This document shows, piece by piece, positions 1-64,000 of a stretch of 64,000 nucleotides of DNA (position 1 is its first letter; every line of letters starts with the position of its first letter). A model generated the notes under the pieces. The model saw nothing but the letters and a program-made list of their open reading frames with translations. It was not told the origin of the DNA and did not search any database. This DNA comes from Candidatus Sulfotelmatobacter sp. Its GTDB lineage: Bacteria > Acidobacteriota > Terriglobia > Terriglobales > Acidobacteriaceae. The position numbers and the translations under genes were made by a program. Location of the stretch: the NCBI GenBank assembly GCA_025462865.1, contig JAOAPI010000171.1, positions 1 through 64,000 of the forward strand, written 5' to 3'.

Positions 1-837
1 TCCCTCATTTTCGAAGCGGCCTTCCGCGGCCGCCGTGTCGAGTTCCGTCTGTGCCGTTTGCTGATCAGAATCTTCGGGCAAATAAAAGCGCGAGAAATGC
101 TGACCTAGAATCTCTTCGGTTCGATACCCCTTGATCTTTTCGGCCCCGGCATTCCAACTGGTAACCAATCCAGAGGGATCCAGCATAAAAATGGCATAGT
201 CCTGAACGCTCTCGACCAGCAAGCGAAACCGTTCCTCGCTGTGCCGTAGTTCCTCGCCGGTCTTTTGGCGCTGAGCAATTTCAGTAAGTAAGACCTGATT
301 TGCCTTCTTCAGCTCCGCCGTTCGCCCCTCGACGCGAAATTCCAGTTCAGTTTTCGCTCGATACAACGCTTCCTCGGTGCGCCGCCGTTCGGCGATTTCG
401 TGCCGCATTGCTTCTGGACTGGGAAGCGCGAGTGCTCGAGGAATCAATCGGACCAGCAATATTGCTGTCGAAACGGAAGCCAGGGCCGTAACAGCTTTGA
501 TAGTGCCGGAAAGCCAGTAGTTCGCGTGCCACAGGTTCCAAATCTCCATGACGTGAGTGGCGCCGCAGGCCAGAATGAACACTCCAAAGCACACGAATAT
601 CCAGTTGAAAGGCAGGTCGCGCCTTTTACGGATGAAATACACAAGCGTGAATGGAATGGAGAAGTAGGCCAACGCAATCAGCGAATCTGAAACTAGATGC
701 AGCCACACTAGTCCCGTGTTCCACAGATAGCAGTATCCATGAGGCATGAAGTCGCTCGGAGAAAATACATCCCTCAAGAGTTCCACTTGATCCTCCAAAT
801 AAGGTTGCTTGCACAGCAGGCGGCAATGAAGCTCCAT
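1..837 (-). CDS. Sensor histidine kinase, ethylene-receptor-like N-terminus (partial)
   Basis: The gene runs off the left edge of the window, so only about 279 N-terminal residues are seen. I chose the ATG at 837 because an in-frame stop lies just upstream and no other ATG precedes the first membrane helix. Three membrane segments come first. The first carries the ethylene-receptor signature S50-D51 then IALAYFSIP. The second carries C91-G-A-T-H95, the Cys/His pair that binds copper in plant ETR1. A coiled-coil linker (about 140-195) and a PAS domain with the usual DYAIFMLDP and ASWN-like text follow. The kinase core, if present, lies outside the window. The family senses ethylene in plants and in Synechocystis; the ligand here is unknown. 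Sensor-domain identity is secure; the kinase output is inferred. Confidence 0.85.
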   Translation of the reverse strand, partial: MELHCRLLCKQPYLEDQVELLRDVFSPSDFMPHGYCYLWNTGLVWLHLVSDSLIALAYFSIPFTLVYFIRKRRDLPFNWIFVCFGVFILACGATHVMEIWNLWHANYWLSGTIKAVTALASVSTAILLVRLIPRALALPSPEAMRHEIAERRRTEEALYRAKTELEFRVEGRTAELKKANQVLLTEIAQRQKTGEELRHSEERFRLLVESVQDYAIFMLDPSGLVTSWNAGAEKIKGYRTEEILGQHFSRFYLPEDSDQQTAQTELDTAAAEGRFENEG

Positions 838-977
838 CTTTCGAAGAAGCCGTCATTACGTGCGGGCTTTTCGGTTGCTTGCCTTTTTCGAAGAAACTTT
901 ACTGGGCCACCCTGTCGTAGGGTTGGCGACCATTAAAACACTCGGAGTGATGAGAATCAGTCACAAAGCGGACACGC

Positions 978-1622
978 TCAGTCATTTCTAAAAATACTCC
1001 GCAGCGAATCGTTTACTTTCAAGCCAGGGGCGTATTCAATCAGTCCTGAATTCTTGAACCGCTTTATCAGAACGTTGACGCGTTGGCGGGTTGTGCCGAT
1101 CATCTCGGCCAGCGTCTGTTGACTTACTTTGGCGGCAGAATCAAATCGTCCCGGCTGGGCCAGGAAGAAGAGAGCCCGAGCTAGGCGTTCTTCACTCGAG
1201 TCCATAAGATTGTTGACCAAGGCTGACGAAATCCGTTTGTTGCGTCCCAGAAGGTAGGTGACGAAGCCATAGCATGCGTCGCCTCCCTCAAGCAAAATGC
1301 GAATGATTGCCGAGCGATCGATTCTCATCACACGCACTTCTGTAAGAGCCACTGCACTGTGAAATCGCAGAGGTTGATCTGAAGCGATGCAGCTCTCGCC
1401 GAAAAAATCTCCGGGGCAGAAAATCCCGATGATCGCTTCTTTCCCCTCCCTGGACGTTACGGTAAGTTTCACAAGGCCCTTTTGGATGTAGAAAATCGAA
1501 TCGCTAGGTCCACCCTCCGAGAAAATGATCTGCTTCTCGGTGAAGCACACAGCTTTCTTCTGAGGGCTGATCAAAGCCAGAAAAGCGGCGGTGTCGAAAA
1601 GTTTGGCCAGGTTTTGCTGCAT
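978..1622 (-). CDS. Crp/Fnr family transcriptional regulator
   Basis: 214 residues from the ATG at 1622; a TTG at 1676 would add 18 residues and has no better ribosome site. The N-terminal two thirds form a cyclic-nucleotide-binding type jelly roll with the glycine-rich turn GDFFGE near residue 90. The C-terminus is a winged helix with the recognition helix TTRQRVNVLIKRF. No four-cysteine N-terminal iron-sulfur motif is present, so this is not an oxygen-sensing Fnr in the strict sense. The short inverted repeat just upstream (1705-1719) is a possible own operator. It lies next to a run of stress genes and may control some of them, which is inference. Confidence 0.9.
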   Translation of the reverse strand: MQQNLAKLFDTAAFLALISPQKKAVCFTEKQIIFSEGGPSDSIFYIQKGLVKLTVTSREGKEAIIGIFCPGDFFGESCIASDQPLRFHSAVALTEVRVMRIDRSAIIRILLEGGDACYGFVTYLLGRNKRISSALVNNLMDSSEERLARALFFLAQPGRFDSAAKVSQQTLAEMIGTTRQRVNVLIKRFKNSGLIEYAPGLKVNDSLRSIFRND

Positions 1623-1971
1623 CGAACGCAGCCTCTTCGTTACGTAATGAGTAATCAATACCGCCTGCCGTGTCAAGGAAAGTCGATAATTTTGTCATAA
1701 ATTAAGAGTTACAAACTCTATGTGGGGTGCACGATCTCTCAGTTGCTGCGATTGGTACCCCGAGTCCTTCTCAAGCTTCTAGCGCCGAAGTCTTAGGACA
1801 CCCTGCGACCTAAGGGGGACTCATCTCTACTTTTCCTTTGGAAGTCTAACTTCCCCCTGAGGACCAATTGTTCTCATAGAGATCCGCGGCTAGCATTTTG
1901 GCTTGGGTAGTTGCCCAAACGGCTCGCACGTTGGGTTCGTGATTGGGAATAAGAATTAACGAGGATGAAAC
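1623..1971. promoter_or_regulatory. Divergent intergenic region with three short inverted repeats
   Basis: This 349-base gap between the Crp/Fnr gene and the HdeD-like gene holds no convincing gene. It contains three small perfect inverted repeats: AGAGTT-ACA-AACTCT at 1705-1719, GGAAGT-CTA-ACTTCC at 1840-1854 and TTGGG-N6-CCCAA at 1903-1918. Their position between divergent genes suits operators, but none matches the classical Crp (TGTGA-N6-TCACA) or Fnr (TTGAT-N4-ATCAA) sites. Confidence 0.4.
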
Positions 1972-2580
1972 ATGGCAGTGCTTGATATTGAAGGTTCGGG
2001 CCGCCGCTGGCGGCTATCGTGGCAGCTCGGTACTACCTTAATTATCTTCGGAATTGCTGCCTTGGGCACAATTCTCAGTTCGAACCTTGGACCACTGCCG
2101 CTACTCGGATGGCTTCTGGTTTTCAGCGGTATTGTAGAGGTCCTGCACGCCGTTCGCATCCGTCGATCTGACGGATTTCTTTTTCATCTCATCCCCGGCG
2201 TCGCCGCACTCCCTATTGGCCTACTTACGGCCACTCATCCCGCCGCCGGTGCCGTTACGTGGATGTTGGTGTTTGCCTCGGTATTCACGGTGATCGGTCT
2301 CTTCCGAGCCATTTCCGCTTTTTCGCTCAAGTTCCCCAATTGGGGGTGGACGGCCTTTGACGGGATTGTGACCGTCATATTGGGATCTGTGATGTGGGCA
2401 GCATGGGTATGGCTGATCCCCTGGTTCCTCGGCTTAGCGGCCGGAATCTCGCTCATTCTTCGTGGCTGGTCCTCGATCATGTTCGCGCAGGGGCTTCGGC
2501 GCCTGAATAGACAGCGCTCAGGAGAAGACAGGGGTCCTGAATCCCGCAGGAGGCAGACAAAAGGTTTCGCGCCAAGCTAG
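1972..2580 (+). CDS. HdeD family membrane protein
   Basis: 202 residues with about six hydrophobic helices arranged as three hairpins, the layout of the HdeD/DUF308 family. The segment WLLVFSGIVEVLHAVR and the glycines in each helix pair are typical. A short basic, hydrophilic tail follows residue 170. In E. coli, HdeD belongs to the acid fitness island and acts at high cell density in acid; the mechanism is not known. It precedes hsp20 by 46 bases on the same strand, so the two may share a transcript. Confidence 0.85.
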   Translation: MAVLDIEGSGRRWRLSWQLGTTLIIFGIAALGTILSSNLGPLPLLGWLLVFSGIVEVLHAVRIRRSDGFLFHLIPGVAALPIGLLTATHPAAGAVTWMLVFASVFTVIGLFRAISAFSLKFPNWGWTAFDGIVTVILGSVMWAAWVWLIPWFLGLAAGISLILRGWSSIMFAQGLRRLNRQRSGEDRGPESRRRQTKGFAPS

Positions 2581-2626
2581 GTCGTCCCTTAAGGAGTTTT
2601 CAAAATAACTCATACGGAGGTAGATA

Positions 2627-3298
2627 ATGTCAGCACAAAAAGGAAACCAACCGTCAACTTCGCAGTCACAATCAACGACCAGGGGAGAACAGAATTCCAG
2701 AGGGAATCAAAGCGGCCAACAGACCTCTTTGTCCCGGCGGAATGTTCTTCCCTCAGTTCCGTCCCTGTTGCTGGACCCGCTCGGTTTTTTCGATGGTAGC
2801 CCGTTCAGTTTGCTGAGGCGGATGCAACAGGAGATGAATGGAGTCTTTGCCCAACCCGGAGTCAACTCCCAGGGAGCTTCTAACGCTGTCTGGGTTCCGC
2901 CGATCGAGGTCGCCTACCGCGATGGCAATTTTGTGGTCTCCGCCGAATTACCCGGTCTTAAAGACGAGGATATTACGGTGGCGATCAGAGACAACGCCGT
3001 CGTGATTGAGGGCGAGCGCCAGATACGGCAGGAAGAAAATGAAGGCGGAATCCACCGTACGGAACTCCGCTACGGGCAGTTTTACAGGCAAATTCCTCTG
3101 CCTGAGGGAGCCAAGACAGACAACGCGCGAGCGGAGTTCAAGGACGGAGTGTTGCAAGTGAGCGTCCCGGTTCCGCAGGAACAAAAGAACGAACGTCAGA
3201 TCCCGATAGAGAACAAGGGGTCGCAACCCACTTCGTCGAAAACGTCCGAAGGAAAATCAGGGTCAAACGAGAGTTCGGATGTAAAAAAAGCGGCCTGA
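2627..3298 (+). CDS. Hsp20/alpha-crystallin small heat-shock protein
   Basis: 223 residues. A Ser/Gln/Asn-rich N-terminal arm of about 40 residues leads to an alpha-crystallin domain at roughly 85-185, recognised by VPPIEVAYRDGNFVVSAELPG, the EDI loop, and the A-x-x-x-DGVL-x-V motif (EFKDGVLQVSVP). The C-terminal tail is hydrophilic, rich in Ser and Lys, and has a QIPI motif near 197 that fits the I-x-I anchor of the family. A strong ribosome site (GGAGGT) lies ten bases upstream. It is an ATP-independent holdase that keeps unfolding proteins soluble for DnaK, which is encoded convergently just downstream. Confidence 0.95.
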   Translation: MSAQKGNQPSTSQSQSTTRGEQNSRGNQSGQQTSLSRRNVLPSVPSLLLDPLGFFDGSPFSLLRRMQQEMNGVFAQPGVNSQGASNAVWVPPIEVAYRDGNFVVSAELPGLKDEDITVAIRDNAVVIEGERQIRQEENEGGIHRTELRYGQFYRQIPLPEGAKTDNARAEFKDGVLQVSVPVPQEQKNERQIPIENKGSQPTSSKTSEGKSGSNESSDVKKAA

Positions 3299-3651
3299 AG
3301 ATTGAAGACAAGAAAAGCAACGAAGAGAGTTTGCTGGTCGTCGCGGCCGATCGCCTTTGCCCGTATCCCCGAAGGTTTGACCGGACGACCAGCAATTTAT
3401 TTCTGCAGATGAAAACCTTGCTGCCTGTCGCTACTTAGCAACCTTGCCGGAACGGATGTCAGTCGAAACCCAATCTCAGACCCAACAATAAACGCCCCTG
3501 AAGGTCGCGTCCGGCGTCCAGAGGCGTGAATGGCAGACTCAAAATTTCCGAGGTTCACCAACGAATGCCAACCGTCAGCGGGACCATCCGCGTGGGCTCA
3601 GACAGTTGATACGGGAACGGTCGGCTAAGTGGTGTCACGATTCAGACTCCA
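3299..3651. other. Intergenic region between convergent hsp20 and dnaK
   Basis: 353 bases without a supported gene. The only clear structure is the inverted repeat at 3331-3395 (listed separately). The remainder, 3400-3650, shows no start codon with a ribosome site and no protein-like reading frame. Confidence 0.5.
3331..3395 (+). terminator. 12-bp inverted repeat, probable terminator downstream of hsp20
   Basis: TTGCTGGTCGTC at 3331-3342 is the exact reverse complement of 3384-3395, with a 41-base loop. The right arm is followed by TTTATTT. It lies 33 bases after the hsp20 stop codon and between two converging genes. The loop is long for an intrinsic terminator, so the call is moderate. Confidence 0.5.
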
Positions 3652-5586
3652 CTACGCACTCTTCCGGTCGTCAACATCAACGTACTCAGCGTCCACCACA
3701 CCTTCGTCCTTAGCGCGGCCATCGGTTCCAGATTGAGGCCTCCCCGAACCGGAAGCTCCAGCTCCAGGCGTTGCGCCTTGCGGCTGCGCCGCTTTATACA
3801 TCTGCTCAGCCAGTTTGTGTGAAGTCTGGGTAAGGCGATCACGTGCCTTGTCCATGGCCTCCTTATTGCCTGACGCCAAAGCTTGTTTGGCGTCGGCCAG
3901 CGCATTCTCGACATCTCCGCGTTCAGATCCTGAGATCTTGTCCCCCTGTTCGCGCAGCATCTTTTCGACGCTGTAGACCAAAGAGTCAAGTTGATTTCTG
4001 GCTTCAATCTCCTCACGTCTCGTCTTGTCTTCGGCCGAATGCGATTCAGCTTCTTTCGCCATGCGCTCGACGTCTTCCTTGCTCAGGCCCGACGATGAAG
4101 TAATGGTGATTTTCTGATCCTTGCCTGTGGCGAGGTCTTTCGCGTTCACATTGAGGATGCCATTCGCATCAATGTCAAAGGTCACCTCGATCTGCGGCAC
4201 ACCACGCGGAGCTGGCGGAATTCCAGTCAGGAGGAACTTACCCAGCGTCCGGTTCTGCGACGCCATCGGACGCTCTCCTTGCAGTACATGGACATCTACC
4301 GCAGTCTGGTTATCGGCTGCCGTCGAAAATGTCTCCGTCTTTCGGGTAGGGATTGTCGTGTTGCGCGGGATCATAGCCGTTGCAACTCCGCCTTGCGTTT
4401 CGATCGAAAGCGTCAGCGGCGTTACATCCAGCAACAGCAGATCTTTCACATCTCCCTGAAGTACTCCACCCTGAATTGCGGCGCCCACTGCAACCACTTC
4501 ATCCGGGTTCACTCCCTTATGCGGTTCTTTGCCAAACAGTTCCTTAACCAGGGTCTGGATACGAGGCATGCGCGTCTGCCCGCCCACCAGCACTGTCTCG
4601 TCGATCTTGCTGGCTTCGACTCCAGCATCTTTCATGCACTGCTTGCAGGGCGGCACAGAACGCTGAATGAGATCCTCGACCATGGATTCAAGTTTGGCCC
4701 GTGTCAGTTTTTTGACCAGGTGCTTGGGGCCGCTGGCGTCAGCCGTGATGAAAGGCAAGTTGATCTCGGTCTCCATGGTGGTGGATAACTCGATCTTTGC
4801 CCGTTCGGCTCCGTCGCGTAGGCGCTGCAATGCCATTTCGTTGCCTTTGCCACGCAGATCGAGGCCTTCGTCTTTCTTGAACTCATCGATAAGCCAATCG
4901 ACAAGGCGTTGGTCGATGTTGTCGCCGCCCAGGTGAGTATCACCATTCGTTGCTTCAACTTCGACCAGGCCTTCGCCGACTCGGAGGATAGAAATGTCGA
5001 ACGTACCGCCGCCGAAATCATAGACGGCAATGGTCTCGTCCTTCTTCTTATCTAGGCCGTAAGCGAGCGCCGCCGCCGTGGGTTCATTGATGATCCGCTT
5101 TACATCGAGGCCGGCAATTTTTCCAGCGTCTTTCGTAGCCTGCCGCTGCGCGTCATTAAAGTAAGCGGGCACAGTAATAACCGCTTCAGTGACTTTTTCG
5201 CCCAGATAATCCTCAGCCGCTTTCTTCAGCTTTTGCAGGATCATCGCTGAAATCTGAGGCGGAGTGTATTTCTTGCCTTGAGCGACAATCACGACGTTGT
5301 CGCCGTCCCGCTCCACTTTGTAGGGGACCATTTTCAGCTCTTCGGTCACCTCGTCGTAACGCCGTCCCATGAAACGCTTGATCGAGTAGATAGTATTTGC
5401 GGGATTGGTGATTGCCTGACGTTTCGCAACCTGACCGACAAGTATTTCGCCGGTCTTGGTGAATGCGACCACCGACGGAGTTGTCCGGCCACCTTCTTCA
5501 TTGGGGATGACGTTAGGCTCTCCACCTTCAATCACAGCCACCACCGAGTTCGTCGTGCCGAGATCAATGCCAATAATCTTGGCCAT
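3652..5586 (-). CDS. dnaK: Molecular chaperone DnaK (Hsp70)
   Basis: 644 residues, the usual length. The start [11 protein letters not shown], the ATPase motifs ([14 protein letters not shown] near 190, [10 protein letters not shown] near 335), the linker [12 protein letters not shown] near 390 and the substrate domain are all intact. The C-terminus ends in an acidic DAEYVDVDD tail, typical of full-length DnaK. An AGGAGG ribosome site precedes the ATG at 5586. It folds and refolds proteins together with DnaJ and GrpE. Neither partner gene, nor hrcA, is in the window. No CIRCE element is visible upstream. Confidence 0.98.
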
Positions 5587-5648
5587 ACTGGGGCCTCCTG
5601 GGCTTTCTCAATGTGGTTGCTCCTGCCGGCGCTCGCGTTCTCTACTCG

Positions 5649-6167
5649 TTACGCGCTGGGCGGAAAATGTTCAAACATCTTCTCCACCGATTTATCAAGA
5701 TCCTTTACAGCTTTGTCCGGTTTATCGGGAAGGGTGTCGCTAGCTGATCCGCGCCAAATCAACTTCTTGCTTCTGGTATCGAACATATCGATGACCAGGG
5801 TCCCGACCTCATAGTTGTCCACGTAGGTCGTCGACTCACCAAATCCTCCCCAGCGCCAGCCCGGAAATCCGTCATAAAATGTTCGCAGCGTTGGTCGTTC
5901 GTGAGTGGTGGCGATCGCCACAATCGTCGCATCTCCGTCTGAAGGAACCTCTGTCCAGCCTTTCTTTGCCAACTCTTTGTTTACCGCTTCTCGAACGCGA
6001 TCATTCCATAGCGGGTTCTGCATTTCGACCTTGCCCCACGAATAGGTTTTGTATTGCGAGAAATTTGCGTGGTGGTCATAGTCGGTCCTGACCTCGCGGG
6101 AAAATGCCGGGATGGTTACGGCCAGAAGAATTGCAACAAACAGCGGGAAACGGACTTGAACTTTCAT
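5649..6167 (-). CDS. DUF4136 domain exported protein
   Basis: 172 residues from the ATG at 6167, chosen because AGGAGAG lies just upstream and because the protein then begins with a signal peptide (MKVQVRFPLF then a hydrophobic stretch to AFS-RE). The mature part shows the DUF4136 pattern: YDHHANFSQYKTYSW near 30, a central GDATIVAIATTHE strand and the closing LVIDMFDTRSKKLIWRGSA. The family is common in Acidobacteriota and Bacteroidota, often as lipoproteins; this copy has no lipobox Cys. Function unknown. It lies 62 bases upstream of dnaK on the same strand and may be co-transcribed. Confidence 0.85.
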   Translation of the reverse strand: MKVQVRFPLFVAILLAVTIPAFSREVRTDYDHHANFSQYKTYSWGKVEMQNPLWNDRVREAVNKELAKKGWTEVPSDGDATIVAIATTHERPTLRTFYDGFPGWRWGGFGESTTYVDNYEVGTLVIDMFDTRSKKLIWRGSASDTLPDKPDKAVKDLDKSVEKMFEHFPPSA

Positions 6168-6496
6168 ATTCTCTCCTTTCGCTCTTATGCGACTCAGACT
6201 GCCGAACCGGCGAGTTGCAAGAGCCATACCGAACAATTTCGGCTGCCTGTCCCACTCTGCCGGCAGATTGTTCCGTCAAGCGACCTCTAGAAGCGATGTT
6301 AGTCACGAGGCAGGAGCGTGACAATTGGTCGTGCGGGTGAAGTGACTTTCGGAGGGGACGCTTATAGCCCCGTAACCGATAGGTATAAGAAAACCATAAG
6401 ACTTTAGCAGTAGAAAGTTGCGCCGGGAGGCGCTGAATACAAGAGCTGAATACAAGAGAGGTGGACGAATAGCAGGAAGGTACTCAATCGGATTAC
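6168..6496. other. Intergenic region with a 13-bp tandem repeat
   Basis: 329 bases between two leftward genes with no supported gene. A 13-base unit, GCTGAATACAAGA, occurs twice head to tail at 6432-6444 and 6445-6457. I see no clear promoter or terminator. Confidence 0.5.
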
Positions 6497-6973
6497 TCAG
6501 GGAGGCGTCTCCTGCCTTACCGTGCGTGTGAGCAGTTCCTGGATTTCTGACTGCAGGTAGAACCCTTCTCCGATCAGAGGGGCCAGGCTTCCTCCGTGAA
6601 TTGCTTCCGAGAAAAGCTCTCGAGTCTGCTCATATCCGGGGATATGCACTCTCTTTACAATTTCAAGCAAATCCGCGGTTGGCATTTCGGCTTCCGCAAT
6701 CAAAGACAGCAGCAGCATTAGTCCGTCTGGCCCGACAAACCTATTGAGTGGCAAACCCTCCACGAGGCTATGATCCTTGCGGAATTCGCGTCGGTCATCG
6801 TACCCGCAGAGAGCATGAACTAACCGTAAGCCCTTGACAGTGCTCATGCCGCGCTCGTCTGCGCCGGCAAGCCACTCGACCCGACCCGCTTCGATACTGG
6901 TGATAAGGTCGCCACAGAAGGCGCAGATCCAACCTCTCGCAGAAATTCCTCGATTAAAGCTAGCCTTGTTCAT
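6497..6973 (-). CDS. Hypothetical protein with N-terminal CxxC
   Basis: 158 residues. I do not recognise the family with certainty. Near the N-terminus is CAFCGDL, and about 35 residues on is HALCGYDDR, so a Cys2-His-Cys zinc site is possible. The rest is predicted helical with no signal peptide or membrane segment. The reading frame is protein-like across its whole length and is placed neatly between two other leftward genes. A cytoplasmic zinc-binding protein is the most that can be said. Confidence 0.65.
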   Translation of the reverse strand: MNKASFNRGISARGWICAFCGDLITSIEAGRVEWLAGADERGMSTVKGLRLVHALCGYDDRREFRKDHSLVEGLPLNRFVGPDGLMLLLSLIAEAEMPTADLLEIVKRVHIPGYEQTRELFSEAIHGGSLAPLIGEGFYLQSEIQELLTRTVRQETPP

Positions 6974-7010
6974 TCCACAATCCTTTTCAATCGTTTCTTA
7001 ACTCTTGAGC

Positions 7011-7040
7011 CGACTTAAATCATCCCGACTTAAATCATCT
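7011..7040. repeat. 15-bp tandem duplication over the stop codon of the reductase gene
   Basis: The unit CGACTTAAATCATC(C/T) occurs at 7011-7025 and again at 7026-7040. The second copy contains the stop codon of the aldo/keto reductase, so the stop region was duplicated. The protein is unaffected. Confidence 0.7.
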
Positions 7041-7881
7041 CGAGGGACCGCGGCTCAGAGGGCGGCGGAAACACACGATCAAGGTCGGCCAGGTCCTCGT
7101 TGGTCAGGTGAAGGTCAAGCGCTCCGCGGTTTTGCAGAACGTGCTCCGGAACTCCTGCCCGTGGGATCGCCACAACTTTGTCTTGACGTATCACCCAGGC
7201 CAGCGCCACTTGTGCCGGAGTCGCACCATGGTGCTTTGCGATCTTCCGCAGAGTGGTGTCATCCAACATTCGGCCCTGCTCGATCGGCGAGTAGGCCATG
7301 ATCGGTATGTGGCGCTTCTGACACCACGGCAACAGATCGTACTCGATGCCCCGCCGCGAGAGGTTGTATAGCACCTGGTCGGTTGCAACAGCTTCTCCAC
7401 CTGAGAGACTTACGACCTCTTTCATATCCGAAACATCAAAATTGCTCACACCCCAATATCGGATCTTCCCGTCATGGAGCAACGCCTGGAATGCACTGAT
7501 CGTTTCATCGAGAGGTACCCGCTCGCGCCAATGCAGCAGGTAGAGATCCAGGCGATCTGTCTTAAGACGCCGCAAACTGCGCTCGCAGGCGTTCATAGTT
7601 CCGCTTCGAGTCGCATTGTGCGGCAGCACCTTGCTAACCAAAAAGACTTGGTCGCGGTGGCCTGAGATAGCTTCTCCTACGAGCTTCTCGGCGCCGCCAT
7701 TGGCATACATCTCAGCCGTGTCGATGAGCGTCATCCCCAGGTCAATGCCGGTGCGCAATGCTTGTATCTCCACCTTACGAGGATGTTTTCGCTCCGCCAT
7801 GCCCCACGTACCCTGCCCGAGCACGGGAATCGGCTCGCCATTCGACAATGTTGTAGTGCGGACTGTGGTGACTGCTAGCAT
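7030..7881 (-). CDS. Aldo/keto reductase
   Basis: 283 residues from the ATG at 7881, picked because AAGGAGGT sits eight bases upstream and the longer frame upstream does not look like protein. The TIM-barrel reductase motifs are present: the GQGTWGMAE opening, DTAEMYANGG with the catalytic Asp and Tyr near 50-57, VSKVLPHNAT with the catalytic Lys, LYLLHWR with the active-site His, and YWGVSNF. The C-terminus has the NADPH-binding IPRAG stretch. It reduces aldehydes or ketones with NADPH; the substrate is not predictable. It may detoxify carbonyls as part of the stress block. Confidence 0.93.
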   Translation of the reverse strand: MLAVTTVRTTTLSNGEPIPVLGQGTWGMAERKHPRKVEIQALRTGIDLGMTLIDTAEMYANGGAEKLVGEAISGHRDQVFLVSKVLPHNATRSGTMNACERSLRRLKTDRLDLYLLHWRERVPLDETISAFQALLHDGKIRYWGVSNFDVSDMKEVVSLSGGEAVATDQVLYNLSRRGIEYDLLPWCQKRHIPIMAYSPIEQGRMLDDTTLRKIAKHHGATPAQVALAWVIRQDKVVAIPRAGVPEHVLQNRGALDLHLTNEDLADLDRVFPPPSEPRSLEMI

Positions 7882-8102
7882 TAAACCTCCTTCACAAAGA
7901 CAATGCGTCGAGCAACTGCCGCGCGTATTGCTAGGCTGCAAGTGCGCCTGGCGCCATTTCGTCGGCGCAACACCAAATCCAGCGTGCACCCGGTTCAATC
8001 GAACGGCTCAGCTTGATCTCATTCAAATGCGCATGCACCTAGCATTTCCTATCTTCCCCCTGTTCCTGTGAGCGAGAGCTGGAAATCAATATTGTTTTTG
8101 AC

Positions 8103-9872
8103 TTACCGCTGCTTAAATGGCCGCGCCGGCGGCGGCGCTGACCGTTCACGAATTACCGGACCTGCATGGGGCGGAAATTCCCGGTCCCGCATCGGACCAA
8201 TCGGTCTTCCCATTCGCAGATTGTCGATTTGAGGTGGCTCCAGTGGCCTGCCTGGATGTTCGACCATTGCGCCCCGCCTTTGTGCAAAGGGCACGACAGG
8301 TGGGGGTGGGACACTTCGAGTCATCAATCGCGAAGGAGGTGTCGGTCGAGCTGCGGGCATACCTCCAGTTCGGGCACTCGGAGCAGGAGTGCGTTGCCCC
8401 CCGGCGGAAGTTGATCTCCCCGGCGCAGCAAGCGGCTGGCTCCGCACCGGCGGGGGCGACACTGGCCGCCCGGGCGCCGCTGCCCGAGGTGTCGGGTTCG
8501 CCGGAGGATGCGGCACAACCTGTGCCTTGGCCAATTGTTCCGCGGGAATACGGACCGCCTGACTTGCCACCGGCTGCCCATTGCTAAGAACACTCTTCGG
8601 TACCGCCGTCGTTGCGATTGTCCGATATGCGTAATGGACATTATTGATATTCGTAATATTTGTGATGTTCGTGATGTTGGTCACGTTGCGGATGTTGGTG
8701 ATATTCACCACCCGAAGATAGTCGCCGCCATAGTGATACCAGGGAAAGAATGGCTCTCCCGGACCCAGCGGGAACCAACCCACTAGTCCCACGCCAATTC
8801 CGATTGAAAATCCCGGGCCTCCGAGAAATGCGACCAAGCCAGGAGCATAGACTGGCAGCGGAACGATAGGTCCGGGTAACCACCCCCAGGCGATTCCAAC
8901 GCGCACCCAGCGGCCATAGTGGAACGGACAAAAGCCCCACGGCTCATCTTCTACCCACGTCCAACCCCAGGGATCAATCCAGACCCAGCGCCCGAAGCGA
9001 TAAGGTATCCAACCCACTGCTACGGGCGGATACCAAATGGGTCCGAACTCGACATTGACCTCCCAACGACCATACTCATCTAAATCGTCGTAACCAGGCG
9101 TCGCCGGACTTACATATTCCGCGGACCTTGACGAAGCCATGCGCCGGTCGCGCTCTTCACTCCACCGGTCGAAATCGTCGGAAGCAGGCATAGGGACAGA
9201 TTCCACTTCAACTGGATCATGCCCTTTCAACTTCACCGCCTGCCCTGATTCCACAGTTTGGGAACCTTCTCCCAGGCTCACCTCAGCCCTTCCGCTGTTG
9301 ACGGTCACGAGCGTGCGATCACCGTTCGGATCAACATCGACACGGTAGTTGCCGGGCCTCAGAAGACTAAGAGCTCCATTCGGCGTATCGACTTCGACGG
9401 TATTATCGGACGGCATTTGATAAATACTGATCCGCACAGCGCCCTGCTCAACCCCAAGCTGCATTGTTTGATCGTTCAGATTTGTTACCGTCAGGTCCGT
9501 GTTATTCCACATGTGTACGGAGTATGGACCAACTTCCAGTTCTGCCCTCGAGTCCCTGTCGGTGTACATCCGGTCACCGGTCGTCACGGTGAAATTGCGT
9601 GCGGCTTGGGTCCATTGATCCAGGCCGGCGCGCAAGAAAGAAACGTTGCCTCTCAAATAACTGATCCTCGCCGCTCGGGCGGGAGGATTGTCGGCGGATT
9701 GATTGTCGGGGGTCTCGTCTTGCGCGGCGGCGGTTCCAGAACTCGCAAATGCGGTGTCAGACGGCGTCTGGGACTGGAGGCGGGCGGTCAGAAGACAAGA
9801 CAAACAAAGGAAGCCGAGGCATCCACGGTTCCAGACTCTCGACACTGATGTGCGCAGCGGGTCAGGGGTCAC
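8103..9872 (-). CDS. Exported FecR-domain protein with DUF6600 repeats
   Basis: 589 residues with a GTG start at 9872, seven bases after GGAGG. A signal peptide (hydrophobic CLGFLCLSCLL) is followed by a FecR-type beta domain at about 65-215 (ISYLRGNVSFLR, NGALSLLRPGNYRV, VNSGRAEVSL). Residues 255-350 carry the aromatic DUF6600 repeats (GRWEVNVEFGPIWYPP, GRWVWIDPWGWTWVEDEPWGF, HYGRWV). Next is an Asn-Ile-Thr repeat tract near 390-415 and a long Pro/Ala/Arg-rich tail. The layout points to a periplasmic or surface-exposed scaffold typical of Acidobacteriota. There is no adjacent FecI/FecA, so iron signalling is unlikely. Confidence 0.85.
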   Translation of the reverse strand: MTPDPLRTSVSRVWNRGCLGFLCLSCLLTARLQSQTPSDTAFASSGTAAAQDETPDNQSADNPPARAARISYLRGNVSFLRAGLDQWTQAARNFTVTTGDRMYTDRDSRAELEVGPYSVHMWNNTDLTVTNLNDQTMQLGVEQGAVRISIYQMPSDNTVEVDTPNGALSLLRPGNYRVDVDPNGDRTLVTVNSGRAEVSLGEGSQTVESGQAVKLKGHDPVEVESVPMPASDDFDRWSEERDRRMASSRSAEYVSPATPGYDDLDEYGRWEVNVEFGPIWYPPVAVGWIPYRFGRWVWIDPWGWTWVEDEPWGFCPFHYGRWVRVGIAWGWLPGPIVPLPVYAPGLVAFLGGPGFSIGIGVGLVGWFPLGPGEPFFPWYHYGGDYLRVVNITNIRNVTNITNITNITNINNVHYAYRTIATTAVPKSVLSNGQPVASQAVRIPAEQLAKAQVVPHPPANPTPRAAAPGRPVSPPPVRSQPLAAPGRSTSAGGQRTPAPSARTGGMPAARPTPPSRLMTRSVPPPPVVPFAQRRGAMVEHPGRPLEPPQIDNLRMGRPIGPMRDREFPPHAGPVIRERSAPPPARPFKQR

Positions 9873-10045
9873 TTGAAACCTCCTTACCTCCAGAGGCTAA
9901 CGACCGTGGCTGGTCAAGAGCAATCGGGCGTGAGAATGAAGAAGGATTCCGAAATCAGGCGGAGAGGAGGGTTAAGCGCGGGTTACAGATTCTTGTACAA
10001 CTTTAGCGCTACGAAAAAATTTTGCGGCCTTGCTTGCGCTGATCA

Positions 10046-10927
10046 CTAGAGCTGTCGTTCGAGGATTTTCCGGGCACTTTGTAATTCCTTACTTCTATCG
10101 GGATCCAGCTTCGGATACCTTAGATTTAATCCTTCGAGTGTTTCTACAATTGCCGAGGCGACGACAAGCCGAGAGAACCATTTGTGGTCGGCCGGAACTG
10201 CATACCACGGAGCGAAGGGAGTGGCTGTGTTACGAATCATGTCCTCATACGCTTCCATGTATTCGTTCCAGTATTCGCGTTCATGGATGTCAGCTGCCGA
10301 AAACTTCCAATGCTTTCGCGGCTCTTCAAGTCGAGCAATAAAGCGCTTTGCCTGCTCTTCTTTGGAAAGATTCAGGAAAAACTTGCGGATAACGACGCCA
10401 TTGCGGCTGAGGTAACGTTCGAACGCGCATATGTCTTCGAAGCGTTCTTCCCAGATTTTCTTGTTGATCAAAGATTGAGGAATATTCTCGCTTTTCAACA
10501 ACTCGGGATGGACCCGCACCACCAGCACTTCCTCGTAGTAGGAACGATTAAAAATTCCAATCCGCCTGCGTTCCGGTAAGCGCCGCGTCGTTCGCCAAAA
10601 ATAATCATGGTTTCGCTCTTCTCCTGAAGGTTGCTTGAAGGAATAGACCTGGCAGCCTTGCGGATTAACTCCCGACATTACATGCTTAATAACGCTATCC
10701 TTCCCCGAAGCGTCTATGCCCTGAAAAAGAAGTAGAACCGCCCAATACTCTTGGGCGTAGAGGCGATCTTGTAAGGCGATCAGGCGGGAGACACCTTCCT
10801 GCAAGACTTCGCTAGCCTGCTCCTTGGACTGAAACTCTCCCGTTTCGTCAGGATCGAAGTCCTTCAGGCGGAAATGCCGGCCACCATCGACTCGATAAGG
10901 CTTCGCCAGTTTGCCCAACATCTTCAT
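10046..10927 (-). CDS. ppk2: Polyphosphate kinase 2 family protein
   Basis: 293 residues, the size of a single-domain PPK2. Walker A is FQGIDASGKDS near residue 68, the Walker B region is GIFNRSYYEEVL near 125, and the lid has the basic RRLPERRRIG stretch. It uses polyphosphate to phosphorylate nucleotides (AMP, ADP or GDP; the class III subgroup accepts both mono- and diphosphates). The subgroup cannot be fixed by eye. It lies 19 bases downstream of the yfdX-like gene on the same strand, so they are probably co-transcribed. Polyphosphate is itself a stress factor, which fits the neighbourhood. Confidence 0.92.
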   Translation of the reverse strand: MKMLGKLAKPYRVDGGRHFRLKDFDPDETGEFQSKEQASEVLQEGVSRLIALQDRLYAQEYWAVLLLFQGIDASGKDSVIKHVMSGVNPQGCQVYSFKQPSGEERNHDYFWRTTRRLPERRRIGIFNRSYYEEVLVVRVHPELLKSENIPQSLINKKIWEERFEDICAFERYLSRNGVVIRKFFLNLSKEEQAKRFIARLEEPRKHWKFSAADIHEREYWNEYMEAYEDMIRNTATPFAPWYAVPADHKWFSRLVVASAIVETLEGLNLRYPKLDPDRSKELQSARKILERQL

Positions 10928-10946
10928 TGCTGGTCAGGCTGCCGTT

Positions 10947-11930
10947 TCAACGCCGTTCCAGTTGCGATTGCCGCTTCACGAAAGCTGAAAATCTGTCTTC
11001 GAGCTTGGCGAACACTGATGTTGCATCTCCATTGCCCTTTAACTGTTTTTCCAGGTTTGAAATATCGGAGTTCAATGCTGTGTATTCCGGATCGCGACCG
11101 GTGTATCCAAGGTCTTTCGAGCGCTGCAGTTGCTTCTTGGCCGTTTCCAGAAGAGCCTGTGCAGTAGTCTTATTTTGCTGGCTCTGTTGCCGAGCTTGAT
11201 CGATTGCCGCTCGCGCGAGCACCAGGGGCAACGGAGTGACACGATCAATAACAGCCAGCGTGTTAAGGGCTGTGAGCAAGACGGTATTCGCATCCTGGAC
11301 TTTTTGCTGGTCGAGCAACCGCGCTGCCTCAGTCAGAGCCACAGGATAACTTATAAGCGGCAGGCTGTAAGTACGAACGCGGATTTCGCTCGTCAAGCCA
11401 TAGAGCAAAACTCGAGCTGCCGGATAATCTTTCGCGTCGACTGCCTTGGATGCATCCTTAGCGAGTTGCTGAATGGCATTGCTCTCCTGCGGTGCCGCAT
11501 CGATAACCTCCACCTGCAGGCTAACGGGAATTAGAGCCGTGGCGGAATTGCGTGCCACCAGAACCTCAATCTTGCCAGTGGCGCGTTCGATGGCCGCACG
11601 CGCTTCGCCAAGTTTGTTCGCAGCAATCGCGCTGACAGCTTTATTTGTTTCCTCGACAGCCGCGATGGCATCTTTGTCCAGATTCTTTTCCGCCTCTTGG
11701 CGTGCATCCTGCCGTTGTTTCTCAATCTCGGGCCGCGCCTGCTGTTCAGCGTCCTTCCGTTGCTTATCCAGGTCAGACTGAGCTTGCGATTGAGTTGTGC
11801 CCTGAGCCGGTGCCGTAGGAGACGAAGAAGTCGGGGACGCTCTGTTGGAAGAGCAGGAAGTTAAACTCAGAAATGAGATCAATGAAACACTCACTACTAG
11901 AAGAGCCAACGCAGACATTTTGTCGTTCAT
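10947..11930 (-). CDS. YfdX family lipoprotein
   Basis: 327 residues. The N-terminus is a lipoprotein signal (hydrophobic run then LTS-C near residue 26). A Gln/Glu/Lys-rich coiled-coil segment at 50-90 leads into a YfdX domain, recognised by AIAAVEETNKAVSAIAANKLGEA and the following AIERATGKIEVLVARN. In E. coli, yfdX is switched on by EvgA together with acid-resistance genes; the biochemical role is unsettled. Compared with E. coli YfdX (about 210 residues), this copy has an extra N-terminal coiled coil and a C-terminal helical tail. A likely envelope stress protein. Confidence 0.85.
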   Translation of the reverse strand: MNDKMSALALLVVSVSLISFLSLTSCSSNRASPTSSSPTAPAQGTTQSQAQSDLDKQRKDAEQQARPEIEKQRQDARQEAEKNLDKDAIAAVEETNKAVSAIAANKLGEARAAIERATGKIEVLVARNSATALIPVSLQVEVIDAAPQESNAIQQLAKDASKAVDAKDYPAARVLLYGLTSEIRVRTYSLPLISYPVALTEAARLLDQQKVQDANTVLLTALNTLAVIDRVTPLPLVLARAAIDQARQQSQQNKTTAQALLETAKKQLQRSKDLGYTGRDPEYTALNSDISNLEKQLKGNGDATSVFAKLEDRFSAFVKRQSQLERR

Positions 11931-12126
11931 AAATTCGATCCTTTCGACTGTTCTTGCCTCGTCTTCGCCTGACTATGCAGCCTACGGGTCGATCCTAGCG
12001 ATTCGGCAGCGGCTATAACAATTCGTTAAGAGAGTGAGTTGGCAGTCGGCAAGGTCAGCTAGAAACTCGTCCATCGTGCGGCAGAAATCGATCTACAACT
12101 AAAGAAGGAGGTAGGGTTAGGGTGCG

Positions 12127-12162
12127 AAGGCCGGCCCGGCTTGCGGGGCGTCGGCCGGCCTT
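12127..12162 (-). terminator. 10-bp GC-rich hairpin, possible terminator
   Basis: AAGGCCGGCC (12127-12136) pairs perfectly with 12153-12162 around a 16-base loop. It lies just downstream of the leftward gene ending at 12199. No U-tract follows on either strand, so it may instead be an RNA-stabilising hairpin. Confidence 0.4.
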
Positions 12163-12198
12163 TGCGGGTGCAGGCAACAGCATTGTCAACCACATCTC

Positions 12199-12762
12199 TT
12201 ATCTGCTGGCGATCTCAAGCCTATGCTCCAGCTTGTCGAGTCGTGCTCGAGTATCCCCGTAGCGCACGAATGACGAGATCAAATCTGACAGTTGGTGTGC
12301 GGTCTCAGCGTTCTCCTTGAGATATTCAGCGTAGGAGCCTGAGGTCGGTCGAGTTTTGTTTTGGTTCAGGTGATTGATGGCGGCCGTGGTATTGGCGGCC
12401 AGGTCTTTCATCAGCGGCATCGCACGATCAATTGCTTGCTTCTGCCAATCAGAGGCCGAATCGCGTGCTGCATTGAGCTTCTCCATTGTGCGACCCAAAT
12501 CGTTTACGTGCTCTTTGACGGTTTCTAGCATCATTGCGTGACTTTGCCAACTGGCATCGGTCCGTGTCATCGATTCCATATCATCCGCATCTTTGCTTAG
12601 GGCAGCTGCTTTCTCTCTAGCGTCTGCGAGAAGACGAGTGACTTCGGCATTTTCCTCCCCACGCGAGGCCGCTGGCGTCGAAAGCGCCGGAAACAGAATC
12701 AACATGAATGTCGCCAGAACTCCTGCTACCAACCGAAGCGCTTCTTTAGGCATAATCTGCAT
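12199..12762 (-). CDS. Exported coiled-coil protein of unknown function
   Basis: 187 residues with an AGGAG ribosome site before the ATG at 12762. A signal peptide (hydrophobic LVAGVLATFMLILFPAL, cleavage near PAAS) precedes an all-helical mature protein with several heptad-like stretches (EVTRLLADAREKAAAL, HVNDLGRTMEKLNAAR, ARLDKLEHRLEI). No known domain is recognised. It sits between the YfdX and BON genes, which suggests a periplasmic role in envelope stress, but this is only context. Confidence 0.75.
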   Translation of the reverse strand: MQIMPKEALRLVAGVLATFMLILFPALSTPAASRGEENAEVTRLLADAREKAAALSKDADDMESMTRTDASWQSHAMMLETVKEHVNDLGRTMEKLNAARDSASDWQKQAIDRAMPLMKDLAANTTAAINHLNQNKTRPTSGSYAEYLKENAETAHQLSDLISSFVRYGDTRARLDKLEHRLEIASR

Positions 12763-13024
12763 ACGTCTCTCCTTTTATTTTAATGTGCTCGCCTGACCTT
12801 CTCCATCAGGAAGCCTCTCCCACACGTCCTCAGGCTTCCGATGCTAGCAACCGCCTGCAATGCAAAACAATTCCTCAGGAGAATGAACTTGGTGTTCGGA
12901 AAGTGAACTAGGACCATATCTGCTGCGGGTAAGGGAGATTTGTAGAACCTTGGGCGTAGGAGACTTCACAACGTGGGAACGAAATCCTGCGGCCGAGCAC
13001 GTAACAGCCCGACCGCAGCGTGGT

Positions 13025-13690
13025 TTAGACCTCGACTACAATTCGGTTTTCCACGGAAGTGATTCCAGGCGCCGACCACGCAACTCGTTCGGCCTCTTCT
13101 TTTTCTGCCCAGGCACGAACCGTGCCTTTTAGAATCGCCTTGGAGCCCTGCACGTCAACGGTGATTCGATTGGCGTCGACTTCGGCATTGCGCACCAGCG
13201 CGTCCTCAATTCTCTTCTTGAGTTCCCCCGGAGTGGCGCGGGGCTTGACTGTAATCAAGTTGCTTACTCCGATGACTCCGGACAGCCGGCGGACAGCTCG
13301 TTCGGCATCCTGCTTCTGAAATTGCCACTCTACCTCGCCTTTGAGAGTGACCCAGCCCTTGGAGACAGTTACCTGAACCTTGTCAGAGGGAACGAATGCG
13401 TCCCATTCGAGGGCCCGAATCGCGGCCTCTGCGATATCGGCGTCGTTGCGCTCTGACGCCAGCTTAACCTCAAGGTCATTGGCCACTGCTTTAACACCCC
13501 TGACCTTGAGAGCAGTATCTTCCGCACTCCACTTTTTCAAGAATGAATCTACCCATCCTGTCAAAGTGACGATGCCGTCTTTTACGATGACGCCGATTTC
13601 ATTGGGTTGAAGTTTGGCATCCCACTTCAACTCAGCCATCACGTTCTCCCGAATCTGTTCGTCTGTTCGAATCAATGTTGCGGTTGCCAT
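13025..13690 (-). CDS. Triple BON-domain protein (OsmY-like)
   Basis: 221 residues made of three BON domains at about 10-70, 78-145 and 150-221. Each has the NEIGVIVKDGIVTLTGWV-type glycine-rich turn (GIVTLTG, GWVTLKG, SKAILKG) and ends with a GV-x-V-x-N strand (GVKAVANDLEV, GVIGVSNLITV, GITSVENRIVV). There is no signal peptide, unlike E. coli OsmY, so it may be cytoplasmic or exported by another route. BON domains bind phospholipid surfaces. It fits the stress block. Confidence 0.9.
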   Translation of the reverse strand: MATATLIRTDEQIRENVMAELKWDAKLQPNEIGVIVKDGIVTLTGWVDSFLKKWSAEDTALKVRGVKAVANDLEVKLASERNDADIAEAAIRALEWDAFVPSDKVQVTVSKGWVTLKGEVEWQFQKQDAERAVRRLSGVIGVSNLITVKPRATPGELKKRIEDALVRNAEVDANRITVDVQGSKAILKGTVRAWAEKEEAERVAWSAPGITSVENRIVVEV

Positions 13691-13974
13691 AATTGTTTCT
13701 CCTATTCGTGCATCTTGCGCCCCGTGTCTGGGGCTTTCCTGGTTGAGCTCATAAATTGCGGTGTGCTGAACATCCTGTGGTGAACAATCCCATAGATCGC
13801 TCGGATCAAATGGTGAGAGCAGGCAAGTTCTTAGTTTGAAATGCTAATAAGTGCAGAAGAGAGAAACAATTCGCCGTCGGTGTGAACCGGCATTCCGAAA
13901 GGACGGGTAGGATCGCATCCGTCGCGTGCCAGAGTTCTTTTTACGACTTTCGAGGTAACAGCTATCCCCGTCCT

Positions 13975-14484
13975 TCACTTGCCGCTTAGGGCGAGAGTTG
14001 ATCCCATTTCGATTTGCTGCAGGGCATGAATTCGCGCTGCGATCACGTTCCGACGCGCACATCCCAAAAGAACCGAACAATCATGATCGGAATAATGTTC
14101 AAGAATCGACATGACATAGACAAATCGCTCGAAAGGTTCGAGTTCAAGAATGGCCGAAGTGTCTGCCTGCTCGACCGCCGGCGTTTTGCTACCACTGTTG
14201 AAACCCGAAGCGTCATCTTCTTCCGTAGGACGAGGATTGATCATTCGCACGGCCTTCTGAATGATTGCGCGGCGGGCCCACGAGCGCGCCCACTCCTTGA
14301 AGACGGGATTCCCCTTCACCGAATCCTCGAGTCCGGAGACAACGCACTGCTGGGCCTTCTCGTGATCCGCCGTCAGCAGGTATGAAAGCCGGTATAGGCT
14401 GTCCGTATCTTCGTAGAAAATTTGGTGGAAATCACCGCTGCTCGCATATGGCGTAGGACTCTCGTGCTGCCTTGTTTCCAGCAT
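13975..14484 (-). CDS. Sigma-factor-like protein (degenerate ECF/region 4)
   Basis: 169 residues from the ATG at 14484, which has GGAGGTGAA just upstream and starts two bases after the STAS gene stops. A longer open frame upstream is only the antisense-frame shadow of that STAS gene. Residues 20-75 resemble sigma region 2 (DTDSLYRLSYLLTADHEKAQQCV). Residues 120-165 resemble region 4 (ELEPFERFVYVMSILEHYSDHDCSVLLGCARRNVIAARIHAL). The core-binding and -10-binding residues are poorly conserved, so it may be an adaptor or anti-sigma-like protein rather than a working sigma factor. Co-transcribed with the STAS gene. Confidence 0.7.
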   Translation of the reverse strand: MLETRQHESPTPYASSGDFHQIFYEDTDSLYRLSYLLTADHEKAQQCVVSGLEDSVKGNPVFKEWARSWARRAIIQKAVRMINPRPTEEDDASGFNSGSKTPAVEQADTSAILELEPFERFVYVMSILEHYSDHDCSVLLGCARRNVIAARIHALQQIEMGSTLALSGK

Positions 14485-14486
14485 AT

Positions 14487-14783
14487 TCACCTCCGCAGCG
14501 ATTCCTGCTGCTTCTTGCGCGCAAGTTCCTTCAACACGTGCTTGATGAGCACTCCCGCGCATGAGAACTTTGCTCCCTGCTTCATCAGATCGAAAATCGC
14601 CTCTTCTCCCTCGCTGCTGATGACGGTTAGGTTGCAAAGGTCCACGACCAATTTGCGTCCGTCGAGGTCGCAACTTGCATTTCCCCAGGTCTTGGCGAGC
14701 TCGGCGACCCAGGCTCCAACCAAGGTTCCCTCCACAATCAACGTGCGCTGCGATGGCGTATCGGCGATAGAAATCTTGAACAT
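14487..14783 (-). CDS. STAS-domain protein (anti-sigma antagonist-like)
   Basis: 98 residues covering one STAS fold: a first strand ISIADTPSQRTLIVEG, an amphipathic helix WVAELAKTWG, the core strand RKLVVDLCNLTVISSEGEEAIFDLM and a last strand and helix. The core loop ISSEG corresponds to the D-S-x-G phosphorylation loop of SpoIIAA; two serines are present there. STAS proteins of this type bind anti-sigma factors or sense ligands. It is the first gene of a two-gene operon behind a near-consensus sigma54 promoter. Confidence 0.75.
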   Translation of the reverse strand: MFKISIADTPSQRTLIVEGTLVGAWVAELAKTWGNASCDLDGRKLVVDLCNLTVISSEGEEAIFDLMKQGAKFSCAGVLIKHVLKELARKKQQESLRR

Positions 14784-14810
14784 ATCTCTCTCGTAACGAG
14801 ACTGAATATC

Positions 14811-14825
14811 GCAATACGCGTGCCA
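14811..14825 (-). promoter_or_regulatory. Sigma54 promoter of the STAS/sigma-like operon
   Basis: Read on the minus strand: TGGCACGCGTATTGC. This matches the -24/-12 consensus TGGCAC-N5-TTGC at every fixed base. The GG and GC elements are ten bases apart as required. The STAS start codon lies 28 bases downstream with a GAGAGAG ribosome site. Confidence 0.8.
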
Positions 14826-14906
14826 AAGTCACATGGCTTGGCCATACCAGCAAACTGTTGAATCCATTGGCAACGCGCGGGCAAACCGAGGAAGTGTGTC
14901 GGAGAG

Positions 14907-14934
14907 TGTCGAAATCAGATTCGACAATTGTCGA
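14907..14934. promoter_or_regulatory. Overlapping TGTCGA/TCGACA palindromes, probable activator site
   Basis: TGTCGAA-N6-TTCGACA (14907-14926) overlaps the perfect palindrome TCGACAATTGTCGA (14921-14934). They lie about 90-110 bases upstream of the sigma54 promoter, the usual distance for an enhancer bound by a sigma54 activator. The same TGTCGA/TCGACA arms recur before the other sigma54 promoter at 16942. Confidence 0.65.
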
Positions 14935-15012
14935 TTGGAGGGCAGCCAAAGCTGCCGCAGGAAAGCCTAAACAAAGCCGGAAAGCGGTTGAAGTTGCGGT
15001 TCGAAACCGAGG

Positions 15013-16584
15013 CTACGATACCCGTCGCGGATCGATGCCCAGTTTCTTCATGCGGGAAATTAACGTCGTACGCTTGATATCCATGCGTGTTGCGGCGCCG
15101 TCGGGGCCGGCTACTCGGCCGTTTGTGAGTTTCAGGATGCGGACGATCTCATCGCGTTCGTTGGATTCGCGCGTGCCCGTCACTACAGCGCTCCTGCCAT
15201 TGCTGCCCAATTCAGCGATGGGAGCCTGCAGCGCCGTTCCATGAGTGAGGATCACCGAACGCTCGATGAAATTCTCCAACTCGCGAATATTTCCCGGCCA
15301 ATGCCAACTCGAGAGCTTCCTCATGGCCGGAACGGGGATGGTTTCAATCCGCTTCTGCATGCGGCGGCCGTACTTCTGCGTGAAGTGACGTACGAGCAGA
15401 GGTATATCCTCGGGGCGTTCGCGCAAAGGCGGAATTCTGATCGGAAACACGTTCAGACGATAGTACAAGTCGGTGCGGAATTCGCGATTCTCCATCATTT
15501 TTTCCAGATCACGATTCGTAGCCGCTATCAGTCGCACGTCAACCTTCTTGGTTCGGTTGCTGCCGAGCCTTTCAAACTCACGCTCTTGCAAAGCCCGGAG
15601 CAACTTGGGTTGGATCTCGAGCGGAATATCTCCGATCTCATCCAGAAACAGCGAGCCGTTGTCAGCCAGTTCGAGCCGCCCGACTTTTTGTGAAATCGCG
15701 CCAGTGAATGCACCTCGTTCATGTCCAAAAAGTTCACTTTCGAGCAGACCGGTTGGGATCGCGGCGCAGTTGAGCTTCACGAATGTCCGCTCTTTACGGC
15801 CGCTGCGTTCATGGATCGCGCGTGCGATCAATTCTTTTCCCGTGCCCGTTTCGCCCAGGAGCAATACAGTTGAGTCGCTGGGAGCCACCGTCTCCACGAG
15901 ATTCAAGACAACGCGCAGAGCCGAACTCTGTCCCACAATTCCTTCGAAGTCTATTTCGCCACGGATTTCATCTTCCAAATACAGTTTTTCCTGTGCGAGT
16001 TTGTCTTTCAATTGGGCGATCTCGCGATACGCCAGGGCGTTCTCCATGCCGATTGCGACTTGCCCCGCAGCGCGCTCCAGGAAATGAATGTCTTCCGCGC
16101 TGAATGAATTTTCAATTCGGCTGCCGAGGGTCAGCACGCCCAGCGTTCGCCCTCGGCTAATCAAGGGTAGAGCGCACCCCGACTCGAGCGCTTCAGCACG
16201 AACCTCGGGACCAGCATGCTCACTAATGTCGCCAACAATCATTGGCTTGCCATTCTTGAATACGTTGCCTATCAGTGTTCCCTCGATCGGCTGCTGCAAA
16301 TCTTCGGTCACGAATCCCTTGCTTTCGGGGAAGTCCATGCCGAACTGGCGCAAATTGACCTTTTCTGCATCCGGCAGCCACACGCCAACAATGTCACATT
16401 GCATGACTTGCCGAATGCTCGCTGACACTGAGCGGAAGAGGTCGCGACACCCCAAGTTCGATACCAGCGTATTTGTGAGGTCGAGGAGGACCTTTAGTCT
16501 ATCGTTTTCGCGTTGCAGGTCGAATGGTGTGCTTGGCGACGCTTGGGGGGCAAATGATTGGTCCGCTATCGGCGAAGAGCTCAT
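15013..16584 (-). CDS. Sigma54-dependent activator with GAF domain (FhlA type)
   Basis: 523 residues from the ATG at 16584, preceded by AAAGGATAAGG; a TTG seven codons upstream is less likely. A GAF domain (about 35-190) is followed by a short coiled coil and a complete AAA+ core (about 215-440) with Walker A GETGTGKE, the sigma54-contact loop GAFTGA, Walker B SLFLDEIGDI and the arginine finger region FRTDLYYRLNVF. A Fis-type helix-turn-helix ends the protein. It binds an enhancer and opens sigma54 promoters by ATP hydrolysis; the GAF ligand is unknown. It lies between two sigma54-type promoters with matching palindromes and is their probable regulator. Confidence 0.93.
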   Translation of the reverse strand: MSSSPIADQSFAPQASPSTPFDLQRENDRLKVLLDLTNTLVSNLGCRDLFRSVSASIRQVMQCDIVGVWLPDAEKVNLRQFGMDFPESKGFVTEDLQQPIEGTLIGNVFKNGKPMIVGDISEHAGPEVRAEALESGCALPLISRGRTLGVLTLGSRIENSFSAEDIHFLERAAGQVAIGMENALAYREIAQLKDKLAQEKLYLEDEIRGEIDFEGIVGQSSALRVVLNLVETVAPSDSTVLLLGETGTGKELIARAIHERSGRKERTFVKLNCAAIPTGLLESELFGHERGAFTGAISQKVGRLELADNGSLFLDEIGDIPLEIQPKLLRALQEREFERLGSNRTKKVDVRLIAATNRDLEKMMENREFRTDLYYRLNVFPIRIPPLRERPEDIPLLVRHFTQKYGRRMQKRIETIPVPAMRKLSSWHWPGNIRELENFIERSVILTHGTALQAPIAELGSNGRSAVVTGTRESNERDEIVRILKLTNGRVAGPDGAATRMDIKRTTLISRMKKLGIDPRRVS

Positions 16585-16841
16585 CCTTATCCTTTCAGAG
16601 TTCAATGTCGCAATCTTGCAGCGGTGCTCGCATTAGCTGCGCTTCCCGGCGCGCGCATGCGTTTATCAGTTATCGATAACGTATTCCTAGATTTCGAGTG
16701 TCGCGACGATTACGCACAGCTCCATCCAGACCTCGCCGCGACGCAGCGGCGGATCCAATCTGCGTATATAACCCATCTGATGTGATGAAGCGGCAGAAAG
16801 ATTACAAAAATGTCGCAATCTTCGTCAGCTGTCGAATGGTG

Positions 16842-16858
16842 TGTCGACCCGCTCGACA
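16842..16858. promoter_or_regulatory. TGTCGA-N5-TCGACA palindrome, probable activator site
   Basis: TGTCGACCCGCTCGACA is a perfect 6-bp inverted repeat with a 5-base spacer, with a further TGTCGA half-site at 16830-16835. It lies about 90 bases upstream of the sigma54-type promoter at 16942 and shares its arms with the site at 14907-14934. Confidence 0.6.
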
Positions 16859-16941
16859 ATCCACCAGCGCAGTTTCCTTTTCTTCTTGGCTAACCTTCCC
16901 TCGCTCAAGGATTTGACGGCAGCTAAGAACCGACGCGACTT

Positions 16942-16956
16942 TGGCATCTCGCATGC
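16942..16956 (+). promoter_or_regulatory. Sigma54-type promoter of the beta-barrel gene
   Basis: TGGCATCTCGCATGC has the invariant GG and GC exactly ten bases apart and a good -24 box; the -12 box is ATGC instead of TTGC. It lies about 87 bases before the start codon at 17043. Confidence 0.6.
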
Positions 16957-17042
16957 CCTTATTGAATGCGAAAAGCGATTCCTGCACCGCGAATTCGCGA
17001 GTGGAATCGCAGGCACACATTCAAGCAGGAAGGAAACACACG

Positions 17043-17648
17043 ATGCGACAAACTGCGATCATGCTTGCAGGTTTTCTTACTCTCTTTACTCTTGCCGCCA
17101 CGGCACAGGAAAGCCGTTCGGAAATTAGTCTGCAAGGCACAGGCTTTTTCACGAAGGACAGCAACGGCCAGGGAATCTCGAGGACAACAACAGATACGGG
17201 CGGGGTGCTCGTCGGATACCGCTATCACATCAACCGCTGGCTCTCTGCGGAAGCCAATTACGGCTTCGACCGCAATACGCAGAAGTATTTTTCTACCGCC
17301 GGGTTTTCGAGAGTTCAGTCCGACGTGCACTCCGCGACTGCCGATATGGTTGTGAATCTCCCATTCTCGATACGGCGGGTCAATCCGTACGTTCTCGGCG
17401 GAGGCGGCAGTCTGGTATTTCATCCGACTGGCAACGCGGGCGGATTCGTGCCCGGCGCTGAGACTCAGGCGCGAGGTGCTTTCTTGTATGGCGGCGGTGT
17501 CAATTACACACTGACGAAACACCTTTCTTTACGCGCCGAATACCGGGGCTATGTTTACAAAGATGCTGACTTCGGTATCCGGGCGCTCAACACCAACAAC
17601 TGGACTCACACGGCGCAGCCATCCGCTGGAGTCGTCTTCCGCTTTTAG
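17043..17648 (+). CDS. Outer-membrane beta-barrel protein
   Basis: 201 residues from the ATG at 17043 with GGAAGG upstream. A clear signal peptide (MRQTAIMLAGFLTLFTL then ATA-QE) is followed by alternating beta strands and a last strand QPSAGVVFRF ending in phenylalanine, the assembly signal for outer-membrane barrels. The pattern (GVLVGYRYHINRWLSAEANYGF, then NPYVLGGGG) matches the OmpA/OmpW-like eight-strand barrels common in Acidobacteriota. Substrate unknown. Probably sigma54-controlled. Confidence 0.85.
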   Translation: MRQTAIMLAGFLTLFTLAATAQESRSEISLQGTGFFTKDSNGQGISRTTTDTGGVLVGYRYHINRWLSAEANYGFDRNTQKYFSTAGFSRVQSDVHSATADMVVNLPFSIRRVNPYVLGGGGSLVFHPTGNAGGFVPGAETQARGAFLYGGGVNYTLTKHLSLRAEYRGYVYKDADFGIRALNTNNWTHTAQPSAGVVFRF

Positions 17649-17656
17649 GCGCGCCA

Positions 17657-17699
17657 GGGCAGCCGGGCAATCATCGAGGATCTTCCTCTCCGGCTGCCC
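17657..17699 (+). terminator. 10-bp hairpin downstream of the beta-barrel gene
   Basis: GGGCAGCCGG (17657-17666) pairs perfectly with 17690-17699 across a 23-base loop, nine bases after the stop codon. It has no strong U-tract. Confidence 0.5.
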
Positions 17700-17794
17700 A
17701 AACATCGACTCAAGATTTTGAGCTTCTCGTGAACCGCAGTAAACGCCGGAGTACTGCATAGGTCGAGAGGGCTCCGCAGAATTGGAGAAATAGT

Positions 17795-17980
17795 ATGGCC
17801 AATGAACATCGTAGAAACTGGAGAGAATTGTGCAGCGCCGCACTGAACGCCAGGGACCCAGATGAGCTGTTGCAGATCGCTCAGGAACTCACAAAGGTCT
17901 TAAAACGCGAAGAACAGGTCCGACGTGATTTCAGGGAAGCCATGAGCCCTATGAAGTCGGCCGGGGAGATTCGAGGCTGA
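17795..17980 (+). CDS. Small conserved-looking protein, 61 residues
   Basis: 61 residues, helical and charged, with no signal peptide. A GGAG ribosome site lies before the ATG and a good terminator follows at 18016-18075, both supporting a real gene. The text RDPDELLQIAQELTKVLKREEQVRRDF reads as one long amphipathic helix. I associate similar short proteins with Acidobacteriota but cannot name a function. Confidence 0.65.
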   Translation: MANEHRRNWRELCSAALNARDPDELLQIAQELTKVLKREEQVRRDFREAMSPMKSAGEIRG

Positions 17981-18015
17981 TGTTAGACATCGACGTATTG
18001 AACTCCTCAAGAGCA

Positions 18016-18075
18016 CCCTCCCAGGAATTAGGGTGGGCGGAACGGTAGGTGGACAATGCCGCCTGGGAGGGTTTT
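18016..18075 (+). terminator. Intrinsic terminator after the 61-residue gene
   Basis: CCCTCCCAGG (18016-18025) pairs with 18062-18071 and is followed by TTTT. The loop is 36 bases and may fold further. Confidence 0.65.
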
Positions 18076-18131
18076 AGGGACGTGTACGACTCTAAATCTC
18101 ACGCTAGCTATTCGATTACTCAGCAGATAAT

Positions 18132-18216
18132 TGGTGCGGAAGGGGGGATTTGAACCCCCACGCCTTTCGGCGCCACCCCCTCAAGATGGTGTGTCTGCCA
18201 GTTCCACCACTTCCGC
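18132..18216 (-). tRNA. tRNA-Leu (GAG)
   Basis: 85 nucleotides including an encoded CCA. The acceptor stem GCGGAAG pairs with CTTCCGC. The anticodon stem CCATC/GGTGG encloses the loop TTGAGGG, giving anticodon GAG, which reads CUC and CUU. The long variable arm CGCC-GAAA-GGCG is typical of class II leucine tRNAs. The T arm is GGGGG-TTCAAAT-CCCCC. Confidence 0.97.
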
Positions 18217-18368
18217 ACAGATGTGAGACAACACCACGGGGCGAGTTGATTATAGCAGAGGAAATTTGCACGCTAAACCGTGGAGCACGCTGGTTGGCCC
18301 GCCGGACACAGTCGGACATAGTCGCCGGTTTCTCGCAGTGGAGTTCACCGCGGCCGCCGAACTTAAGC

Positions 18369-19823
18369 CTAATCTCCCGACGGCTGTAGCATTTCTTCTT
18401 GAGGCATGTCAGGAAATGGTTGGTGGACGACGGCCGCCTGCTTCTGAATCGTCTTGGCTGGAATGGCTGCAAATTGGTCCGCTTCCGTCGATCCCGCCAA
18501 TGCTGTGGTTGAGGCTAATCCGCCGCTGATGACTTGTTGCACCTGATCGAAGTATCCCGTGCCCACGAAGCGCTGGTGCTTGGTTGCCTGGTATCCGTGA
18601 ACGCGTTCGCTGGCGAATTCTTTTTCCTGCAAAGCCGAATAAGCCGTCATTCCTGTTTCCTTGTAGTGCCGCGCCAGTTCGAACATGCTGAGGTTGAGGG
18701 CATGGAAGCCTGCCAGCGTGACGAATTGAAATTTATATCCCATGCGGGCCAGTTCCGGCTGGAAGCTCGAAATCGTTTCCTCGTCGAGTTTCTTGCGCCA
18801 ATTGAAGCTGGGCGAGCAATTGTAGGCGAGCATCTTCTCGGGATATTTGGCGTGGATAGCGTCCGCAAAACGGCGCGCTTCTTCAAGATCGGGATGAGAA
18901 GTCTCGCACCAAAGCAGATCCGCATAAGGCGCATAGGCCAACCCGCGCGCGATCGCCGAGTCGATGCCTCCCCGGATGCGGAAGAAGCCTTCTGGCGTGC
19001 GTTCGCCGGTGCAGAACTCGCGATCCCGTATGTCGATGTCGCTGGTCAGCAGATGCGCGCTGTCGGCGTCGGTCCGCGCCATCACCAGCGTAGGCACGCC
19101 CATCACATCGGCGGCCAGCCGTGCCGCCACCAGCTTCTGCACGGCTTCACTGGTTGCGACTAAAACCTTTCCACCCAAGTGTCCACACTTTTTCGCCGAA
19201 GAAAGTTGATCCTCAAAGTGGACGCAGGCAGCACCAGCCTCGATCATTCCTTTCATCAATTCAAAAGCATTCAGGGTACCGCCGAATCCCGCTTCGGCAT
19301 CGGCTACCAGTGGCGCAAACCAGTTCTGCCCCGGAGCGACCTTTCCTTCCGCATGATGCAACTGATCGGCCCGCTGCAGTGCGCTGTTGATGCGTCGGCA
19401 TAGATTGGGAACGCTGTCCGCCGGATACAAGCTCTGATCGGGATACATTTGTCCCGCATTATTCGCGTCGGCCGCGACCTGCCATCCACTGACATAAATC
19501 GCCTTCAACCCTGCCTGCACCTGCTGCACCGCCTGGTTGCCGGTCACTGCGCCGAGAGCGTTGACGTAAGATTCCGATTGCAACAGTTCCCAAAGGCGCT
19601 CGGCCCCCAGACGCGCGAGCGTGTGCTCAATGTGCACCGAACCTCGCAGACGCAGCACATCCTCCGCCGTATAGGAGCGCTCAACACCCTTCCATCGCGG
19701 ATTGCTCTTCCACTCCGAGTTCAGGCACTCCTGCGCATCTTTTGTTCCCTTTTCGTTTTCGCTCATTAAGGGGGAGGGAAGAGGCTGCTTCGCGTTGTGG
19801 TTTCCGTTTTCGTTGGCGGACAT
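18369..19823 (-). CDS. aceA: Isocitrate lyase
   Basis: 484 residues from the ATG at 19823, which follows AGGAGAAATG; an upstream in-frame ATG at 19877 lies close to the operator and is less likely. The catalytic signature KKCGH is present near residue 198, with [22 protein letters not shown] and the C-terminal YNCSPSFNW substrate loop. It splits isocitrate into succinate and glyoxylate, the entry step of the glyoxylate shunt for growth on acetate or fatty acids. Malate synthase is not in the window. It is transcribed divergently from an IclR-type regulator across a set of palindromes (19856-19967). Confidence 0.97.
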
Positions 19824-19855
19824 GGCGTCATTTCTCCTGGATTCAGGCTTGTGTG

Positions 19856-19873
19856 TGTTCAACATAATGAACA
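19856..19873. promoter_or_regulatory. Palindromic operator at the aceA leader (copy 1)
   Basis: TGTTCAACATAATGAACA is a perfect 6-bp inverted repeat (TGTTCA/TGAACA, 6-base spacer). It lies 33 bases before the aceA start, where a bound repressor would block the promoter or elongation. Confidence 0.65.
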
Positions 19874-19929
19874 GCAATTCATAATACTGGCGGAAGCTTA
19901 CTGACGGTTAGGAAAACGGTCAATACGAT

Positions 19930-19967
19930 TGTTCGGTATAATGAACATACATTCATTTTATTGAACG
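19930..19967. promoter_or_regulatory. Two further operator copies and -10 box before the iclR-type gene
   Basis: Copy 2, TGTTCGGTATAATGAACA (19930-19947), has the same arms and spacing as copy 1 with one mismatch. It contains TATAAT (19937-19942), a -10 box for the rightward gene. Copy 3, CATTCATTTTATTGAACG (19950-19967), is weaker. Copies 2 and 3 start 20 bases apart and copies 1 and 2 start 74 apart, close to two and seven helical turns, so dimers would sit on one face of the DNA. Confidence 0.6.
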
Positions 19968-19984
19968 ACTACAGGATGCTTACC

Positions 19985-20791
19985 ATGACGACTGCAGTGA
20001 TCAGGCCGGATTCTCCCTCCGCGGCCGTGGAGCGCGCGCTCACCATGCTGGAAGCGGTAGCCCAGGAATCAGATGGCTTAAGCAATGCTGAAATCAGCCG
20101 CAAACTAAACATTCCAAAGAGTTCCGCGAGCTACATCTTGCGGACCCTGGAAACCCAGGGCTACCTGACTCGCGACGCCGAGTCCGGAAAATACCGGGTG
20201 GGACTAAAGATCTTGAGTCTGAGTCGCGGCGCGCTTGGCGGGCGCGATGTACGCGGCATCGCGTTGCCAATCATGCGTCACCTGAGCCGCGAGACCGGTC
20301 TCACCTGCCATTTGGCCGTTTTAGACGGTGCGGACACTGTCTACATTGAGAAAGTGGAACCCGAGGGTTTCATCCGAATGGATACATGGGTTGGCCGCCG
20401 CATGCGTGTGCACGCCACCAGCGTCGGCAAGGCCATCGTGGCTCATATTCCGCAACAGCAGTTGGAGCAGATTCTGCGAAAGAGTGGAATGGAAAAACGT
20501 ACGCCCAAGACAATCACGACCGCGCCGCGCTTGCTCAAGGAACTGGAAAAGGTTCGTACGCAAGGCTACGCCATCGATGACGAAGAGAATAATCTCGGCG
20601 CGCGCTGCGTGGCCGCACCGGTCTTTAGTGAACGTGGAGCGATTGAGGCCAGCCTGGGCTTGAGCGGAACCACGCAGCAGGTCAGTCCGCAAACCATGCC
20701 CCGAATCCTTGAAGCACTCAAGGATTCCGCCCGGCACATTTCCATGGGCATGGGACAGCGCCCGCCGCAACGCCGAAGCAGTAGTGCTTAA
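19985..20791 (+). CDS. IclR family transcriptional regulator
   Basis: 268 residues from the ATG at 19985; an ATG at 19976 and a TTG at 19961 are also possible, but the latter lies inside an operator copy. The N-terminal winged helix shows AVERALTMLEAVAQE and the recognition helix NIPKSSASYILRTLE. The C-terminal ligand domain has the family pattern HLSRETGLTCHLAVLDGADTVYIEKVE, RRMRVHATSVGKAIVAH and ASLGLSGTT. IclR repressors bind small acids such as glyoxylate or pyruvate. Its position suggests it is the local repressor of aceA. Confidence 0.92.
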   Translation: MTTAVIRPDSPSAAVERALTMLEAVAQESDGLSNAEISRKLNIPKSSASYILRTLETQGYLTRDAESGKYRVGLKILSLSRGALGGRDVRGIALPIMRHLSRETGLTCHLAVLDGADTVYIEKVEPEGFIRMDTWVGRRMRVHATSVGKAIVAHIPQQQLEQILRKSGMEKRTPKTITTAPRLLKELEKVRTQGYAIDDEENNLGARCVAAPVFSERGAIEASLGLSGTTQQVSPQTMPRILEALKDSARHISMGMGQRPPQRRSSSA

Positions 20792-20909
20792 AGGAAAAGC
20801 GCCGGCTTTTTGGAATAGGTACGGCATCGAAAAGATTGAAATTCGCCCAGAAGACCGCAATGGAGAGACTGCTGTTCCGAAAACCGGAACTGAAGAAAAG
20901 AACATTCGT

Positions 20910-22028
20910 CTACTGCGGAGAGTCCTCGAGTTTTTTTCGTCCGACGTTCGGGTCTTGTGTCTTGGTCACGGTTAAGGGTGCTTGCAGAGTGAAGTTCAGG
21001 ACAGTTTCCGACGGCAGCTTAATCTGTTGGCTTTTGCTCGCGGCCTGAGCACCGCCGCCGACCCCGGCCCCCGCCGCGGTCCCGATGGCGGCGCCTTTGC
21101 CGCCCCCGGCAATCGCACCGATGATTCCGCCGATGATCGCGCCGCCTCCTACTTTCTCGGCCGTATTCTTGCCTCGCGAACTGCCTTGCTTCCTGTACTG
21201 ATCAGTTTGAAGAGTATAGCTGCGGCCGTTGGCCACAATGGTGTCCAACTGCAGAACCACCACGGATTGTCCCGCAAACTTGCCCGCGCTCTTCAGTTCG
21301 ACAATGTGTCCAGTGACATCTGTGCCTGCCGGAATGGCTTCGGCACCCTCTGCGCTAAGCGGAGCGCTAAGAGCGGCGTGAAAACTGTCACCCACCTGGT
21401 TCTTTTCGCTATCGATGCTATCAATGAGCCGGATTGACATTTGCGTCCCTTGTTCAACCGTTACTTTTCGCGGCGGTGCCGGCGCGGGAGGAGGCGGCGG
21501 ATTCTCGGCCGGCGTTACCGGCGGCGCGGGAGTGGTCGAAGCGGGCACAGAACTATCGGCAATCGAGTTGTTAGCGGGAGATTCATCCTCCGCAGGCGGA
21601 TCCTGAACTGAGTAGTAATGATCCTTCTTTCTAGCTCCCGATCGCTTCTCCTTCGACTTCACTTCCGATTTCACTTCGGGAGTCTTTGCTTCATCAACTT
21701 TCGGATCTACGGCGGCAGGAGGAACGGAAGAAGCGTTCGAGGCTCCGCCGACCTGCAGGTTATTGATGACTTGCTTTACGCCGCCAACGGATGCAGCCTG
21801 CTGTGAGGCGGCCCGGCGCTGCGCATCGTCGTCCACAAGGCCCCCGAGAGTCACTACTCCGTTATTCGCCTGCACAGTGAGCTGCTTGCTGGATAATCCC
21901 GAGTCCTGGCTGAATTTGCTTTGGACCTCGCTGGAAATCTTTGCGTCGTCCGGCTTGCGGGCGCAGCCCATACTTAAAGCTAGGAATGCCGAAAGAAATA
22001 ACGTAAGAATTGGGGACACTTTGATCAA
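20910..22028 (-). CDS. BON-domain lipoprotein with glycine zipper
   Basis: 372 residues with a TTG start at 22028, supported by AGGAG seven bases upstream. The signal peptide ends at a lipobox (ALSMGC). A BON domain occupies about 28-92 (NNGVVTLGGLVDDDAQR). A Lys/Pro-rich linker (100-185) leads to a beta domain (TQMSIRLIDSIDSEKNQVGDSF) and then a glycine zipper near 290-330 (GGGAIIGGIIGAIAGGGKGAAIG), a membrane-inserting motif. The parts suggest a periplasmic protein linking the two membranes. Function unknown. Confidence 0.85.
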   Translation of the reverse strand: MIKVSPILTLFLSAFLALSMGCARKPDDAKISSEVQSKFSQDSGLSSKQLTVQANNGVVTLGGLVDDDAQRRAASQQAASVGGVKQVINNLQVGGASNASSVPPAAVDPKVDEAKTPEVKSEVKSKEKRSGARKKDHYYSVQDPPAEDESPANNSIADSSVPASTTPAPPVTPAENPPPPPAPAPPRKVTVEQGTQMSIRLIDSIDSEKNQVGDSFHAALSAPLSAEGAEAIPAGTDVTGHIVELKSAGKFAGQSVVVLQLDTIVANGRSYTLQTDQYRKQGSSRGKNTAEKVGGGAIIGGIIGAIAGGGKGAAIGTAAGAGVGGGAQAASKSQQIKLPSETVLNFTLQAPLTVTKTQDPNVGRKKLEDSPQ

Positions 22029-22192
22029 TACAGAGCTCCTACTTCATCTGGGTATAGAGACCGCGAGGGCCATCTACAGTTTACTGCAAAGGCGGGTTCA
22101 CAGAGAGAATCTGGGTGGCGGGCGCGCTATTCCCGAGTAGGACGCTCATACCAATTGGCAAGATCCGAGCCTTGGATCTTATGGCTTGTACT

Positions 22193-22741
22193 CTAGTGAA
22201 TGAACTTGTAGTCGACGATCGAAGCGGCCAACAAGCCATCGGCGGTTTCCGCTTCCTTACGCTGCGCTTGCTTCTCCATTGCGTCCTTGGAGCGGATCAC
22301 GCGACCTTGGCAGAGAACGTTGCTGTTCTTTTGGCCGGAGATTTCCTCCGGCATCTCAAAGACCATTTCGATCAAGGCGTTCACTGGCAACTGCTGTGGT
22401 CCGTGAAATAGCAACCCGGTCTGGCTAAGATTGTCGATCGTGCCCTCATACCACGTGCTGGTGTTATTGACGCGGTACCGGAGCGCCACATCCAGCTTCA
22501 AACGCCGGGCGCGAGGTGTCCAGGACGGTCGCTTCTCCCGCGTATGAGTGCGCCGGACCATGGGCTCCGGTTTGCCATGTTCCACGCGCTGGGTTCGACG
22601 CATCGTCGTCCAGTCGTACTTGTATTCCGCTGCGCACAACAGGCAAACCTGGTAATAATCTCCGTCAGCACCGCGCCGGGGCCAGGAAAATTCGTGGGAG
22701 CAACGCCCGAGCATAAGAACATCCATGATTTTCTGCGGCAT
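22193..22741 (-). CDS. PilZ-domain protein with N-terminal Cys/His segment
   Basis: 182 residues. Residues 80-180 form a PilZ domain: the arginine-rich RARRLKLDVALRYR start and the DNLSQTGLLF motif correspond to the two c-di-GMP-binding signatures RxxxR and (D/N)xSxxG, both intact. The N-terminal part has CSH near 14 and CLLC near 33, a possible zinc site. Cyclic-di-GMP effector proteins alter motility, surface polymers or transcription. There is no adjacent partner gene to indicate which. Confidence 0.85.
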   Translation of the reverse strand: MPQKIMDVLMLGRCSHEFSWPRRGADGDYYQVCLLCAAEYKYDWTTMRRTQRVEHGKPEPMVRRTHTREKRPSWTPRARRLKLDVALRYRVNNTSTWYEGTIDNLSQTGLLFHGPQQLPVNALIEMVFEMPEEISGQKNSNVLCQGRVIRSKDAMEKQAQRKEAETADGLLAASIVDYKFIH

Positions 22742-22941
22742 GATGGTTACTTCCGGACCTTGGGAGCGCCGGAAGGCTCATCATCTCCCGAAAGCCAATC
22801 CTTGTGAAGGTTACTTTCGTGTCGGCCCGCACTGTTGACCCAAAATGAGCGCCGCCTTGGCCAAAATCTCGCGCCGTGCACACTGTCTCGGGCCCACGAA
22901 CACAGGATTGCTGCAGTAACATTCCGCCCAATGCGCAAGTG

Positions 22942-22947
22942 TATGAT
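22942..22947 (+). promoter_or_regulatory. -10 box placed for a leaderless mRNA
   Basis: TATGAT ends six bases before the ATG at 22954, so transcription would begin on the start codon. No ribosome site is seen. No good -35 box is visible. Confidence 0.5.
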
Positions 22948-22953
22948 TTCTGA

Positions 22954-24351
22954 ATGCGAAATGACGCAGCTTCCGACGTTACCATCTCGGTTTTGGCTGG
23001 TGGCAAGAGCACGCGGATGGGTACGGACAAAGCATTTGTGGAGTTCGAAGGTCGCACCCTCCTGGCCCGGACGCTCGATTTGGCCCGCTCGGTAAGCGCC
23101 GACGTTCGCGTCGTGGGAAGCACCGAAAAATTCGCTCCCTTCGCTTCGGTGGTCACGGACATATTCCGCGATCGCGGACCTCTGGGCGGCATTCATGCGG
23201 CGTTGCGAGCTTCGCAGACGGACCTCAATTTGATACTCGCGGTCGATATGCCATTTCTCACGCGAGCCTTTTTAGAGTACCTGCTGGAGCAAGCCCGAAA
23301 GGCACCCGAGGCCCTGGTTGTCATACCCCGTTTTGATGGAGGCTGGCAGCCCTTGTGCGCTGTTTATCGGCGGGAATTCGCCGCCGCCGCCGAGAACGCC
23401 TTGTCGGCCGGACGAAATAAAATTGATCTACTCTTCGATACTGTGCCGGTGCGGGTGATCGAACAAGGTGAATTGGAGAAGGCGGGATTTAGTTCAAGTG
23501 TCTTCCGCAACTTAAACACGCAACAGGAGTTGAATTCGATGCAGGCGCCCCATTTAGACCTTCAAGTGAAGCTTGAAGTCACGCAGCCCACTACGCCAGC
23601 GACAAAACCCTACATTGAATTTTACGAAGTCTCAAAGGCTTTCGGCGAAAAGAAGGTGCTTGACGGTGTCAGCTTCAACGTCATGCCGGGTGAAACTGTA
23701 TGCATTTTGGGGCGCAGCGGCGTGGGTAAGTCGGTCTCGCTGCAACTGCTGATGGGATTTCTTAAAGCCGATTCGGGACACGTAATTGTCGCAGGAGAGG
23801 ACGTCACCGATTTTTCTGAAGAGCAGATGGAAGCGATCCGCAAAAAGGTCACCATGGTTTTTCAGAACGGAGCGCTCTTCGATTCGCTGACCGTGGGCGA
23901 GAATGTGGCTTTTCCTTTGCGTGAAACGCGAGACTTGAACGAGAGACAGATTTACGAAATTGTCGACGGATTGCTGAAGATGGTTGGCGTTCAGGAAATG
24001 CGCGACCTGCTGCCATCGGACCTTTCCACCGGCATGAAACGCTCGGTCGCAATTGCGCGGGCACTTGCGGCGCGTCCGGAATGTATTCTCTACGACGAGC
24101 CGACGACCATGGTCGACCCTCTAATGGCGCAATTGCTGGGAGACCTGATCAAGCGGCTGAAGATTCAACTGAATCTCACCAGCATTGTCGTCACTCACGA
24201 CATGCGCCTCGCCCAGAAACTCGCCGATCGCGTTGTATTCCTCCACGAAGGCAGAACCATTTTCGTAGGGACTCCCGCGGAGATGGAGAAATCCACTGTT
24301 CCAATCGTCCGGGAATTCCTGGAACTCGATGAGGTGAAGCTGGAAGTGTAG
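22954..24351 (+). CDS. Fused MobA-like nucleotidyltransferase and ABC ATPase (MlaF type)
   Basis: One uninterrupted frame of 465 residues. Residues 1-195 are a MobA-like molybdenum cofactor guanylyltransferase: LAGGKSTRMGTDKA near 14, DRGPLGGIHAAL and AVDMPFL. Residues about 215-465 are an ABC ATPase of the lipid-transport (MlaF/Ttg2A) group: Walker A G253-RSGVGK-S260, Q-loop MVFQNGALFDSLTV, signature LSTGMKRS at 357, Walker B ILYDEP with catalytic E382, and H-loop VVTHD. The signature and D-loop (TTMVDP) differ from LSGGQ and TTGLDP. An ATG at 23539 with AGGAG nine bases upstream could start the ATPase separately. No MlaE permease gene is adjacent. The domains are secure; a true fused protein is plausible but unproven. 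Confidence 0.85.
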   Translation: MRNDAASDVTISVLAGGKSTRMGTDKAFVEFEGRTLLARTLDLARSVSADVRVVGSTEKFAPFASVVTDIFRDRGPLGGIHAALRASQTDLNLILAVDMPFLTRAFLEYLLEQARKAPEALVVIPRFDGGWQPLCAVYRREFAAAAENALSAGRNKIDLLFDTVPVRVIEQGELEKAGFSSSVFRNLNTQQELNSMQAPHLDLQVKLEVTQPTTPATKPYIEFYEVSKAFGEKKVLDGVSFNVMPGETVCILGRSGVGKSVSLQLLMGFLKADSGHVIVAGEDVTDFSEEQMEAIRKKVTMVFQNGALFDSLTVGENVAFPLRETRDLNERQIYEIVDGLLKMVGVQEMRDLLPSDLSTGMKRSVAIARALAARPECILYDEPTTMVDPLMAQLLGDLIKRLKIQLNLTSIVVTHDMRLAQKLADRVVFLHEGRTIFVGTPAEMEKSTVPIVREFLELDEVKLEV

Positions 24352-24391
24352 AGGCAGTGGGCAGTGGCCGGTGCTCAGTGGTCAGTTAATA
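24352..24391 (+). repeat. Intergenic CAGTGG-type repeat, copy 1
   Basis: A run of imperfect 6-8 base units (CAGTGGGCAGTGG, then CTCAGTGGTCAGT) directly after the fusion gene. Related text occurs at 24626-24660 and, inverted, at 54248-54285. Confidence 0.55.
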
Positions 24392-24420
24392 CAACGCCTT
24401 GCGTAACACTCAGATCCGTC

Positions 24421-24648
24421 TCACGAGACGGGCCGCTTCTCATATCCGCTGCAGCTTACAACCGGGAGATGGGGATATTTCGCAAATCGCGAATCGGTGG
24501 ATGAAAGCCGGCACTGGTAGAACACCGAGCCGCGATCCGATTGAAGCCGTCGCGCATGCACGCAGTCGCCGCAGAGTCCGGGATTCCGCGGTGCACTTGG
24601 TTGCGAAGGGCGCACCGTTCCATCGGTTTTCAACTGATCACTAGCCAC
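24421..24648 (-). CDS. Small Cys-rich protein (putative zinc ribbon)
   Basis: 75 residues at most. The C-terminal two thirds read as a compact four-Cys protein: LCGDCVHAR, then GSVFYQCR about 15 residues on, then YPHLPVVSCSGYE at the end. I have the impression of a recurring acidobacterial family with this C-x2-C ... C ... P-V-x-x-C-x-GYE pattern. The annotated start at 24648 falls in an intergenic repeat, so the true start may be further in (for example near 24615). Function unknown. Confidence 0.6.
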   Translation of the reverse strand: MASDQLKTDGTVRPSQPSAPRNPGLCGDCVHARRLQSDRGSVFYQCRLSSTDSRFAKYPHLPVVSCSGYEKRPVS

Positions 24649-24660
24649 TGAAGACTGATC
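24626..24660. repeat. Intergenic CAGTGG-type repeat, copy 2
   Basis: Contains CAACTGATCACTAGCCACTG and GACTGATCAC, related to the units at 24352-24391 on the opposite strand. It flanks the small Cys-rich gene, so that gene is bracketed by two copies. Confidence 0.5.
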
Positions 24661-24665
24661 ACCGC

Positions 24666-25310
24666 TTAAAATCCTTGCCGCACTAACTCTTCCACCGTGA
24701 GCGCACTCTCGACAGCTTCTTTGGTCATCATCTTCTCGACATACTTCGCAATCAGATCTGCTTCGAGATTGACTGGATCGCCGGGTTTGAGCGACTTGAG
24801 ATTTGTGGTCTCCACCGTGTGCGGAATAATGGCGACGGTACAGATCCTGCCTTCAAGTTTAGCGACGGTAAGACTGATACCCTCGATCGAGATCGATCCC
24901 TTGTAGACGGTGTATTTTTCCACATCGCCGGGTAACTCGATGCGAAGCCACCAATTTTCGGACTCGGAGATGCGGTCGAGGGCGATCAGCTTGCCGACGC
25001 CATCTACATGGCCCTGCACAAAGTGGCCGCCGAAACGGCCGTCGGCTTTCATAGGCAGCTCCAGATTGACCAATGCGCCTTCGTGCATGCGTGAAAGGGA
25101 AGTGCGCGACCAAGTCTCCGGCGCCAGGTCGGCGTTGAATGATCCCGGTTTAATATCGACTGCCGTGAGACAGACGCCACTGACGGCGATGCTGTCGCCG
25201 GATTTCAGTTCCGCCGGAGCGTTTCGCGCTGCAATAGTGATGCGACGATTCTCCCTGCGCTGTTCGATGCCGGTGACCCGTCCGACTTCTTCTACGATAC
25301 CGGTAAACAT
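24666..25310 (-). CDS. ribE: Riboflavin synthase, alpha subunit
   Basis: 214 residues, the standard length of two tandem lumazine-binding barrels. The start MFTGIVEEVGRV is diagnostic. The first repeat has SIAVSGVCLTAV and LAPETWSRTSL; the second has GHFVQGHVDGVGKL and SISIEGISLTVAKL. It joins two molecules of 6,7-dimethyl-8-ribityllumazine to give riboflavin. A GGGAGG ribosome site lies upstream. ribD lies 121 bases upstream on the same strand. No FMN riboswitch is seen in the gap. Confidence 0.97.
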   Translation of the reverse strand: MFTGIVEEVGRVTGIEQRRENRRITIAARNAPAELKSGDSIAVSGVCLTAVDIKPGSFNADLAPETWSRTSLSRMHEGALVNLELPMKADGRFGGHFVQGHVDGVGKLIALDRISESENWWLRIELPGDVEKYTVYKGSISIEGISLTVAKLEGRICTVAIIPHTVETTNLKSLKPGDPVNLEADLIAKYVEKMMTKEAVESALTVEELVRQGF

Positions 25311-25431
25311 CAGGACCTCCCGCAGTAACTAAACATCATAAACGCAACTCGCAGTCCACGGAGACACCGGGAAGAATGTCTGTTCTGCAGTTTTCATCTG
25401 GGGCTCCAGCTTTCCGTGTCAGAAGAAAGGC

Positions 25432-26607
25432 CTACTCTTCGTAGGGATCGCGCAGGTACCCCTCTACCGCGAAGTCGTCACCAAAGCTGTGGAGAGTGAA
25501 TCGTTTTACCTGCGGTAGCGGATCATTTGGCCGGAACGCACCGTGGGCAATGAAGGGAATCGATCCCGATGCTGTAATGATCTTGGGCGCGTAATAGAGA
25601 AAGACTTTATCAACCACGCCAGAGTTGAGCGCGGTCGCATTCAGCTCCGAGCCGCCTTCAATCATCACACTCGTAATTTCAAGTTCGCCCAGACGACGCA
25701 AGACCGCGCAAATTTCTGGACGCTCGTCAGCAGCAGGTGGAACGTGCTCGACATGAATGCCACGAGCTTCCAATTCACGCTTTTTGTTTTCATCCGGAGC
25801 GGAGCAAAAAACCAACACATCGCTCCTGGGAGAGTCTCCAGTTGTGACAGTTTTCACCACGCGCGATTCCAATGGCATTCGCAACCTCGAATCCAAAATC
25901 ACTCGCAGCAAGGGCCGACGCCGCGGCAAACCGCTTCGATCGGTCAGCAATGGATCGTCGGCGATGATTGTTCCCACCCCGACCAGTACGGCATCGCTCT
26001 GACGTCGCTGTTGTTGTACATTGGCGCGTGCAGCCTCACCCGTGATCCATCCACCGGCAGGCGTTCCTGGCGCCCGGTTTAGCTCCGTTTCCGGCGCCGG
26101 GGCGATCTTTCCATTCAGCGTCATCGCAGCCTTTAGCGTAACGAGGGGAAAAGCGTGCCGGATGTAGCGGGCGAAGTGCTCGTTCAGACGGCGCGCTTCT
26201 GTCTCTAGCCCCCCTACGTCAACTTGAATGCCCGCGTCGCGCAATTTCTCAAAGCCTTGTCCACTCACTTTGGGATTTGGATCCCACATGGATGCGACGA
26301 CGCGCTTAATACCAGCAGCGATCAATGCATCGGTACAGGGAGGCGTGCGCCCCTGGTGTGAGTGGGGTTCGAGGTTGATGTAAAGCGTTCCGCCCCGAGC
26401 TCTGCCGCCGGCCTGCTCCAGGGCGAGCACTTCGGCATGCTTAACGCCCACGTAGGTATAACAGCCAGTTCCTACGATGCTGCCGCGCGCGTCCACGATC
26501 ACCGCTCCAACATAGGGATTGGGAGAGGCTAATCCGATACCCTGACGGGCCAAGTCGAGAGCCTGACCCAGAAACTGATCGTTGATGTTGGCTGAGTTGC
26601 CGGACAT
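25432..26607 (-). CDS. ribD: Bifunctional riboflavin deaminase/reductase RibD
   Basis: 391 residues. The N-terminal deaminase (1-150) has the zinc motif KHAEVLAL with catalytic Glu and the loop LEPHSHQGRTPPC. In the family the first zinc-binding Cys of this loop is P-C-S-H; here it is His (codon CAC). The C-terminal reductase (about 155-385) has LKAAMTLNGKIA, the VGVGTIIADDPLLT substrate loop and VMIEGGSELN. It carries out the second and third steps of riboflavin synthesis. ftsY ends 27 bases upstream, so ftsY-ribD-ribE may be one transcript. Confidence 0.95.
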   Translation of the reverse strand: MSGNSANINDQFLGQALDLARQGIGLASPNPYVGAVIVDARGSIVGTGCYTYVGVKHAEVLALEQAGGRARGGTLYINLEPHSHQGRTPPCTDALIAAGIKRVVASMWDPNPKVSGQGFEKLRDAGIQVDVGGLETEARRLNEHFARYIRHAFPLVTLKAAMTLNGKIAPAPETELNRAPGTPAGGWITGEAARANVQQQRRQSDAVLVGVGTIIADDPLLTDRSGLPRRRPLLRVILDSRLRMPLESRVVKTVTTGDSPRSDVLVFCSAPDENKKRELEARGIHVEHVPPAADERPEICAVLRRLGELEITSVMIEGGSELNATALNSGVVDKVFLYYAPKIITASGSIPFIAHGAFRPNDPLPQVKRFTLHSFGDDFAVEGYLRDPYEE

Positions 26608-26634
26608 GTTAATTGGGCAGGAAGACTTCCGCTT

Positions 26635-27588
26635 TTATTCGAACAGGGAATCTACAAATTCTTTCGGGTCGAATGGCAGCAAATCACCAGCTTTCTCGCC
26701 CACGCCGACAAATCGCACGGGCAGACCCAACTCGCGACAGATGGCAACAACCACGCCGCCTTTGGCGGTGCCATCGAGCTTTGTCAGCACGATCCCAGTA
26801 ACCCCTGCCGACTCGGTAAACAGCCGTGCCTGCTGCAAGCCGTTCTGCCCCGTCGTTGCATCCATTACGAGCAGTGTCTCGTGTGGAGCTCCGGGAATAA
26901 TACGTTGAGCCGTCCGTCGCATTTTCTCCAGCTCAGACATAAGGCTCGTCTTGGTATGAAGGCGTCCCGCCGTATCAACGATCACATAATCCGTTTTCCG
27001 CGCCATAGCTGCCTGCAGAGCGTCAAACAGTACCGCCGACGGATCCCCACCGGGTTTAGTTTTGATCACTTCTGTGCCGGTGCGCTGTCCCCAGATTTCT
27101 AACTGATCAATGGCAGCCGCACGAAAAGTATCCGCGGCGCATAACAGGACGTTTTTGCCTTGCGACCGGAATGTCTGCGACATCTTGCCGATAGTCGTGG
27201 TCTTGCCCGTGCCGTTTACCCCTACCACCAAAATAACTTCCGGAGTCCCATCCACTCGTTGAACCGGTCGTTTATTCGCCGCATTCAGAATCGTCAATAG
27301 TTCTTCTTTCAGCAACCGCTTTAACTCCTGAACATCTTTGATCTGTTTGCGGTCGGCCCTATCGCGGAGCTTGCCCAGAACTTCTTGCGTGGTGGTGGCG
27401 CCGAGGTCGGCGCCAATCAGCGTAGCTTCAAGATCATCCAGCGTGTCGCGATTGATTTCTTTGCCGAACGCAACAACTTCTTCGATACGCTCAGCGAGGT
27501 TCTCTCGCGTGCGCGTTACCGCCTGCTTCATGCGTTCAAAGAGGCCGGTTTTATTTTCTTCAGTGCTGCCGAACAGAGTCTGGATCAT
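26635..27588 (-). CDS. ftsY: Signal recognition particle receptor FtsY
   Basis: 317 residues: an N domain (about 15-95) and a G domain without the long acidic A domain of E. coli. GTPase motifs are complete: G1 GVNGTGKTTTIGKM, the insertion-box region DTFRAAAIDQLEIW, G3 DTAGRLHT, G4 TKLDGTAKGG and the closing GVGEKAGDLLPFD. It docks the SRP-ribosome complex at the membrane; the SRP RNA partner is encoded at 42062 in this window. A TATAAT box on the minus strand (27611-27606) lies 17 bases before the ATG. Confidence 0.97.
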   Translation of the reverse strand: MIQTLFGSTEENKTGLFERMKQAVTRTRENLAERIEEVVAFGKEINRDTLDDLEATLIGADLGATTTQEVLGKLRDRADRKQIKDVQELKRLLKEELLTILNAANKRPVQRVDGTPEVILVVGVNGTGKTTTIGKMSQTFRSQGKNVLLCAADTFRAAAIDQLEIWGQRTGTEVIKTKPGGDPSAVLFDALQAAMARKTDYVIVDTAGRLHTKTSLMSELEKMRRTAQRIIPGAPHETLLVMDATTGQNGLQQARLFTESAGVTGIVLTKLDGTAKGGVVVAICRELGLPVRFVGVGEKAGDLLPFDPKEFVDSLFE

Positions 27589-27665
27589 GCGAGGTCCTGA
27601 ACTTGATTATAGCGGCCTGCAACAGTAGGAACTGTCACGGGTTTTCTGGAAGTGAATCGCCTGAC

Positions 27666-29564
27666 TTAAACGCGGGTTTTTTCGAGGTTGGCCACTTCGG
27701 GGGCCGCTGTGGAGAGAGAAACTTGCGGAGCCTCGGGAAGTGCAGCGGTTTCGTGGGGGACCGGTCTCTTGATCGCGACGACTCGCTGGATGCGAATCTC
27801 GCCACGTCCGTAGACCGCCATGAGCGCTGCCACAGGCTCCGGGTGCAGCCGCTTTCCAGCTAAATTCTGAATGATCTTCAACGCCTCTTCCGGCGTGTGC
27901 GCGTGCTGGTAAGGACGATTGGTCGTCAGGGCATCAAATGTGTCGGCCACTGCGATCACCAGCGCCAGCAGCGGAATTTGATCTCCCTCAAGACCATAGG
28001 GATAGCCCCGTCCGTCGAGAGCTTCATGATGAAGTTCGATGCCGGGAAGCATTTCCGCAAGCTGCGTAACCGGCCGGAGAATGTTGGCTCCCTTTGTGGT
28101 GTGCGTTTTCATCACTTCGAATTCTTCTGCGGTCAGAGCTCCCGGCTTCTTCAGGATGTGGTCCTCAATCCCGATCTTTCCCACGTCGTGGAGTTGCGCG
28201 GAAATCTGCAGCGTTTCCATGAAGGCCGCGTCCAGTTTCAGTTCTTTGCCAATCATCAGCGAATAGCGAGTAACGCGATCGGAGTGGCCGCGAGTGTAAG
28301 GATCCTTTTCGTCGACTGCGCCCGCCAGCATCTGGATTGAGCCCAAAAACAACGCGCGGTTCTCCTCCGCTGCCTGCTTCAAATCTTCGACGAACTGTTC
28401 GAGTTCTTCCGACATCGTGTTGAAGGTTTCAGCCAATTCGCCAATTTCGGTGCGACTGCGCAAGTGAACCCGTTGGGAAAAGTCGCCGCGCGCCAGCGCG
28501 CGTCCGGACTCAGTAAGAATTTGCAAAGGATTGGTAATCCTGCGCGCCGCGAAAATACTTACCCCAATACTCAGCAGAACCGCCAGCAAGGCTAGCAGGC
28601 GTCCTGTTCGCTGCATTTCGTAAACGCCGCGATATGCCTCAAATTGCGGCTTCTGCACCACTACCGCCCAATCGAGCGCGGTGACGGGACTGTAAGTGCC
28701 AAGCATTTCCACACTGCTCTTGCCCTCGTGGACATCGAATTCCTTGGTAGCGGCCAACTGCCCTTTGTTGCCCTGGTCAACAAAATTGCGGACAATCTCA
28801 AGACTCTTCATGTCCTGTCCGGTCACGTACTGTGGAGTAGCCGCAGCCACCAGCCGGCCTTGGGCGTCCACGACATAGGGAATCAGACCCCCACCGCTCA
28901 CTTCCTGCAAGCGCCGAATCAAGAACTGCAAGTCCACAACCGCGCCTACCACTCCGAGAAAGCGCCCGCCATAGCTGACAGGACTGCTCACCAGAACCAC
29001 GGTCCGCGCGACCTTGCCGTCTTCCACCTGTAGTGCCTGGCCGTTGTACGCCCGGCCATCGCGGGCGGCGTCGTAAGCATGTTGCAGCTCGCGCTGCAGG
29101 AAAGCATCTGGCGCAATGCGTCCGGCGGAGACACCCTTGGCCTCAGAATTGAGAAGGGTTGCATAAGCAAGTTCATCCGAGGACGAAACGAATTTCTCAA
29201 GCAGCGCACGCAGCTCTGGCGCTTCAATGTTCATGCCGCCAATGTCACCGCCACTGGCTACCTGAATTGCAGACGAAAGATTGGCAAGCATCATCCGCAG
29301 CGAACGCTCATGCTGCGACAGGTCATCGGCCAGCGATCGCGTCACCGTATTCTGCAACAGCATTTCGTTGGTCTTCAGCCGGTCCCGGTTAATCGACTCC
29401 ACCTGCGCGGAGTAAAAGTACATAGGGACGATGCTGATCACTAACAGCACGCCGAGGATTACATACAAGATCGGCACGCGCGCGCGATTTGGCGCGGCGG
29501 GGGACGAATGGCTCCCCTGGCTCATTTGGGAAGCGCCGTCGGTCGAAGTGGCGGCGGATTTCAC
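27666..29564 (-). CDS. Membrane HD-GYP phosphodiesterase with Cache and HAMP domains
   Basis: 632 residues with a GTG start at 29564 (an ATG 13 codons in is the alternative). A membrane helix near 32-52 is followed by a periplasmic dCache-type sensor (about 60-315), a second helix, a HAMP domain (RRITNPLQILTESGRALARGDFSQRV near 350) and a coiled coil. The HD-GYP domain starts near 415 with AGAVDEKDPYTRGHSDRV, then HDVGKIGIEDHIL, and HHEALDGRGYPYGL, with all metal ligands and the GYP motif intact. It should degrade cyclic-di-GMP in response to a periplasmic signal. The PilZ protein at 22193 is a possible downstream effector. Confidence 0.93.
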   Translation of the reverse strand: MKSAATSTDGASQMSQGSHSSPAAPNRARVPILYVILGVLLVISIVPMYFYSAQVESINRDRLKTNEMLLQNTVTRSLADDLSQHERSLRMMLANLSSAIQVASGGDIGGMNIEAPELRALLEKFVSSSDELAYATLLNSEAKGVSAGRIAPDAFLQRELQHAYDAARDGRAYNGQALQVEDGKVARTVVLVSSPVSYGGRFLGVVGAVVDLQFLIRRLQEVSGGGLIPYVVDAQGRLVAAATPQYVTGQDMKSLEIVRNFVDQGNKGQLAATKEFDVHEGKSSVEMLGTYSPVTALDWAVVVQKPQFEAYRGVYEMQRTGRLLALLAVLLSIGVSIFAARRITNPLQILTESGRALARGDFSQRVHLRSRTEIGELAETFNTMSEELEQFVEDLKQAAEENRALFLGSIQMLAGAVDEKDPYTRGHSDRVTRYSLMIGKELKLDAAFMETLQISAQLHDVGKIGIEDHILKKPGALTAEEFEVMKTHTTKGANILRPVTQLAEMLPGIELHHEALDGRGYPYGLEGDQIPLLALVIAVADTFDALTTNRPYQHAHTPEEALKIIQNLAGKRLHPEPVAALMAVYGRGEIRIQRVVAIKRPVPHETAALPEAPQVSLSTAAPEVANLEKTRV

Positions 29565-29705
29565 AGGTATCTATGGAATTTTAGTGTGACAAGACCTGAG
29601 GGAAGGCGAAAAGCGTGAGTTTCGCTGTTACTAAAGTACCAATTCAATCGCACGTCGGATTGGGACTAAGGCAAATGCCTGCTCGCAAGCCGGAACGATG
29701 CATTA

Positions 29706-30725
29706 TCACCTTAGAGTTTCGCTTTTGCCGCTGCGGGTCATGAGTTCATAAATCGCTTCTCGCGGAGCTTTCCCCTGATGCAAGATGGCGTGCATTTGCT
29801 CGGTGATGGGCATTTCGACGCCGCGAGCCCGGGCCAACCCCACCGCAGCCGTCGTGGTGAAGACACCTTCAGCAACCATGCCATGCATCGCCGCAAGAAT
29901 CTCGGGCAACATCCGTCCGCGGCCGAGCTCGACGCCCACGCTACGGTTGCGCGAGAGCCCGCCAGTGCATGTCAAAACCAGGTCGCCAAGACCCGCCAGT
30001 CCCGCCATGGTCTCGGCGTTGCCTCCGCAGGCGACCACCAGGCGGGTCATCTCGGACAAGCCCCGTGTGATGAGCGCGGCCACGGAATTATGGCCAAGGC
30101 CAAGACCCGCGGCGACGCCGGCGGCGATAGCGATAGTATTTTTGAGCGCTCCCCCAAGCTCAACGCCGATTGGATCTTCGTTGGTATAGACGCGAAACGT
30201 GGCATTGCTGAATTCTTGCTGAACTGTGCGTGCCAGTTCAGTGTCCTGTGATGCAATGGCAATTGCTGTGGGATCTCCCCGCGCCGCTTCAAGCGCAAAT
30301 GATGGTCCGCTGAGCGCACCGATCCGAGGTGAACCTCCGGCGACGTCTTTCATCACTTGAGAAATTATCTCAGTCATCCGCAGTAGGGAATTCTCTTCCA
30401 GGCCTTTAGTCGCGCTGACGATCATGGTTTCTGCGCGCAAGTGCGGACGCATCTGCTCAAACAAGTGCCGGCAATGCTGCGACGGCATCACGCTTACCAC
30501 GATGCCTGCATCCTTAAGAGCTTCGGCAACATTGTGGGTGGCTGTCACACTGGCAGGGATGACCTGCCCGGGAAGAAACTTTTCGTTCACCCGGCGCTTT
30601 GCGATGCTTTCACAAACTTCTTTTTCGTGAGCCCACAAACGAATCCGGTGCGATTCTGTGCGGCCGAGGACAATCGAAAGCGCAGTCCCCCAAGCCCCGG
30701 CACCGATGATGGCGATCTCGCTCAT
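29706..30725 (-). CDS. gpsA: Glycerol-3-phosphate dehydrogenase [NAD(P)+]
   Basis: 339 residues. The Rossmann start IAIIGAGAWGTALSIVL, VSATKGLEE, the IGALSGPSFALEAARGDPTA region, the catalytic ELGGALKNTIAIAAG and GLGDLVLTCTGGLSRNR are all present. It reduces dihydroxyacetone phosphate to sn-glycerol-3-phosphate for phospholipid synthesis. Its ATG overlaps the plsY stop by four bases (ATGA), so the two are translationally coupled, and PlsY uses its product. Confidence 0.97.
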   Translation of the reverse strand: MSEIAIIGAGAWGTALSIVLGRTESHRIRLWAHEKEVCESIAKRRVNEKFLPGQVIPASVTATHNVAEALKDAGIVVSVMPSQHCRHLFEQMRPHLRAETMIVSATKGLEENSLLRMTEIISQVMKDVAGGSPRIGALSGPSFALEAARGDPTAIAIASQDTELARTVQQEFSNATFRVYTNEDPIGVELGGALKNTIAIAAGVAAGLGLGHNSVAALITRGLSEMTRLVVACGGNAETMAGLAGLGDLVLTCTGGLSRNRSVGVELGRGRMLPEILAAMHGMVAEGVFTTTAAVGLARARGVEMPITEQMHAILHQGKAPREAIYELMTRSGKSETLR

Positions 30726-31342
30726 GCGGGCTTTCTCCCGACGCGGCGTTCTGTTCCCGCCAGCAGACGGCGGATGTTTTCGTGATGCTTAACAATGATC
30801 AGCAGGCAAGCGGACGCCAATAGTGCGAGGGCCACGGGCAAGCTCTGGTAAGAATTGATCTTGTAAGCCAGCAGCGGGAGAGACGCGACCGCGACTACCG
30901 ATCCCAGGGATACATAGCGGAACACGACGACAACTGCGATGAAGATGCCTACAGCGATCAGCACCGCTTTCGGAACCACGATGATGAACGCTCCCAATCC
31001 TGTAGCCACTCCCTTGCCGCCCCGAAACTTTAACCACACCGGAAAGATGTGGCCGACAACAGCGCAGAATGCAGCCAGGGACATTGCTTCGTAAGGAATC
31101 CCCGAAGCGATTCTGCCTGATAGCAAGTACGCGAAGCCGACTGCCGCCGATCCCTTCAGTGCGTCCAGCAGCAGCGTTACCACTCCCAGCACCGGCGATT
31201 TGCGCGAGACGTTCGTTGCTCCGATATTTCCACTGCCGCTGTGTCGCACATCTTCGCCGCGGAAGACGCGTACCAGAAGGTATCCGAAGGGAATTGAGCC
31301 CAACAGGTAGCTCAAGACGGCGATGAGCGACAACGTTCGCAT
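30722..31342 (-). CDS. plsY: Glycerol-3-phosphate acyltransferase PlsY
   Basis: 206 residues, about five or six membrane helices. Family motifs: SYLLGSIPFGYLL at the start, RHSGSGNIGATNVSR near 35, the DALKG segment near 62 and KFRGGKGVATGLGAF near 110. It transfers an acyl group from acyl phosphate to glycerol-3-phosphate, the first acylation in phospholipid synthesis. Placed 14 bases after thpR and overlapping gpsA. Confidence 0.97.
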   Translation of the reverse strand: MRTLSLIAVLSYLLGSIPFGYLLVRVFRGEDVRHSGSGNIGATNVSRKSPVLGVVTLLLDALKGSAAVGFAYLLSGRIASGIPYEAMSLAAFCAVVGHIFPVWLKFRGGKGVATGLGAFIIVVPKAVLIAVGIFIAVVVVFRYVSLGSVVAVASLPLLAYKINSYQSLPVALALLASACLLIIVKHHENIRRLLAGTERRVGRKPA

Positions 31343-31356
31343 GGAGTGACTTGGCC

Positions 31357-31944
31357 CTAGTGCAGCGCGAATCCCGCCAGCTTCGTGTATCGCGAGCCAC
31401 CGGCCGATAGCTGGCTCTGGTACAGAAAAAACTCGCGGGCCGTCATCGTACCAAACTCCGGCGCAGCCAAGGCTGCCAGTTTTTCCTGCAACTGCCGGAA
31501 ACTCTGGTTCGGACGGTCTCCCTTTTCTCTGCCCGGAGACGCCGATCCCCTCCCGCCACGTGCCAGAGTGAGGTGCGGACTGAATGCATGCTCTTCTTTC
31601 GGGACGCCGAGGCCTGTCAACTTCCCATCCACAGCCGCGGCCAGGGAACTCAGCTCTGCCCCAGCTTCAATTCCTACCCAGAAAACTCGCGGCATACGAG
31701 CCCCCGGGAAAAATCCATATCCCCGAATATTGATCTCGAGCATGTTCGCAGCAATCGTTTCCAAAGCCTGCTTAATGTTCTCCACTTTATCTTCGGATTG
31801 CTCACCGATAAATTTCAATGTTACGTGCAACGATTCAGGCCTTGCCCAGCGCGCATCGGGCGCAAATCCTCGCACGCCGTCGACGAAGCGAGCAATACGG
31901 TCGCGGATGGCATCGTCGATATCGAGAGCAACGAAAAGGCGCAT
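31357..31944 (-). CDS. thpR: RNA 2',3'-cyclic phosphodiesterase
   Basis: 195 residues of the 2H phosphoesterase fold. The two catalytic H-x-T-x motifs are HVTLKFIG near residue 43 and HLTLARG near 128. MRLFVALDID is the usual opening. An inserted SPGREKGDRPNQSF loop follows the second motif. It opens 2',3'-cyclic phosphates on RNA ends. It is the first gene of the thpR-plsY-gpsA set. Confidence 0.92.
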   Translation of the reverse strand: MRLFVALDIDDAIRDRIARFVDGVRGFAPDARWARPESLHVTLKFIGEQSEDKVENIKQALETIAANMLEINIRGYGFFPGARMPRVFWVGIEAGAELSSLAAAVDGKLTGLGVPKEEHAFSPHLTLARGGRGSASPGREKGDRPNQSFRQLQEKLAALAAPEFGTMTAREFFLYQSQLSAGGSRYTKLAGFALH

Positions 31945-31950
31945 AAGACA

Positions 31951-32039
31951 AGCTCTTAGCTTTTAGCTCCTAGCCTTTAGCTCGAACTGGCCAATATAGG
32001 GGTCCCAAGCTAAAAGCTAAAAGCTAAGAGCTAACAGCT
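31951..32039. repeat. AGCTAAAA-type repeats forming a large inverted repeat
   Basis: The right arm (32008-32039) is a tandem of AGCTAAAA and AGCTAAGAG units. The left arm (31951-31982) is its reverse complement with a few changes. About 25 bases can pair across a 25-base loop. It fills the whole gap between cinA and thpR. Confidence 0.7.
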
Positions 32040-32044
32040 CTCTT

Positions 32045-33289
32045 TCACATCAACTTTTTTCGCAGCATATCCAGCGCTAGTGTCGTCGCGAACCAGCGGA
32101 TGCGCTGGCGGTCTCCGGGAAAATTCCGTTCTATCACTTCGGTGCCGCTATCGCTGGCCAGCGCATGAAAAACCAGTCCGACGGGTTTTTCTGGAGTTCC
32201 TCCAGTCGGACCGGCAACTCCGGTAATGCCGATCCCGAAGGTTGATTCGCAACGATAACGAATTCCTTCCGCTAGAGCGGCGGCAACTTCGCGGCTCACC
32301 GCTCCATGGCGTTCGATCATATCCGCCGGGACCCCCGCTAGGTCAGTCTTTACTGTATTGGAGTAAACGATTGCGCCGCCGGAAAAGTACCGAGAACTGC
32401 CGCCGACCGATGTAATTCGCTCTCCCAGCAATCCGCCGGTGCACGATTCCGCGACCGCCAGAGTCGCGTTGCGCATTTGCAACCAGTAGCCAACGATCTG
32501 CTCCAGGGACTCGCCGTTCCGCGAGTACACCGCGTCGTCGAGTTCTTCCTCCACCGCGTCGGCCGCTTCGTCCACACGCGCTTGCGCCGCGTCCATGGTT
32601 GCGGCCCGCGATTTGAAATGAAGCTGAATTTCTCCCGCTCCCGCCAAGATTGTGGTCTGTACGTCGCCGTAGCGCTTGTAGATGGGTGCCACGCGCGCAT
32701 CTACCTGGGATTCTCCCAGCATTGCCACTTTCAAAACGCGTGTCGCCAGAGAAGCTGGCGGCAATTTTGACCGCAACCGCTCCCGGCACTCCGCCTCGAA
32801 TAAAGCCTTCAGTTCATGTGGAGGCCCGGGCAAAAGGATCACGATGCGCTCTCGCCCATCAAATTTGCCGCTCAGCCACTGTCCGGGTGCGGTTCCATTG
32901 GGATTAGGCAGGACTACAGCGCCTTCGAGGACGTCCGCCTGCTTGGCATTGTTGGGCGACATTTTCCAGCCACGCGTCGCGAATCGTTGCTCGATACTCG
33001 CAAGAACCGCTTCGTCGCGCCGCAACGTGACCCCCAACGCTTCGGCTACCGCCTCGCGCGTGAGGTCGTCTTCCGTAGGGCCAAGTCCGCCGCTGAAAAT
33101 CACGATCTCTGAGCGGAACAGCGCATGCTGCGCCGCCGCAACCAGGCGCTTAAGATCGTCCCCAACAATGCTTTTTAAAACTACTTCAACGCCCAGTTGG
33201 TTGATCTGCTCGGTGAGAAAAAGGGAATTGGTATCCATGCGGAAGGGAGTCAGTAACTCGGAGCCTACCGCAATGATCTCGGCGTTCAC
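32045..33289 (-). CDS. cinA: CinA family protein (nicotinamide-nucleotide amidase)
   Basis: 414 residues from a GTG at 33289, which gives the normal MNAEIIAVGSELL opening; the ATG at 33346 adds a 19-residue stretch unlike the family and touching a repeat. The N-terminal MoCF-like domain has the typical GDD, SGGLGPTEDDLT and PGPPHEL motifs. The C-terminal PncC domain has AVAESCTGGLLGERIT and GVAGPTGGTPEKPVGLV. It hydrolyses nicotinamide mononucleotide and ADP-ribose-type compounds in NAD recycling. Despite the name, a link to competence is not established here. Confidence 0.95.
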   Translation of the reverse strand: MNAEIIAVGSELLTPFRMDTNSLFLTEQINQLGVEVVLKSIVGDDLKRLVAAAQHALFRSEIVIFSGGLGPTEDDLTREAVAEALGVTLRRDEAVLASIEQRFATRGWKMSPNNAKQADVLEGAVVLPNPNGTAPGQWLSGKFDGRERIVILLPGPPHELKALFEAECRERLRSKLPPASLATRVLKVAMLGESQVDARVAPIYKRYGDVQTTILAGAGEIQLHFKSRAATMDAAQARVDEAADAVEEELDDAVYSRNGESLEQIVGYWLQMRNATLAVAESCTGGLLGERITSVGGSSRYFSGGAIVYSNTVKTDLAGVPADMIERHGAVSREVAAALAEGIRYRCESTFGIGITGVAGPTGGTPEKPVGLVFHALASDSGTEVIERNFPGDRQRIRWFATTLALDMLRKKLM

Positions 33290-33341
33290 GGCTAGAAGTG
33301 TAAATGAAAAGCGGCGACAGCCGTCATAGCATTCAACACCG

Positions 33342-33377
33342 AGCACTCAGCTTCCTGATGGCTAAATGCTGAGTGCT
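33342..33377. repeat. 10-bp inverted repeat between cinA and the NHL gene
   Basis: AGCACTCAGC (33342-33351) pairs perfectly with GCTGAGTGCT (33368-33377) around a 16-base loop. Its units resemble the CAGTG-type repeats at 24352 and 54248. It could act as a terminator for the NHL gene. Confidence 0.55.
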
Positions 33378-33397
33378 GGACTTGCGCTAGAGTCAAA

Positions 33398-34456
33398 CTA
33401 TTCCGGCAGCAGCGGCAGCCCCGGAATATTCCATGCAAGATGGTGCACGGCGTCCGTGGTCGCCAGAATCACGCTTCGCCCGGGCGCAAAGGCGAGACCA
33501 ACAAGCCCATGTCCCGCGACCTCGAGGTTTGCCTTTCCCTCTGGAGTGATCTTCACAATGCCACGCTTGCCGGAAAGTGAGGCCGTCACATACAGATTTC
33601 CGCTCGCGTCGAAAGCCAAGCCCTGCGGGCGTCCCAGGCCGCGAAAAAATTTGTGCACGGTGCCTTGAGGATCGATTCTATGCACCGCGTCGAAGCTCGA
33701 AGTGGTCGGTCCGGTCACAAATAAATCACCCTGCGGACCGAAGGCGAGGTGATACGCCGAGACGCTGGGCTCCAATGTGGCAAAGACGAAGACTTGCTGA
33801 TCACGACCGATCTTGAAGATTGTCCCGCTGCGATCGCCGACATAAAGATTTTGATTCCGATCAAACGCGATTCCGGTGGCGATTCCCATTCCCTCGGCGT
33901 ACGTGGTCATAGTTCCGTTCGGCGCCACTCGATAGACCGCACCGTCGTTGCGCGAGGAAACATACATCTGGCCTTGGCGATCGAAGGCGATGGAAGTTGC
34001 ATTCATCATCTCCGCGACAAACGGCTTGGCTGTGTAGTTGGTATCAATCTTAAAAATCGCTACGGGAACTTTTTGTCCGCGCGATCCGGAAAATGTCGCG
34101 TAGATATTGCCCTGCGGGTCGATGGCCGGATTGGTCACCGGATGCAGACCCTCAGCGACAGAAACCGCTACCTTGACGCTCTGGGCATTGCTGACGTGAC
34201 CGTCGGTCGCAACCACCACCGGCCCTGACGTTGCTCCTGCCGGAACGCGGGCGATGAGAAATGAATCTGAACTCACCACCACTCCGCCCTCCATTTCGCC
34301 AAACTGCACTCGCGGACGTTGCCAGTTCTGCGAACGCAAGCCCGAGCCTGCGATGCGAACTTCGCCTCCGGCCAGCGCAAGCACCGGCGAAACGGACTCG
34401 ATACGCGGTCCACCGTTCACGCTTTTCTTGCCCAGAATGTGGTCGGAGAATCCCAT
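33398..34456 (-). CDS. IPT/TIG plus NHL-type beta-propeller protein
   Basis: 352 residues. Residues 17-95 form an IPT/TIG immunoglobulin-like domain (PRIESVSPVLALAGGEVRIAGSGL, then VVVATDGHVSN). The rest is a six-bladed propeller of the NHL/SMP-30 kind with repeated segments such as NPAIDPQGNIYATF, IAFDRQGQMYVSS, IAFDRNQNLYVGD, LAFGPQGDLFVTG and LAFDASGNLYVTA. No signal peptide is seen, so the protein may stay in the cytoplasm, unusual for TIG domains. Function unknown. It follows pgpA by 16 bases. Confidence 0.85.
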   Translation of the reverse strand: MGFSDHILGKKSVNGGPRIESVSPVLALAGGEVRIAGSGLRSQNWQRPRVQFGEMEGGVVVSSDSFLIARVPAGATSGPVVVATDGHVSNAQSVKVAVSVAEGLHPVTNPAIDPQGNIYATFSGSRGQKVPVAIFKIDTNYTAKPFVAEMMNATSIAFDRQGQMYVSSRNDGAVYRVAPNGTMTTYAEGMGIATGIAFDRNQNLYVGDRSGTIFKIGRDQQVFVFATLEPSVSAYHLAFGPQGDLFVTGPTTSSFDAVHRIDPQGTVHKFFRGLGRPQGLAFDASGNLYVTASLSGKRGIVKITPEGKANLEVAGHGLVGLAFAPGRSVILATTDAVHHLAWNIPGLPLLPE

Positions 34457-34472
34457 GAGGAAAATACTCGCA

Positions 34473-35027
34473 CTACTTTAGAAGACCAAAGCGCAGAAAG
34501 AGATGCATAACCACCAGAGCGTAGAGGCCGGCCGCAACGTCATCCAGCACGATTCCAGCTCCTTCCGGAATCGCCTCCAATTGCCTTACCGGCGGTGGTT
34601 TAACAATATCGAAAACACGAAAAAGTATAAAGCTCGCGAGAAAAGATTTCCATGCGAGCGGCACCGCGATCAGAGCTACCAGTTGACCGGCAACCTCATC
34701 GATCACCACAAATTGCGGATCCTTAATCCCCGATCCACGCGCGATTTGTGTGGCTGCAGGAATGCCAATCAGCGTGACCAGGGCCGCCAAGCCGATGGCG
34801 ACCGGCATTCGCAACGAAGGCGCAAGGTAATAGGCCAGCGCGGCCCACAACAGCACGGTCGTCGCCGATGCCCACGTGCCTGGTCCTGGCCGCATGCGCC
34901 CCAAGCCAAGAAACGTGCCCACCAGCGTGGCCCATGGCGGAGTTCCGCGGGAGGCCCCCGCGACTGCCCGCGAGACGCCCGCGCTACTTTCCGTTTCCGG
35001 GCGCGCAATCTCCGAGAGCTCTTTCAC
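34473..35027 (-). CDS. pgpA: Phosphatidylglycerophosphatase A
   Basis: 184 residues with about four membrane helices. PgpA motifs: GLGRMRPGPGTWAS near 42, DPQFVVIDEVAGQL near 104 and LFRVFDIVKPPPVRQLE near 135, followed by IVLDDVAAGLYA. It removes phosphate from phosphatidylglycerophosphate to make phosphatidylglycerol. Its start overlaps yacG by four bases. Together with plsY and gpsA downstream it makes this stretch a phospholipid cluster. Confidence 0.95.
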   Translation of the reverse strand: MKELSEIARPETESSAGVSRAVAGASRGTPPWATLVGTFLGLGRMRPGPGTWASATTVLLWAALAYYLAPSLRMPVAIGLAALVTLIGIPAATQIARGSGIKDPQFVVIDEVAGQLVALIAVPLAWKSFLASFILFRVFDIVKPPPVRQLEAIPEGAGIVLDDVAAGLYALVVMHLFLRFGLLK

Positions 35028-35236
35028 GAATCTTCATCTCCATCATCCGGCGTGCTCTCTCGAATATGCTCTTCGGCATCGGTCACCGGAGACGGAATCA
35101 CATAACCGCCGCTTGCCCACTTGCCGAGATCAATCGTTCGGCAGCGGTCGCTGCAGAAGGGAAAATCCGCGTCGCCGCTCTTTACGGCTTTTTTGCAGAT
35201 CGGACAACTGAGTTTGAGAGTACGCTTGCGCGGCAT
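35024..35236 (-). CDS. yacG: YacG-type zinc protein (DNA gyrase inhibitor family)
   Basis: 70 residues with the treble-clef zinc pattern C-x2-C (CPICKK) then C-x3-C (FCSDRCRTID) and the conserved DLGKWASGGYVIP. In E. coli YacG binds GyrB and inhibits gyrase. The acidic C-terminal tail fits the family. Overlaps pgpA by four bases. Confidence 0.93.
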   Translation of the reverse strand: MPRKRTLKLSCPICKKAVKSGDADFPFCSDRCRTIDLGKWASGGYVIPSPVTDAEEHIRESTPDDGDEDS

Positions 35237-35259
35237 GAGAGATTGTATCGGTTTGCCGA

Positions 35260-35559
35260 TTATGATTTGACCGCCTTCGCCGTAGCAAAGTTCAGCAGCG
35301 GACGCAGAGTCGCAGGCATTGCCGCATCATCAACGGCGACCGTATGCTCGCGTGGTCCCGCCTTCACCGTGAGCTTGTACTGGAAACGATCGGCGCCGGG
35401 ACTCGCGGCCCTCACATCCGCCGGCAAATCGAAGAACCGCGCCGATTCCACCAGATGATTCAATTCTTGTCCCTCTTCCGGAGAAAGCTGCGAAGAATCG
35501 ACGTCGTGGGTCAGACGAAGCCCAGCAAAACCGCCTGATCGTTCGACACGCACCTGCAT
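35260..35559 (-). CDS. Emfourin-like inhibitor of M4 protease
   Basis: 99 residues. The pattern matches the emfourin family: VRVERSGGFAGLRL opening, a central LNHLVESARFFDLP helix and the closing VDDAAMPATLRPLLNF. Emfourins are small cytoplasmic inhibitors of protealysin-like M4 proteases and are usually encoded next to them. Here the protease gene lies 329 bases upstream on the same strand. No ribosome site is seen before the ATG, and a hairpin (35573-35592) lies 14 bases upstream. Confidence 0.85.
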   Translation of the reverse strand: MQVRVERSGGFAGLRLTHDVDSSQLSPEEGQELNHLVESARFFDLPADVRAASPGADRFQYKLTVKAGPREHTVAVDDAAMPATLRPLLNFATAKAVKS

Positions 35560-35572
35560 AACGACAGTTTAC

Positions 35573-35592
35573 CGTTGGGTTCCCACCCAACG
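35573..35592 (-). promoter_or_regulatory. 8-bp hairpin just upstream of emfourin
   Basis: CGTTGGGT-TCCC-ACCCAACG is a perfect 8-bp hairpin 14 bases before the emfourin start codon. No U-tract follows on the minus strand. It could shield translation or mark an RNA 5' end. Confidence 0.5.
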
Positions 35593-35730
35593 TCAACCTG
35601 CGATTCATTCTAAGCCTCACCTAGCCCGCAAGCTTCGCGGACAAAATGGGTAATTATTTTTGCGGGGACGCACAGTCAGCAGTGGAACCAACAGAAGGCT
35701 CAGTTGCTGAGGACGGGTGCACGGTTTAGC

Positions 35731-35860
35731 TGTGAATGAAGGGATAGACATGAAGGCTGCGAGTATTCCCGGAAAACGATCCCGAAAAAACGATTCGCAT
35801 CAGAGCCGGGAATTTGACCACCGGCGCAGCTCTACCGCCCCGTCTATCCCTTCACTCGCA
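35731..35860 (-). other. 130-base nested hairpin downstream of the M4 protease gene
   Basis: The outer stem pairs 35731-35749 with 35842-35860 (19 positions, one mismatch, one G-U). A middle stem pairs GCTGCG (35756-35761) with CGCAGC (35825-35830). An inner stem pairs ATTCCCGG (35765-35772) with CCGGGAAT (35806-35813). The loop is 33 bases. It starts 29 bases after the protease stop on the transcribed strand. It may be a folded 3' RNA element or a small non-coding mobile element. Confidence 0.65.
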
Positions 35861-35888
35861 TTTTCTACGACAGAAATACAATTGGTTC

Positions 35889-37010
35889 TTATCCAGCCTT
35901 CCGCCGTGCTGGCTGAGGTTCGCCAGTAGGCTTATCTCCTCTCGGACGCCCCGGCCCCACACCAACCGGTCCCGCTAAGAGTCCGGTTTTGGGTGTAATT
36001 CCAACTCCTTCCCATCCGGCCTGAACCGCCTGTTGCTCGGGGCTGCCTGCCCCGTAAAGCTCGCCGGCGACGGAATAGGTTCCATCCGCGGCGGCCTGGA
36101 AGTCGGCTGTGGGCGTCAATCTCTGGGTTAGGGTTACGTACCAGATTTTGCCCGCCCTCTCCCAAGCGTTCCCGCCGATCTGTGTTGCGGCCAGATAAAA
36201 GGCATGGTTTGGAATGCCGGAATTGATGTGCACTCCGCCGCTGTCGTCCGTGGTATTCACGTAATCCGCCATAGTGGCAGGCTGCGGATCCTTGCCGAGA
36301 ACCTGGCTGTCATACGCCGTGCCCGGAGCCTTCATGGAGCGAAGCGCAGCGCCGGCACTGGGCATCAGCAAACCCGCGCCTATCAGCCAGTCGGCCTGAT
36401 CGGCGGTTTGGCCCAATGTCATTTGTTTGACCAGAGAACCGAAAACATCGGACATCGATTCATTCAGCGCGCCTGATTGCCCCTGGTAGGTCAACCCGGC
36501 GGTGTATTGCGTCACTCCGTGGGTCAGTTCGTGTCCAATGACGTCCAGACATTTCGTGAAGCGGTCGAAGATGGTGGCGTCGCCATCGCCGTAAACCATT
36601 TGCTGACCGTCCCAGAAGGCGTTGTCATACTGCTGGTCATAATGCACCGTGGAGTCCAGTCGCATACCCTTGTCATCCACCGAATTGCGCTGGTAGGCAG
36701 TCATATAAAAATCGTAGGTGTTGCCGGCATACTTATAAGCTTCGTTGACCGCGATGTCTGCCGAATCCGGATCGCCTTCGGCGCGCACCAACTTGCCGGG
36801 AAGAGTGGTCTGGTTTTTCGCGTCGTAGATAGTACGCCGCTCTTGGCCGGTCGCCAGGCCTGCGGCGGCAAAGTGCGCAAGCACCTCCCTGCGTCCGCGG
36901 AGACGTTCGGTGGTGGCTAATGTGCGCAGGGCGCTTTGCCGATATTGAGCATTTTCGGCCAGGTGCCGCAGGATGTGAGGAGGTACGATGCAACAGACGT
37001 GATGTTTCAT
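35889..37010 (-). CDS. Protealysin-like M4 metallopeptidase
   Basis: 373 residues, with AGGAG before the ATG. It has the short PLTP-type propeptide of protealysins (CCIVPPHILRHLAE at residues 6-19), not the long one of thermolysin, and no signal peptide. The catalytic domain has HELTH near 158, the third zinc ligand in ALNESMSDVFGSL and the active-site His in DSGGVHINSGIPNHAFY. It should be made as an intracellular or leaderless-secreted precursor that cleaves its own propeptide. The neighbouring emfourin is its predicted inhibitor. Confidence 0.95.
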   Translation of the reverse strand: MKHHVCCIVPPHILRHLAENAQYRQSALRTLATTERLRGRREVLAHFAAAGLATGQERRTIYDAKNQTTLPGKLVRAEGDPDSADIAVNEAYKYAGNTYDFYMTAYQRNSVDDKGMRLDSTVHYDQQYDNAFWDGQQMVYGDGDATIFDRFTKCLDVIGHELTHGVTQYTAGLTYQGQSGALNESMSDVFGSLVKQMTLGQTADQADWLIGAGLLMPSAGAALRSMKAPGTAYDSQVLGKDPQPATMADYVNTTDDSGGVHINSGIPNHAFYLAATQIGGNAWERAGKIWYVTLTQRLTPTADFQAAADGTYSVAGELYGAGSPEQQAVQAGWEGVGITPKTGLLAGPVGVGPGRPRGDKPTGEPQPARRKAG

Positions 37011-37290
37011 GGAAATTCTCCTTGGCGCATTTTTGGATCCCGGAGTATTTCAGTTCCCCGCGTCTGGGAAAGACAGGGTTCGCGAAGAATGGAAGATTGA
37101 AAAATGCGCTGCCTGGCTGGAAGCACTTTCGGGGCCGCGAGCTAAAGCAAAATTAGCCGTAGTGCCAAGAGGAGATTTTGTTGAAGCAGATGGACTTTCG
37201 GTGAGTGGGTCGTCGTGCGGCGATATCGCTCAAACCGCGCTTGCTATCGCTTAGGATAGGCGAGTATCTGAAAGGATAGCTCGGTAAGCG

Positions 37291-38802
37291 CTAAATAATG
37301 CTCGCCACCAGATCGTAGTCGTGGGCTTCCGTGATCCGGCAGCGGTAAAACTCGCCCGGCTGGAGATCTTCGTCCTCGGGAAAATCGTTGATGAATACTT
37401 TCCCGTCAATTTCGGGAGCGTGCATCGGCGTGCGGCCTTCCATCAGCAGATCCGTCTCTTCTGAGGTTCCCTCGAGCAGCAGATCGAATTCTTGTCCAAC
37501 CAGCAATTTCTTTTTCTTCTCGCTGATCTGCTGTTGGATTCCCATCAGGTATTTACGGCGTCTCTCTATTTCACGTGGAGAAAGCTTTTTGTCCAGGCCA
37601 TATGCGTCCGCGCCGTCCTGATCCGAATAGGAGAAAGTTCCCATCCAATCAAACTGCGCCTCACGAACAAAGTCGCACAACTCTTCAAATTCCTTGTCGG
37701 TCTCACCGGGAAAACCAACAATAAACGACGTACGCAGGGTGAGGTCAGGGATGGCGCGCCTCATCTTCGCAATGGACCGCAGAAATACGTCCGTCCCTCC
37801 TCCGCGCTTCATGCGCTTTAGCACGGATGCGGAGGCGTGTTGCAGCGGCACATCCATGTACGAACAGATTTTTTCATGCGATCCAATCGTTTCCAGAAGC
37901 CTGCCGGTGATCTTGTTTGGATAAGCGTACAGAAACCGAATCCATCGCAAATCCTGAATCGTCGCCAGTTTTTCCAGCAGAAGCGCAAGGCCGTCGCGCA
38001 GACCGAAATCCTCTCCGTAGCAGGTTGTATCTTGTCCGATCAGCGTGATTTCCCTCACGCCAGCCTGCGCCAGTCGTTCGGCTTCGGCGATCACCGATTC
38101 AAAACGCCTCGAGCGAAACTTCCCACGCAACTGCGGGATGATGCAGAACGTGCAGGGATGGTCGCAACCTTCTGCAATCTTGATGTATGCCGTGGATTTC
38201 GGAGTCGCGAGAACCCGCGGCGTTTCCTCGTCATACAAATAATTGGGCAGGTCGGCGATAGCTCCATCCCAGCGCTCGCGTGAGAAACGTCCTTGAGCTG
38301 CTCGCGCATCGCCCTCGGCCCGCGAGTTCAGCACCACGAAAGGACTATTGTTTCCCTCTGTATATTGCCCGGGAGCAATACCGGCGGCAGCCAGAATATT
38401 CTGCAACTCTCCGGTTCCCACAACCGCGTCCACTTCTGGAATGCGCTTCTGAATCTCATCGCGAAAGCGTTCCACCAGGCAACCTGCGACAATCAACTTT
38501 TTGGCCGCGCCGGAGGTTTTATGCTTCGCCATCTCAAGAATCGTGTTCACTGACTCCTGCTGCGCGCTCTCGATGAAGGAACAGGTATTGACCACAATCA
38601 CATCCGCGTCCTCGGTGCGCGAAGAGAGTTCGGCTCCGGCTCGAGCCAGCAAGCCCATCATGACCTCGCTGTCCACGAGGTTCTTCGGGCATCCCAGGCT
38701 GACGAAGCCCACTTTTTGTGGACGCAAACCTTCAACCTGATTTTTCGACGTCAGGTGAGTTTTTTCATCGGTAGCTGGAACAGTGAGGGTTTTCGAGGGC
38801 AT
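37291..38802 (-). CDS. rimO: Ribosomal protein S12 methylthiotransferase RimO
   Basis: 503 residues, about 30 longer than usual because of a hydrophilic N-terminal extension. The UPF0004 domain has GFVSLGCPKNLVDSE with the first cluster Cys residues; the radical-SAM domain has C-x3-C-x2-C in GCDHPCTFCIIP. The C-terminal TRAM domain ends the protein. The GCPKN and YAYP text distinguishes RimO from MiaB. It adds a methylthio group to an Asp of ribosomal protein S12. A TAAAAT box lies 11 bases before the ATG without a ribosome site, so the leader is very short. Confidence 0.96.
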   Translation of the reverse strand: MPSKTLTVPATDEKTHLTSKNQVEGLRPQKVGFVSLGCPKNLVDSEVMMGLLARAGAELSSRTEDADVIVVNTCSFIESAQQESVNTILEMAKHKTSGAAKKLIVAGCLVERFRDEIQKRIPEVDAVVGTGELQNILAAAGIAPGQYTEGNNSPFVVLNSRAEGDARAAQGRFSRERWDGAIADLPNYLYDEETPRVLATPKSTAYIKIAEGCDHPCTFCIIPQLRGKFRSRRFESVIAEAERLAQAGVREITLIGQDTTCYGEDFGLRDGLALLLEKLATIQDLRWIRFLYAYPNKITGRLLETIGSHEKICSYMDVPLQHASASVLKRMKRGGGTDVFLRSIAKMRRAIPDLTLRTSFIVGFPGETDKEFEELCDFVREAQFDWMGTFSYSDQDGADAYGLDKKLSPREIERRRKYLMGIQQQISEKKKKLLVGQEFDLLLEGTSEETDLLMEGRTPMHAPEIDGKVFINDFPEDEDLQPGEFYRCRITEAHDYDLVASII

Positions 38803-39009
38803 GTAATCTGATCATTTTAACATTTTCCTACGACTTATCCGAGGCGTCAGTGCGCCGGTTAGTCCGTTAATCCTGCTCTTAGGTCTTTGCAGAAAAGAGC
38901 GCATAAGTTCCGTTTGCGCAAAAGCCAGCAATCTGTGGATTAAAACCGGGCGCTTCATGCTACGCTATGCGGTACCGATTCAGCAGTTATCCCGCATTGT
39001 GGAGGGGAG

Positions 39010-39651
39010 ATGTCTGGGAAACCGGCCGTGATCGCAGTCCTGGCGGTAATAATGTCCATTCTGTGCGCCTCGTGTGAGGCCCAGGACGAGAAAAATGAAT
39101 TGACGGGTATTCTCGGACGCACCTTCATCAGCGACCAGGGCATTCACGGGCTCAACGCCCCCACCATCAATCCCTTCGTTCGCTCGGGCAAAGGTCTTAC
39201 TTTCGAAATTAATTATTCCCGCGCCCTGCTGGTGACACCCGTCTTCTCACTCTCAGCGGAAGTGCCGGTTGTTTTCAACCTTGATGAAGATCTCGCCTCT
39301 GGTGGCGACGTGGTTCCTCCCAATTACAGACAAATCTTCGTAACACCGTCGGCTCGCGTTAATCTGTTTCCCGCAACTGCGGTCTCTCCGTGGGTTAGCT
39401 TTGGTGCCGGATTCGGACACTTCAGCGAAGATAAGAACCTCAACTATAGCGGGACGAACCCGGGCGGCTCCTCCACATCGGGCGTCATTCAAGGGGGAAT
39501 CGGTCTGGACGTTAGAGTCTGGCACCGTTTCAGCATCCGCGGCCAGGTCCGTGACTTCTGGTCCGGCACTCCTGACTTACCGCTGGCGAATACCGGCAAG
39601 AGCCGCCAGCACAACTACCTGGTTGGGGCCGGACTGGTGTGGCGCTTCTAG
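39010..39651 (+). CDS. Outer-membrane beta-barrel protein
   Basis: 213 residues. A signal peptide with a possible cleavage after CEA-QD leads to alternating strands (GLTFEINYSRALL, FSLSAEVPVVFNL, QIFVTPSARVNLF, VSPWVSFGAGFGHFSE) and a C-terminal strand HNYLVGAGLVWRF ending in Phe. The arrangement fits a small eight-strand barrel. GGAGGGGAG lies just before the ATG. It resembles the protein at 17043 in layout but not in sequence. Function unknown. Confidence 0.82.
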   Translation: MSGKPAVIAVLAVIMSILCASCEAQDEKNELTGILGRTFISDQGIHGLNAPTINPFVRSGKGLTFEINYSRALLVTPVFSLSAEVPVVFNLDEDLASGGDVVPPNYRQIFVTPSARVNLFPATAVSPWVSFGAGFGHFSEDKNLNYSGTNPGGSSTSGVIQGGIGLDVRVWHRFSIRGQVRDFWSGTPDLPLANTGKSRQHNYLVGAGLVWRF

Positions 39652-39690
39652 CTGGAATCTTCTACGCAAAGTATCGCCACGCACTCAACG

Positions 39691-41913
39691 CTACTTCTTC
39701 GTCGCCGCCTCTACCTCTTCGTACAGTTCCGGCAACCGTAACGCGTCGTCTGGAGAATTCCCAAACCGCGCCGATTCGTAGGCGTCGGTGAATCGCGCGA
39801 CGGGAGTTTGCAATCGCGGATCTTCAATGATGCGAACAAACTCCTGCGCAGTCTGAGTCGTCGTCTTGCGTACTCCCCGCCGCTCCAGATATCGAGACAT
39901 GCGTTCGTACCACATTGCCGCTGCCTGATCTGGAGACCGTTCCGGATGCGCCCGCAGCCTGCCTGTCCGAATCATCCGCACAATCCGTTCAGTATTGGAT
40001 AACGCCAGTAAGAGGAGCGCCACGGCTATGCTGACTCCCAACCAGCGGGTGGGCGAATGTTCGACGGCGCGTTGACTTCTTCTCGCGAGCTGCATCAGCC
40101 GCGCGTAATGAAGCCGCGCCCAAATCCGGGCCCGCTCCCAGGAACCGCGCGTTCCGCTTACGACTGACTGCCCCAGAATGTATTGGTGCGACGAGTCGTA
40201 ACTGATTACCCACTCCCGCCAAAACGAAGCGGCAGCGTCCAGATAGAGCATCGCCCGCCCCCATCCCTGCGGCGTTCCGACAGCCCCTCCGGGCGTCGGA
40301 TCGAATGTCACCCATCCTGACCCGGGGAAGTATGCTTCCACCCAGGAGTGCGCATTCTTGGCCCGGACGACGTAGTTGCCGGTGATGTCGTTGAATTCAT
40401 CGCTGCGGAAGCCGTTCACGACGCGCGATGGAATATGAAGTGTCCGCAGCATTACAGCCATGGAAGAAGCGAAGTATTCGCAATGTCCCTGCCTGCGCTC
40501 GAACAGAAAGTTTGCCAGAGGATCGGCCACGGGAGTACGTGGCAACTGCAGGGTGTATACATAGTGCGATTGCAAGTATTTCTCGAGGGACAAGGCTTTG
40601 TCGTAGTTATTCGAGGCGGCAGCGGTGATCTGTGCCGCCAACCGCGGAACGCGTGGATCAACTAACGGCAGTTGCAAATAGGAAAAGGCAAATTCCGGAA
40701 GGTTGTCTTTCGCCTCCCGAAGAAGTTCAGGAGCTGGTCTGGAAATGTCAGAGTCTGCCTCATAGATGCTGACAGAGCGCTGGCTGTCGACGTCGGACAC
40801 TGCTCCGCCGCCATCGATCTGCAGCTCGTGATACGCTCCGCTCACCCGGCGTGCCCAGGGCGCCAGAAAAAACAAGTTGGTCCCAATCGGCTCCATCACC
40901 ACACGGTAGTGGATGAGCTTTGGCGAGTTGGCTGCCGCTCCGCGTTTCCGCATCAACTCCGGCGGCGCCGCTCCCTGAGCGTAGAAGGGAATAGTAAACG
41001 CTCCATCTGCCTGACGTGAGAGAACAGCCGCTGCCTGCGGGTTCGACCAGCTCTTCCCGTCAAAATTCGCCAACGCAACGCCGCGCCAGTGCAAAGCGTA
41101 TTGGCCATGCGGGTCGTCATCAATCTGGATGTGCATTACCAGGGCGTCCGATTGCTGAATCTGTCCGATCTGTCCCAACTGTACTCGATCACTGAAGCCG
41201 GTCGAAAGATCCGTGCCAAACGAGTAGCCGCCAAGATAGCCCGCCGACATGCGGGGCAAAAGAAAGAACACCGCCGCCGCACCCACCAATATCATCAGTA
41301 CCAACACAGGGGCCATGCGGGCCAGCGAGAATGCAAGATGCCGGTGTTCAAACGCGTCCCGCGAATGCCGGGCTTGAAAGCTAGCGGCTCGACCGGACCT
41401 CCGCATTTCCATCAGAACGAAGGTTGCCACCGCCGTCAGAATGAATCCGCCAAAAAATAGCAGGAACACGCTATCCACTGTGAGCACGGCCGACGCCAGC
41501 ACCATCAGGAATGCCAGGATCGCCAGCATGGTGTAATCGCGATCGCGGCGCAGTGAAAATGTCCGTATGACAACCGCGAACAGTACTAGGTGAACGGTCG
41601 AGGTCAGAAAGCTGCGCGAGAGCAGAAAATAATCGCCCGCGTAAAAAATGAAATAAGCGATCGTCAGGGGCGTGGTCCAACGCTCGGAAAAAACAATGCG
41701 CCGGCGTTCCGCCAACACGTAGCCGCGCACCGCCAATGCCGCTCCTACCAAAAGAATCGCGGGCCAATCAAGAACTCCCGTACTCGCCAGAGTTCCAAAA
41801 CCCATCAACACAAGGAAATAAATGGAAAGGTCGAAGTATTTATTGATCGCCTGCGACAGCGGGATCACATCGAATTTTGGAATAGGCTGCGGCATCGAAC
41901 TCGGGCGGAGCAA
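39691..41913 (-). CDS. TgpA-like membrane transglutaminase
   Basis: 740 residues. Six or more membrane helices occupy about 25-230, then a long periplasmic part, a transglutaminase core near 470-555 and a last helix near 635 with a cytoplasmic tail (DUF4129-like). The catalytic triad is visible: Cys in RRQGHCEYFASSMAVML, His in AKNAHSWVEAYF and Asp in GWVTFDPTP. P. aeruginosa TgpA is an essential enzyme of the same layout. The usual MoxR and DUF58 partner genes are not next to it here. Confidence 0.92.
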   Translation of the reverse strand: MLRPSSMPQPIPKFDVIPLSQAINKYFDLSIYFLVLMGFGTLASTGVLDWPAILLVGAALAVRGYVLAERRRIVFSERWTTPLTIAYFIFYAGDYFLLSRSFLTSTVHLVLFAVVIRTFSLRRDRDYTMLAILAFLMVLASAVLTVDSVFLLFFGGFILTAVATFVLMEMRRSGRAASFQARHSRDAFEHRHLAFSLARMAPVLVLMILVGAAAVFFLLPRMSAGYLGGYSFGTDLSTGFSDRVQLGQIGQIQQSDALVMHIQIDDDPHGQYALHWRGVALANFDGKSWSNPQAAAVLSRQADGAFTIPFYAQGAAPPELMRKRGAAANSPKLIHYRVVMEPIGTNLFFLAPWARRVSGAYHELQIDGGGAVSDVDSQRSVSIYEADSDISRPAPELLREAKDNLPEFAFSYLQLPLVDPRVPRLAAQITAAASNNYDKALSLEKYLQSHYVYTLQLPRTPVADPLANFLFERRQGHCEYFASSMAVMLRTLHIPSRVVNGFRSDEFNDITGNYVVRAKNAHSWVEAYFPGSGWVTFDPTPGGAVGTPQGWGRAMLYLDAAASFWREWVISYDSSHQYILGQSVVSGTRGSWERARIWARLHYARLMQLARRSQRAVEHSPTRWLGVSIAVALLLLALSNTERIVRMIRTGRLRAHPERSPDQAAAMWYERMSRYLERRGVRKTTTQTAQEFVRIIEDPRLQTPVARFTDAYESARFGNSPDDALRLPELYEEVEAATKK

Positions 41914-42023
41914 CCCTGAGGGTTGACTTCTATTATTGTCGACAACTGCCGTCTAGAAGGGAAGGGCTTGCTTGATTTTTCTTGCACCAATAGTCACTTG
42001 TCTTTTGCGCGGAAGCAACCACT

Positions 42024-42054
42024 GCGGTCTACGACCGCGGGCGTTTGCTAGAAT
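42024..42054 (+). promoter_or_regulatory. Promoter of the SRP RNA gene
   Basis: TAGAAT at 42049-42054 ends seven bases before the RNA start at 42062. A perfect inverted repeat GCGGTC-TAC-GACCGC (42024-42038) covers the -35 position, where no TTGACA is seen. Confidence 0.55.
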
Positions 42055-42061
42055 GATTCAG

Positions 42062-42166
42062 GTCAGGCATCGGTCTCACGCGACGTACTCTCGCCAACCC
42101 CGCCAGGTCCGGAAGGAAGCAACGGTAACGGGCTCTTGCGTGTGCAGTGGGTTCCCGGTGCCTGGC
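42062..42166 (+). ncRNA. ffs: Signal recognition particle RNA (small bacterial type)
   Basis: 105 bases. The universal domain IV hairpin is clear: CCAGGTCCGGAAGGAAGCA with the GGAA tetraloop at its tip and the asymmetric AGCA side. The ends pair as GTCAGGCATCGG with CCGGTGCCTGGC. It is followed by TTAATTTATTTT, a U-rich terminator tail. It binds Ffh and docks with FtsY (27588). It is the short 4.5S-like form without an Alu domain. Confidence 0.96.
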
Positions 42167-42328
42167 TTAATTTATTTTCGTTTCTAATCGGGCATTTGTT
42201 ACTTCGACCGCCGCGCCCCCATAAATCTTTACCCTCTCTTCACCACTCTTTGCGCAAGACTTCCCCTCTCAACCGTTATTCATATAGAGGCGGGGCAAGA
42301 ATTCAGTTGCTTTGCCGATGGAGGTGAA

Positions 42329-42601
42329 ATGCAAAGGGCTTTCTCGACTTCCAGTATTCCTGACGTCACCATTCGCGTTTCCGGAAAATTATTGCAAGGT
42401 CATCTTTCTTACCTGGATCAATTAATCCAAATGGCAGGCGCATGCGAGTTGTGGGTGTTGCTCGATCTGCAGAACCTGGAAAAGGTGGACCGTGCCGCTC
42501 TCCTTTACCTCATGCGCGGAGAAGACTACGCTTTCGACCTGGTCTCATGTCCCAATTTTATCCGCGAGTGGATGTCCCACGAATTTCTTCGAATCGCCTG
42601 A
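42329..42601 (+). CDS. STAS-like small protein
   Basis: 90 residues with a strong GGAGGTGAA ribosome site. The strand-helix pattern TIRVSGKLLQGHLSYLDQL, then VLLDLQNLEKVDRAALLYLMRG, then NFIREWMSHEF, fits a STAS fold like the protein at 14487. The core loop has Val-Asp-Arg instead of a Ser/Thr phospho-acceptor, so control by phosphorylation is unlikely. It lies 160 bases after the SRP RNA. No sigma or anti-sigma partner is adjacent. Confidence 0.65.
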   Translation: MQRAFSTSSIPDVTIRVSGKLLQGHLSYLDQLIQMAGACELWVLLDLQNLEKVDRAALLYLMRGEDYAFDLVSCPNFIREWMSHEFLRIA

Positions 42602-42686
42602 CTGGCAAGGCGGCTGGAGACTAAACCCTGGCTGCCTCGCTGGACAATATATTTAAGCTCCCTCATAATTCGGGCGAAACTACAAA

Positions 42687-43157
42687 ATGCCCGACCACTT
42701 CAACAATCGTGTGCGTGTCAGGCTCTATCAGTTGTTCGTGGAGTTTGGCCGGTGTCCTACCGTAGCGGAAGTTGCAGGCGATCTCGACTGTGGCGTCTCC
42801 GAAGTAACCGAGGCTTTCAAACAACTCGCTGCCGCTCACGTGCTTGTCCTGCAACCTGGCAGCGGAGAAATCCTCATGGCGAACCCGCTTTCTGCGGTTC
42901 CAACGCCGTTCGTGGTAGAAGCAGAAAAAGCAGAAACGGAAACCAACTCCCGCACCTTCTACGGAAACTGCATTTGGGATGCGCTCGGAGTGATTTCCAT
43001 GCTCCAGCGTGACGGCCGGGTGCTGACTTCCTGCGGATGTTGCGGCGAAAGCATCACGCTGACCGTTCACGACGGCGCAGTGGAATCCAACCCGGCGGGC
43101 ATAGTGCACTTCGCAATTCCCGCCCGCCATTGGTGGGACGACATTGTCTTCAATTGA
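42687..43157 (+). CDS. Alkylmercury lyase (MerB)-like protein
   Basis: 156 residues. An N-terminal winged-helix-like segment (1-65) is followed by a MerB-type domain. C95-x2-D98 in YGNCIWDALGV corresponds to the catalytic Cys96/Asp99 pair of MerB. The second MerB Cys (Cys159) has no counterpart: the matching strand reads GIVHFAIPARHWWDDI. An added SCGCCGE cluster (C116, C118, C119) is present instead. With one catalytic Cys missing, the organomercurial lyase reaction is doubtful; a metal- or thiol-handling role is more likely. No merA, merR or merT is nearby. Confidence 0.8.
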   Translation: MPDHFNNRVRVRLYQLFVEFGRCPTVAEVAGDLDCGVSEVTEAFKQLAAAHVLVLQPGSGEILMANPLSAVPTPFVVEAEKAETETNSRTFYGNCIWDALGVISMLQRDGRVLTSCGCCGESITLTVHDGAVESNPAGIVHFAIPARHWWDDIVFN

Positions 43158-43163
43158 AAAACC

Positions 43164-43379
43164 ATGTTGATCTTCCGGTCGGAAGAGCACATCGACAAAT
43201 GGTGCCAGAAGTGGAGGCTGACGCGCGGCGCCACCTTAAGCGTGGAACAAACGTGGAGGCTGGCTGATTCCTGGTATCGCAATCGCCTCTCGCCAGACTG
43301 GCGCCGCCGATCGGTGGACGAAGCCCACGAATTATTCCGTTCCCTCGGACTGAATTCCGAGTTCTGGCGCCTTGCTTGA
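43164..43379 (+). CDS. Small partner protein of the MerB-like gene
   Basis: 71 residues, starting six bases after the MerB-like stop. It is rich in Trp and Arg (MLIFRSEEHIDKWCQKWRL, LADSWYRNRLSPDWRR, NSEFWRLA). My recollection is that this segment also occurs fused to or next to MerB-like proteins elsewhere, but I could not check it. Function unknown. Confidence 0.7.
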   Translation: MLIFRSEEHIDKWCQKWRLTRGATLSVEQTWRLADSWYRNRLSPDWRRRSVDEAHELFRSLGLNSEFWRLA

Positions 43380-43446
43380 CGAACTGGGTTAGACATTCTG
43401 CCCTTCAATCCTGCAAAATACTGAGTCTCATACTCAGGAGCTCTCA

Positions 43447-44445
43447 TTGACCAATCCTGTTCGCGCCAAAATCAGCGCTCTGGGCACGTACGTGCCGCCT
43501 CGTCTTCTCACCAATGCCGACCTCGAAAAAATGGTCGACACCACTAACGAGTGGATTCTCTCCCGTGTCGGTATCCGCGAGCGGCACGTCGTGGATAAAG
43601 GTGTCGCTACCAGTGACCTCGCGGTTGAGGCCGCCAAAAAGGCGCTCGCACAGCGTGGCCTGGCTCCCACCGACATGGACGCAATCATCGTTGGCACCGT
43701 CACCCCTGACATGCTCTTTCCCTCAACCGCCTGTCTGGTCCAGCACAAGCTTGGAGCCGCCGGCGCATGGGGATTCGATCTTTCCGCCGCCTGCTCTGCC
43801 TTCATCTACGCGGTGCAGACGGGAGCGCAATTCATTGCCACTGGCGTGCACAAGCGTGTGCTCGTAATCGGCGCCGACGTGATGTCCTCCATCATCGATT
43901 ACACCGACCGCGCTACTTGTGTGATTTTTGGTGACGGCGCTGGCGCAGTAATTCTGGAACCCGCTGAGGACGATTCGGTAGGCCTGATCGATTTCATCCA
44001 TGAAGTCGATGGCTCCGGCGGGTGCTTTCTACAAATGCCCGCAGGAGGAAGTCTTAATCCCGCATCGCATGAAACAGTCGACAAGAAAATGCACTACGTT
44101 CATCAGGACGGCCAGCAGGTCTTCAAGTTCGCCGTGCGCAAGCAAACCGAAGCCTGTCTGAAACTGCTCGAGCGAAACGGCCTGAAAGGTTCAGACATTG
44201 ACGCTTTCATCCCGCACCAAGCCAATCTTCGGATCATCAACGCCACGGCGGATCGTCTTGGGCTGCGACCCGAAAGCGTGATTGTCAACATAGAGCGCTA
44301 TGGCAATACCACTGCTGGCACCATCCCACTGGCTATGAACACTGCCATTGAAGAGGGCAAACTGAAAAAGGGCGATCTGGTCCTTATGGCCTCGGTAGGC
44401 GCAGGCTTCACGGTAGGAGCCGCCCTCCTGCGCTGGGCATATTGA
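43447..44445 (+). CDS. fabH: Beta-ketoacyl-ACP synthase III
   Basis: 332 residues with a TTG start at 43447, supported by AGGAG six bases upstream; no ATG occurs before the conserved core. The catalytic Cys lies in [13 protein letters not shown] near 113, His in PHQANLRI near 258 and Asn in GNTTAGTIP near 288. [17 protein letters not shown] near the start is diagnostic. It condenses acetyl-CoA or a branched acyl-CoA with malonyl-ACP to begin fatty-acid synthesis. Confidence 0.96.
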
Positions 44446-44525
44446 ACTCGTAACCGTTGCCCGGCGTACCGACCCAAGGTCTTAAGACAAGGCGCCCTCC
44501 GATTTCGCGGCCACCTGAATCCAAA

Positions 44526-45497
44526 ATGGAAGCTACGTACCGACCTCGTTCCTGGAAAACGCTTCTGGCGTTCGCCATTATTTATTTCGTCTGGGGCTCC
44601 ACGTTCCTGGCGATCCGCGTTGGTGTGCGCGAGGTCCCGCCCTTTCTGCTCGCAGGAATGCGATTCTTCGCCGCCGGTATTGTGCTCTACATCTGGATGC
44701 GCGCCAGTGGCACACCCTCGCCGACGCGCCGCGAATGGGCATCGGCGACATTACTGGCGCTGCTGATCTTTGTGGTGGATTACGGATTGCTCTTCTGGGC
44801 AGAGCAGCGCGTGCCCTCGGGAATTGCTGCGGTCATGATGGCGACGATTCCGGCATTTATGGCTCTCGCAGAAATTCTTATCTTGCGCACCCAAAAGCTA
44901 ACTCTTCGTCTGGCACTGGCCCTTCTCGTCGGGCTTGCCGGAGTAGGGGTTCTGGTCAGCCGCTCGGTAAGTTTTGGTGACGCTCCCATAGAAAAGTTCG
45001 GCGCGATTGCCCTGCTAGTGGGCGCTATCGCATGGGCGTTGGCTTCGGTATTGAGTCGCAAACTCCCTTTGCCAAAATCTCAGGTCATGAGTTCAGGAGC
45101 ACAAATGCTCGCTGGAGGAATTCTGCTCGCCCTGGCAGCAGCCTTGTTGGGTGAATTCAGAAACTTCCATGTGCAGGCAGTCTCTTTGGGAGCTTGGTTG
45201 GCTCTGGCTTACCTGATCGTCGCCGGTTCAATCATCGGATTCACCGCCTATGTCTGGCTTCTCCATCGCGAATCGCCCACCAAAGTTGGAACCTACGCGT
45301 ATGTAAATCCGGTAGTAGCAGTTCTTGTGGGATATTTTCTAGGCGGCGAAACGCTTGGCGCCCGCACAATCTTGGGGACGGCTCTGGTGCTGGTGAGCGT
45401 GATTGTGATCACGACGACGCCGAAGAAAGCAGTGGAATCGGAGATGTTAGCCAACGCGGCGGAGTTAACGGAAACTCGGAGGACTTCAGCCGACTGA
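44526..45497 (+). CDS. EamA/DMT family transporter
   Basis: 323 residues from the ATG at 44526, the first start compatible with the first membrane helix; an upstream ATG at 44457 adds an arginine-rich stretch unlike the family. Ten membrane helices form two EamA repeats: FAIIYFVWGSTFLAIRVGV opens the first, and the second ends with YAYVNPVVAVLVGYFLGGE. It exports small metabolites or amino acids; the substrate cannot be read from sequence. No clear ribosome site. Confidence 0.88.
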   Translation: MEATYRPRSWKTLLAFAIIYFVWGSTFLAIRVGVREVPPFLLAGMRFFAAGIVLYIWMRASGTPSPTRREWASATLLALLIFVVDYGLLFWAEQRVPSGIAAVMMATIPAFMALAEILILRTQKLTLRLALALLVGLAGVGVLVSRSVSFGDAPIEKFGAIALLVGAIAWALASVLSRKLPLPKSQVMSSGAQMLAGGILLALAAALLGEFRNFHVQAVSLGAWLALAYLIVAGSIIGFTAYVWLLHRESPTKVGTYAYVNPVVAVLVGYFLGGETLGARTILGTALVLVSVIVITTTPKKAVESEMLANAAELTETRRTSAD

Positions 45498-45561
45498 GAG
45501 CTTGAGAGAAGCCGAAAGGAATCACGCGCAGAACCGCCGCGCCCTGGCGGTCGGAGAACTT

Positions 45562-46986
45562 TTACGGCCGCGTCATTCTTTCCGGCTTGACCAACTGATC
45601 GAATTCCTCGCCCGAAAGATAGCCGAGCTTCAGCGCCGCCTCGCGCAAAGTGCTGTGCTCTACGTGCGCTGTGTGCGCGATCTCCGCCGCCTTGTCGTAT
45701 CCCACTTTCGGAGCCAGAGCGGTTACAAGCATCAGTGAGTTCTTCACATACCCATCCACCTTGGCGCGATCGACCTCGATGCCTTTGATCATGTATTCGA
45801 CATAGCCGTGACAGGCATCGGCGATCAGCGTGACCGAGTGCAGGAAGTTGTAAATAATCACCGGCTTGTAAACGTTGAGTTCGAAGTTTCCCTGTGATCC
45901 GGCGAATCCCACCGCAGCAGTCGCCCCATGAACCTGCACGCACACCATGGTCATGGCCTCAGCCTGCGTGGGATTCACTTTGCCCGGCATGATTGAAGAT
46001 CCCGGTTCGTTCTCAGGAATCGAAAGTTCGCCGAGGCCACAACGTGGTCCGGAAGCCAGCCACCGGATGTCGTTCGAAATCTTCATCAGCGACGCGGCCA
46101 GGGTTTCCATCGCCCCCTGTGCGAACACGATCTCATCATGCGCCGAAAGCGCGGCGAATTTGTTGCCATGCGATCGGAAGGGAAGTCCCGTGAGTTCCGC
46201 AATTTTCTTCGCCGCGCGTTCCGCGAATTCAGGGTGCGCGTTCAGGCCAGTCCCCACCGCAGTTCCGCCGATGGCCAAATCGTACAGCCCCTCCAGCGCC
46301 TGCTCCAGTCGCTTGATGTCGCGCTGGAGCAAACTTGCCCAGCCGCCGAATTCCTGTCCAAAGGTCAGTGGCACGGCATCCTGCAAGTGTGTGCGGCCGA
46401 TCTTGACTACGTCATGAAATTCTTTTGCTTTCGCCGCGATCGCATCATGCACGCTCTTGATCGCTGGAATCAGCGCATTTTTCACCCGCTCGGCAGCCGC
46501 GATGTGCATCGCCGCCGGAAACGTATCGTTCGACGATTGCGACATGTTCACATCATCATTGGGATGAATAGGCTTCTTCGATCCCATCTCGCCCCCGGCA
46601 ATTTCGATCGCGCGGTTCGAGATCACCTCATTCACGTTCATGTTCGTCTGGGTTCCGCTGCCCGTTTGCCAGATGCGGAGCGGAAACTGGTCATTCAACT
46701 TCCCGCCGATCACCTCGTCGGCGGCTTGCACGATCAGCTTTGCCTTGTCTGCGGGCAGCTTGCCCAGGTCCTGATTGACCAGGGCGCAGGCCTTCTTCAA
46801 GATGCCAAAGGCTCGAATCAATTCCGGAGGCATGGTATCGCGCCCAATATTGAAATGCAACAGCGACCTCTGAGTCTGCGCGCCCCAGTAGACATTCGCC
46901 GGGACTTCGATCTTTCCCATGCTGTCGGACTCGGTTCGCGTGCGAATAACCGGTTCGGCGATCTTGGGATCGGTAATAGCGGACAT
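45562..46986 (-). CDS. fumC: Fumarate hydratase, class II
   Basis: 474 residues from the ATG at 46986, which has AGGAG upstream; the longer frame to 47103 would overlap the divergent toxin gene. The signature [13 protein letters not shown] near 325 with the catalytic Ser loop, [14 protein letters not shown] near 105 and [17 protein letters not shown] near 190 are intact. It converts fumarate to malate in the TCA cycle and needs no iron-sulfur cluster, unlike class I enzymes. Confidence 0.97.
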
Positions 46987-47093
46987 GATGAAATCTCCTG
47001 CTGCCAGAGCAGCAACTTCGGCGGGTGTAGAGAACTCAGCATTATACGGCGGAGTGGAAAGTTTGGCCCACGGCGCTAAGCCTGCTTGCAGGA

Positions 47094-47429
47094 ATGTATC
47101 CAAGCGGATACACTATGGAGAACTTGAACACATTGCTTCGGTCATCGGTTTTCGATGTCTGGCTGTCCGGTCTCGCAGACCCAAAAGCAAAAGCCAGAAT
47201 CCTGGCTCGCCTTCGTAGCGCGACATTTGGAAATTTCGGAGATTGCGACGCCGTCGGCGAAGGCGTTTCCGAGATGCGCATTCATGTGGGAGCGGGGTTT
47301 CGCATTTATTACACGCGAACCGGCTCGACGGTCTATTTTTTGCTGGCGGGCGGCACCAAGGCATCCCAAACGAAAGACATCGCCAAAGCGAAACAGATGG
47401 CTCGCGAACTTATAAGGGAGAAACTATGA
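47094..47429 (+). CDS. HigB-type toxin (RelE/ParE-like addiction killer)
   Basis: 111 residues from the ATG at 47094 (an ATG at 47115 is also possible). The pattern [22 protein letters not shown], then [36 protein letters not shown], matches the phage-related killer family that degrades mRNA at the ribosome. It overlaps the antitoxin gene by four bases (ATGA). Toxin-first order is typical of HigBA. Confidence 0.88.
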
Positions 47430-47728
47430 AGAAAAAGAAAACAATTTACAAACCATTCGACGCGGCGGCGTATCTCGACAACGATGCGGTAGTTGCGGAA
47501 TATCTTTCGGCGGCTGCCGAAGACCCGAACCCCGATGTATTCGTTGCAGCGCTCGGTGACGTGGCCAAAGCGCGAGGCATGGCGCAGATCGCCAAAGACG
47601 CGGGACTGGGCAGGGAAAGCCTCTACAAGACCCTGAGCGCAGGTGCACACCCACGCTTCGAAACTATCAATTCTGTCCTGCACGCTCTAGGCGTGAAGTT
47701 CGCCGTTGTTGCCGAGCGCAAACGTTAA
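47426..47728 (+). CDS. HigA-type antitoxin
   Basis: 100 residues with GGGAG before the ATG. The pattern FDAAAYLDNDAVVAEYLSAAAED, then ALGDVAKARGMAQIAKDAGLGRESLYKTLS, is the Xre-type helix-turn-helix of the addiction antidote family. It binds and blocks the toxin and represses the pair. Coupled to the toxin gene by overlapping stop and start. Confidence 0.9.
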   Translation: MKKKKTIYKPFDAAAYLDNDAVVAEYLSAAAEDPNPDVFVAALGDVAKARGMAQIAKDAGLGRESLYKTLSAGAHPRFETINSVLHALGVKFAVVAERKR

Positions 47729-47846
47729 AGCAACCCCGATTCTGAAGTTGCGCAAGACAAACCCTGTCCTCCAGCGCGTTCCTCGCATGCTAAAATCATC
47801 GGTTTCTAACCTCCTTCACCAGCGATGAGGTCGAGTCCCGAACCTG

Positions 47847-48902
47847 ATGCCCTACGTTCTTACTGCCGAAGTCACCGCAACCTTGCCCAAGGCTAAGGTC
47901 CAGCCGCATCCAGAGATGCGAACCGACGTCCTGGTCATCGGAGCCGGACCCACTGGCCTTGCCTGCGCCATCGAGGCGCAAAAGCTTGGCCTGAAAGTGA
48001 TCGTGGTCGACAAGGGATGCCTCGTGAATTCGCTCTTTCATTATCCAGCGGGCATGTTGTTTTTTACGACGCCCGAACTGCTCGAGATCGGCGAGATCCC
48101 TTTCACCACTGCCAACCAAAAGCCCACTCGCGAAGAAGCTCTCGAGTACTATCGCAAGGTCTCTGAACACTACGAACTCGATATCCGCCAGTACGAGTGG
48201 GTCAAGACGGTGATGGGAAAAGACGGAAACTTCAGTATCACTGCGACCGACCGTGCCGGCCGACCTCACGACTACAGCACGCGAAAAGTAATAGTCTCCA
48301 CCGGATATTACGACCTGGCCAATCAACTTTGCCTGCCGGGTGAGGAGCTGCCTAAAGTCTCTCACTACTACGGCGAGCCGCACCCTTACTACGACAGTGA
48401 TGTTCTCGTCATTGGCGGCAAGAACTCAGCCGCCATCGCCGCGCTCGATCTATGGCGTCACGGAGCTCGCGTAACGCTGGTCTATCGCGGCGCGCAACTG
48501 CACCGCCACGTAAAGTATTGGATCAAGCCCGACTTGGAGAATCGCATCAAGAACGGAGACATCGAAGCCTATTTCAACAGTTCCGTGCAGGAAATCGGAG
48601 TGGATCACGTCGTAATCGTCACTCCACGCGGCCCACTGCGCCTGAAGAACGACTTTGTACTGGCCCTGATTGGGTACCATCCTGATTACGATTTCCTGCG
48701 CAGCATGGGGATCGAGCTCTCGGCCGAGCAGTGCCGCCCCGTCTGCGATCCCGTGTCGCTCGAAAGCAATGTCCCTGGAATTTATGTGGCGGGCGTGATC
48801 GTAGCCGGCTCCAGCACCAACGAAATCTTCATCGAGAACGGCCGCTTTCACGGCAAACAAATCGCGGAAGACTTGAAACATAAGCTTCGGCCCGCTGCCT
48901 AG
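47847..48902 (+). CDS. ypdA: YpdA-type FAD/NAD(P) reductase (putative bacillithiol disulfide reductase)
   Basis: 351 residues; an ATG at 47916 directly before the core is an alternative start. The FAD site VLVIGAGPTGLACAIEA near 30, the family segment KGCLVNSLFHYPAGMLFFTTPELLEIG, the NAD(P)H site VLVIGGKNSAAIAALDLW near 192 and the closing GIYVAGVIVAGSSTNEIFIENGR are typical. Like other YpdA proteins it has no CxxC redox pair. In Bacillus it recycles oxidised bacillithiol. Confidence 0.9.
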   Translation: MPYVLTAEVTATLPKAKVQPHPEMRTDVLVIGAGPTGLACAIEAQKLGLKVIVVDKGCLVNSLFHYPAGMLFFTTPELLEIGEIPFTTANQKPTREEALEYYRKVSEHYELDIRQYEWVKTVMGKDGNFSITATDRAGRPHDYSTRKVIVSTGYYDLANQLCLPGEELPKVSHYYGEPHPYYDSDVLVIGGKNSAAIAALDLWRHGARVTLVYRGAQLHRHVKYWIKPDLENRIKNGDIEAYFNSSVQEIGVDHVVIVTPRGPLRLKNDFVLALIGYHPDYDFLRSMGIELSAEQCRPVCDPVSLESNVPGIYVAGVIVAGSSTNEIFIENGRFHGKQIAEDLKHKLRPAA

Positions 48903-48937
48903 CGTTAGAGCCGTCCAGCTTCGTAGACACCTAAACA

Positions 48938-48970
48938 GGAAAAAACAAACCCCGGGATTTCTCCCGGGGT
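48938..48970 (-). terminator. Intrinsic terminator of the PEP-CTERM gene
   Basis: ACCCCGGGA-TTTC-TCCCGGGGT (48949-48957 with 48962-48970) is a perfect 9-bp hairpin. On the minus strand it is followed by GTTTGTTTTTT. It lies 27 bases past the stop of the leftward gene and also faces the end of ypdA. Confidence 0.9.
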
Positions 48971-48996
48971 GTGGACGAGCAGACGAAGCAGAGTCC

Positions 48997-49620
48997 TTAG
49001 GATAAGAAACGCCGGCGAACTAGCCCGCCGAGACCGATCAGGCCGGTGCCAAGCAGGCCCAACGTGCCCGGCTCAGGAACCGGCGATGTTCCGGGGGTGC
49101 CCGACGCAAAACCAGTGTAAGGTCCGCAGTTTGAGCCTGAGGCGGTGCAGAAGTGAAGAGCAACGCCAGTAAATTGACTCGCGGTCAGCCCGGTACCGGT
49201 GAGCACGAATGTCACTGTGTTAGCGCTGACTACACCGTGTGGTTGTCCCTTCACGTTGGTGAAATCGAAGGCAAAGGTCCCGAACATGCTGATGTTCTGA
49301 GAAGTCTTGAGATGTTGGAAATCTAGCCCAGAATTCGCATCCGCGCTGAAGCCACTCACACCCGCGAGTGTCAGGCCTGAGGGTCCGTTGAACGCGAAGT
49401 CCCCGCCATTTAATTTTGCAGAGTACCCGGCGTTCATTGTGATGCTTACCGTGACCTGATTGAGGCCAGTGTCCGAAATGGTGACCGTACCGACGGAGCC
49501 CGCGATCCCCAGGTTGTTCGAGCTTAGGTTAAATGTGATCGAATTTGCCGACGCCATTGGCGCCATTGCCAGGGCGGCTGCTACAAATAATAGCGATGCT
49601 GCAATCTTTAGACTTTTCAT
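48997..49620 (-). CDS. PEP-CTERM exported protein
   Basis: 207 residues from the ATG at 49620. A signal peptide (MKSLKIAASLLFVAAALAM, cleavage near ASA) is followed by a beta-rich body with no known domain and a C-terminal sorting tail: VPEPGTLGLLGTGLIGLGG then RRRF. The Pro-Glu-Pro motif, membrane helix and basic end are the target of an exosortase. No exosortase gene is in the window. It is probably an exopolysaccharide-associated surface protein. Its body contains only two Cys, near the C-terminus. Confidence 0.88.
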   Translation of the reverse strand: MKSLKIAASLLFVAAALAMAPMASANSITFNLSSNNLGIAGSVGTVTISDTGLNQVTVSITMNAGYSAKLNGGDFAFNGPSGLTLAGVSGFSADANSGLDFQHLKTSQNISMFGTFAFDFTNVKGQPHGVVSANTVTFVLTGTGLTASQFTGVALHFCTASGSNCGPYTGFASGTPGTSPVPEPGTLGLLGTGLIGLGGLVRRRFLS

Positions 49621-49930
49621 TCTCACGTCGCGATGTTCTCCTCTTTGACCGAAAGCCAACTAACACTCTGAACATTGCACGGGATGTACCATTTCTCGAT
49701 TACTTGCGTAACCCTAACTAGCGCTGTATCCCTTTGAAACAAAACGGTTGACTCACTCTAAGGTCGCTCAAATAATTCGACGCTACTGAATAGCTGAAAA
49801 CTTCTGCACTTCTGTCCCCTTCCATTGGACAACACGCTTACTCGGGGTAGTTGTGCGACCCGCTTTGGCAGGGTGGCAAATCAATATTTCAGGGCTGGTA
49901 TTGTAGCTTCATCGTACGCAGAGCCGTCTA
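49621..49930. other. Divergent gap, nothing distinctive
   Basis: 310 bases between the PEP-CTERM gene and the MFS gene. I see no convincing promoter box, repeat or small gene. Promoters for both genes must lie here. Confidence 0.4.
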
Positions 49931-51256
49931 ATGGAACCGCAACCGGAGCGCAGTCTCCCCTCAATTTCGATCTCTTCTTACTTGCGCCTGCTGCGCGGCA
50001 ATCGCAATTTCCGCCGCCTGTGGCTGGCGCAGATTGTCAGTGAGATTGGCGACTGGTTCTATACGCTCTCGATCTACACTTTGCTCCTGCAGTTGACCGG
50101 ACACGCCAGCTCGGTCGCCTTGGCGCTTGTTCTCCAGGTCTTGCCCCAAACGTTCGTAGGTCCGGTGGCAGGAGTTGTGAACGATCGTATCCGGCGCAAA
50201 TACGTCATGATCGCCGCGGACCTGGTCCGCTTTGGCATTGTTCTGGCCATGCTGCTTGTGCGATCACGCTCGACGGTCTGGCTTGTCTATCCCTTGTTGC
50301 TGGCCGAGACCATCATGGCCGCATTCTTCGAACCGGCACGCAGTTCTGTGATCCCCAACATCGCCGCGCAGGAAGAAGTGCTGATCGCGAACACGCTGTC
50401 GTCCGCAACGTGGTCGATGAATCTCTTGATAGGCGCGTCGGTCGGTGGAGTCGTTGCCGCTTTCTTCGGAAGAGACGCGGTTTTCGTTCTCAACGCCTTA
50501 TCCTTTTTAGCTTCAGCGATTCTCATTGGAGGCATGCACTTCGCCGAGCCGCACGCCCAATCGGCAGCTCCGTTGCAGGCGCGCGACCTGGTCGACTTTT
50601 CCCCGGTGCTCGAAGGAATTCGCTACATCCGCAATCACCGCACGCTTCTGCCTACGGTCTTTGCGAAAGCGGGCGAGCTGATGATCGGACCGAGCTGGGT
50701 AATCTTCACCGTGCTCGGCGCCCATGAGTTCGCCGTGCATTGGCGCAATGTCGACCCCGGCCGCGGCGCGATGCTCGGCATGAGCATCCTGCTTGGTGGA
50801 CGCGGCCTGGGAGCGCTGTTCGGCCCACTGCTATCCGCTCGCTGGGCCGGCCGCAGTGACCGCCGGTTGCAGCTGGGCATTCTCTTTGGCTACCTCACTA
50901 TTGCGGTTGGATATGGAGCACTCGGCTTCAGCCGCACAGTCTGGATGGCTAGTGCGTGCGCCATGCTCGCGCATATGGGAGGATCGACCGTCTGGGTCTT
51001 CTCAACAACTCTGCTGCAGCTTCACACCGAAGACCGTTTCCGGGGCCGCGTATTCTCCGCCGACCTGGGTTTCTCCATGCTCACAATCGCTGCTGGCGCC
51101 TTCCTCTGTGGACGCCTGCTCGATGCCGGCGTCGCCGCCCGCTCCGTCGCAACGTGGACGGGCCTGGTGATGCTGATTCCGGCCGTACTCTGGGCTCTGG
51201 CAATACGAAGTACCCAACGACACGGGAAGGGCACGACTTCAGTCGTGCCGCTATGA
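49931..51256 (+). CDS. MFS transporter (MFS_3 type exporter)
   Basis: 441 residues with about twelve membrane helices. The loop motif VVNDRIRRKYVMIAADLVRFG after helix 2 is the MFS motif A. LLRGNRNFRRLWLAQIVSEIGDWFYTLSIY at the N-terminus is typical of the EntS-like MFS_3 group that exports siderophores or drugs. The last nine or so codons come from an intergenic hairpin repeat (51230-51249), so the C-terminus may have been extended by repeat DNA. Confidence 0.9.
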   Translation: MEPQPERSLPSISISSYLRLLRGNRNFRRLWLAQIVSEIGDWFYTLSIYTLLLQLTGHASSVALALVLQVLPQTFVGPVAGVVNDRIRRKYVMIAADLVRFGIVLAMLLVRSRSTVWLVYPLLLAETIMAAFFEPARSSVIPNIAAQEEVLIANTLSSATWSMNLLIGASVGGVVAAFFGRDAVFVLNALSFLASAILIGGMHFAEPHAQSAAPLQARDLVDFSPVLEGIRYIRNHRTLLPTVFAKAGELMIGPSWVIFTVLGAHEFAVHWRNVDPGRGAMLGMSILLGGRGLGALFGPLLSARWAGRSDRRLQLGILFGYLTIAVGYGALGFSRTVWMASACAMLAHMGGSTVWVFSTTLLQLHTEDRFRGRVFSADLGFSMLTIAAGAFLCGRLLDAGVAARSVATWTGLVMLIPAVLWALAIRSTQRHGKGTTSVVPL

Positions 51257-51284
51257 GCCTGAAAGTTGCAGGCTTTAGCCCCTG
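51230..51284. repeat. TTCA-loop hairpin repeat, copy A, overlapping an MFS gene end
   Basis: GGCACGAC-TTCA-GTCGTGCC (51230-51249) is a perfect 8-bp hairpin that lies inside the last codons of the MFS gene. It is followed by GCCTG/CAGGC and the shared text GGCTTTAGCCCCTG (51271-51284), which recurs in recN at 63044-63057. Confidence 0.75.
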
Positions 51285-51289
51285 GGGTC

Positions 51290-51634
51290 TTACTCCAGCA
51301 GCCGGTCAATCTTCGCAGCCATAACGAAATCGCTTTCCGTCAGTCCATCAATCTTGTGCGTCCACATCGTGATCTCAACTTTGCCCCACTTCAGCAAAAT
51401 ATCTGGATGATGCCCTTGCTCCTCGGCCAAGGCTCCCACGCGATTCACAAATTCAAGGGCCTGCTTGAAATCAGGAAACGTATACGCGCGGGTCAGGTGG
51501 TGCTGATCAACCACGCTCCACTTCGGAACGCTCTTGTGCAACGCTTCAAGTTCCTTCCCCTTGAGCGGAGGCACACCGCCGCGACAGGGAACGCATTGTT
51601 TGTCCGCCAATTGTTCTGTCATATCTTTCATCAC
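51290..51634 (-). CDS. phhB: Pterin-4a-carbinolamine dehydratase
   Basis: 114 residues (an ATG at residue 5 is also possible). The active-site pattern EEQGHHPDILLKWGKVEITMWTHKIDGLTESDFVMAAKID is complete, including the His-His-Pro catalytic motif. It recycles the 4a-hydroxy-tetrahydrobiopterin made by aromatic amino acid hydroxylases. No phenylalanine hydroxylase gene is nearby. An N-terminal CVPCRGG is common in bacterial members. Confidence 0.94.
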   Translation of the reverse strand: MMKDMTEQLADKQCVPCRGGVPPLKGKELEALHKSVPKWSVVDQHHLTRAYTFPDFKQALEFVNRVGALAEEQGHHPDILLKWGKVEITMWTHKIDGLTESDFVMAAKIDRLLE

Positions 51635-51773
51635 TTAACTCCTCTTGCGGAATGTGGTCAAGTGTTCGTCGCTCCTGTCGCAAAAGCGATTTCGTGAAAC
51701 CTGTCGCGTCCGCGAGGCATCTGTAATAACCCGCCGTCATAAGGACGTCTGATAATCGCCTCACGGAAAGAGA

Positions 51774-53369
51774 ATGGCTGCCGCGCCTTCGCAACCGAAT
51801 TCGACTCAGTCCAATCCCGTCCAGCCGGCGTCCAATCCCTGGCTGATCGCCGCCGCGGTCATGTTGGCGACGTTCATGGAAGTGCTCGACACCTCCATCG
51901 CTGCCGTCGCCTTGCCATACATTGCCGGCAGCCTCTCCGCCACGAATGACGAAGCCACCTGGGTGTTGACAAGTTATCTGGTGGCGAATGCGGTGATCCT
52001 GCCGGCCAGCGGATGGTTCGCTCTGCGCTTCGGCCGGAAGCGGTTTCTCATCATCTGCATTGTCATCTTCACCATCTCTTCATTCGCATGCGGTGCAGCC
52101 ACCGGCCTCGGATTGATTCTCATTGCGCGCGCTGTTCAAGGCGCCGGCGGCGGCGCGCTGCAACCGCTCTCGCAGGCGATTCTGCTCGAAAGCTTTCCTC
52201 CGCAAAAGCGCGGAATGGCCATGGCCGTATTCGCTCTCGGAGTCGTCGTCGCTCCTGTCCTCGGTCCCACACTCGGCGGCTGGCTCACCGACACATATTC
52301 ATGGCGCTGGGCGTTTTATATCAACATCCCGGTGGGCGTCTTCGCCATTTTCATGATCTCGCGTTACGTGCAAGATCCGCCTTACATCAAACAAGCCCAC
52401 CCAGGAAAATTGGACACCATCGGTCTCGGCCTGCTCGGCGTATGGCTCGGCTGCCTGCAGATCATCCTCGACAAGGGCCAGGAAGATGACTGGTTCGGCG
52501 CCACCTGGATTCGCTGGGCCGCCGCCATTCTCGTAATCAGTTTCGTGGCGTTTATCGTCCGGGAACTTCGGCATAAACAGCCCTTGGTGGACCTCAAGAT
52601 ATTTCGTTACCGTAACTTTACCTTGGGATGCATCCTCATCGGGCTATTCGGCGCCGGAATCTATGGTCTGGTCACGCTGCTCCCGCTTTTTTATCAGGAA
52701 CTGATGGGCTACACCGCCTTCGCCGCCGGGTGGGCCGTCAGCCCACGTGGCATCGGAGCGATCTGCGCCATGCCGATCATCGGCTACCTCACAGCCAAAA
52801 TGGACAATCGCTGGCTCATCGCTTTCGGCTTCGCTCTATTCGGCGCGGCCAGCTTATGGTTCGGCGAGGTCAACCTTTCCATCGGACAGTGGTCGTTCTT
52901 GTGGGCCATCCTGATCAGTGGATTCGGCTCGGGATGCGTTTTCGTTCCGCTCTCCACCACCGCGATGGCATTCTTGAAGAATGAGGAAATCGGCAACGCC
53001 AGCGGACTATACAACCTGTTCCGCAACATCGGCGGCAGCATTGGAATCTCTGTGGTGAATACGATCGTCTCGCGCCACGAACAAGTACATCGCAACGAAC
53101 TGGCGGGCTCGCTGAACGTTGCGCGCCCCAGCGTGCGCGGCGCGGTGGAAGGAATGCAGCAATATCTGAGCGTGCAAGGCGCTTCTGGAACTACAGCTGT
53201 GCAGCGCGCCTACGGATTGCTCAACCAGACTCTCAACAGCCAGGCGCGCCTCTGGTCCTACGTCGACGACTTCCGCTACATGGCACTCGCCTGCTTCGCC
53301 TGCGTGCCCATTGTTTTCACGCTGAAGAAAGCGGTCGCGAAGAAAGGGGCGGCGCCTGCCGCGCATTGA
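51774..53369 (+). CDS. DHA2-type MFS multidrug exporter (EmrB/QacA-like)
   Basis: 531 residues with about fourteen membrane helices. Helix 1 carries the DHA2 motif LDTSIAAVALPYIAGSL and motif C is GPTLGGWLTDTYSWRWAFYINIPVG near 165. Motif A reads WFALRFGRKRFLI. The group exports drugs or toxic metabolites by proton exchange. No EmrA membrane-fusion gene or TolC gene is adjacent. Substrate unknown. Confidence 0.93.
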   Translation: MAAAPSQPNSTQSNPVQPASNPWLIAAAVMLATFMEVLDTSIAAVALPYIAGSLSATNDEATWVLTSYLVANAVILPASGWFALRFGRKRFLIICIVIFTISSFACGAATGLGLILIARAVQGAGGGALQPLSQAILLESFPPQKRGMAMAVFALGVVVAPVLGPTLGGWLTDTYSWRWAFYINIPVGVFAIFMISRYVQDPPYIKQAHPGKLDTIGLGLLGVWLGCLQIILDKGQEDDWFGATWIRWAAAILVISFVAFIVRELRHKQPLVDLKIFRYRNFTLGCILIGLFGAGIYGLVTLLPLFYQELMGYTAFAAGWAVSPRGIGAICAMPIIGYLTAKMDNRWLIAFGFALFGAASLWFGEVNLSIGQWSFLWAILISGFGSGCVFVPLSTTAMAFLKNEEIGNASGLYNLFRNIGGSIGISVVNTIVSRHEQVHRNELAGSLNVARPSVRGAVEGMQQYLSVQGASGTTAVQRAYGLLNQTLNSQARLWSYVDDFRYMALACFACVPIVFTLKKAVAKKGAAPAAH

Positions 53370-53623
53370 GCAAAAGCCATCAGCGGCTGCGATTGGCCTG
53401 AGCACGAAGGGTTGCGATCAGGCCTTTCATCCGTATCTCGCTTAGCGAGACCCTGATCTTCGGTCCTTTTGCAGCGGCAACCAGTTGTGCTGCAGCAGGC
53501 TAAGCCGTCGCTCTTTGTTGTTCCGTCGGATGTTCGTCATGGAACTTCTTCGCGACCACGTAGTGCAGCGTGTATACAAGCTAGTGCGATACTCCAATGA
53601 GGTCTTCAATCGAAATGACAACT

Positions 53624-54106
53624 TTAAAACGGAATATCCTCATCCGTGATCGGCCCCGAGCCAGCCGCGGCATGTTCCGGCTCCGGAGTGCGCTGGTCGA
53701 AGTTGTTGCCGCCTCCAGCGGACGCGCCTCGTGAGCTGTCCTTGAAGTCTCCGCCCCCGCCTTCTCCGCGGCCGCCGAGCAGAATCAGATCACTGGCCAC
53801 GACCTCGGTCATATATTTTTTCTGGCCGCTGGTCTTGTCGTCCCACGAACGGGTTTGCAGGCGGCCTTCGATAAAAACCTTGCCGCCCTTCTTCAGATAC
53901 TCGCCCGCAATCTCCGCCAGGCGCTGCCAGAGCACGACGTTATGCCACTCGGTGCGGTCCTGCCACTCGCCGGCTTTGTCCTTAAACCGTTCATTGGTGG
54001 CAATGGTCAGCTTGGCAACGGGCGTGCCCTGCGGCGTGTACTTGACCTCTGGGTCCTTCCCAAGATTGCCGATCAGTTGAACCCGGTTCAGACTTTTTCC
54101 AGCCAT
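53624..54106 (-). CDS. ssb: Single-stranded DNA-binding protein
   Basis: 160 residues with GGAG before the ATG. The OB fold has SLNRVQLIGNLGKDPEVKY, TEWHNVVLWQRLAEIAGEYLKKG and VFIEGRLQTRSWDDK. A Gly/Asn-rich linker leads to the acidic tip DEDIPF that recruits replication and repair proteins. It coats single-stranded DNA in replication and recombination, and RecN is encoded in the same window. Confidence 0.97.
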   Translation of the reverse strand: MAGKSLNRVQLIGNLGKDPEVKYTPQGTPVAKLTIATNERFKDKAGEWQDRTEWHNVVLWQRLAEIAGEYLKKGGKVFIEGRLQTRSWDDKTSGQKKYMTEVVASDLILLGGRGEGGGGDFKDSSRGASAGGGNNFDQRTPEPEHAAAGSGPITDEDIPF

Positions 54107-54247
54107 GGCATGCTCCTTTGCAGGGGTTCACTATAGCAGAATGGAAGGCACGAATAATTGGGCAGCTTCAAAAGAAACGGCGCCTCGTGCCATTACGGGA
54201 TCAACTCACTCTTGCCCAAAACATAGCGGAAGTAGATTTACTCGAAA

Positions 54248-54285
54248 CCTCTGACCACTGCCCACTGGACACTGACCACTTGCGT
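54248..54285 (-). repeat. Intergenic CAGTGG-type repeat, copy 3
   Basis: On the minus strand it reads AGTGGTCAGTG then CCAGTGGGCAGTGGTCAG, the same units as at 24352-24391. It lies in the divergent gap between ssb and the ferredoxin gene. Confidence 0.6.
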
Positions 54286-54311
54286 GCAACTCCCACTTGC
54301 CGCAGCTGAGT

Positions 54312-54317
54312 TATAAT
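54312..54317 (+). promoter_or_regulatory. -10 box placed for a leaderless mRNA
   Basis: A perfect TATAAT ends six bases before the ATG at 54324, so transcription would start at the A of the start codon. There is no ribosome site, and no clear -35 box. Confidence 0.6.
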
Positions 54318-54323
54318 CCCGCC

Positions 54324-54704
54324 ATGCCTCCTGCACCTGGCGCCACCAAAGCCGTCGGCATGGTTCCCGACGAGATGAAGGCCGAACCGAAGTCCAAAGG
54401 ACTCAGCACGCCGCGCAAGAAGAAACCCAAAGAGCTGGCGGTGATTACCGAGTGCTGCACCGGATGCGCCGGCTCGCCGGCGTGCGTGGAATATTGTCCG
54501 GTGGAAGACTGCATGTTCTGGGTGCCGGACGAAGACAGCACTCCGTTCGGGCGCATCGCAATCGATCCTATTCTCTGCATCGGCTGCAAGAAATGCCTCA
54601 GCAAAGGCCCCGACGGCTGCTTCCTCGATGGCTGTCCGTGGGACGCGATAGCGATGGTGGACATCGCTGAAGTGGAAAAAGAAGTCGGCCCGATGGCGAT
54701 CTGA
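54324..54704 (+). CDS. Ferredoxin-like protein with two iron-sulfur clusters
   Basis: 126 residues. After a Lys/Pro-rich N-terminal arm of about 45 residues, two cluster motifs follow. The first is CCTGCAGSPACVEYCPVEDC and the second is CIGCKKCLSKGPDGCFLDGCPWDAI. Both have extra residues between the third and fourth Cys relative to the plain C-x2-C-x2-C-x3-C pattern, so the cluster types are uncertain. It is a likely electron carrier. No partner oxidoreductase is adjacent. It appears to be translated from a leaderless mRNA. Confidence 0.85.
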   Translation: MPPAPGATKAVGMVPDEMKAEPKSKGLSTPRKKKPKELAVITECCTGCAGSPACVEYCPVEDCMFWVPDEDSTPFGRIAIDPILCIGCKKCLSKGPDGCFLDGCPWDAIAMVDIAEVEKEVGPMAI

Positions 54705-54716
54705 AAAAAGGTTCTG

Positions 54717-54778
54717 GTGGAAGAGCGGCGCTTCAGCGCCGCGTAAAGCCCACAATCAGTGTGGGCTTCAGTCCCTGA
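54717..54778. repeat. TTCA-loop hairpin repeat, copy B
   Basis: GCGGCGC-TTCA-GCGCCGC is followed by AAGCCCACA-N5-TGTGGGCTT. The 28-base stretch 54717-54744 matches 62995-63022 inside recN at 26 positions. Confidence 0.8.
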
Positions 54779-55004
54779 GTGCCTGCTTACTTCTCTGACT
54801 CGCCTTTTTCGGCGGCCGTTCCCCAGAATGTTCCGGACTTTCCCCCGGCTCCGGGAAATCGCTATCGGCGCCTTTAATCCGTGGATCCTGGTCGCGGTGC
54901 CCCAGTTGTTCGGAGAGGCCAAGGTTCCCGTCGTGCTGATGCTCTTCAGCTTCAGTCGCACCCTTGGCGCGGTCGGGATCGTTATCGGAAATCTTCGTCA
55001 TCAT
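54768..55004 (-). CDS. Small acidic hydrophilic protein
   Basis: 78 residues, rich in Asp, Glu, Pro and His, with no membrane segment (SDNDPDRAKGATEAEEHQHDG, then GADSDFPEPGESPEHSGE). It looks disordered. The gene starts 24 bases after the cpoB stop on the same strand with GAGG upstream, so it could be the last gene of the tol-pal transcript. Its last few codons run into the hairpin repeat at 54717-54778. Real gene status is likely but not certain. Confidence 0.55.
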   Translation of the reverse strand: MMTKISDNDPDRAKGATEAEEHQHDGNLGLSEQLGHRDQDPRIKGADSDFPEPGESPEHSGERPPKKASQRSKQALRD

Positions 55005-55027
55005 CTGCCTCAGTGGTGAAAGCTAAA

Positions 55028-55885
55028 TTATTCGCCGGAACGACTTGAAACTCCCAGCTTGCGCAGCCGCTCCCGTGCCTGCAGCGCTTCGTTCGAACGC
55101 GGATAGCGCTGGATTACGCGCCGCAGCTCCACGACTCCGTCTTCCTGCTTGCCAAGTTCGATCAGCGAAAACCCCTTCTTCAACTCCGCCGACGCCGCTT
55201 TGTTTCCGCTGGGAAAGTTTTGCATAACCTGATCATAGCTTTGCGCCGCTTGCTGATAGTTTCCCTGCCGGAACTGAATTTCCCCAAGATAGAAATAGCA
55301 ATTCCCTGCGAGATCAGTATTCGGATAGAACTTTACGTAATCGGAGAATTCCTGCGTGGCGAGATCATTCTTGTCGCCGTTGTAATCGCGCAGAGCATTG
55401 TTGTAAAGCACATCGGGCGGCGGAGCCGAAGCCATGGCCTGCTGCGCTGCTTGATTCTGCGCTTGCACCGCAGCCTGGCTTTGCTGTGACGACTGCATGT
55501 CCTCGAGCTGCTTGCTGACCTTCGCCAGCCGGGACTTCAATTCGTCGAGCGTATCGTTCAACGACTGCAGCTGTCCTGAGAGCTGCTCCACGTGTCCCGA
55601 CGAATCACCCTGCTGCTTTTGCAGCGAGTTTTGCAAAGCAGTGAGCGAGGCGGAAACTTTGTTTACCGAATCAGTGTCCCGCTCAACCAGGTTCTTCATT
55701 ACGCCCATGCGCTCGTCGAAGCTCCGCTGCATGGCGGTCATCTGCTCCTGCAATTGCTGCACCTGAGTTTGTAGCTGAATCATTTCTTTGCTGACGCCCC
55801 AGGCCGGCGTTACGGCCAGCCAAAGCGCGCCGAGCACCGCAAAATGTGTGGACAATCGTCGATATGTCATCTGCTGATTTGCCAT
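55028..55885 (-). CDS. cpoB: Tol-Pal system protein CpoB (YbgF)
   Basis: 285 residues from the ATG at 55885 (55870 is an alternative); both give a signal peptide RLSTHFAVLGALWLAVTPAWG. A coiled-coil trimerisation region follows (IQLQTQVQQLQEQMTAMQ to about 150). The C-terminal TPR domain shows LYNNALRDYNGDKNDLATQEF, NCYFYLGEIQFRQGNYQQA and KGFSLIELGKQEDGV. It links outer-membrane constriction to peptidoglycan synthesis. It is the last well-defined gene of the operon, 45 bases after the Pal stop region. Confidence 0.92.
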   Translation of the reverse strand: MANQQMTYRRLSTHFAVLGALWLAVTPAWGVSKEMIQLQTQVQQLQEQMTAMQRSFDERMGVMKNLVERDTDSVNKVSASLTALQNSLQKQQGDSSGHVEQLSGQLQSLNDTLDELKSRLAKVSKQLEDMQSSQQSQAAVQAQNQAAQQAMASAPPPDVLYNNALRDYNGDKNDLATQEFSDYVKFYPNTDLAGNCYFYLGEIQFRQGNYQQAAQSYDQVMQNFPSGNKAASAELKKGFSLIELGKQEDGVVELRRVIQRYPRSNEALQARERLRKLGVSSRSGE

Positions 55886-56023
55886 AAGCTGATATGCCCT
55901 AAGCGAGAGATTTCCTGAATCTATTTTAGACGGATTAAGACCGTTGTGGGTTGCGAAGATTAACGATCGAGAATGCAAGAAAGGTCAGGGGCGGATCTCT
56001 CCGCCCCTGGCAAGCACTACCAA

Positions 56024-56785
56024 CTACTTCTGATAAACGAAGTGGCCCCGCCGATTTTGTTGCCAGCAACTTTCATTGGACTCCATGCAGAAAGGCTTTT
56101 CCTTGCCGTAGCTGATGGTCTTGATGCGGTTGGCTCCCACTCCGGCCGAAACCAGAGCGTTCTTCACCGATGACGCACGCTGGTCTCCAAGGGCCAGATT
56201 GTATTCCGTGGATCCGCGCTCGTCGCAGTGCCCCTCAATCGTGAAGCTCACATTCGAGTGCTGGCCGAGAAACTGCGCGTCGGTCTGCACGGAAACCTGC
56301 TGCGAGCTGCTGATATCGGACTTGTCATAATCGAAGTAGACGTCTTTGACCGTCTGCCCGAACAAGTCCTCTTCCGAGGGCGAAGGAGTCGTAGTCTGAG
56401 CGACAGGAGCTGACGATACCGTCACGCGTGTGGTGGCTTCCTGAGTCCCGCCAGATCCTTTCGCCACCAGATGATAAGTGGTTGAGTCGCTGGGAGTGAC
56501 TTGCTGCGACCCACTGGCTTGCACAGCTCCAATGCCGTCGATCGAGATATCGGTAGCTCCAGAGGTCTGCCAGCTCAAGGTGGACGATTGGCCTTTTTCA
56601 ACCGTGTCAGGGCTCGCCGAAATGGAGGCGGTTGGCGCTGGCGGCGGTGGGGGCGGTGGTGGAGGCGGCGGAGCTGCTTTCTTTTTGCAAGCGCCCAGCA
56701 TCATAATCGCGCACAGTGCAAATACGGTGGCGAGAGTCTTCACAGTTTGCTGCATTCCATTCTTGTTCAAGTTGATCCTCTTCAC
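56024..56785 (-). CDS. pal: Peptidoglycan-associated lipoprotein Pal
   Basis: 253 residues from a GTG at 56785, chosen because GGGAGG lies eight bases upstream. The signal peptide ends at the lipobox MMLGAC. A poly-proline run (eleven Pro) and an Ig-like domain (about 40-125: SISASPDTVEKGQSSTLSWQ, VTPSDSTTYHLVAKG) come before the OmpA-like domain (about 145-253) with DVYFDYDKSDI and IEGHCDERGSTEYNLALGDQRA. The Ig-like domain is an addition relative to E. coli Pal. It tethers the outer membrane to peptidoglycan. Confidence 0.95.
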   Translation of the reverse strand: MKRINLNKNGMQQTVKTLATVFALCAIMMLGACKKKAAPPPPPPPPPPPAPTASISASPDTVEKGQSSTLSWQTSGATDISIDGIGAVQASGSQQVTPSDSTTYHLVAKGSGGTQEATTRVTVSSAPVAQTTTPSPSEEDLFGQTVKDVYFDYDKSDISSSQQVSVQTDAQFLGQHSNVSFTIEGHCDERGSTEYNLALGDQRASSVKNALVSAGVGANRIKTISYGKEKPFCMESNESCWQQNRRGHFVYQK

Positions 56786-56852
56786 GTTTAATCCTCCCGC
56801 GAACCCGACAACGAACATCGAGTTCCGACGAAGTGTTTTGATTTCCAACGAT

Positions 56853-58232
56853 TTATTTCCAACTCCAGTTCGGTTGCGAGTTGCGTCCCGTAAAAGTCAG
56901 TTGATGGAGCTTGGTCCCGTCGGCCAGCATCATCCAGATCTCTTCCTTGCCGGAGCGGGCCGATTGAAAAACAATATGGCGCCCGTCGGGAGACCACGAC
57001 GGAAAATCGTTGCGCCCGCCATCGTGAGTCAGCTGAACCCACTGCTTGCTGGCAATATCCATCAGATAAATATCAGACGAGCCCGGCTCGCCCGGCCCAT
57101 ACTTGCGAATCCATGCCAGAGTAAGGAACTGCCCGTTCGGCGACCAGTTAGGCGAAACAGCGTAGCCTTGATCCGTCATGCGCTGCTGGTTCGTGCCGTC
57201 GGCCTCCATGGTATAGACCTGGGGTAGCCCAGTGCTGCCGCTCACGAATGCAATCTGGGCGCCAGTCTTTCGATTCCAAACTGGGGAAACATCCGGGCCT
57301 TTAGCATTCGTCATGCGATGAAGGTTGCCGCCGCTGGCATCGCACTCATAGATTTGAGAATTACCACCGCGCGAAGACGAGAGAGCCAGCTTCGTTCCAT
57401 CGGGCGACCACGCCGGCGCTAGATTCGTTCCCCCAAAGCGCGGGAAACTCACCACGCGATTCAATTCCATCGAGTACATCAATATGTCCCAGCCGGATTT
57501 CGTCAGGGAGCTGAAGGCCAGCCGGGATCCGTCCGGCGAAATGCGCGGCGACAGGGAGATAGAACCAAGGTGAGTAAGTTGCCGCTGGTTCGATCCGTCG
57601 TAATCCATCACCCAGATTTCTTTACGCCCCGAGCGGTCGCTCACAAAATAAATTTTGCTCTCAGCGATGCCGGGAATCCCTCCGCCTAAACGGAAAATAA
57701 TTTCGTCGGCAAACTTATGAGCGATAACGCGAGCCGCCTCATCCGTCGCAACGTCAGCATACTGTTTACCCAGAACCTGCGGCGAAGCAGTATTCTTCAC
57801 GTCGTACAGCCATCCTTGGACTGTAACTTTACCCCCGGCAACGCCCAAATTTCCAAAAGCCAGCATCGCTGCGTTGGGCGGAGGCGCATTCCACGCCGGA
57901 AATGTGATCTCGGTCGGCTGGCTCGGCACCTGCAAGGGATAAAAACTCTTGGAGACGAGTTCAACCACGCCAGAATTGTCCAGATCGTTCCAGAAAGTAT
58001 CGTTGAAAGTCTTAAGCAGCGCGGCGTTCTGCGGATCGGTGCCCGAAGCCTTGAAGTCCGGAACGGCGAGCCGCACTTTTTCCACGCCCAGTCCGGAACC
58101 GGTGCGAACCCAATCCTGGGCAAAGCCAGTTGAACTCAATAGCGATGAAAACAGAATCAGAAAAGACAACGCGCTCAGAACCCGCGCGCCTTTTAAGGAA
58201 GAGTTCGAAAATGCATTACGTCGATGGGCCAT
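56853..58232 (-). CDS. tolB: Tol-Pal translocation protein TolB
   Basis: 459 residues from the ATG at 58232, which gives a signal peptide (LSALSFLILFSSLLSSTGFA); an ATG at 58328 is an alternative. The N-terminal domain (about 45-190) has VRLAVPDFKASG and DDVKN-like text; the C-terminal six-bladed propeller has five or six SPDGxxLAF-type repeats (ISPDGSRLAFSS, WSPDGTKLALSS, WSPNGQFLTLAW, WSPDGRHIVFQS). It moves between Pal and the TolA complex in the periplasm. pal lies 67 bases downstream. Confidence 0.95.
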   Translation of the reverse strand: MAHRRNAFSNSSLKGARVLSALSFLILFSSLLSSTGFAQDWVRTGSGLGVEKVRLAVPDFKASGTDPQNAALLKTFNDTFWNDLDNSGVVELVSKSFYPLQVPSQPTEITFPAWNAPPPNAAMLAFGNLGVAGGKVTVQGWLYDVKNTASPQVLGKQYADVATDEAARVIAHKFADEIIFRLGGGIPGIAESKIYFVSDRSGRKEIWVMDYDGSNQRQLTHLGSISLSPRISPDGSRLAFSSLTKSGWDILMYSMELNRVVSFPRFGGTNLAPAWSPDGTKLALSSSRGGNSQIYECDASGGNLHRMTNAKGPDVSPVWNRKTGAQIAFVSGSTGLPQVYTMEADGTNQQRMTDQGYAVSPNWSPNGQFLTLAWIRKYGPGEPGSSDIYLMDIASKQWVQLTHDGGRNDFPSWSPDGRHIVFQSARSGKEEIWMMLADGTKLHQLTFTGRNSQPNWSWK

Positions 58233-58440
58233 CCGGTTGGAGCCGTTACGCAAAAGCGTGTGAAAAGATACCGTATGCGGCAGTATCGTAGACCGATATG
58301 TCCTCATTAGCAAGTCACGGTTGATCATAGTCTGAATATGGAACCAAAAGAATAATCAGATAGATGCTCTGGCATTTTTCCGGCTGCTGAATTCGCGCAT
58401 GCTGCAACCAAATGGAAAAGGTGAACCGCAAAGCGCAATT

Positions 58441-59229
58441 TTATTTTTTGCTGTAATCGAACCAATATTCCACTGAGATCTTGCTGCCGCTATAGTCCTG
58501 CGGCAAAGGCCCAAATGTGTCGATGCGCTGTAACGCGCGCGTTGCCGAAACGTCCAGCGAAGGCACGCCGCTGGATTGCTCAACCCGCACGTTAAAAGGA
58601 TGCCCGTCGCGTGCCACATCAAACGTGATGTAAACGCGTTGTGCGCTGGTGATGCGCGGATCAACCTCATACTTCAACCAATTCTCTGATACTTTTCGCT
58701 GCACGATCTGGACGTAGTAGGCATACTTCGTGCCAAAATCGCCACCGCTTCCCGTCACCCCAAATCCGCCCTTAGCTCCGCCAGCCGCGAAGCTGCCATA
58801 AGGCCCGCTGACCGGTCCGCCTTCACCGAATGCCACCTGGTTGGTTTCCTGCTCAGGTTCTGCCTTGGGTTTTTCTTTGGTCGGAGTCGGAACTTTCTTT
58901 GGCTTAACTTTAGTATCTTTGCCGGGAATCGCGATGGCGTCCGGCTCTTTTTCCTCAATCTTTGGTTGAGACTTGGTAACGCCCTTCGATTCGTTCGCCA
59001 GGACGTTCTCCGTTTTTGCGGACGTTGCAGGCAAAGGCACGGAGCTTACCAGCGAAACGCCGATTGCCGACCCCCCGCCACCGGCACCCCAGTTGTCGCC
59101 ACGGGCTCCGGTGAACACGACCGAATAAAGCAAAATGAAGGCTGTAACCGTGCAGTGGAATCCCGCAGACCAAGCCAGCGCTCGTGCCCAATTATCGTGC
59201 TCGAAAAATATCTCAGCGTTTTGTGCCAT
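58441..59229 (-). CDS. TolA/TonB-like energy transducer
   Basis: 262 residues. One membrane anchor near 17-38 (AWSAGFHCTVTAFILLYSVVF), a Lys/Pro/Glu-rich periplasm-spanning linker (about 75-135) and a TonB-type C-terminal domain (about 165-260) with VSENWLKYEVDPR, VYITFDVARDGHPFNVRVEQSSG and ALQRIDTFGPLP. Its place between tolR and tolB makes it the TolA of this operon, though its C-terminal fold is of the TonB type. It overlaps tolR by 17 bases. Confidence 0.92.
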   Translation of the reverse strand: MAQNAEIFFEHDNWARALAWSAGFHCTVTAFILLYSVVFTGARGDNWGAGGGGSAIGVSLVSSVPLPATSAKTENVLANESKGVTKSQPKIEEKEPDAIAIPGKDTKVKPKKVPTPTKEKPKAEPEQETNQVAFGEGGPVSGPYGSFAAGGAKGGFGVTGSGGDFGTKYAYYVQIVQRKVSENWLKYEVDPRITSAQRVYITFDVARDGHPFNVRVEQSSGVPSLDVSATRALQRIDTFGPLPQDYSGSKISVEYWFDYSKK

Positions 59230-59641
59230 TTTGATCCAAAGGCTGAGTCACAATGCTCACATTGGTAATTCCCGACTGCTTCACCGCGTCCATGACCGTG
59301 GCGAAGGCGCCAAAAGGAACGTTCTCATCGGCGCGGACAAAAATAAACTGGTTGCGCGGATCGCGCACCCTTTGGCGAATACTGGCGGCGATCTGATTGA
59401 TGTTAATGGCGTCGCCTCCCAGAAATACTCGCTGATCTTTATTGATCGTAATAACAATCCGTTCTTCCGTTATTTCTTTGACAGTGCGGGTCTTGGGAAC
59501 ACTGACCTCTATTCCGGACTGCAAAACGGGAGCTGTCACCATAAAGATGATAAGTAACACGAGCACGACGTCGACCAGCGGTGTGATGTTGATATCGGCG
59601 AGGGCGGTTTGAGTGCGGCCGTTGGAAGAAGTGAAGGCCAT
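59213..59641 (-). CDS. tolR: TolR/ExbD family protein
   Basis: 142 residues. One membrane helix near 18-38 carries the proton-path Asp in NITPLVDVVLVLLIIFMV. The periplasmic domain ends in SGITNVSIVTQPL. It is the proton-motive-force stator partner of TolQ. It overlaps tolQ by one base and the tolA-like gene by 17 bases. Confidence 0.95.
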   Translation of the reverse strand: MAFTSSNGRTQTALADINITPLVDVVLVLLIIFMVTAPVLQSGIEVSVPKTRTVKEITEERIVITINKDQRVFLGGDAININQIAASIRQRVRDPRNQFIFVRADENVPFGAFATVMDAVKQSGITNVSIVTQPLDQNGTKR

Positions 59642-60348
59642 TAGCGCCTCACTTCGGCGGCTTGCGGCTGCATGCTTTCAACGGCATTCAGGACTTCCAG
59701 GGCGAAATCGTCACCACGGGCGGCAAACACGCGAATAGAGTTGCCGATAAGATTGTAGGCAATAACTGCGGGAATGGCGGCCGCCAGTCCCGCCGCAGTC
59801 GTGATGAGCGCCTCGGAAATTCCGGGAGCAACCGCTCGCAGCGTTGCTCCGCCAGCGGTCCCCAATCCATGAAACGCATCGATAATTCCCCACACCGTAC
59901 CGAACAATCCGATGAACGGCGTCACCGCCGCCGTAATGGCGAGCCACGGAACGTTGCGTTCGAGCCGCGTAATCTCTTCTGACGCGCCAATCTGCATGCC
60001 GCGCTGCACCGCGGTTAAGCTGCGAAGCGAGGCGGCGGGCGTCGAAAGTTGCCGCTTGTATTCTGAAAAGCCCCCTTCGAATACTCCTACCAAAGGGCTC
60101 GGACGGAATTGATCTGCGACCGTGGCGATATCCTGCAGGCGCTGGGCCTTGCGGAAAGCCCGCAGAAAGCGGCCACTCTGCATGCGCGCCCGGCGCAGCA
60201 GGCTCCACTTCGTGAGAATAATGGCCCAGGAAATAAGGCTGAAGGCCAGCAGCGTGATCAGCACGAACTTGGCAACCGGGCCGGTGCTGGCTACAAGATC
60301 GAATATTTCACTGCCGACAAACAGTGCACACGAGGAGAAAAGTTGCAT
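59641..60348 (-). CDS. tolQ: TolQ/ExbB/MotA family protein
   Basis: 235 residues with three membrane helices. The first is near 22-42 (FVLITLLAFSLISWAIILTKW), and the second and third carry the family text LAITAAVTPFIGLFGTVWGIIDAFHGLG and GISEALITTAAGLAAAIPAVIAYN. It forms the proton channel of the Tol system. AAGGAAA lies about eleven bases before the ATG. First gene of the tolQRA-tolB-pal-cpoB operon. Confidence 0.95.
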   Translation of the reverse strand: MQLFSSCALFVGSEIFDLVASTGPVAKFVLITLLAFSLISWAIILTKWSLLRRARMQSGRFLRAFRKAQRLQDIATVADQFRPSPLVGVFEGGFSEYKRQLSTPAASLRSLTAVQRGMQIGASEEITRLERNVPWLAITAAVTPFIGLFGTVWGIIDAFHGLGTAGGATLRAVAPGISEALITTAAGLAAAIPAVIAYNLIGNSIRVFAARGDDFALEVLNAVESMQPQAAEVRR

Positions 60349-60374
60349 CAGTTTAGGGATTTCCTTTTTTTTGG

Positions 60375-60380
60375 ATTATA
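60375..60380 (-). promoter_or_regulatory. -10 box of the tol-pal operon
   Basis: TATAAT on the minus strand, 26 bases before the tolQ start. The matching -35 box is weak. Confidence 0.5.
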
Positions 60381-60560
60381 GATGATGAGAGCCGAAGGTT
60401 TCCGGGACGTATCCGAAACATAACCTGGAAAACTCCTGATGTCCCTTGAATCATTCCCGGTTCTCCCCTCCCAAAAGTTATTTGTCCGCTATACCTCGCA
60501 CAGCCGGGTGGCATCCAAAAGCTGCGGGATTAGTCCTGAGACCCGCCGGAGGATGAACTT

Positions 60561-61214
60561 ATGGCGCAGTGTGGAATGCTACGAGACTATCGTTTCACCA
60601 ATGCAGCAGAAGATATACGCGGCTCCAAGGTGTACGGATTGAACGACGAGAAACTGGGCAAGATCGACGACGTCATTTTCGACCACGCCAGCGGATCGAT
60701 CCGCTATGTGGTTGTCGATACCGGTGGCTGGCTGTCATCCAGGAAATTCATTGTTCCAGCCGAGCGCCTTCGCTGCTCTGCCGAGCACACAGACGATTTT
60801 TCCGTCGATCTTAACAAAGAACAAATTGAACGCCTGCCACCCTACAACGAAACAGATCTGGAATCCGATCAGCAGTGGTCTGATTATGAAGGCAAATACC
60901 GCTCTAAATGGGAAACTGGCCCAGTGATGCACCGTGCCGAGACCGACCGCAACATTACTCCGACCACGCAGCAGATGCAGGGAAATTCGTCTTCTGCTCG
61001 TGCTGCAGGTTCGACCGCCGGTAGCCAAGACACAGGAGCATTTACTCAGGGTGGATTTGCTGCCAGCACCGATTCGGTTGAAATCAGCCAGAGCGCAAAT
61101 GGAATCGGCCCACGTTGGGATACGTTCCAGAACCGCCTGCGCGAGCGCCGCAAAGAAGTCATCAACACCGGCTCGGCGCAATCAGGTGCTGACACGTACC
61201 GCAAAGCGGGGTAG
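60561..61214 (+). CDS. PRC-barrel domain protein
   Basis: 217 residues. The first 85 residues form a PRC barrel (GSKVYGLNDEKLGKIDDVIFDHASGSIRYVVVDTGGWL, then KFIVPAERL). The rest is hydrophilic and rich in Ser, Thr and Gln, probably disordered, with a short helical end (TFQNRLRERRKEVIN). No signal peptide or membrane segment. GGAGGATGA lies just before the ATG. PRC-barrel proteins of this kind are often stress-linked; a partner is not known here. Confidence 0.87.
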   Translation: MAQCGMLRDYRFTNAAEDIRGSKVYGLNDEKLGKIDDVIFDHASGSIRYVVVDTGGWLSSRKFIVPAERLRCSAEHTDDFSVDLNKEQIERLPPYNETDLESDQQWSDYEGKYRSKWETGPVMHRAETDRNITPTTQQMQGNSSSARAAGSTAGSQDTGAFTQGGFAASTDSVEISQSANGIGPRWDTFQNRLRERRKEVINTGSAQSGADTYRKAG

Positions 61215-61320
61215 AAGATTGGAGGCTGGCCCTGTAAGCGGTTTGGAAGGGTAATTCCGGCGCAACTCCGCCGAGGATTTTATCTGCGAAGCGGCGTCGG
61301 AAATGCAGGCCAAGCCTCGC

Positions 61321-61340
61321 CCTGAGCCTGTCGAAGGGGC
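61321..61340. repeat. TTCGACAGGCTCAGG-type element
   Basis: CCTGAGCCTGTCGAAGGGGC. On the minus strand it begins CCCCTTCGACAGGCTCAGG, a short oligomer that I recall as highly repeated in many unrelated bacterial genomes. Only one copy was noticed in this window. Confidence 0.65.
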
Positions 61341-61416
61341 GCAAGCCGTGGGATAGAGAGTGGGGCCGCGGCAGCCCCGGTGGGCGAAAGAGTTCTTCTC
61401 GCAACTTGGTTATGTC

Positions 61417-61448
61417 TCGCAAAGCCACGGCTTCAGCCGTGGCTTTTT
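61417..61448 (+). terminator. TTCA-loop hairpin repeat, copy C, terminator-like
   Basis: AAGCCACGGC-TTCA-GCCGTGGCTT is a perfect 10-bp hairpin followed by TTTT. It belongs to the same family as copies A, B and D, but its U-tract means it could also terminate the PRC-barrel transcript. Confidence 0.75.
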
Positions 61449-61553
61449 TCCCACGCGACATAGAAAACCACTCTGCAACGAAACAAATTGCGCCTCTCCC
61501 CTTTCATGCTATGCTGCGCAAAACCTCCAAACATCTCGTTCTTGGGACGGCCT

Positions 61554-63374
61554 GTGCTGGTTGAGCTGCGATTAGAAAATTACGCGGTGATCGATAACGC
61601 CGCGGTCGAGTTCGCCTCCGGGTTGAACCTTCTCACCGGTGAAACCGGCGCTGGAAAATCCATTCTCATCGACGCTCTGGCTCTGCTCCTGGGCGACAAA
61701 GCCTCGAGTGAAGTGATTCGCAACGGCGCAGACCGGGCCGTAGTGTCAGCTGTTTTCGAATGTGAGGGAGATGCCCAGGAGGCGATTGAGAAAGTACTCG
61801 AGAAAAACGGCCTCGACGAATCCGAAGACGGCTCTCTAATCGTCCGCCGCGAAATTGCGGCTGGAGGCAAGGGCCGCGCATTCGTAAACAACCAACCCGC
61901 GACCGTGGCGGTTCTTCGGCAACTCGCCCCGCACCTGGCGACGATCCACGCGCAAAATGAATCGATCTTATCTTTCGACGCCCCATCTCGCCTCGCGCTG
62001 CTCGACGGATTTGCCGAAAGCCAAATCGAGCCCGTCACCTCCGCCTACGAAACTTGGAAGGGAATCAGCACCCGCATTGAAGACCTGGAGCGGGGCGAGC
62101 AGGATCGTCTCCGCCTCGTCGATCTCTGGATGTTTCAGAGAAAAGAAATTGAAGATGCCAAAGTCCAGTCGGGCGAAGACGCGCAGTTAGAAACGGAAAA
62201 GCGAGTCCTCGCCAACGCCGAGAAAATTTACAACGCCGCCATGCACGCCTTCGATCTTCTCTACGAAGGCGATGCCTCCACCTCTTCATCGCTGCGCTCC
62301 GCGCAAAAACAAATCGAAGAACTGGCTCGCTACGAGCCGAAGTTTCAGGAGGCTCTCGCCGCCCTCGAAACGGCGCGCATCAGCGTGGAGGATGTAGGAG
62401 CCACCGTACGCGACTACGCCGGCGGCATTCATGCCTCTCCCGAACACCTGGCGGAAGTCGAAGACCGTCTTGCAGCGCTTGACCGCCTGAAGCGCAAGTA
62501 TGGTCCCACCCTCGAGGACGTGATCGCCTTCGGCGCAGACGTAGCCCTCAAGCTTTCCGAGATCGAAAACAAAGACGAAATCCTGCGCGCCCTCCGATCC
62601 GACTTGGCCAAAGCCTCTGAAGAATACTTGCGTGCATCTCGGTCGCTTTCAAAAAAGCGCCAGGACGCAGCCCGCAAGCTCGAAAAGTTAGTGGAATCGC
62701 AAATCAATGATCTCGCTATGAAGTCCACATTCCGCATCGAGATCACCACATCCGACGCGGAAGGGAACTGGTCGGCAACCGGAATCGATCAGGTGCTCTA
62801 CATGATTTCCACAAATCCCGGCGAGCCCATGCGCCAGCTCGAACACATCGCTTCCGGCGGCGAGTTATCTCGCGTAATGCTGGCCCTGAAAGTGAGCGTG
62901 GAAGCAGGAAGGCAGAGTATGACGAGCCAGAGTACTGGAAGGCAAAGTGCCGCAGGGCAAATCGCTGCAGGGCAAATCGCTGCAGCGGAACAACGTGGAA
63001 GAGCGGCCCTTCAGGGCCGCGTCAGCGGCTCAAACTCGTCCAGGGCTTTAGCCCCTGTGAAGCAGCGCACGATGGTCTTCGACGAAATCGACACCGGCAT
63101 CGGCGGCCGCGCCGCCGAATCCGTCGGCAAAAAGCTGAAGTCTCTCGCCCGATCCAACCAGGTCCTCTGCGTGACCCACCTCCCGCAAATCGCCACTTTT
63201 GCTGATCATCATTACGTGATCGAAAAAAAGGAGCGTAACGGACGCACCCGAACCGGCATTCGCCCCGTCGTCGCGGAAGAGCGCACTGAGGAAGTAGCCC
63301 GCATGCTTAGCGGCGCTAAACTGACGGATACCTCCCGCAAGCACGCCGAGCAAATGATCAAAGCAAACGCGTAA
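61554..63374 (+). CDS. recN: DNA repair ATPase RecN
   Basis: 606 residues from the GTG at 61554 (LVELRLENYAVID opening); the ATG at 61488 adds unrelated residues. The N-terminal head has Walker A GETGAGKS; a long coiled coil spans about 150-370. The C-terminal head has the signature HIASGGELSRVMLALK near 428 and Walker B MVFDEIDTGIGGRAAE at 507. About 50 extra residues lie between the signature helix and Walker B (about 453-505), where RecN normally has only a few; they are encoded by repeat DNA. The frame stays open, and both ATPase motifs are intact. RecN holds broken DNA ends together in double-strand-break repair. Confidence 0.95.
   Translation: MLVELRLENYAVIDNAAVEFASGLNLLTGETGAGKSILIDALALLLGDKASSEVIRNGADRAVVSAVFECEGDAQEAIEKVLEKNGLDESEDGSLIVRREIAAGGKGRAFVNNQPATVAVLRQLAPHLATIHAQNESILSFDAPSRLALLDGFAESQIEPVTSAYETWKGISTRIEDLERGEQDRLRLVDLWMFQRKEIEDAKVQSGEDAQLETEKRVLANAEKIYNAAMHAFDLLYEGDASTSSSLRSAQKQIEELARYEPKFQEALAALETARISVEDVGATVRDYAGGIHASPEHLAEVEDRLAALDRLKRKYGPTLEDVIAFGADVALKLSEIENKDEILRALRSDLAKASEEYLRASRSLSKKRQDAARKLEKLVESQINDLAMKSTFRIEITTSDAEGNWSATGIDQVLYMISTNPGEPMRQLEHIASGGELSRVMLALKVSVEAGRQSMTSQSTGRQSAAGQIAAGQIAAAEQRGRAALQGRVSGSNSSRALAPVKQRTMVFDEIDTGIGGRAAESVGKKLKSLARSNQVLCVTHLPQIATFADHHYVIEKKERNGRTRTGIRPVVAEERTEEVARMLSGAKLTDTSRKHAEQMIKANA
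62905..63062 (+). repeat. Repeat DNA inside recN: 15-bp tandem plus TTCA hairpin copy D
   Basis: GCAGGGCAAATCGCT occurs twice in tandem (62952-62966 and 62967-62981). Next, 62995-63022 repeats copy B (54717-54744) at 26 of 28 positions, including the GCGGCCC-TTCA-GGGCCGC hairpin. GGCTTTAGCCCCTG at 63044-63057 matches 51271-51284 exactly. All lie within the recN frame. Confidence 0.85.
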
Positions 63375-63488
63375 CGCATTGCCGTGCCGCGCCAACTTCC
63401 ATCCCGCCTCGCCTATTTTGCTCCCGGTCCAATCATCCCGCCAATTCTTCCAACTCCAAAAAATCAATTTAGCCGCTCGTACGCCGTC

Positions 63489-63531
63489 TTGACAACGCCG
63501 AGGTCGGTTAGCTAAGCTATCTTAGCTAACC
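63489..63531 (+). promoter_or_regulatory. Promoter and palindromic operator of the Phd/PIN pair
   Basis: A consensus -35 TTGACA (63489-63494) is followed by the perfect 11-bp inverted repeat GGTTAGCTAAG-CTAT-CTTAGCTAACC (63506-63531), which covers the -10 position. It ends 11 bases before the antitoxin start, as expected for an autorepressed toxin-antitoxin operon. Confidence 0.75.
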
Positions 63532-63542
63532 AGTGAAGCCAC

Positions 63543-63782
63543 GTGGAAACAATTACCATTCACAAAGCTAAGACCCAGCTCTCCCGGCTGATCGAAAAGG
63601 CCTGCCGGGGCGAGGAGATCATCATTGCCCGAGGAAAGCAGCCGGTAGTGAAGCTGGTAGCTCTGCCGCTAGCCCAAAAGAAGAAGCGGACGCCTGGAGC
63701 ATGGAAGGGAAAGATCTCGTATACTGCCGACGCTTTCGATCCCCTGACGGATCAAGAATTGAAAGACTTGGGTTTTGAATAA
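63543..63782 (+). CDS. Phd/YefM-type antitoxin
   Basis: 79 residues with a GTG start at 63543. The N-terminal DNA-binding fold is METITIHKAKTQLSRLIEKACRGEEIIIARGKQPVVKLVAL, the classic prevent-host-death pattern. The C-terminal tail (TADAFDPLTDQELKDLGFE) would wrap the toxin. It represses its own operon and neutralises the PIN toxin that follows. Confidence 0.9.
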   Translation: METITIHKAKTQLSRLIEKACRGEEIIIARGKQPVVKLVALPLAQKKKRTPGAWKGKISYTADAFDPLTDQELKDLGFE

Positions 63783-63834
63783 AGCTGCCCTGCTGCAAGC
63801 TCACGATTAACGGTTCCAAGCTGGTTCGAACTGC

Positions 63835-64000
63835 GTGCAGATTCTTCTCGACACACACGTTTTGGTTTGGTGGATGGAAGATGCGAGCCGACTATCGAGA
63901 CATGCGGTCGCTATCCTCGAGAATCCCGACAACGGCATTCTGGTCTCGGCTGTAGTGGGCTGGGAGATTTCAATAAAAGTCGGTATCGGCAAGATGAAGC
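63835..64000 (+). CDS. PIN-domain toxin (VapC type), partial
   Basis: The gene is cut by the window end after 55 residues. From the GTG at 63835 it reads ILLDTHVLVWWMED with the first catalytic Asp, then SRLSRHAVAILENPDNGILVSAVVGWEISIKVGIGK with the conserved Glu. This is a PIN ribonuclease of the Phd-coupled group. It starts 52 bases after the antitoxin stop. The remaining acidic residues lie outside the window. Confidence 0.88.
   Translation, partial: MQILLDTHVLVWWMEDASRLSRHAVAILENPDNGILVSAVVGWEISIKVGIGKMK

Follow-up and report, generated by a model that had tools for sequence, protein, structure and literature searches.

In-frame palindromic repeats in bacterial genes, repair genes among them, are already known (PMC3733652). 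In its main text, Di Nocera et al. (2013; PMC3733652) describe GTAG/CGTC REPs that lie in frame inside genes, many of them for DNA repair (uvrA, recBCD, dnaE2), note a GTGG variant of the tag for O. terrae, report different REPs at about the same recB site in two Xanthomonas species, and propose linkers or loops as tolerant sites. The name recN does not occur in that main text (the host genes are listed in Additional file 3). The corresponding elements of Rickettsia (RPEs) are 105-146 bp long according to PMC2229807, which also reviews intragenic MITEs and describes an RPE-bearing guanylate kinase that is still active with an altered substrate affinity. For RPE-4/6/7 a common origin was favoured in PMC3767692, hotspots not being ruled out there, and in Wolbachia in-frame WPE-like inserts were described in addA, addB and priA (PMC4224334). 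REPtrons, that is, RAYT (TnpAREP) genes flanked by REPs, are described in PMC6006769 and also in PMC3733652. In Coxiella, the overlap of a QMITE2 with recN is confined to 7 bp at the 3' end of the gene (PMC5896051).

We compared these systems with recN in a window (the whole stretch of DNA that was analysed, 64,000 nucleotides) from Candidatus Sulfotelmatobacter sp., where a 65-base repeat, here called family A, lies in frame within a variable loop of the protein. Family A resembles the intragenic GTAG/CGTC REPs, which are also short, tagged and dispersed hairpins, some of them in frame in genes; however, the same-site case in the main text of PMC3733652 is one species pair, whereas here a whole family of bacteria and several repeat families set on a tree are concerned. 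Rickettsia and Wolbachia RPE/WPE share with the present locus in-frame palindromes in conserved genes, orthologous sites with different RPE classes, and hosts in repair or recombination (PMC3767692, PMC2229807, PMC4224334). Unlike an RPE, as defined by a length of 105-146 bp and by occurrence in Rickettsia, family A has 65 bp and an acidobacterial host, and while one origin was favoured by the authors for RPE-4/6/7, the different families found here make repeated occupation the better reading. The likeness to REPtrons is one of arrangement, with REPs on both sides of a gene for a HuH Y1 transposase in the window's genome, and the likeness to Coxiella QMITE (PMC5896051) lies in a palindromic element that touches recN and other repair genes, with a 7-bp overlap at the 3' end there and an internal insert here. 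In the open-access literature, supplementary files aside, we found neither a recN-internal repeat nor palindromes of Sulfotelmatobacter, and the literature searched held no precedent for the site in recN, for this number of repeat families or for their turnover on the tree.

RecN was called an essential-type repair ATPase in the preliminary description; in model bacteria recN is dispensable. In the window recN occupies 61554-63374 on the forward strand, with 606 codons, no internal stop and the GTG start given in the preliminary description; a TTG farther upstream, at 61488, shares the reading frame. A profile search assigned the product to RecN (TIGR00634, 512.5 bits against a cut-off of 407.85), and its best solved matches are D. 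radiodurans RecN 4ad8 and 4aby; 4abx is a further solved relative. When 45 RecN were aligned, G29-G32, G34, K35 and S36 of Walker A (61638-61661, forward; GETGAGKS, residues 29-36) did not vary and A33 hardly did, and in Walker B (63075-63092, forward; VFDEID, residues 508-513) F509, D510, E511 and D513 were constant and V508 and I512 almost so. The ABC signature SGGELSR (residues 434-440, 62853-62873, forward) stands at the start of a modelled helix. Overall, the alignment shows no variation in the core residues of Walker A, the ABC signature, Walker B and the TH motif, and hardly any at their other positions. The claim that the frame and the ATPase motifs had been kept is supported, and the full-length protein would presumably be expressed. 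Downstream of recN (63543-64000), a small ORF and the next ORF look by eye like an antitoxin / PIN-type toxin pair.

The stretch from the signature motif to Walker B (62874-63077, forward, 68 codons) was recognised as a variable loop by comparison with relatives and by low pLDDT. Loops with a repeat have 32-68 residues in the acidobacterial family. The linker was already longer than usual before any repeat, since the family's loops without a recognised repeat have 25-34 residues, against 17 in Deinococcus RecN (counted from the alignment) and 19 in one Clostridia RecN. Read from the sequence, the 68-residue loop consists of the clade linker, a 15-bp tandem array that contributes about 15 residues (62941-62985, forward; 3.0 copies in frame, 90% matches by tandem-repeat detection) and, downstream of the array, a dispersed repeat that contributes about 22 residues (62995-63059). 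The preliminary description had derived about 50 residues from repeat DNA and had taken the length of the frame (606 versus about 555 residues in typical RecN) as fitting an insertion. The repeat (65 bp) and the tandem are present, but the rest is clade linker, and the loops without a recognised repeat show that the family did not start from the 'typical' length. The 50 residues are thus made up of linker, tandem array and repeat together.

Modelling the insert on RecN was one of the checks proposed earlier. In an AlphaFold2 model built on the alignment of 45 RecN (mean pLDDT 76.7, pTM 0.54; best structural match D. radiodurans RecN), the signature helix spans residues 435-462 and the Walker B strand 506-510, and residues 460-502, in the loop, are the only stretch of at least 3 residues with pLDDT below 50. 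The site is a low-confidence, probably disordered loop. Because the signature motif begins the helix in the known ABC fold, the far end of this helix should point away from the ATP sandwich, and we infer a position at the surface.

Some other roles of the insert were tried and rejected. A function as RNA structure was discarded because the minimum free energy of the predicted fold of 62990-63070 was not beyond that of shuffles (z -0.36). In 61200-63600, the counts of promoter and terminator predictions were like those of shuffles. An intein or an added folded domain was rejected since the insert has no Pfam match, and for an intein it is also far too short.

The family A element in recN (62995-63059, forward) was delimited by genome matches and by alignment of copies. 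It consists of GTGGAAGA, hairpin 1, a spacer and hairpin 2, and its reading is GRAALQGRVSGSNSSRALAPV. Hairpin 1 (63003-63020, GCGGCCC-TTCA-GGGCCGC) has a 7-bp stem and a TTCA loop, and hairpin 2 (GGGC-TTTA-GCCC) is at about 63042-63056. The window contains a second copy with both hairpins at 54717-54781 (forward), 12 bases past the stop of ORF 54297-54704, and an isolated match to hairpin 2 only at 51271-51284 (forward), near another hairpin. The matches quoted in the preliminary description were accurate: 62995-63022 agrees with 54717-54744 in 26/28 bases (93%), GGCTTTAGCCCCTG at 63044 agrees with 51271-51284 in 14/14, and the 15-bp tandem is as reported. With a 775-base query around the recN insert, at least 20 other matches were found in the same 6.08 Mb genome (E from 2.8e-8 to 6.2e-4; a lower bound, with 40 of the 47 candidates scored). 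Nineteen of these 20 lie between 392 and 462 of the query and one at 387-422, that is, on the repeat. Since all of them are on the repeat part of the query, the likeness between recN and the repeat is beyond chance. Short inverted sequences of other kinds also occur in the window: by eye, 51230-51250 and 61420-61450 hold intergenic short hairpins with a TTCA-type loop and different stems, and 31951-32032 holds an inverted repeat of two 24-nt arms, 92% complementary and 34 bases apart, with TTAGCTTTTAGCTC-like units. Because hairpins of the TTCA type with other stems lie between genes of the window, the hairpin of family A may belong to a broader class in which the stem varies.

In its tag, its dispersal and the flanking of a transposase gene, family A corresponds to the REPs of the GTAG type. 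Twelve copies were aligned, the recN copy included, and GTGG was at the 5' end of 12/12, both hairpins being present; the tag is thus a variant and not GTAG itself, and it places the family with GTAG-type REPs. The at least 20 other matches agree with a short, many-copy, dispersed hairpin. In a 399 kb sample that was partly chosen for hits, 8 of the 10 family A pattern hits were outside long ORFs, the remaining two being in recN and in an antisense ORF which, judged by eye, is probably spurious. A Y1 gene, the candidate cognate by its arrangement, is flanked by family A. It is one of eight Y1_Tnp matches in the window's genome, seven of them over the cut-off of the profile search. This IS200-like gene (G000:C62:45358-45663; PF01797, E 3.4e-9, 37.3 bits against a cut-off of 23) encodes a protein that contains PDHIH. 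Family A stands in direct orientation upstream (45150-45216) and reversed downstream (45787-45817), with two further reversed copies farther upstream. Because the gene is flanked in this way, we infer that its product may move family A. The gene lies in a dense repeat cluster with four family A matches (G000:C62:44600-45830, equal to L124:8600-9830), where a hairpin with a TGGGGCACCC end was also seen by eye.

For the loops of relatives, a family search found RecN in 146 of 150 genomes, and the 30 best loci were fetched and read, so that the set leans to close kin. A second source gave 59 loci, for a total of 89 (L009-L097). Removing four loci without a loop left 85 loops, removing eight duplicates left 77, and removing six short cores left 71 rows. 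Loop classes were set by hand from loop DNA. One of five repeat families was found in 30 of the 71 loops (A in 5, B in 12, D in 11, E and F in one each), none was recognised in 31, and 10 were unclassed. Two A-like loops, those of L057 and L076, have degenerated. Stems, tags and sizes vary from family to family, except that D and F both start with GTGTGG; E holds GTAG on the other strand (both by eye). A further family, C (TTCGAC...CTCAGGGCAGGC), is by eye mostly nested in or beside other repeats. A genus search gave a match in 40 of 45 genomes, and the loops of the 25 new loci read (L134-L158) all repeated known ones. One genome of the genus has a second, distant RecN-like gene of 46% identity (G189:C323:270-1961), possibly contamination.

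Seven of the 30 classed repeat-bearing loops were used as whole-genome queries, the counts being lower bounds where 40 candidates were scored. For six of the seven, matches elsewhere in their own genomes were clear: at least 20 for the window (A), 22 for L085 (A), 33 for L084 (B), 14 for L065 (D), 28 for L024 (E) and 2 for L016 (F, in a genome that is 71% complete). The seventh, L012 (D), had one weak other match (E 4e-4), which counts against the turnover reading, since this loop is one of the gains of D that stand apart on the tree. The A query also matched the genomes of L086 (43 times), L040 (22), L057 (1) and L076 (6), the B query those of L052 (26), L043 (42) and L073 (40), and the D query those of L046 (12), L060 (3) and L081 (28). 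In contrast, the repeat-free loops of L013 and L072, used as control queries, found only themselves. Two in-frame D copies were seen in other ORFs of the window's genome. One is a hairpin at 14259-14284 in L119:14081-14710 (G000:C22), an ORF that looks by eye like ThiE (thiamine-phosphate synthase), with an orientation opposite to that in recN. The other is an element at 3772-3797 in a 232-residue ORF (L124:3237-3932, G000:C62), in the same VAR frame as the recN loops. Since both are in ORFs, recN may not be the sole host gene of D in this genome.

The best explanation of these data, to which we give a probability of about 0.72, is a serial turnover of in-frame REP-type repeats in a permissive RecN loop. 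The segment that joins the signature helix to Walker B would be a disordered, hydrophilic surface loop that tolerates very different in-frame peptides, with RecN function presumably little affected. REP-type palindromes that are scattered in these genomes would enter the loop DNA, in at least one case with a candidate cognate IS200-like (Y1/RAYT) transposase that may drive the entry, and a copy would survive only if it left the frame intact and brought in no stop. Later, tandem duplication, the nesting of other repeats within it, decay or in-frame deletion could reshape such a copy, or it could be replaced, and the outcome would be different repeats in series at one protein site. The present occupant in the window would be family A, probably from an ancestor that the window's lineage has in common with L040, L085 and L086, with the 15-bp tandem expansion added.

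A permissive site must be told from a preferred one. The recN loop DNA, or an element resident in it, could be a true hotspot, for example if new REPs land in an old hairpin. High occupancy (30 of 61 classed loops) would agree with this, as would the nested repeats seen by eye: a family C-like piece lies between the D arms in L039, L041 and L081 and within B in L044, L048 and L049, and in L010 B and a D/C composite are adjacent. Also, when 408,759 bp of DNA surrounding 59 recN loci were scanned with the A, B and D patterns, 13 of 14 hits were at the recN loop, but these patterns were built from recN loops and the count is therefore biased; pattern C, with 3 mismatches allowed, had chance-like hits in ordinary genes. 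In order to have a measure that is free of patterns, hairpins were counted in 77 loci, separately for a clade of 34 and the other 43 rows, with arm length and mismatch settings varied. With 8-bp perfect arms and loops of 3-10, the clade of 34 had 2.19 hairpins per kb in the recN loop (7 hits), compared to 0.88 between genes, 0.25 in ORFs other than recN and 0.23 in recN outside the loop. When the arms were set to 10 bp with one mismatch allowed, the values were 2.51, 1.04, 0.50 and 0.25, respectively. Over nine settings, the density in the loop was about 2 to 5 times the intergenic one. This excess over intergenic DNA is weak: in four settings the clade of 34 gave P values of 0.024, 0.17, 0.020 and 0.086, and the other 43 rows gave 0.11, 0.058, 0.039 and 0.32, without correction for the number of settings or for relatedness. 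For these reasons the pattern counts were not taken to show a strong hotspot, and a hotspot seems to us unlikely. The recN loop looks like intergenic DNA within a gene. Because its hairpin density is far above that of coding DNA and weakly above that of intergenic DNA, a permissive loop, presumably kept in frame by selection, accounts for the data, and a targeted hotspot is not supported beyond the weak excess.

A stronger form of targeting, in which several REP families are steered to the loop (e.g., by ssDNA exposure or resident hairpins) and diversify an arm of the RecN head that is flexible and basic, is quite unlikely in our view. If it were true, a reservoir of mobile elements would steadily rewrite one segment of a DNA-repair machine.

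We hold it to be just as improbable that the loop is under selection for its sequence, the repeat-derived peptide being used by RecN for contact with DNA, ssDNA or a partner, and the repeats supplying useful basic, Ala-rich sequence. Compared with the RecN core, the loops have more A, G, S, R, K, P and Q and less F, Y, L, I and V, and a K/R-rich linker is kept in many repeat-free loops; the composition, however, also fits a tolerated disordered linker. All 11 D loops are read in the VAR frame (VAR... or the variants PRTPS and RARTPS). This constancy counts against pure neutrality because the two simple D elements tested are open in all six frames. Shared descent explains part of it, and the peptide may be filtered for solubility. 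Against a selected peptide, neither sequence nor length is conserved between kin, the loops having 25 to 68 residues in the family.

We then consider whether all loops could descend from a single ancient insertion, its copies now dissimilar. The recN copies of the window, L040, L085 and L086 have the same C/G stem variant, which is rarer in the window's own genome, where G/C was found in 10 of the 11 copies fetched that match exactly and the one exception is recN; an inexact copy at C62:45150, beside the transposase gene, also has C/G. The bases immediately 3' of the element are common to the window, L040 and L086. Because the recN of three other species has the C/G stem and 10 of 11 own-genome copies have G/C, the family A copy in recN is probably old and not a recent move. 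On these sequences the simplest reading is one old A insertion, replaced or lost later in sisters, with the tandem expansion in the window's lineage. The earlier proposal that a palindromic element had moved into coding DNA and been tolerated gains from the in-frame dispersed element, the kept motifs and the low-confidence loop, but the move itself was probably long ago. The reading frame, which is constant within A, B and D as far as read, would also agree with a single insertion, and B is found in 10 rows of a 15-row clade, the others there being degenerate or different.

The tree was built from the 71 RecN cores with the loop left out, as a 'quick' tree with 21 of 68 inner branches open. 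With 61 classed rows (the 10 unclassed ones left out), at least 15 changes of state were counted; scored as presence/absence, the tree requires 4 changes for A, 4 for B and 10 for D, gain and loss not being separable. The nearest kin, L041 and L039, join the window at support 99, with 90% core identity to L041, and have a D/C composite and not A. The repeat-free L013 is inside the same 10-row group as the window (support 90), and L065, with D, is inside a group of otherwise repeat-free loops. The empty site and target duplication that had been proposed as checks could not be defined in the aligned relatives' loops, where the linker is replaced by a repeat and the relatives show replacement rather than simple gain. 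Unrelated sequence of equal length in close kin, named earlier as evidence against an insertion, was found in part: the loops of L039 and L041 have 48 and 49 residues against 68, and that of L065, with a repeat, has 32 against 31 in L072, without one, but most of these are repeat-like. Since five families are found at one site, six of the seven query loops clearly match repeats of their own genomes (the seventh weakly) and the loops are set on the tree, repeated occupation of one site by different families is a better explanation than one diverged insertion. The families are also unlike in stems, tags and sizes, apart from the start common to D and F, and a single insertion is in our view very unlikely.

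We see hardly any chance of an ordinary clade linker whose repeat likeness is due to chance or codon bias, or of an artefact of assembly: the sequences are metagenome assemblies or drafts and recN is frameshifted or cut in eight loci, but the own-genome E-values and the two negative controls speak against chance, internal stops are in one genome only (G118) among the rows listed, and misjoins would be unlikely for elements shorter than a usual sequencing read. In the metagenome loci L080, L087, L090 and L095 the recN frame is broken before the loop, by assembly errors or in real pseudogenes.

The recN loop of this group of soil bacteria is a real and modestly surprising case of a known phenomenon, in which the data point weakly to a directed landing site. 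For Rickettsia, repeated and single diverged insertion at orthologous sites were left unsettled in PMC3767692; the recN loops favour the repeated one. RecN joins the repair proteins with REP-coded segments, and its loops are a natural map of a permissive RecN site that is testable with chimeras. They present a coding site that can take in one mobile-looking sequence after another while the protein stays in frame.
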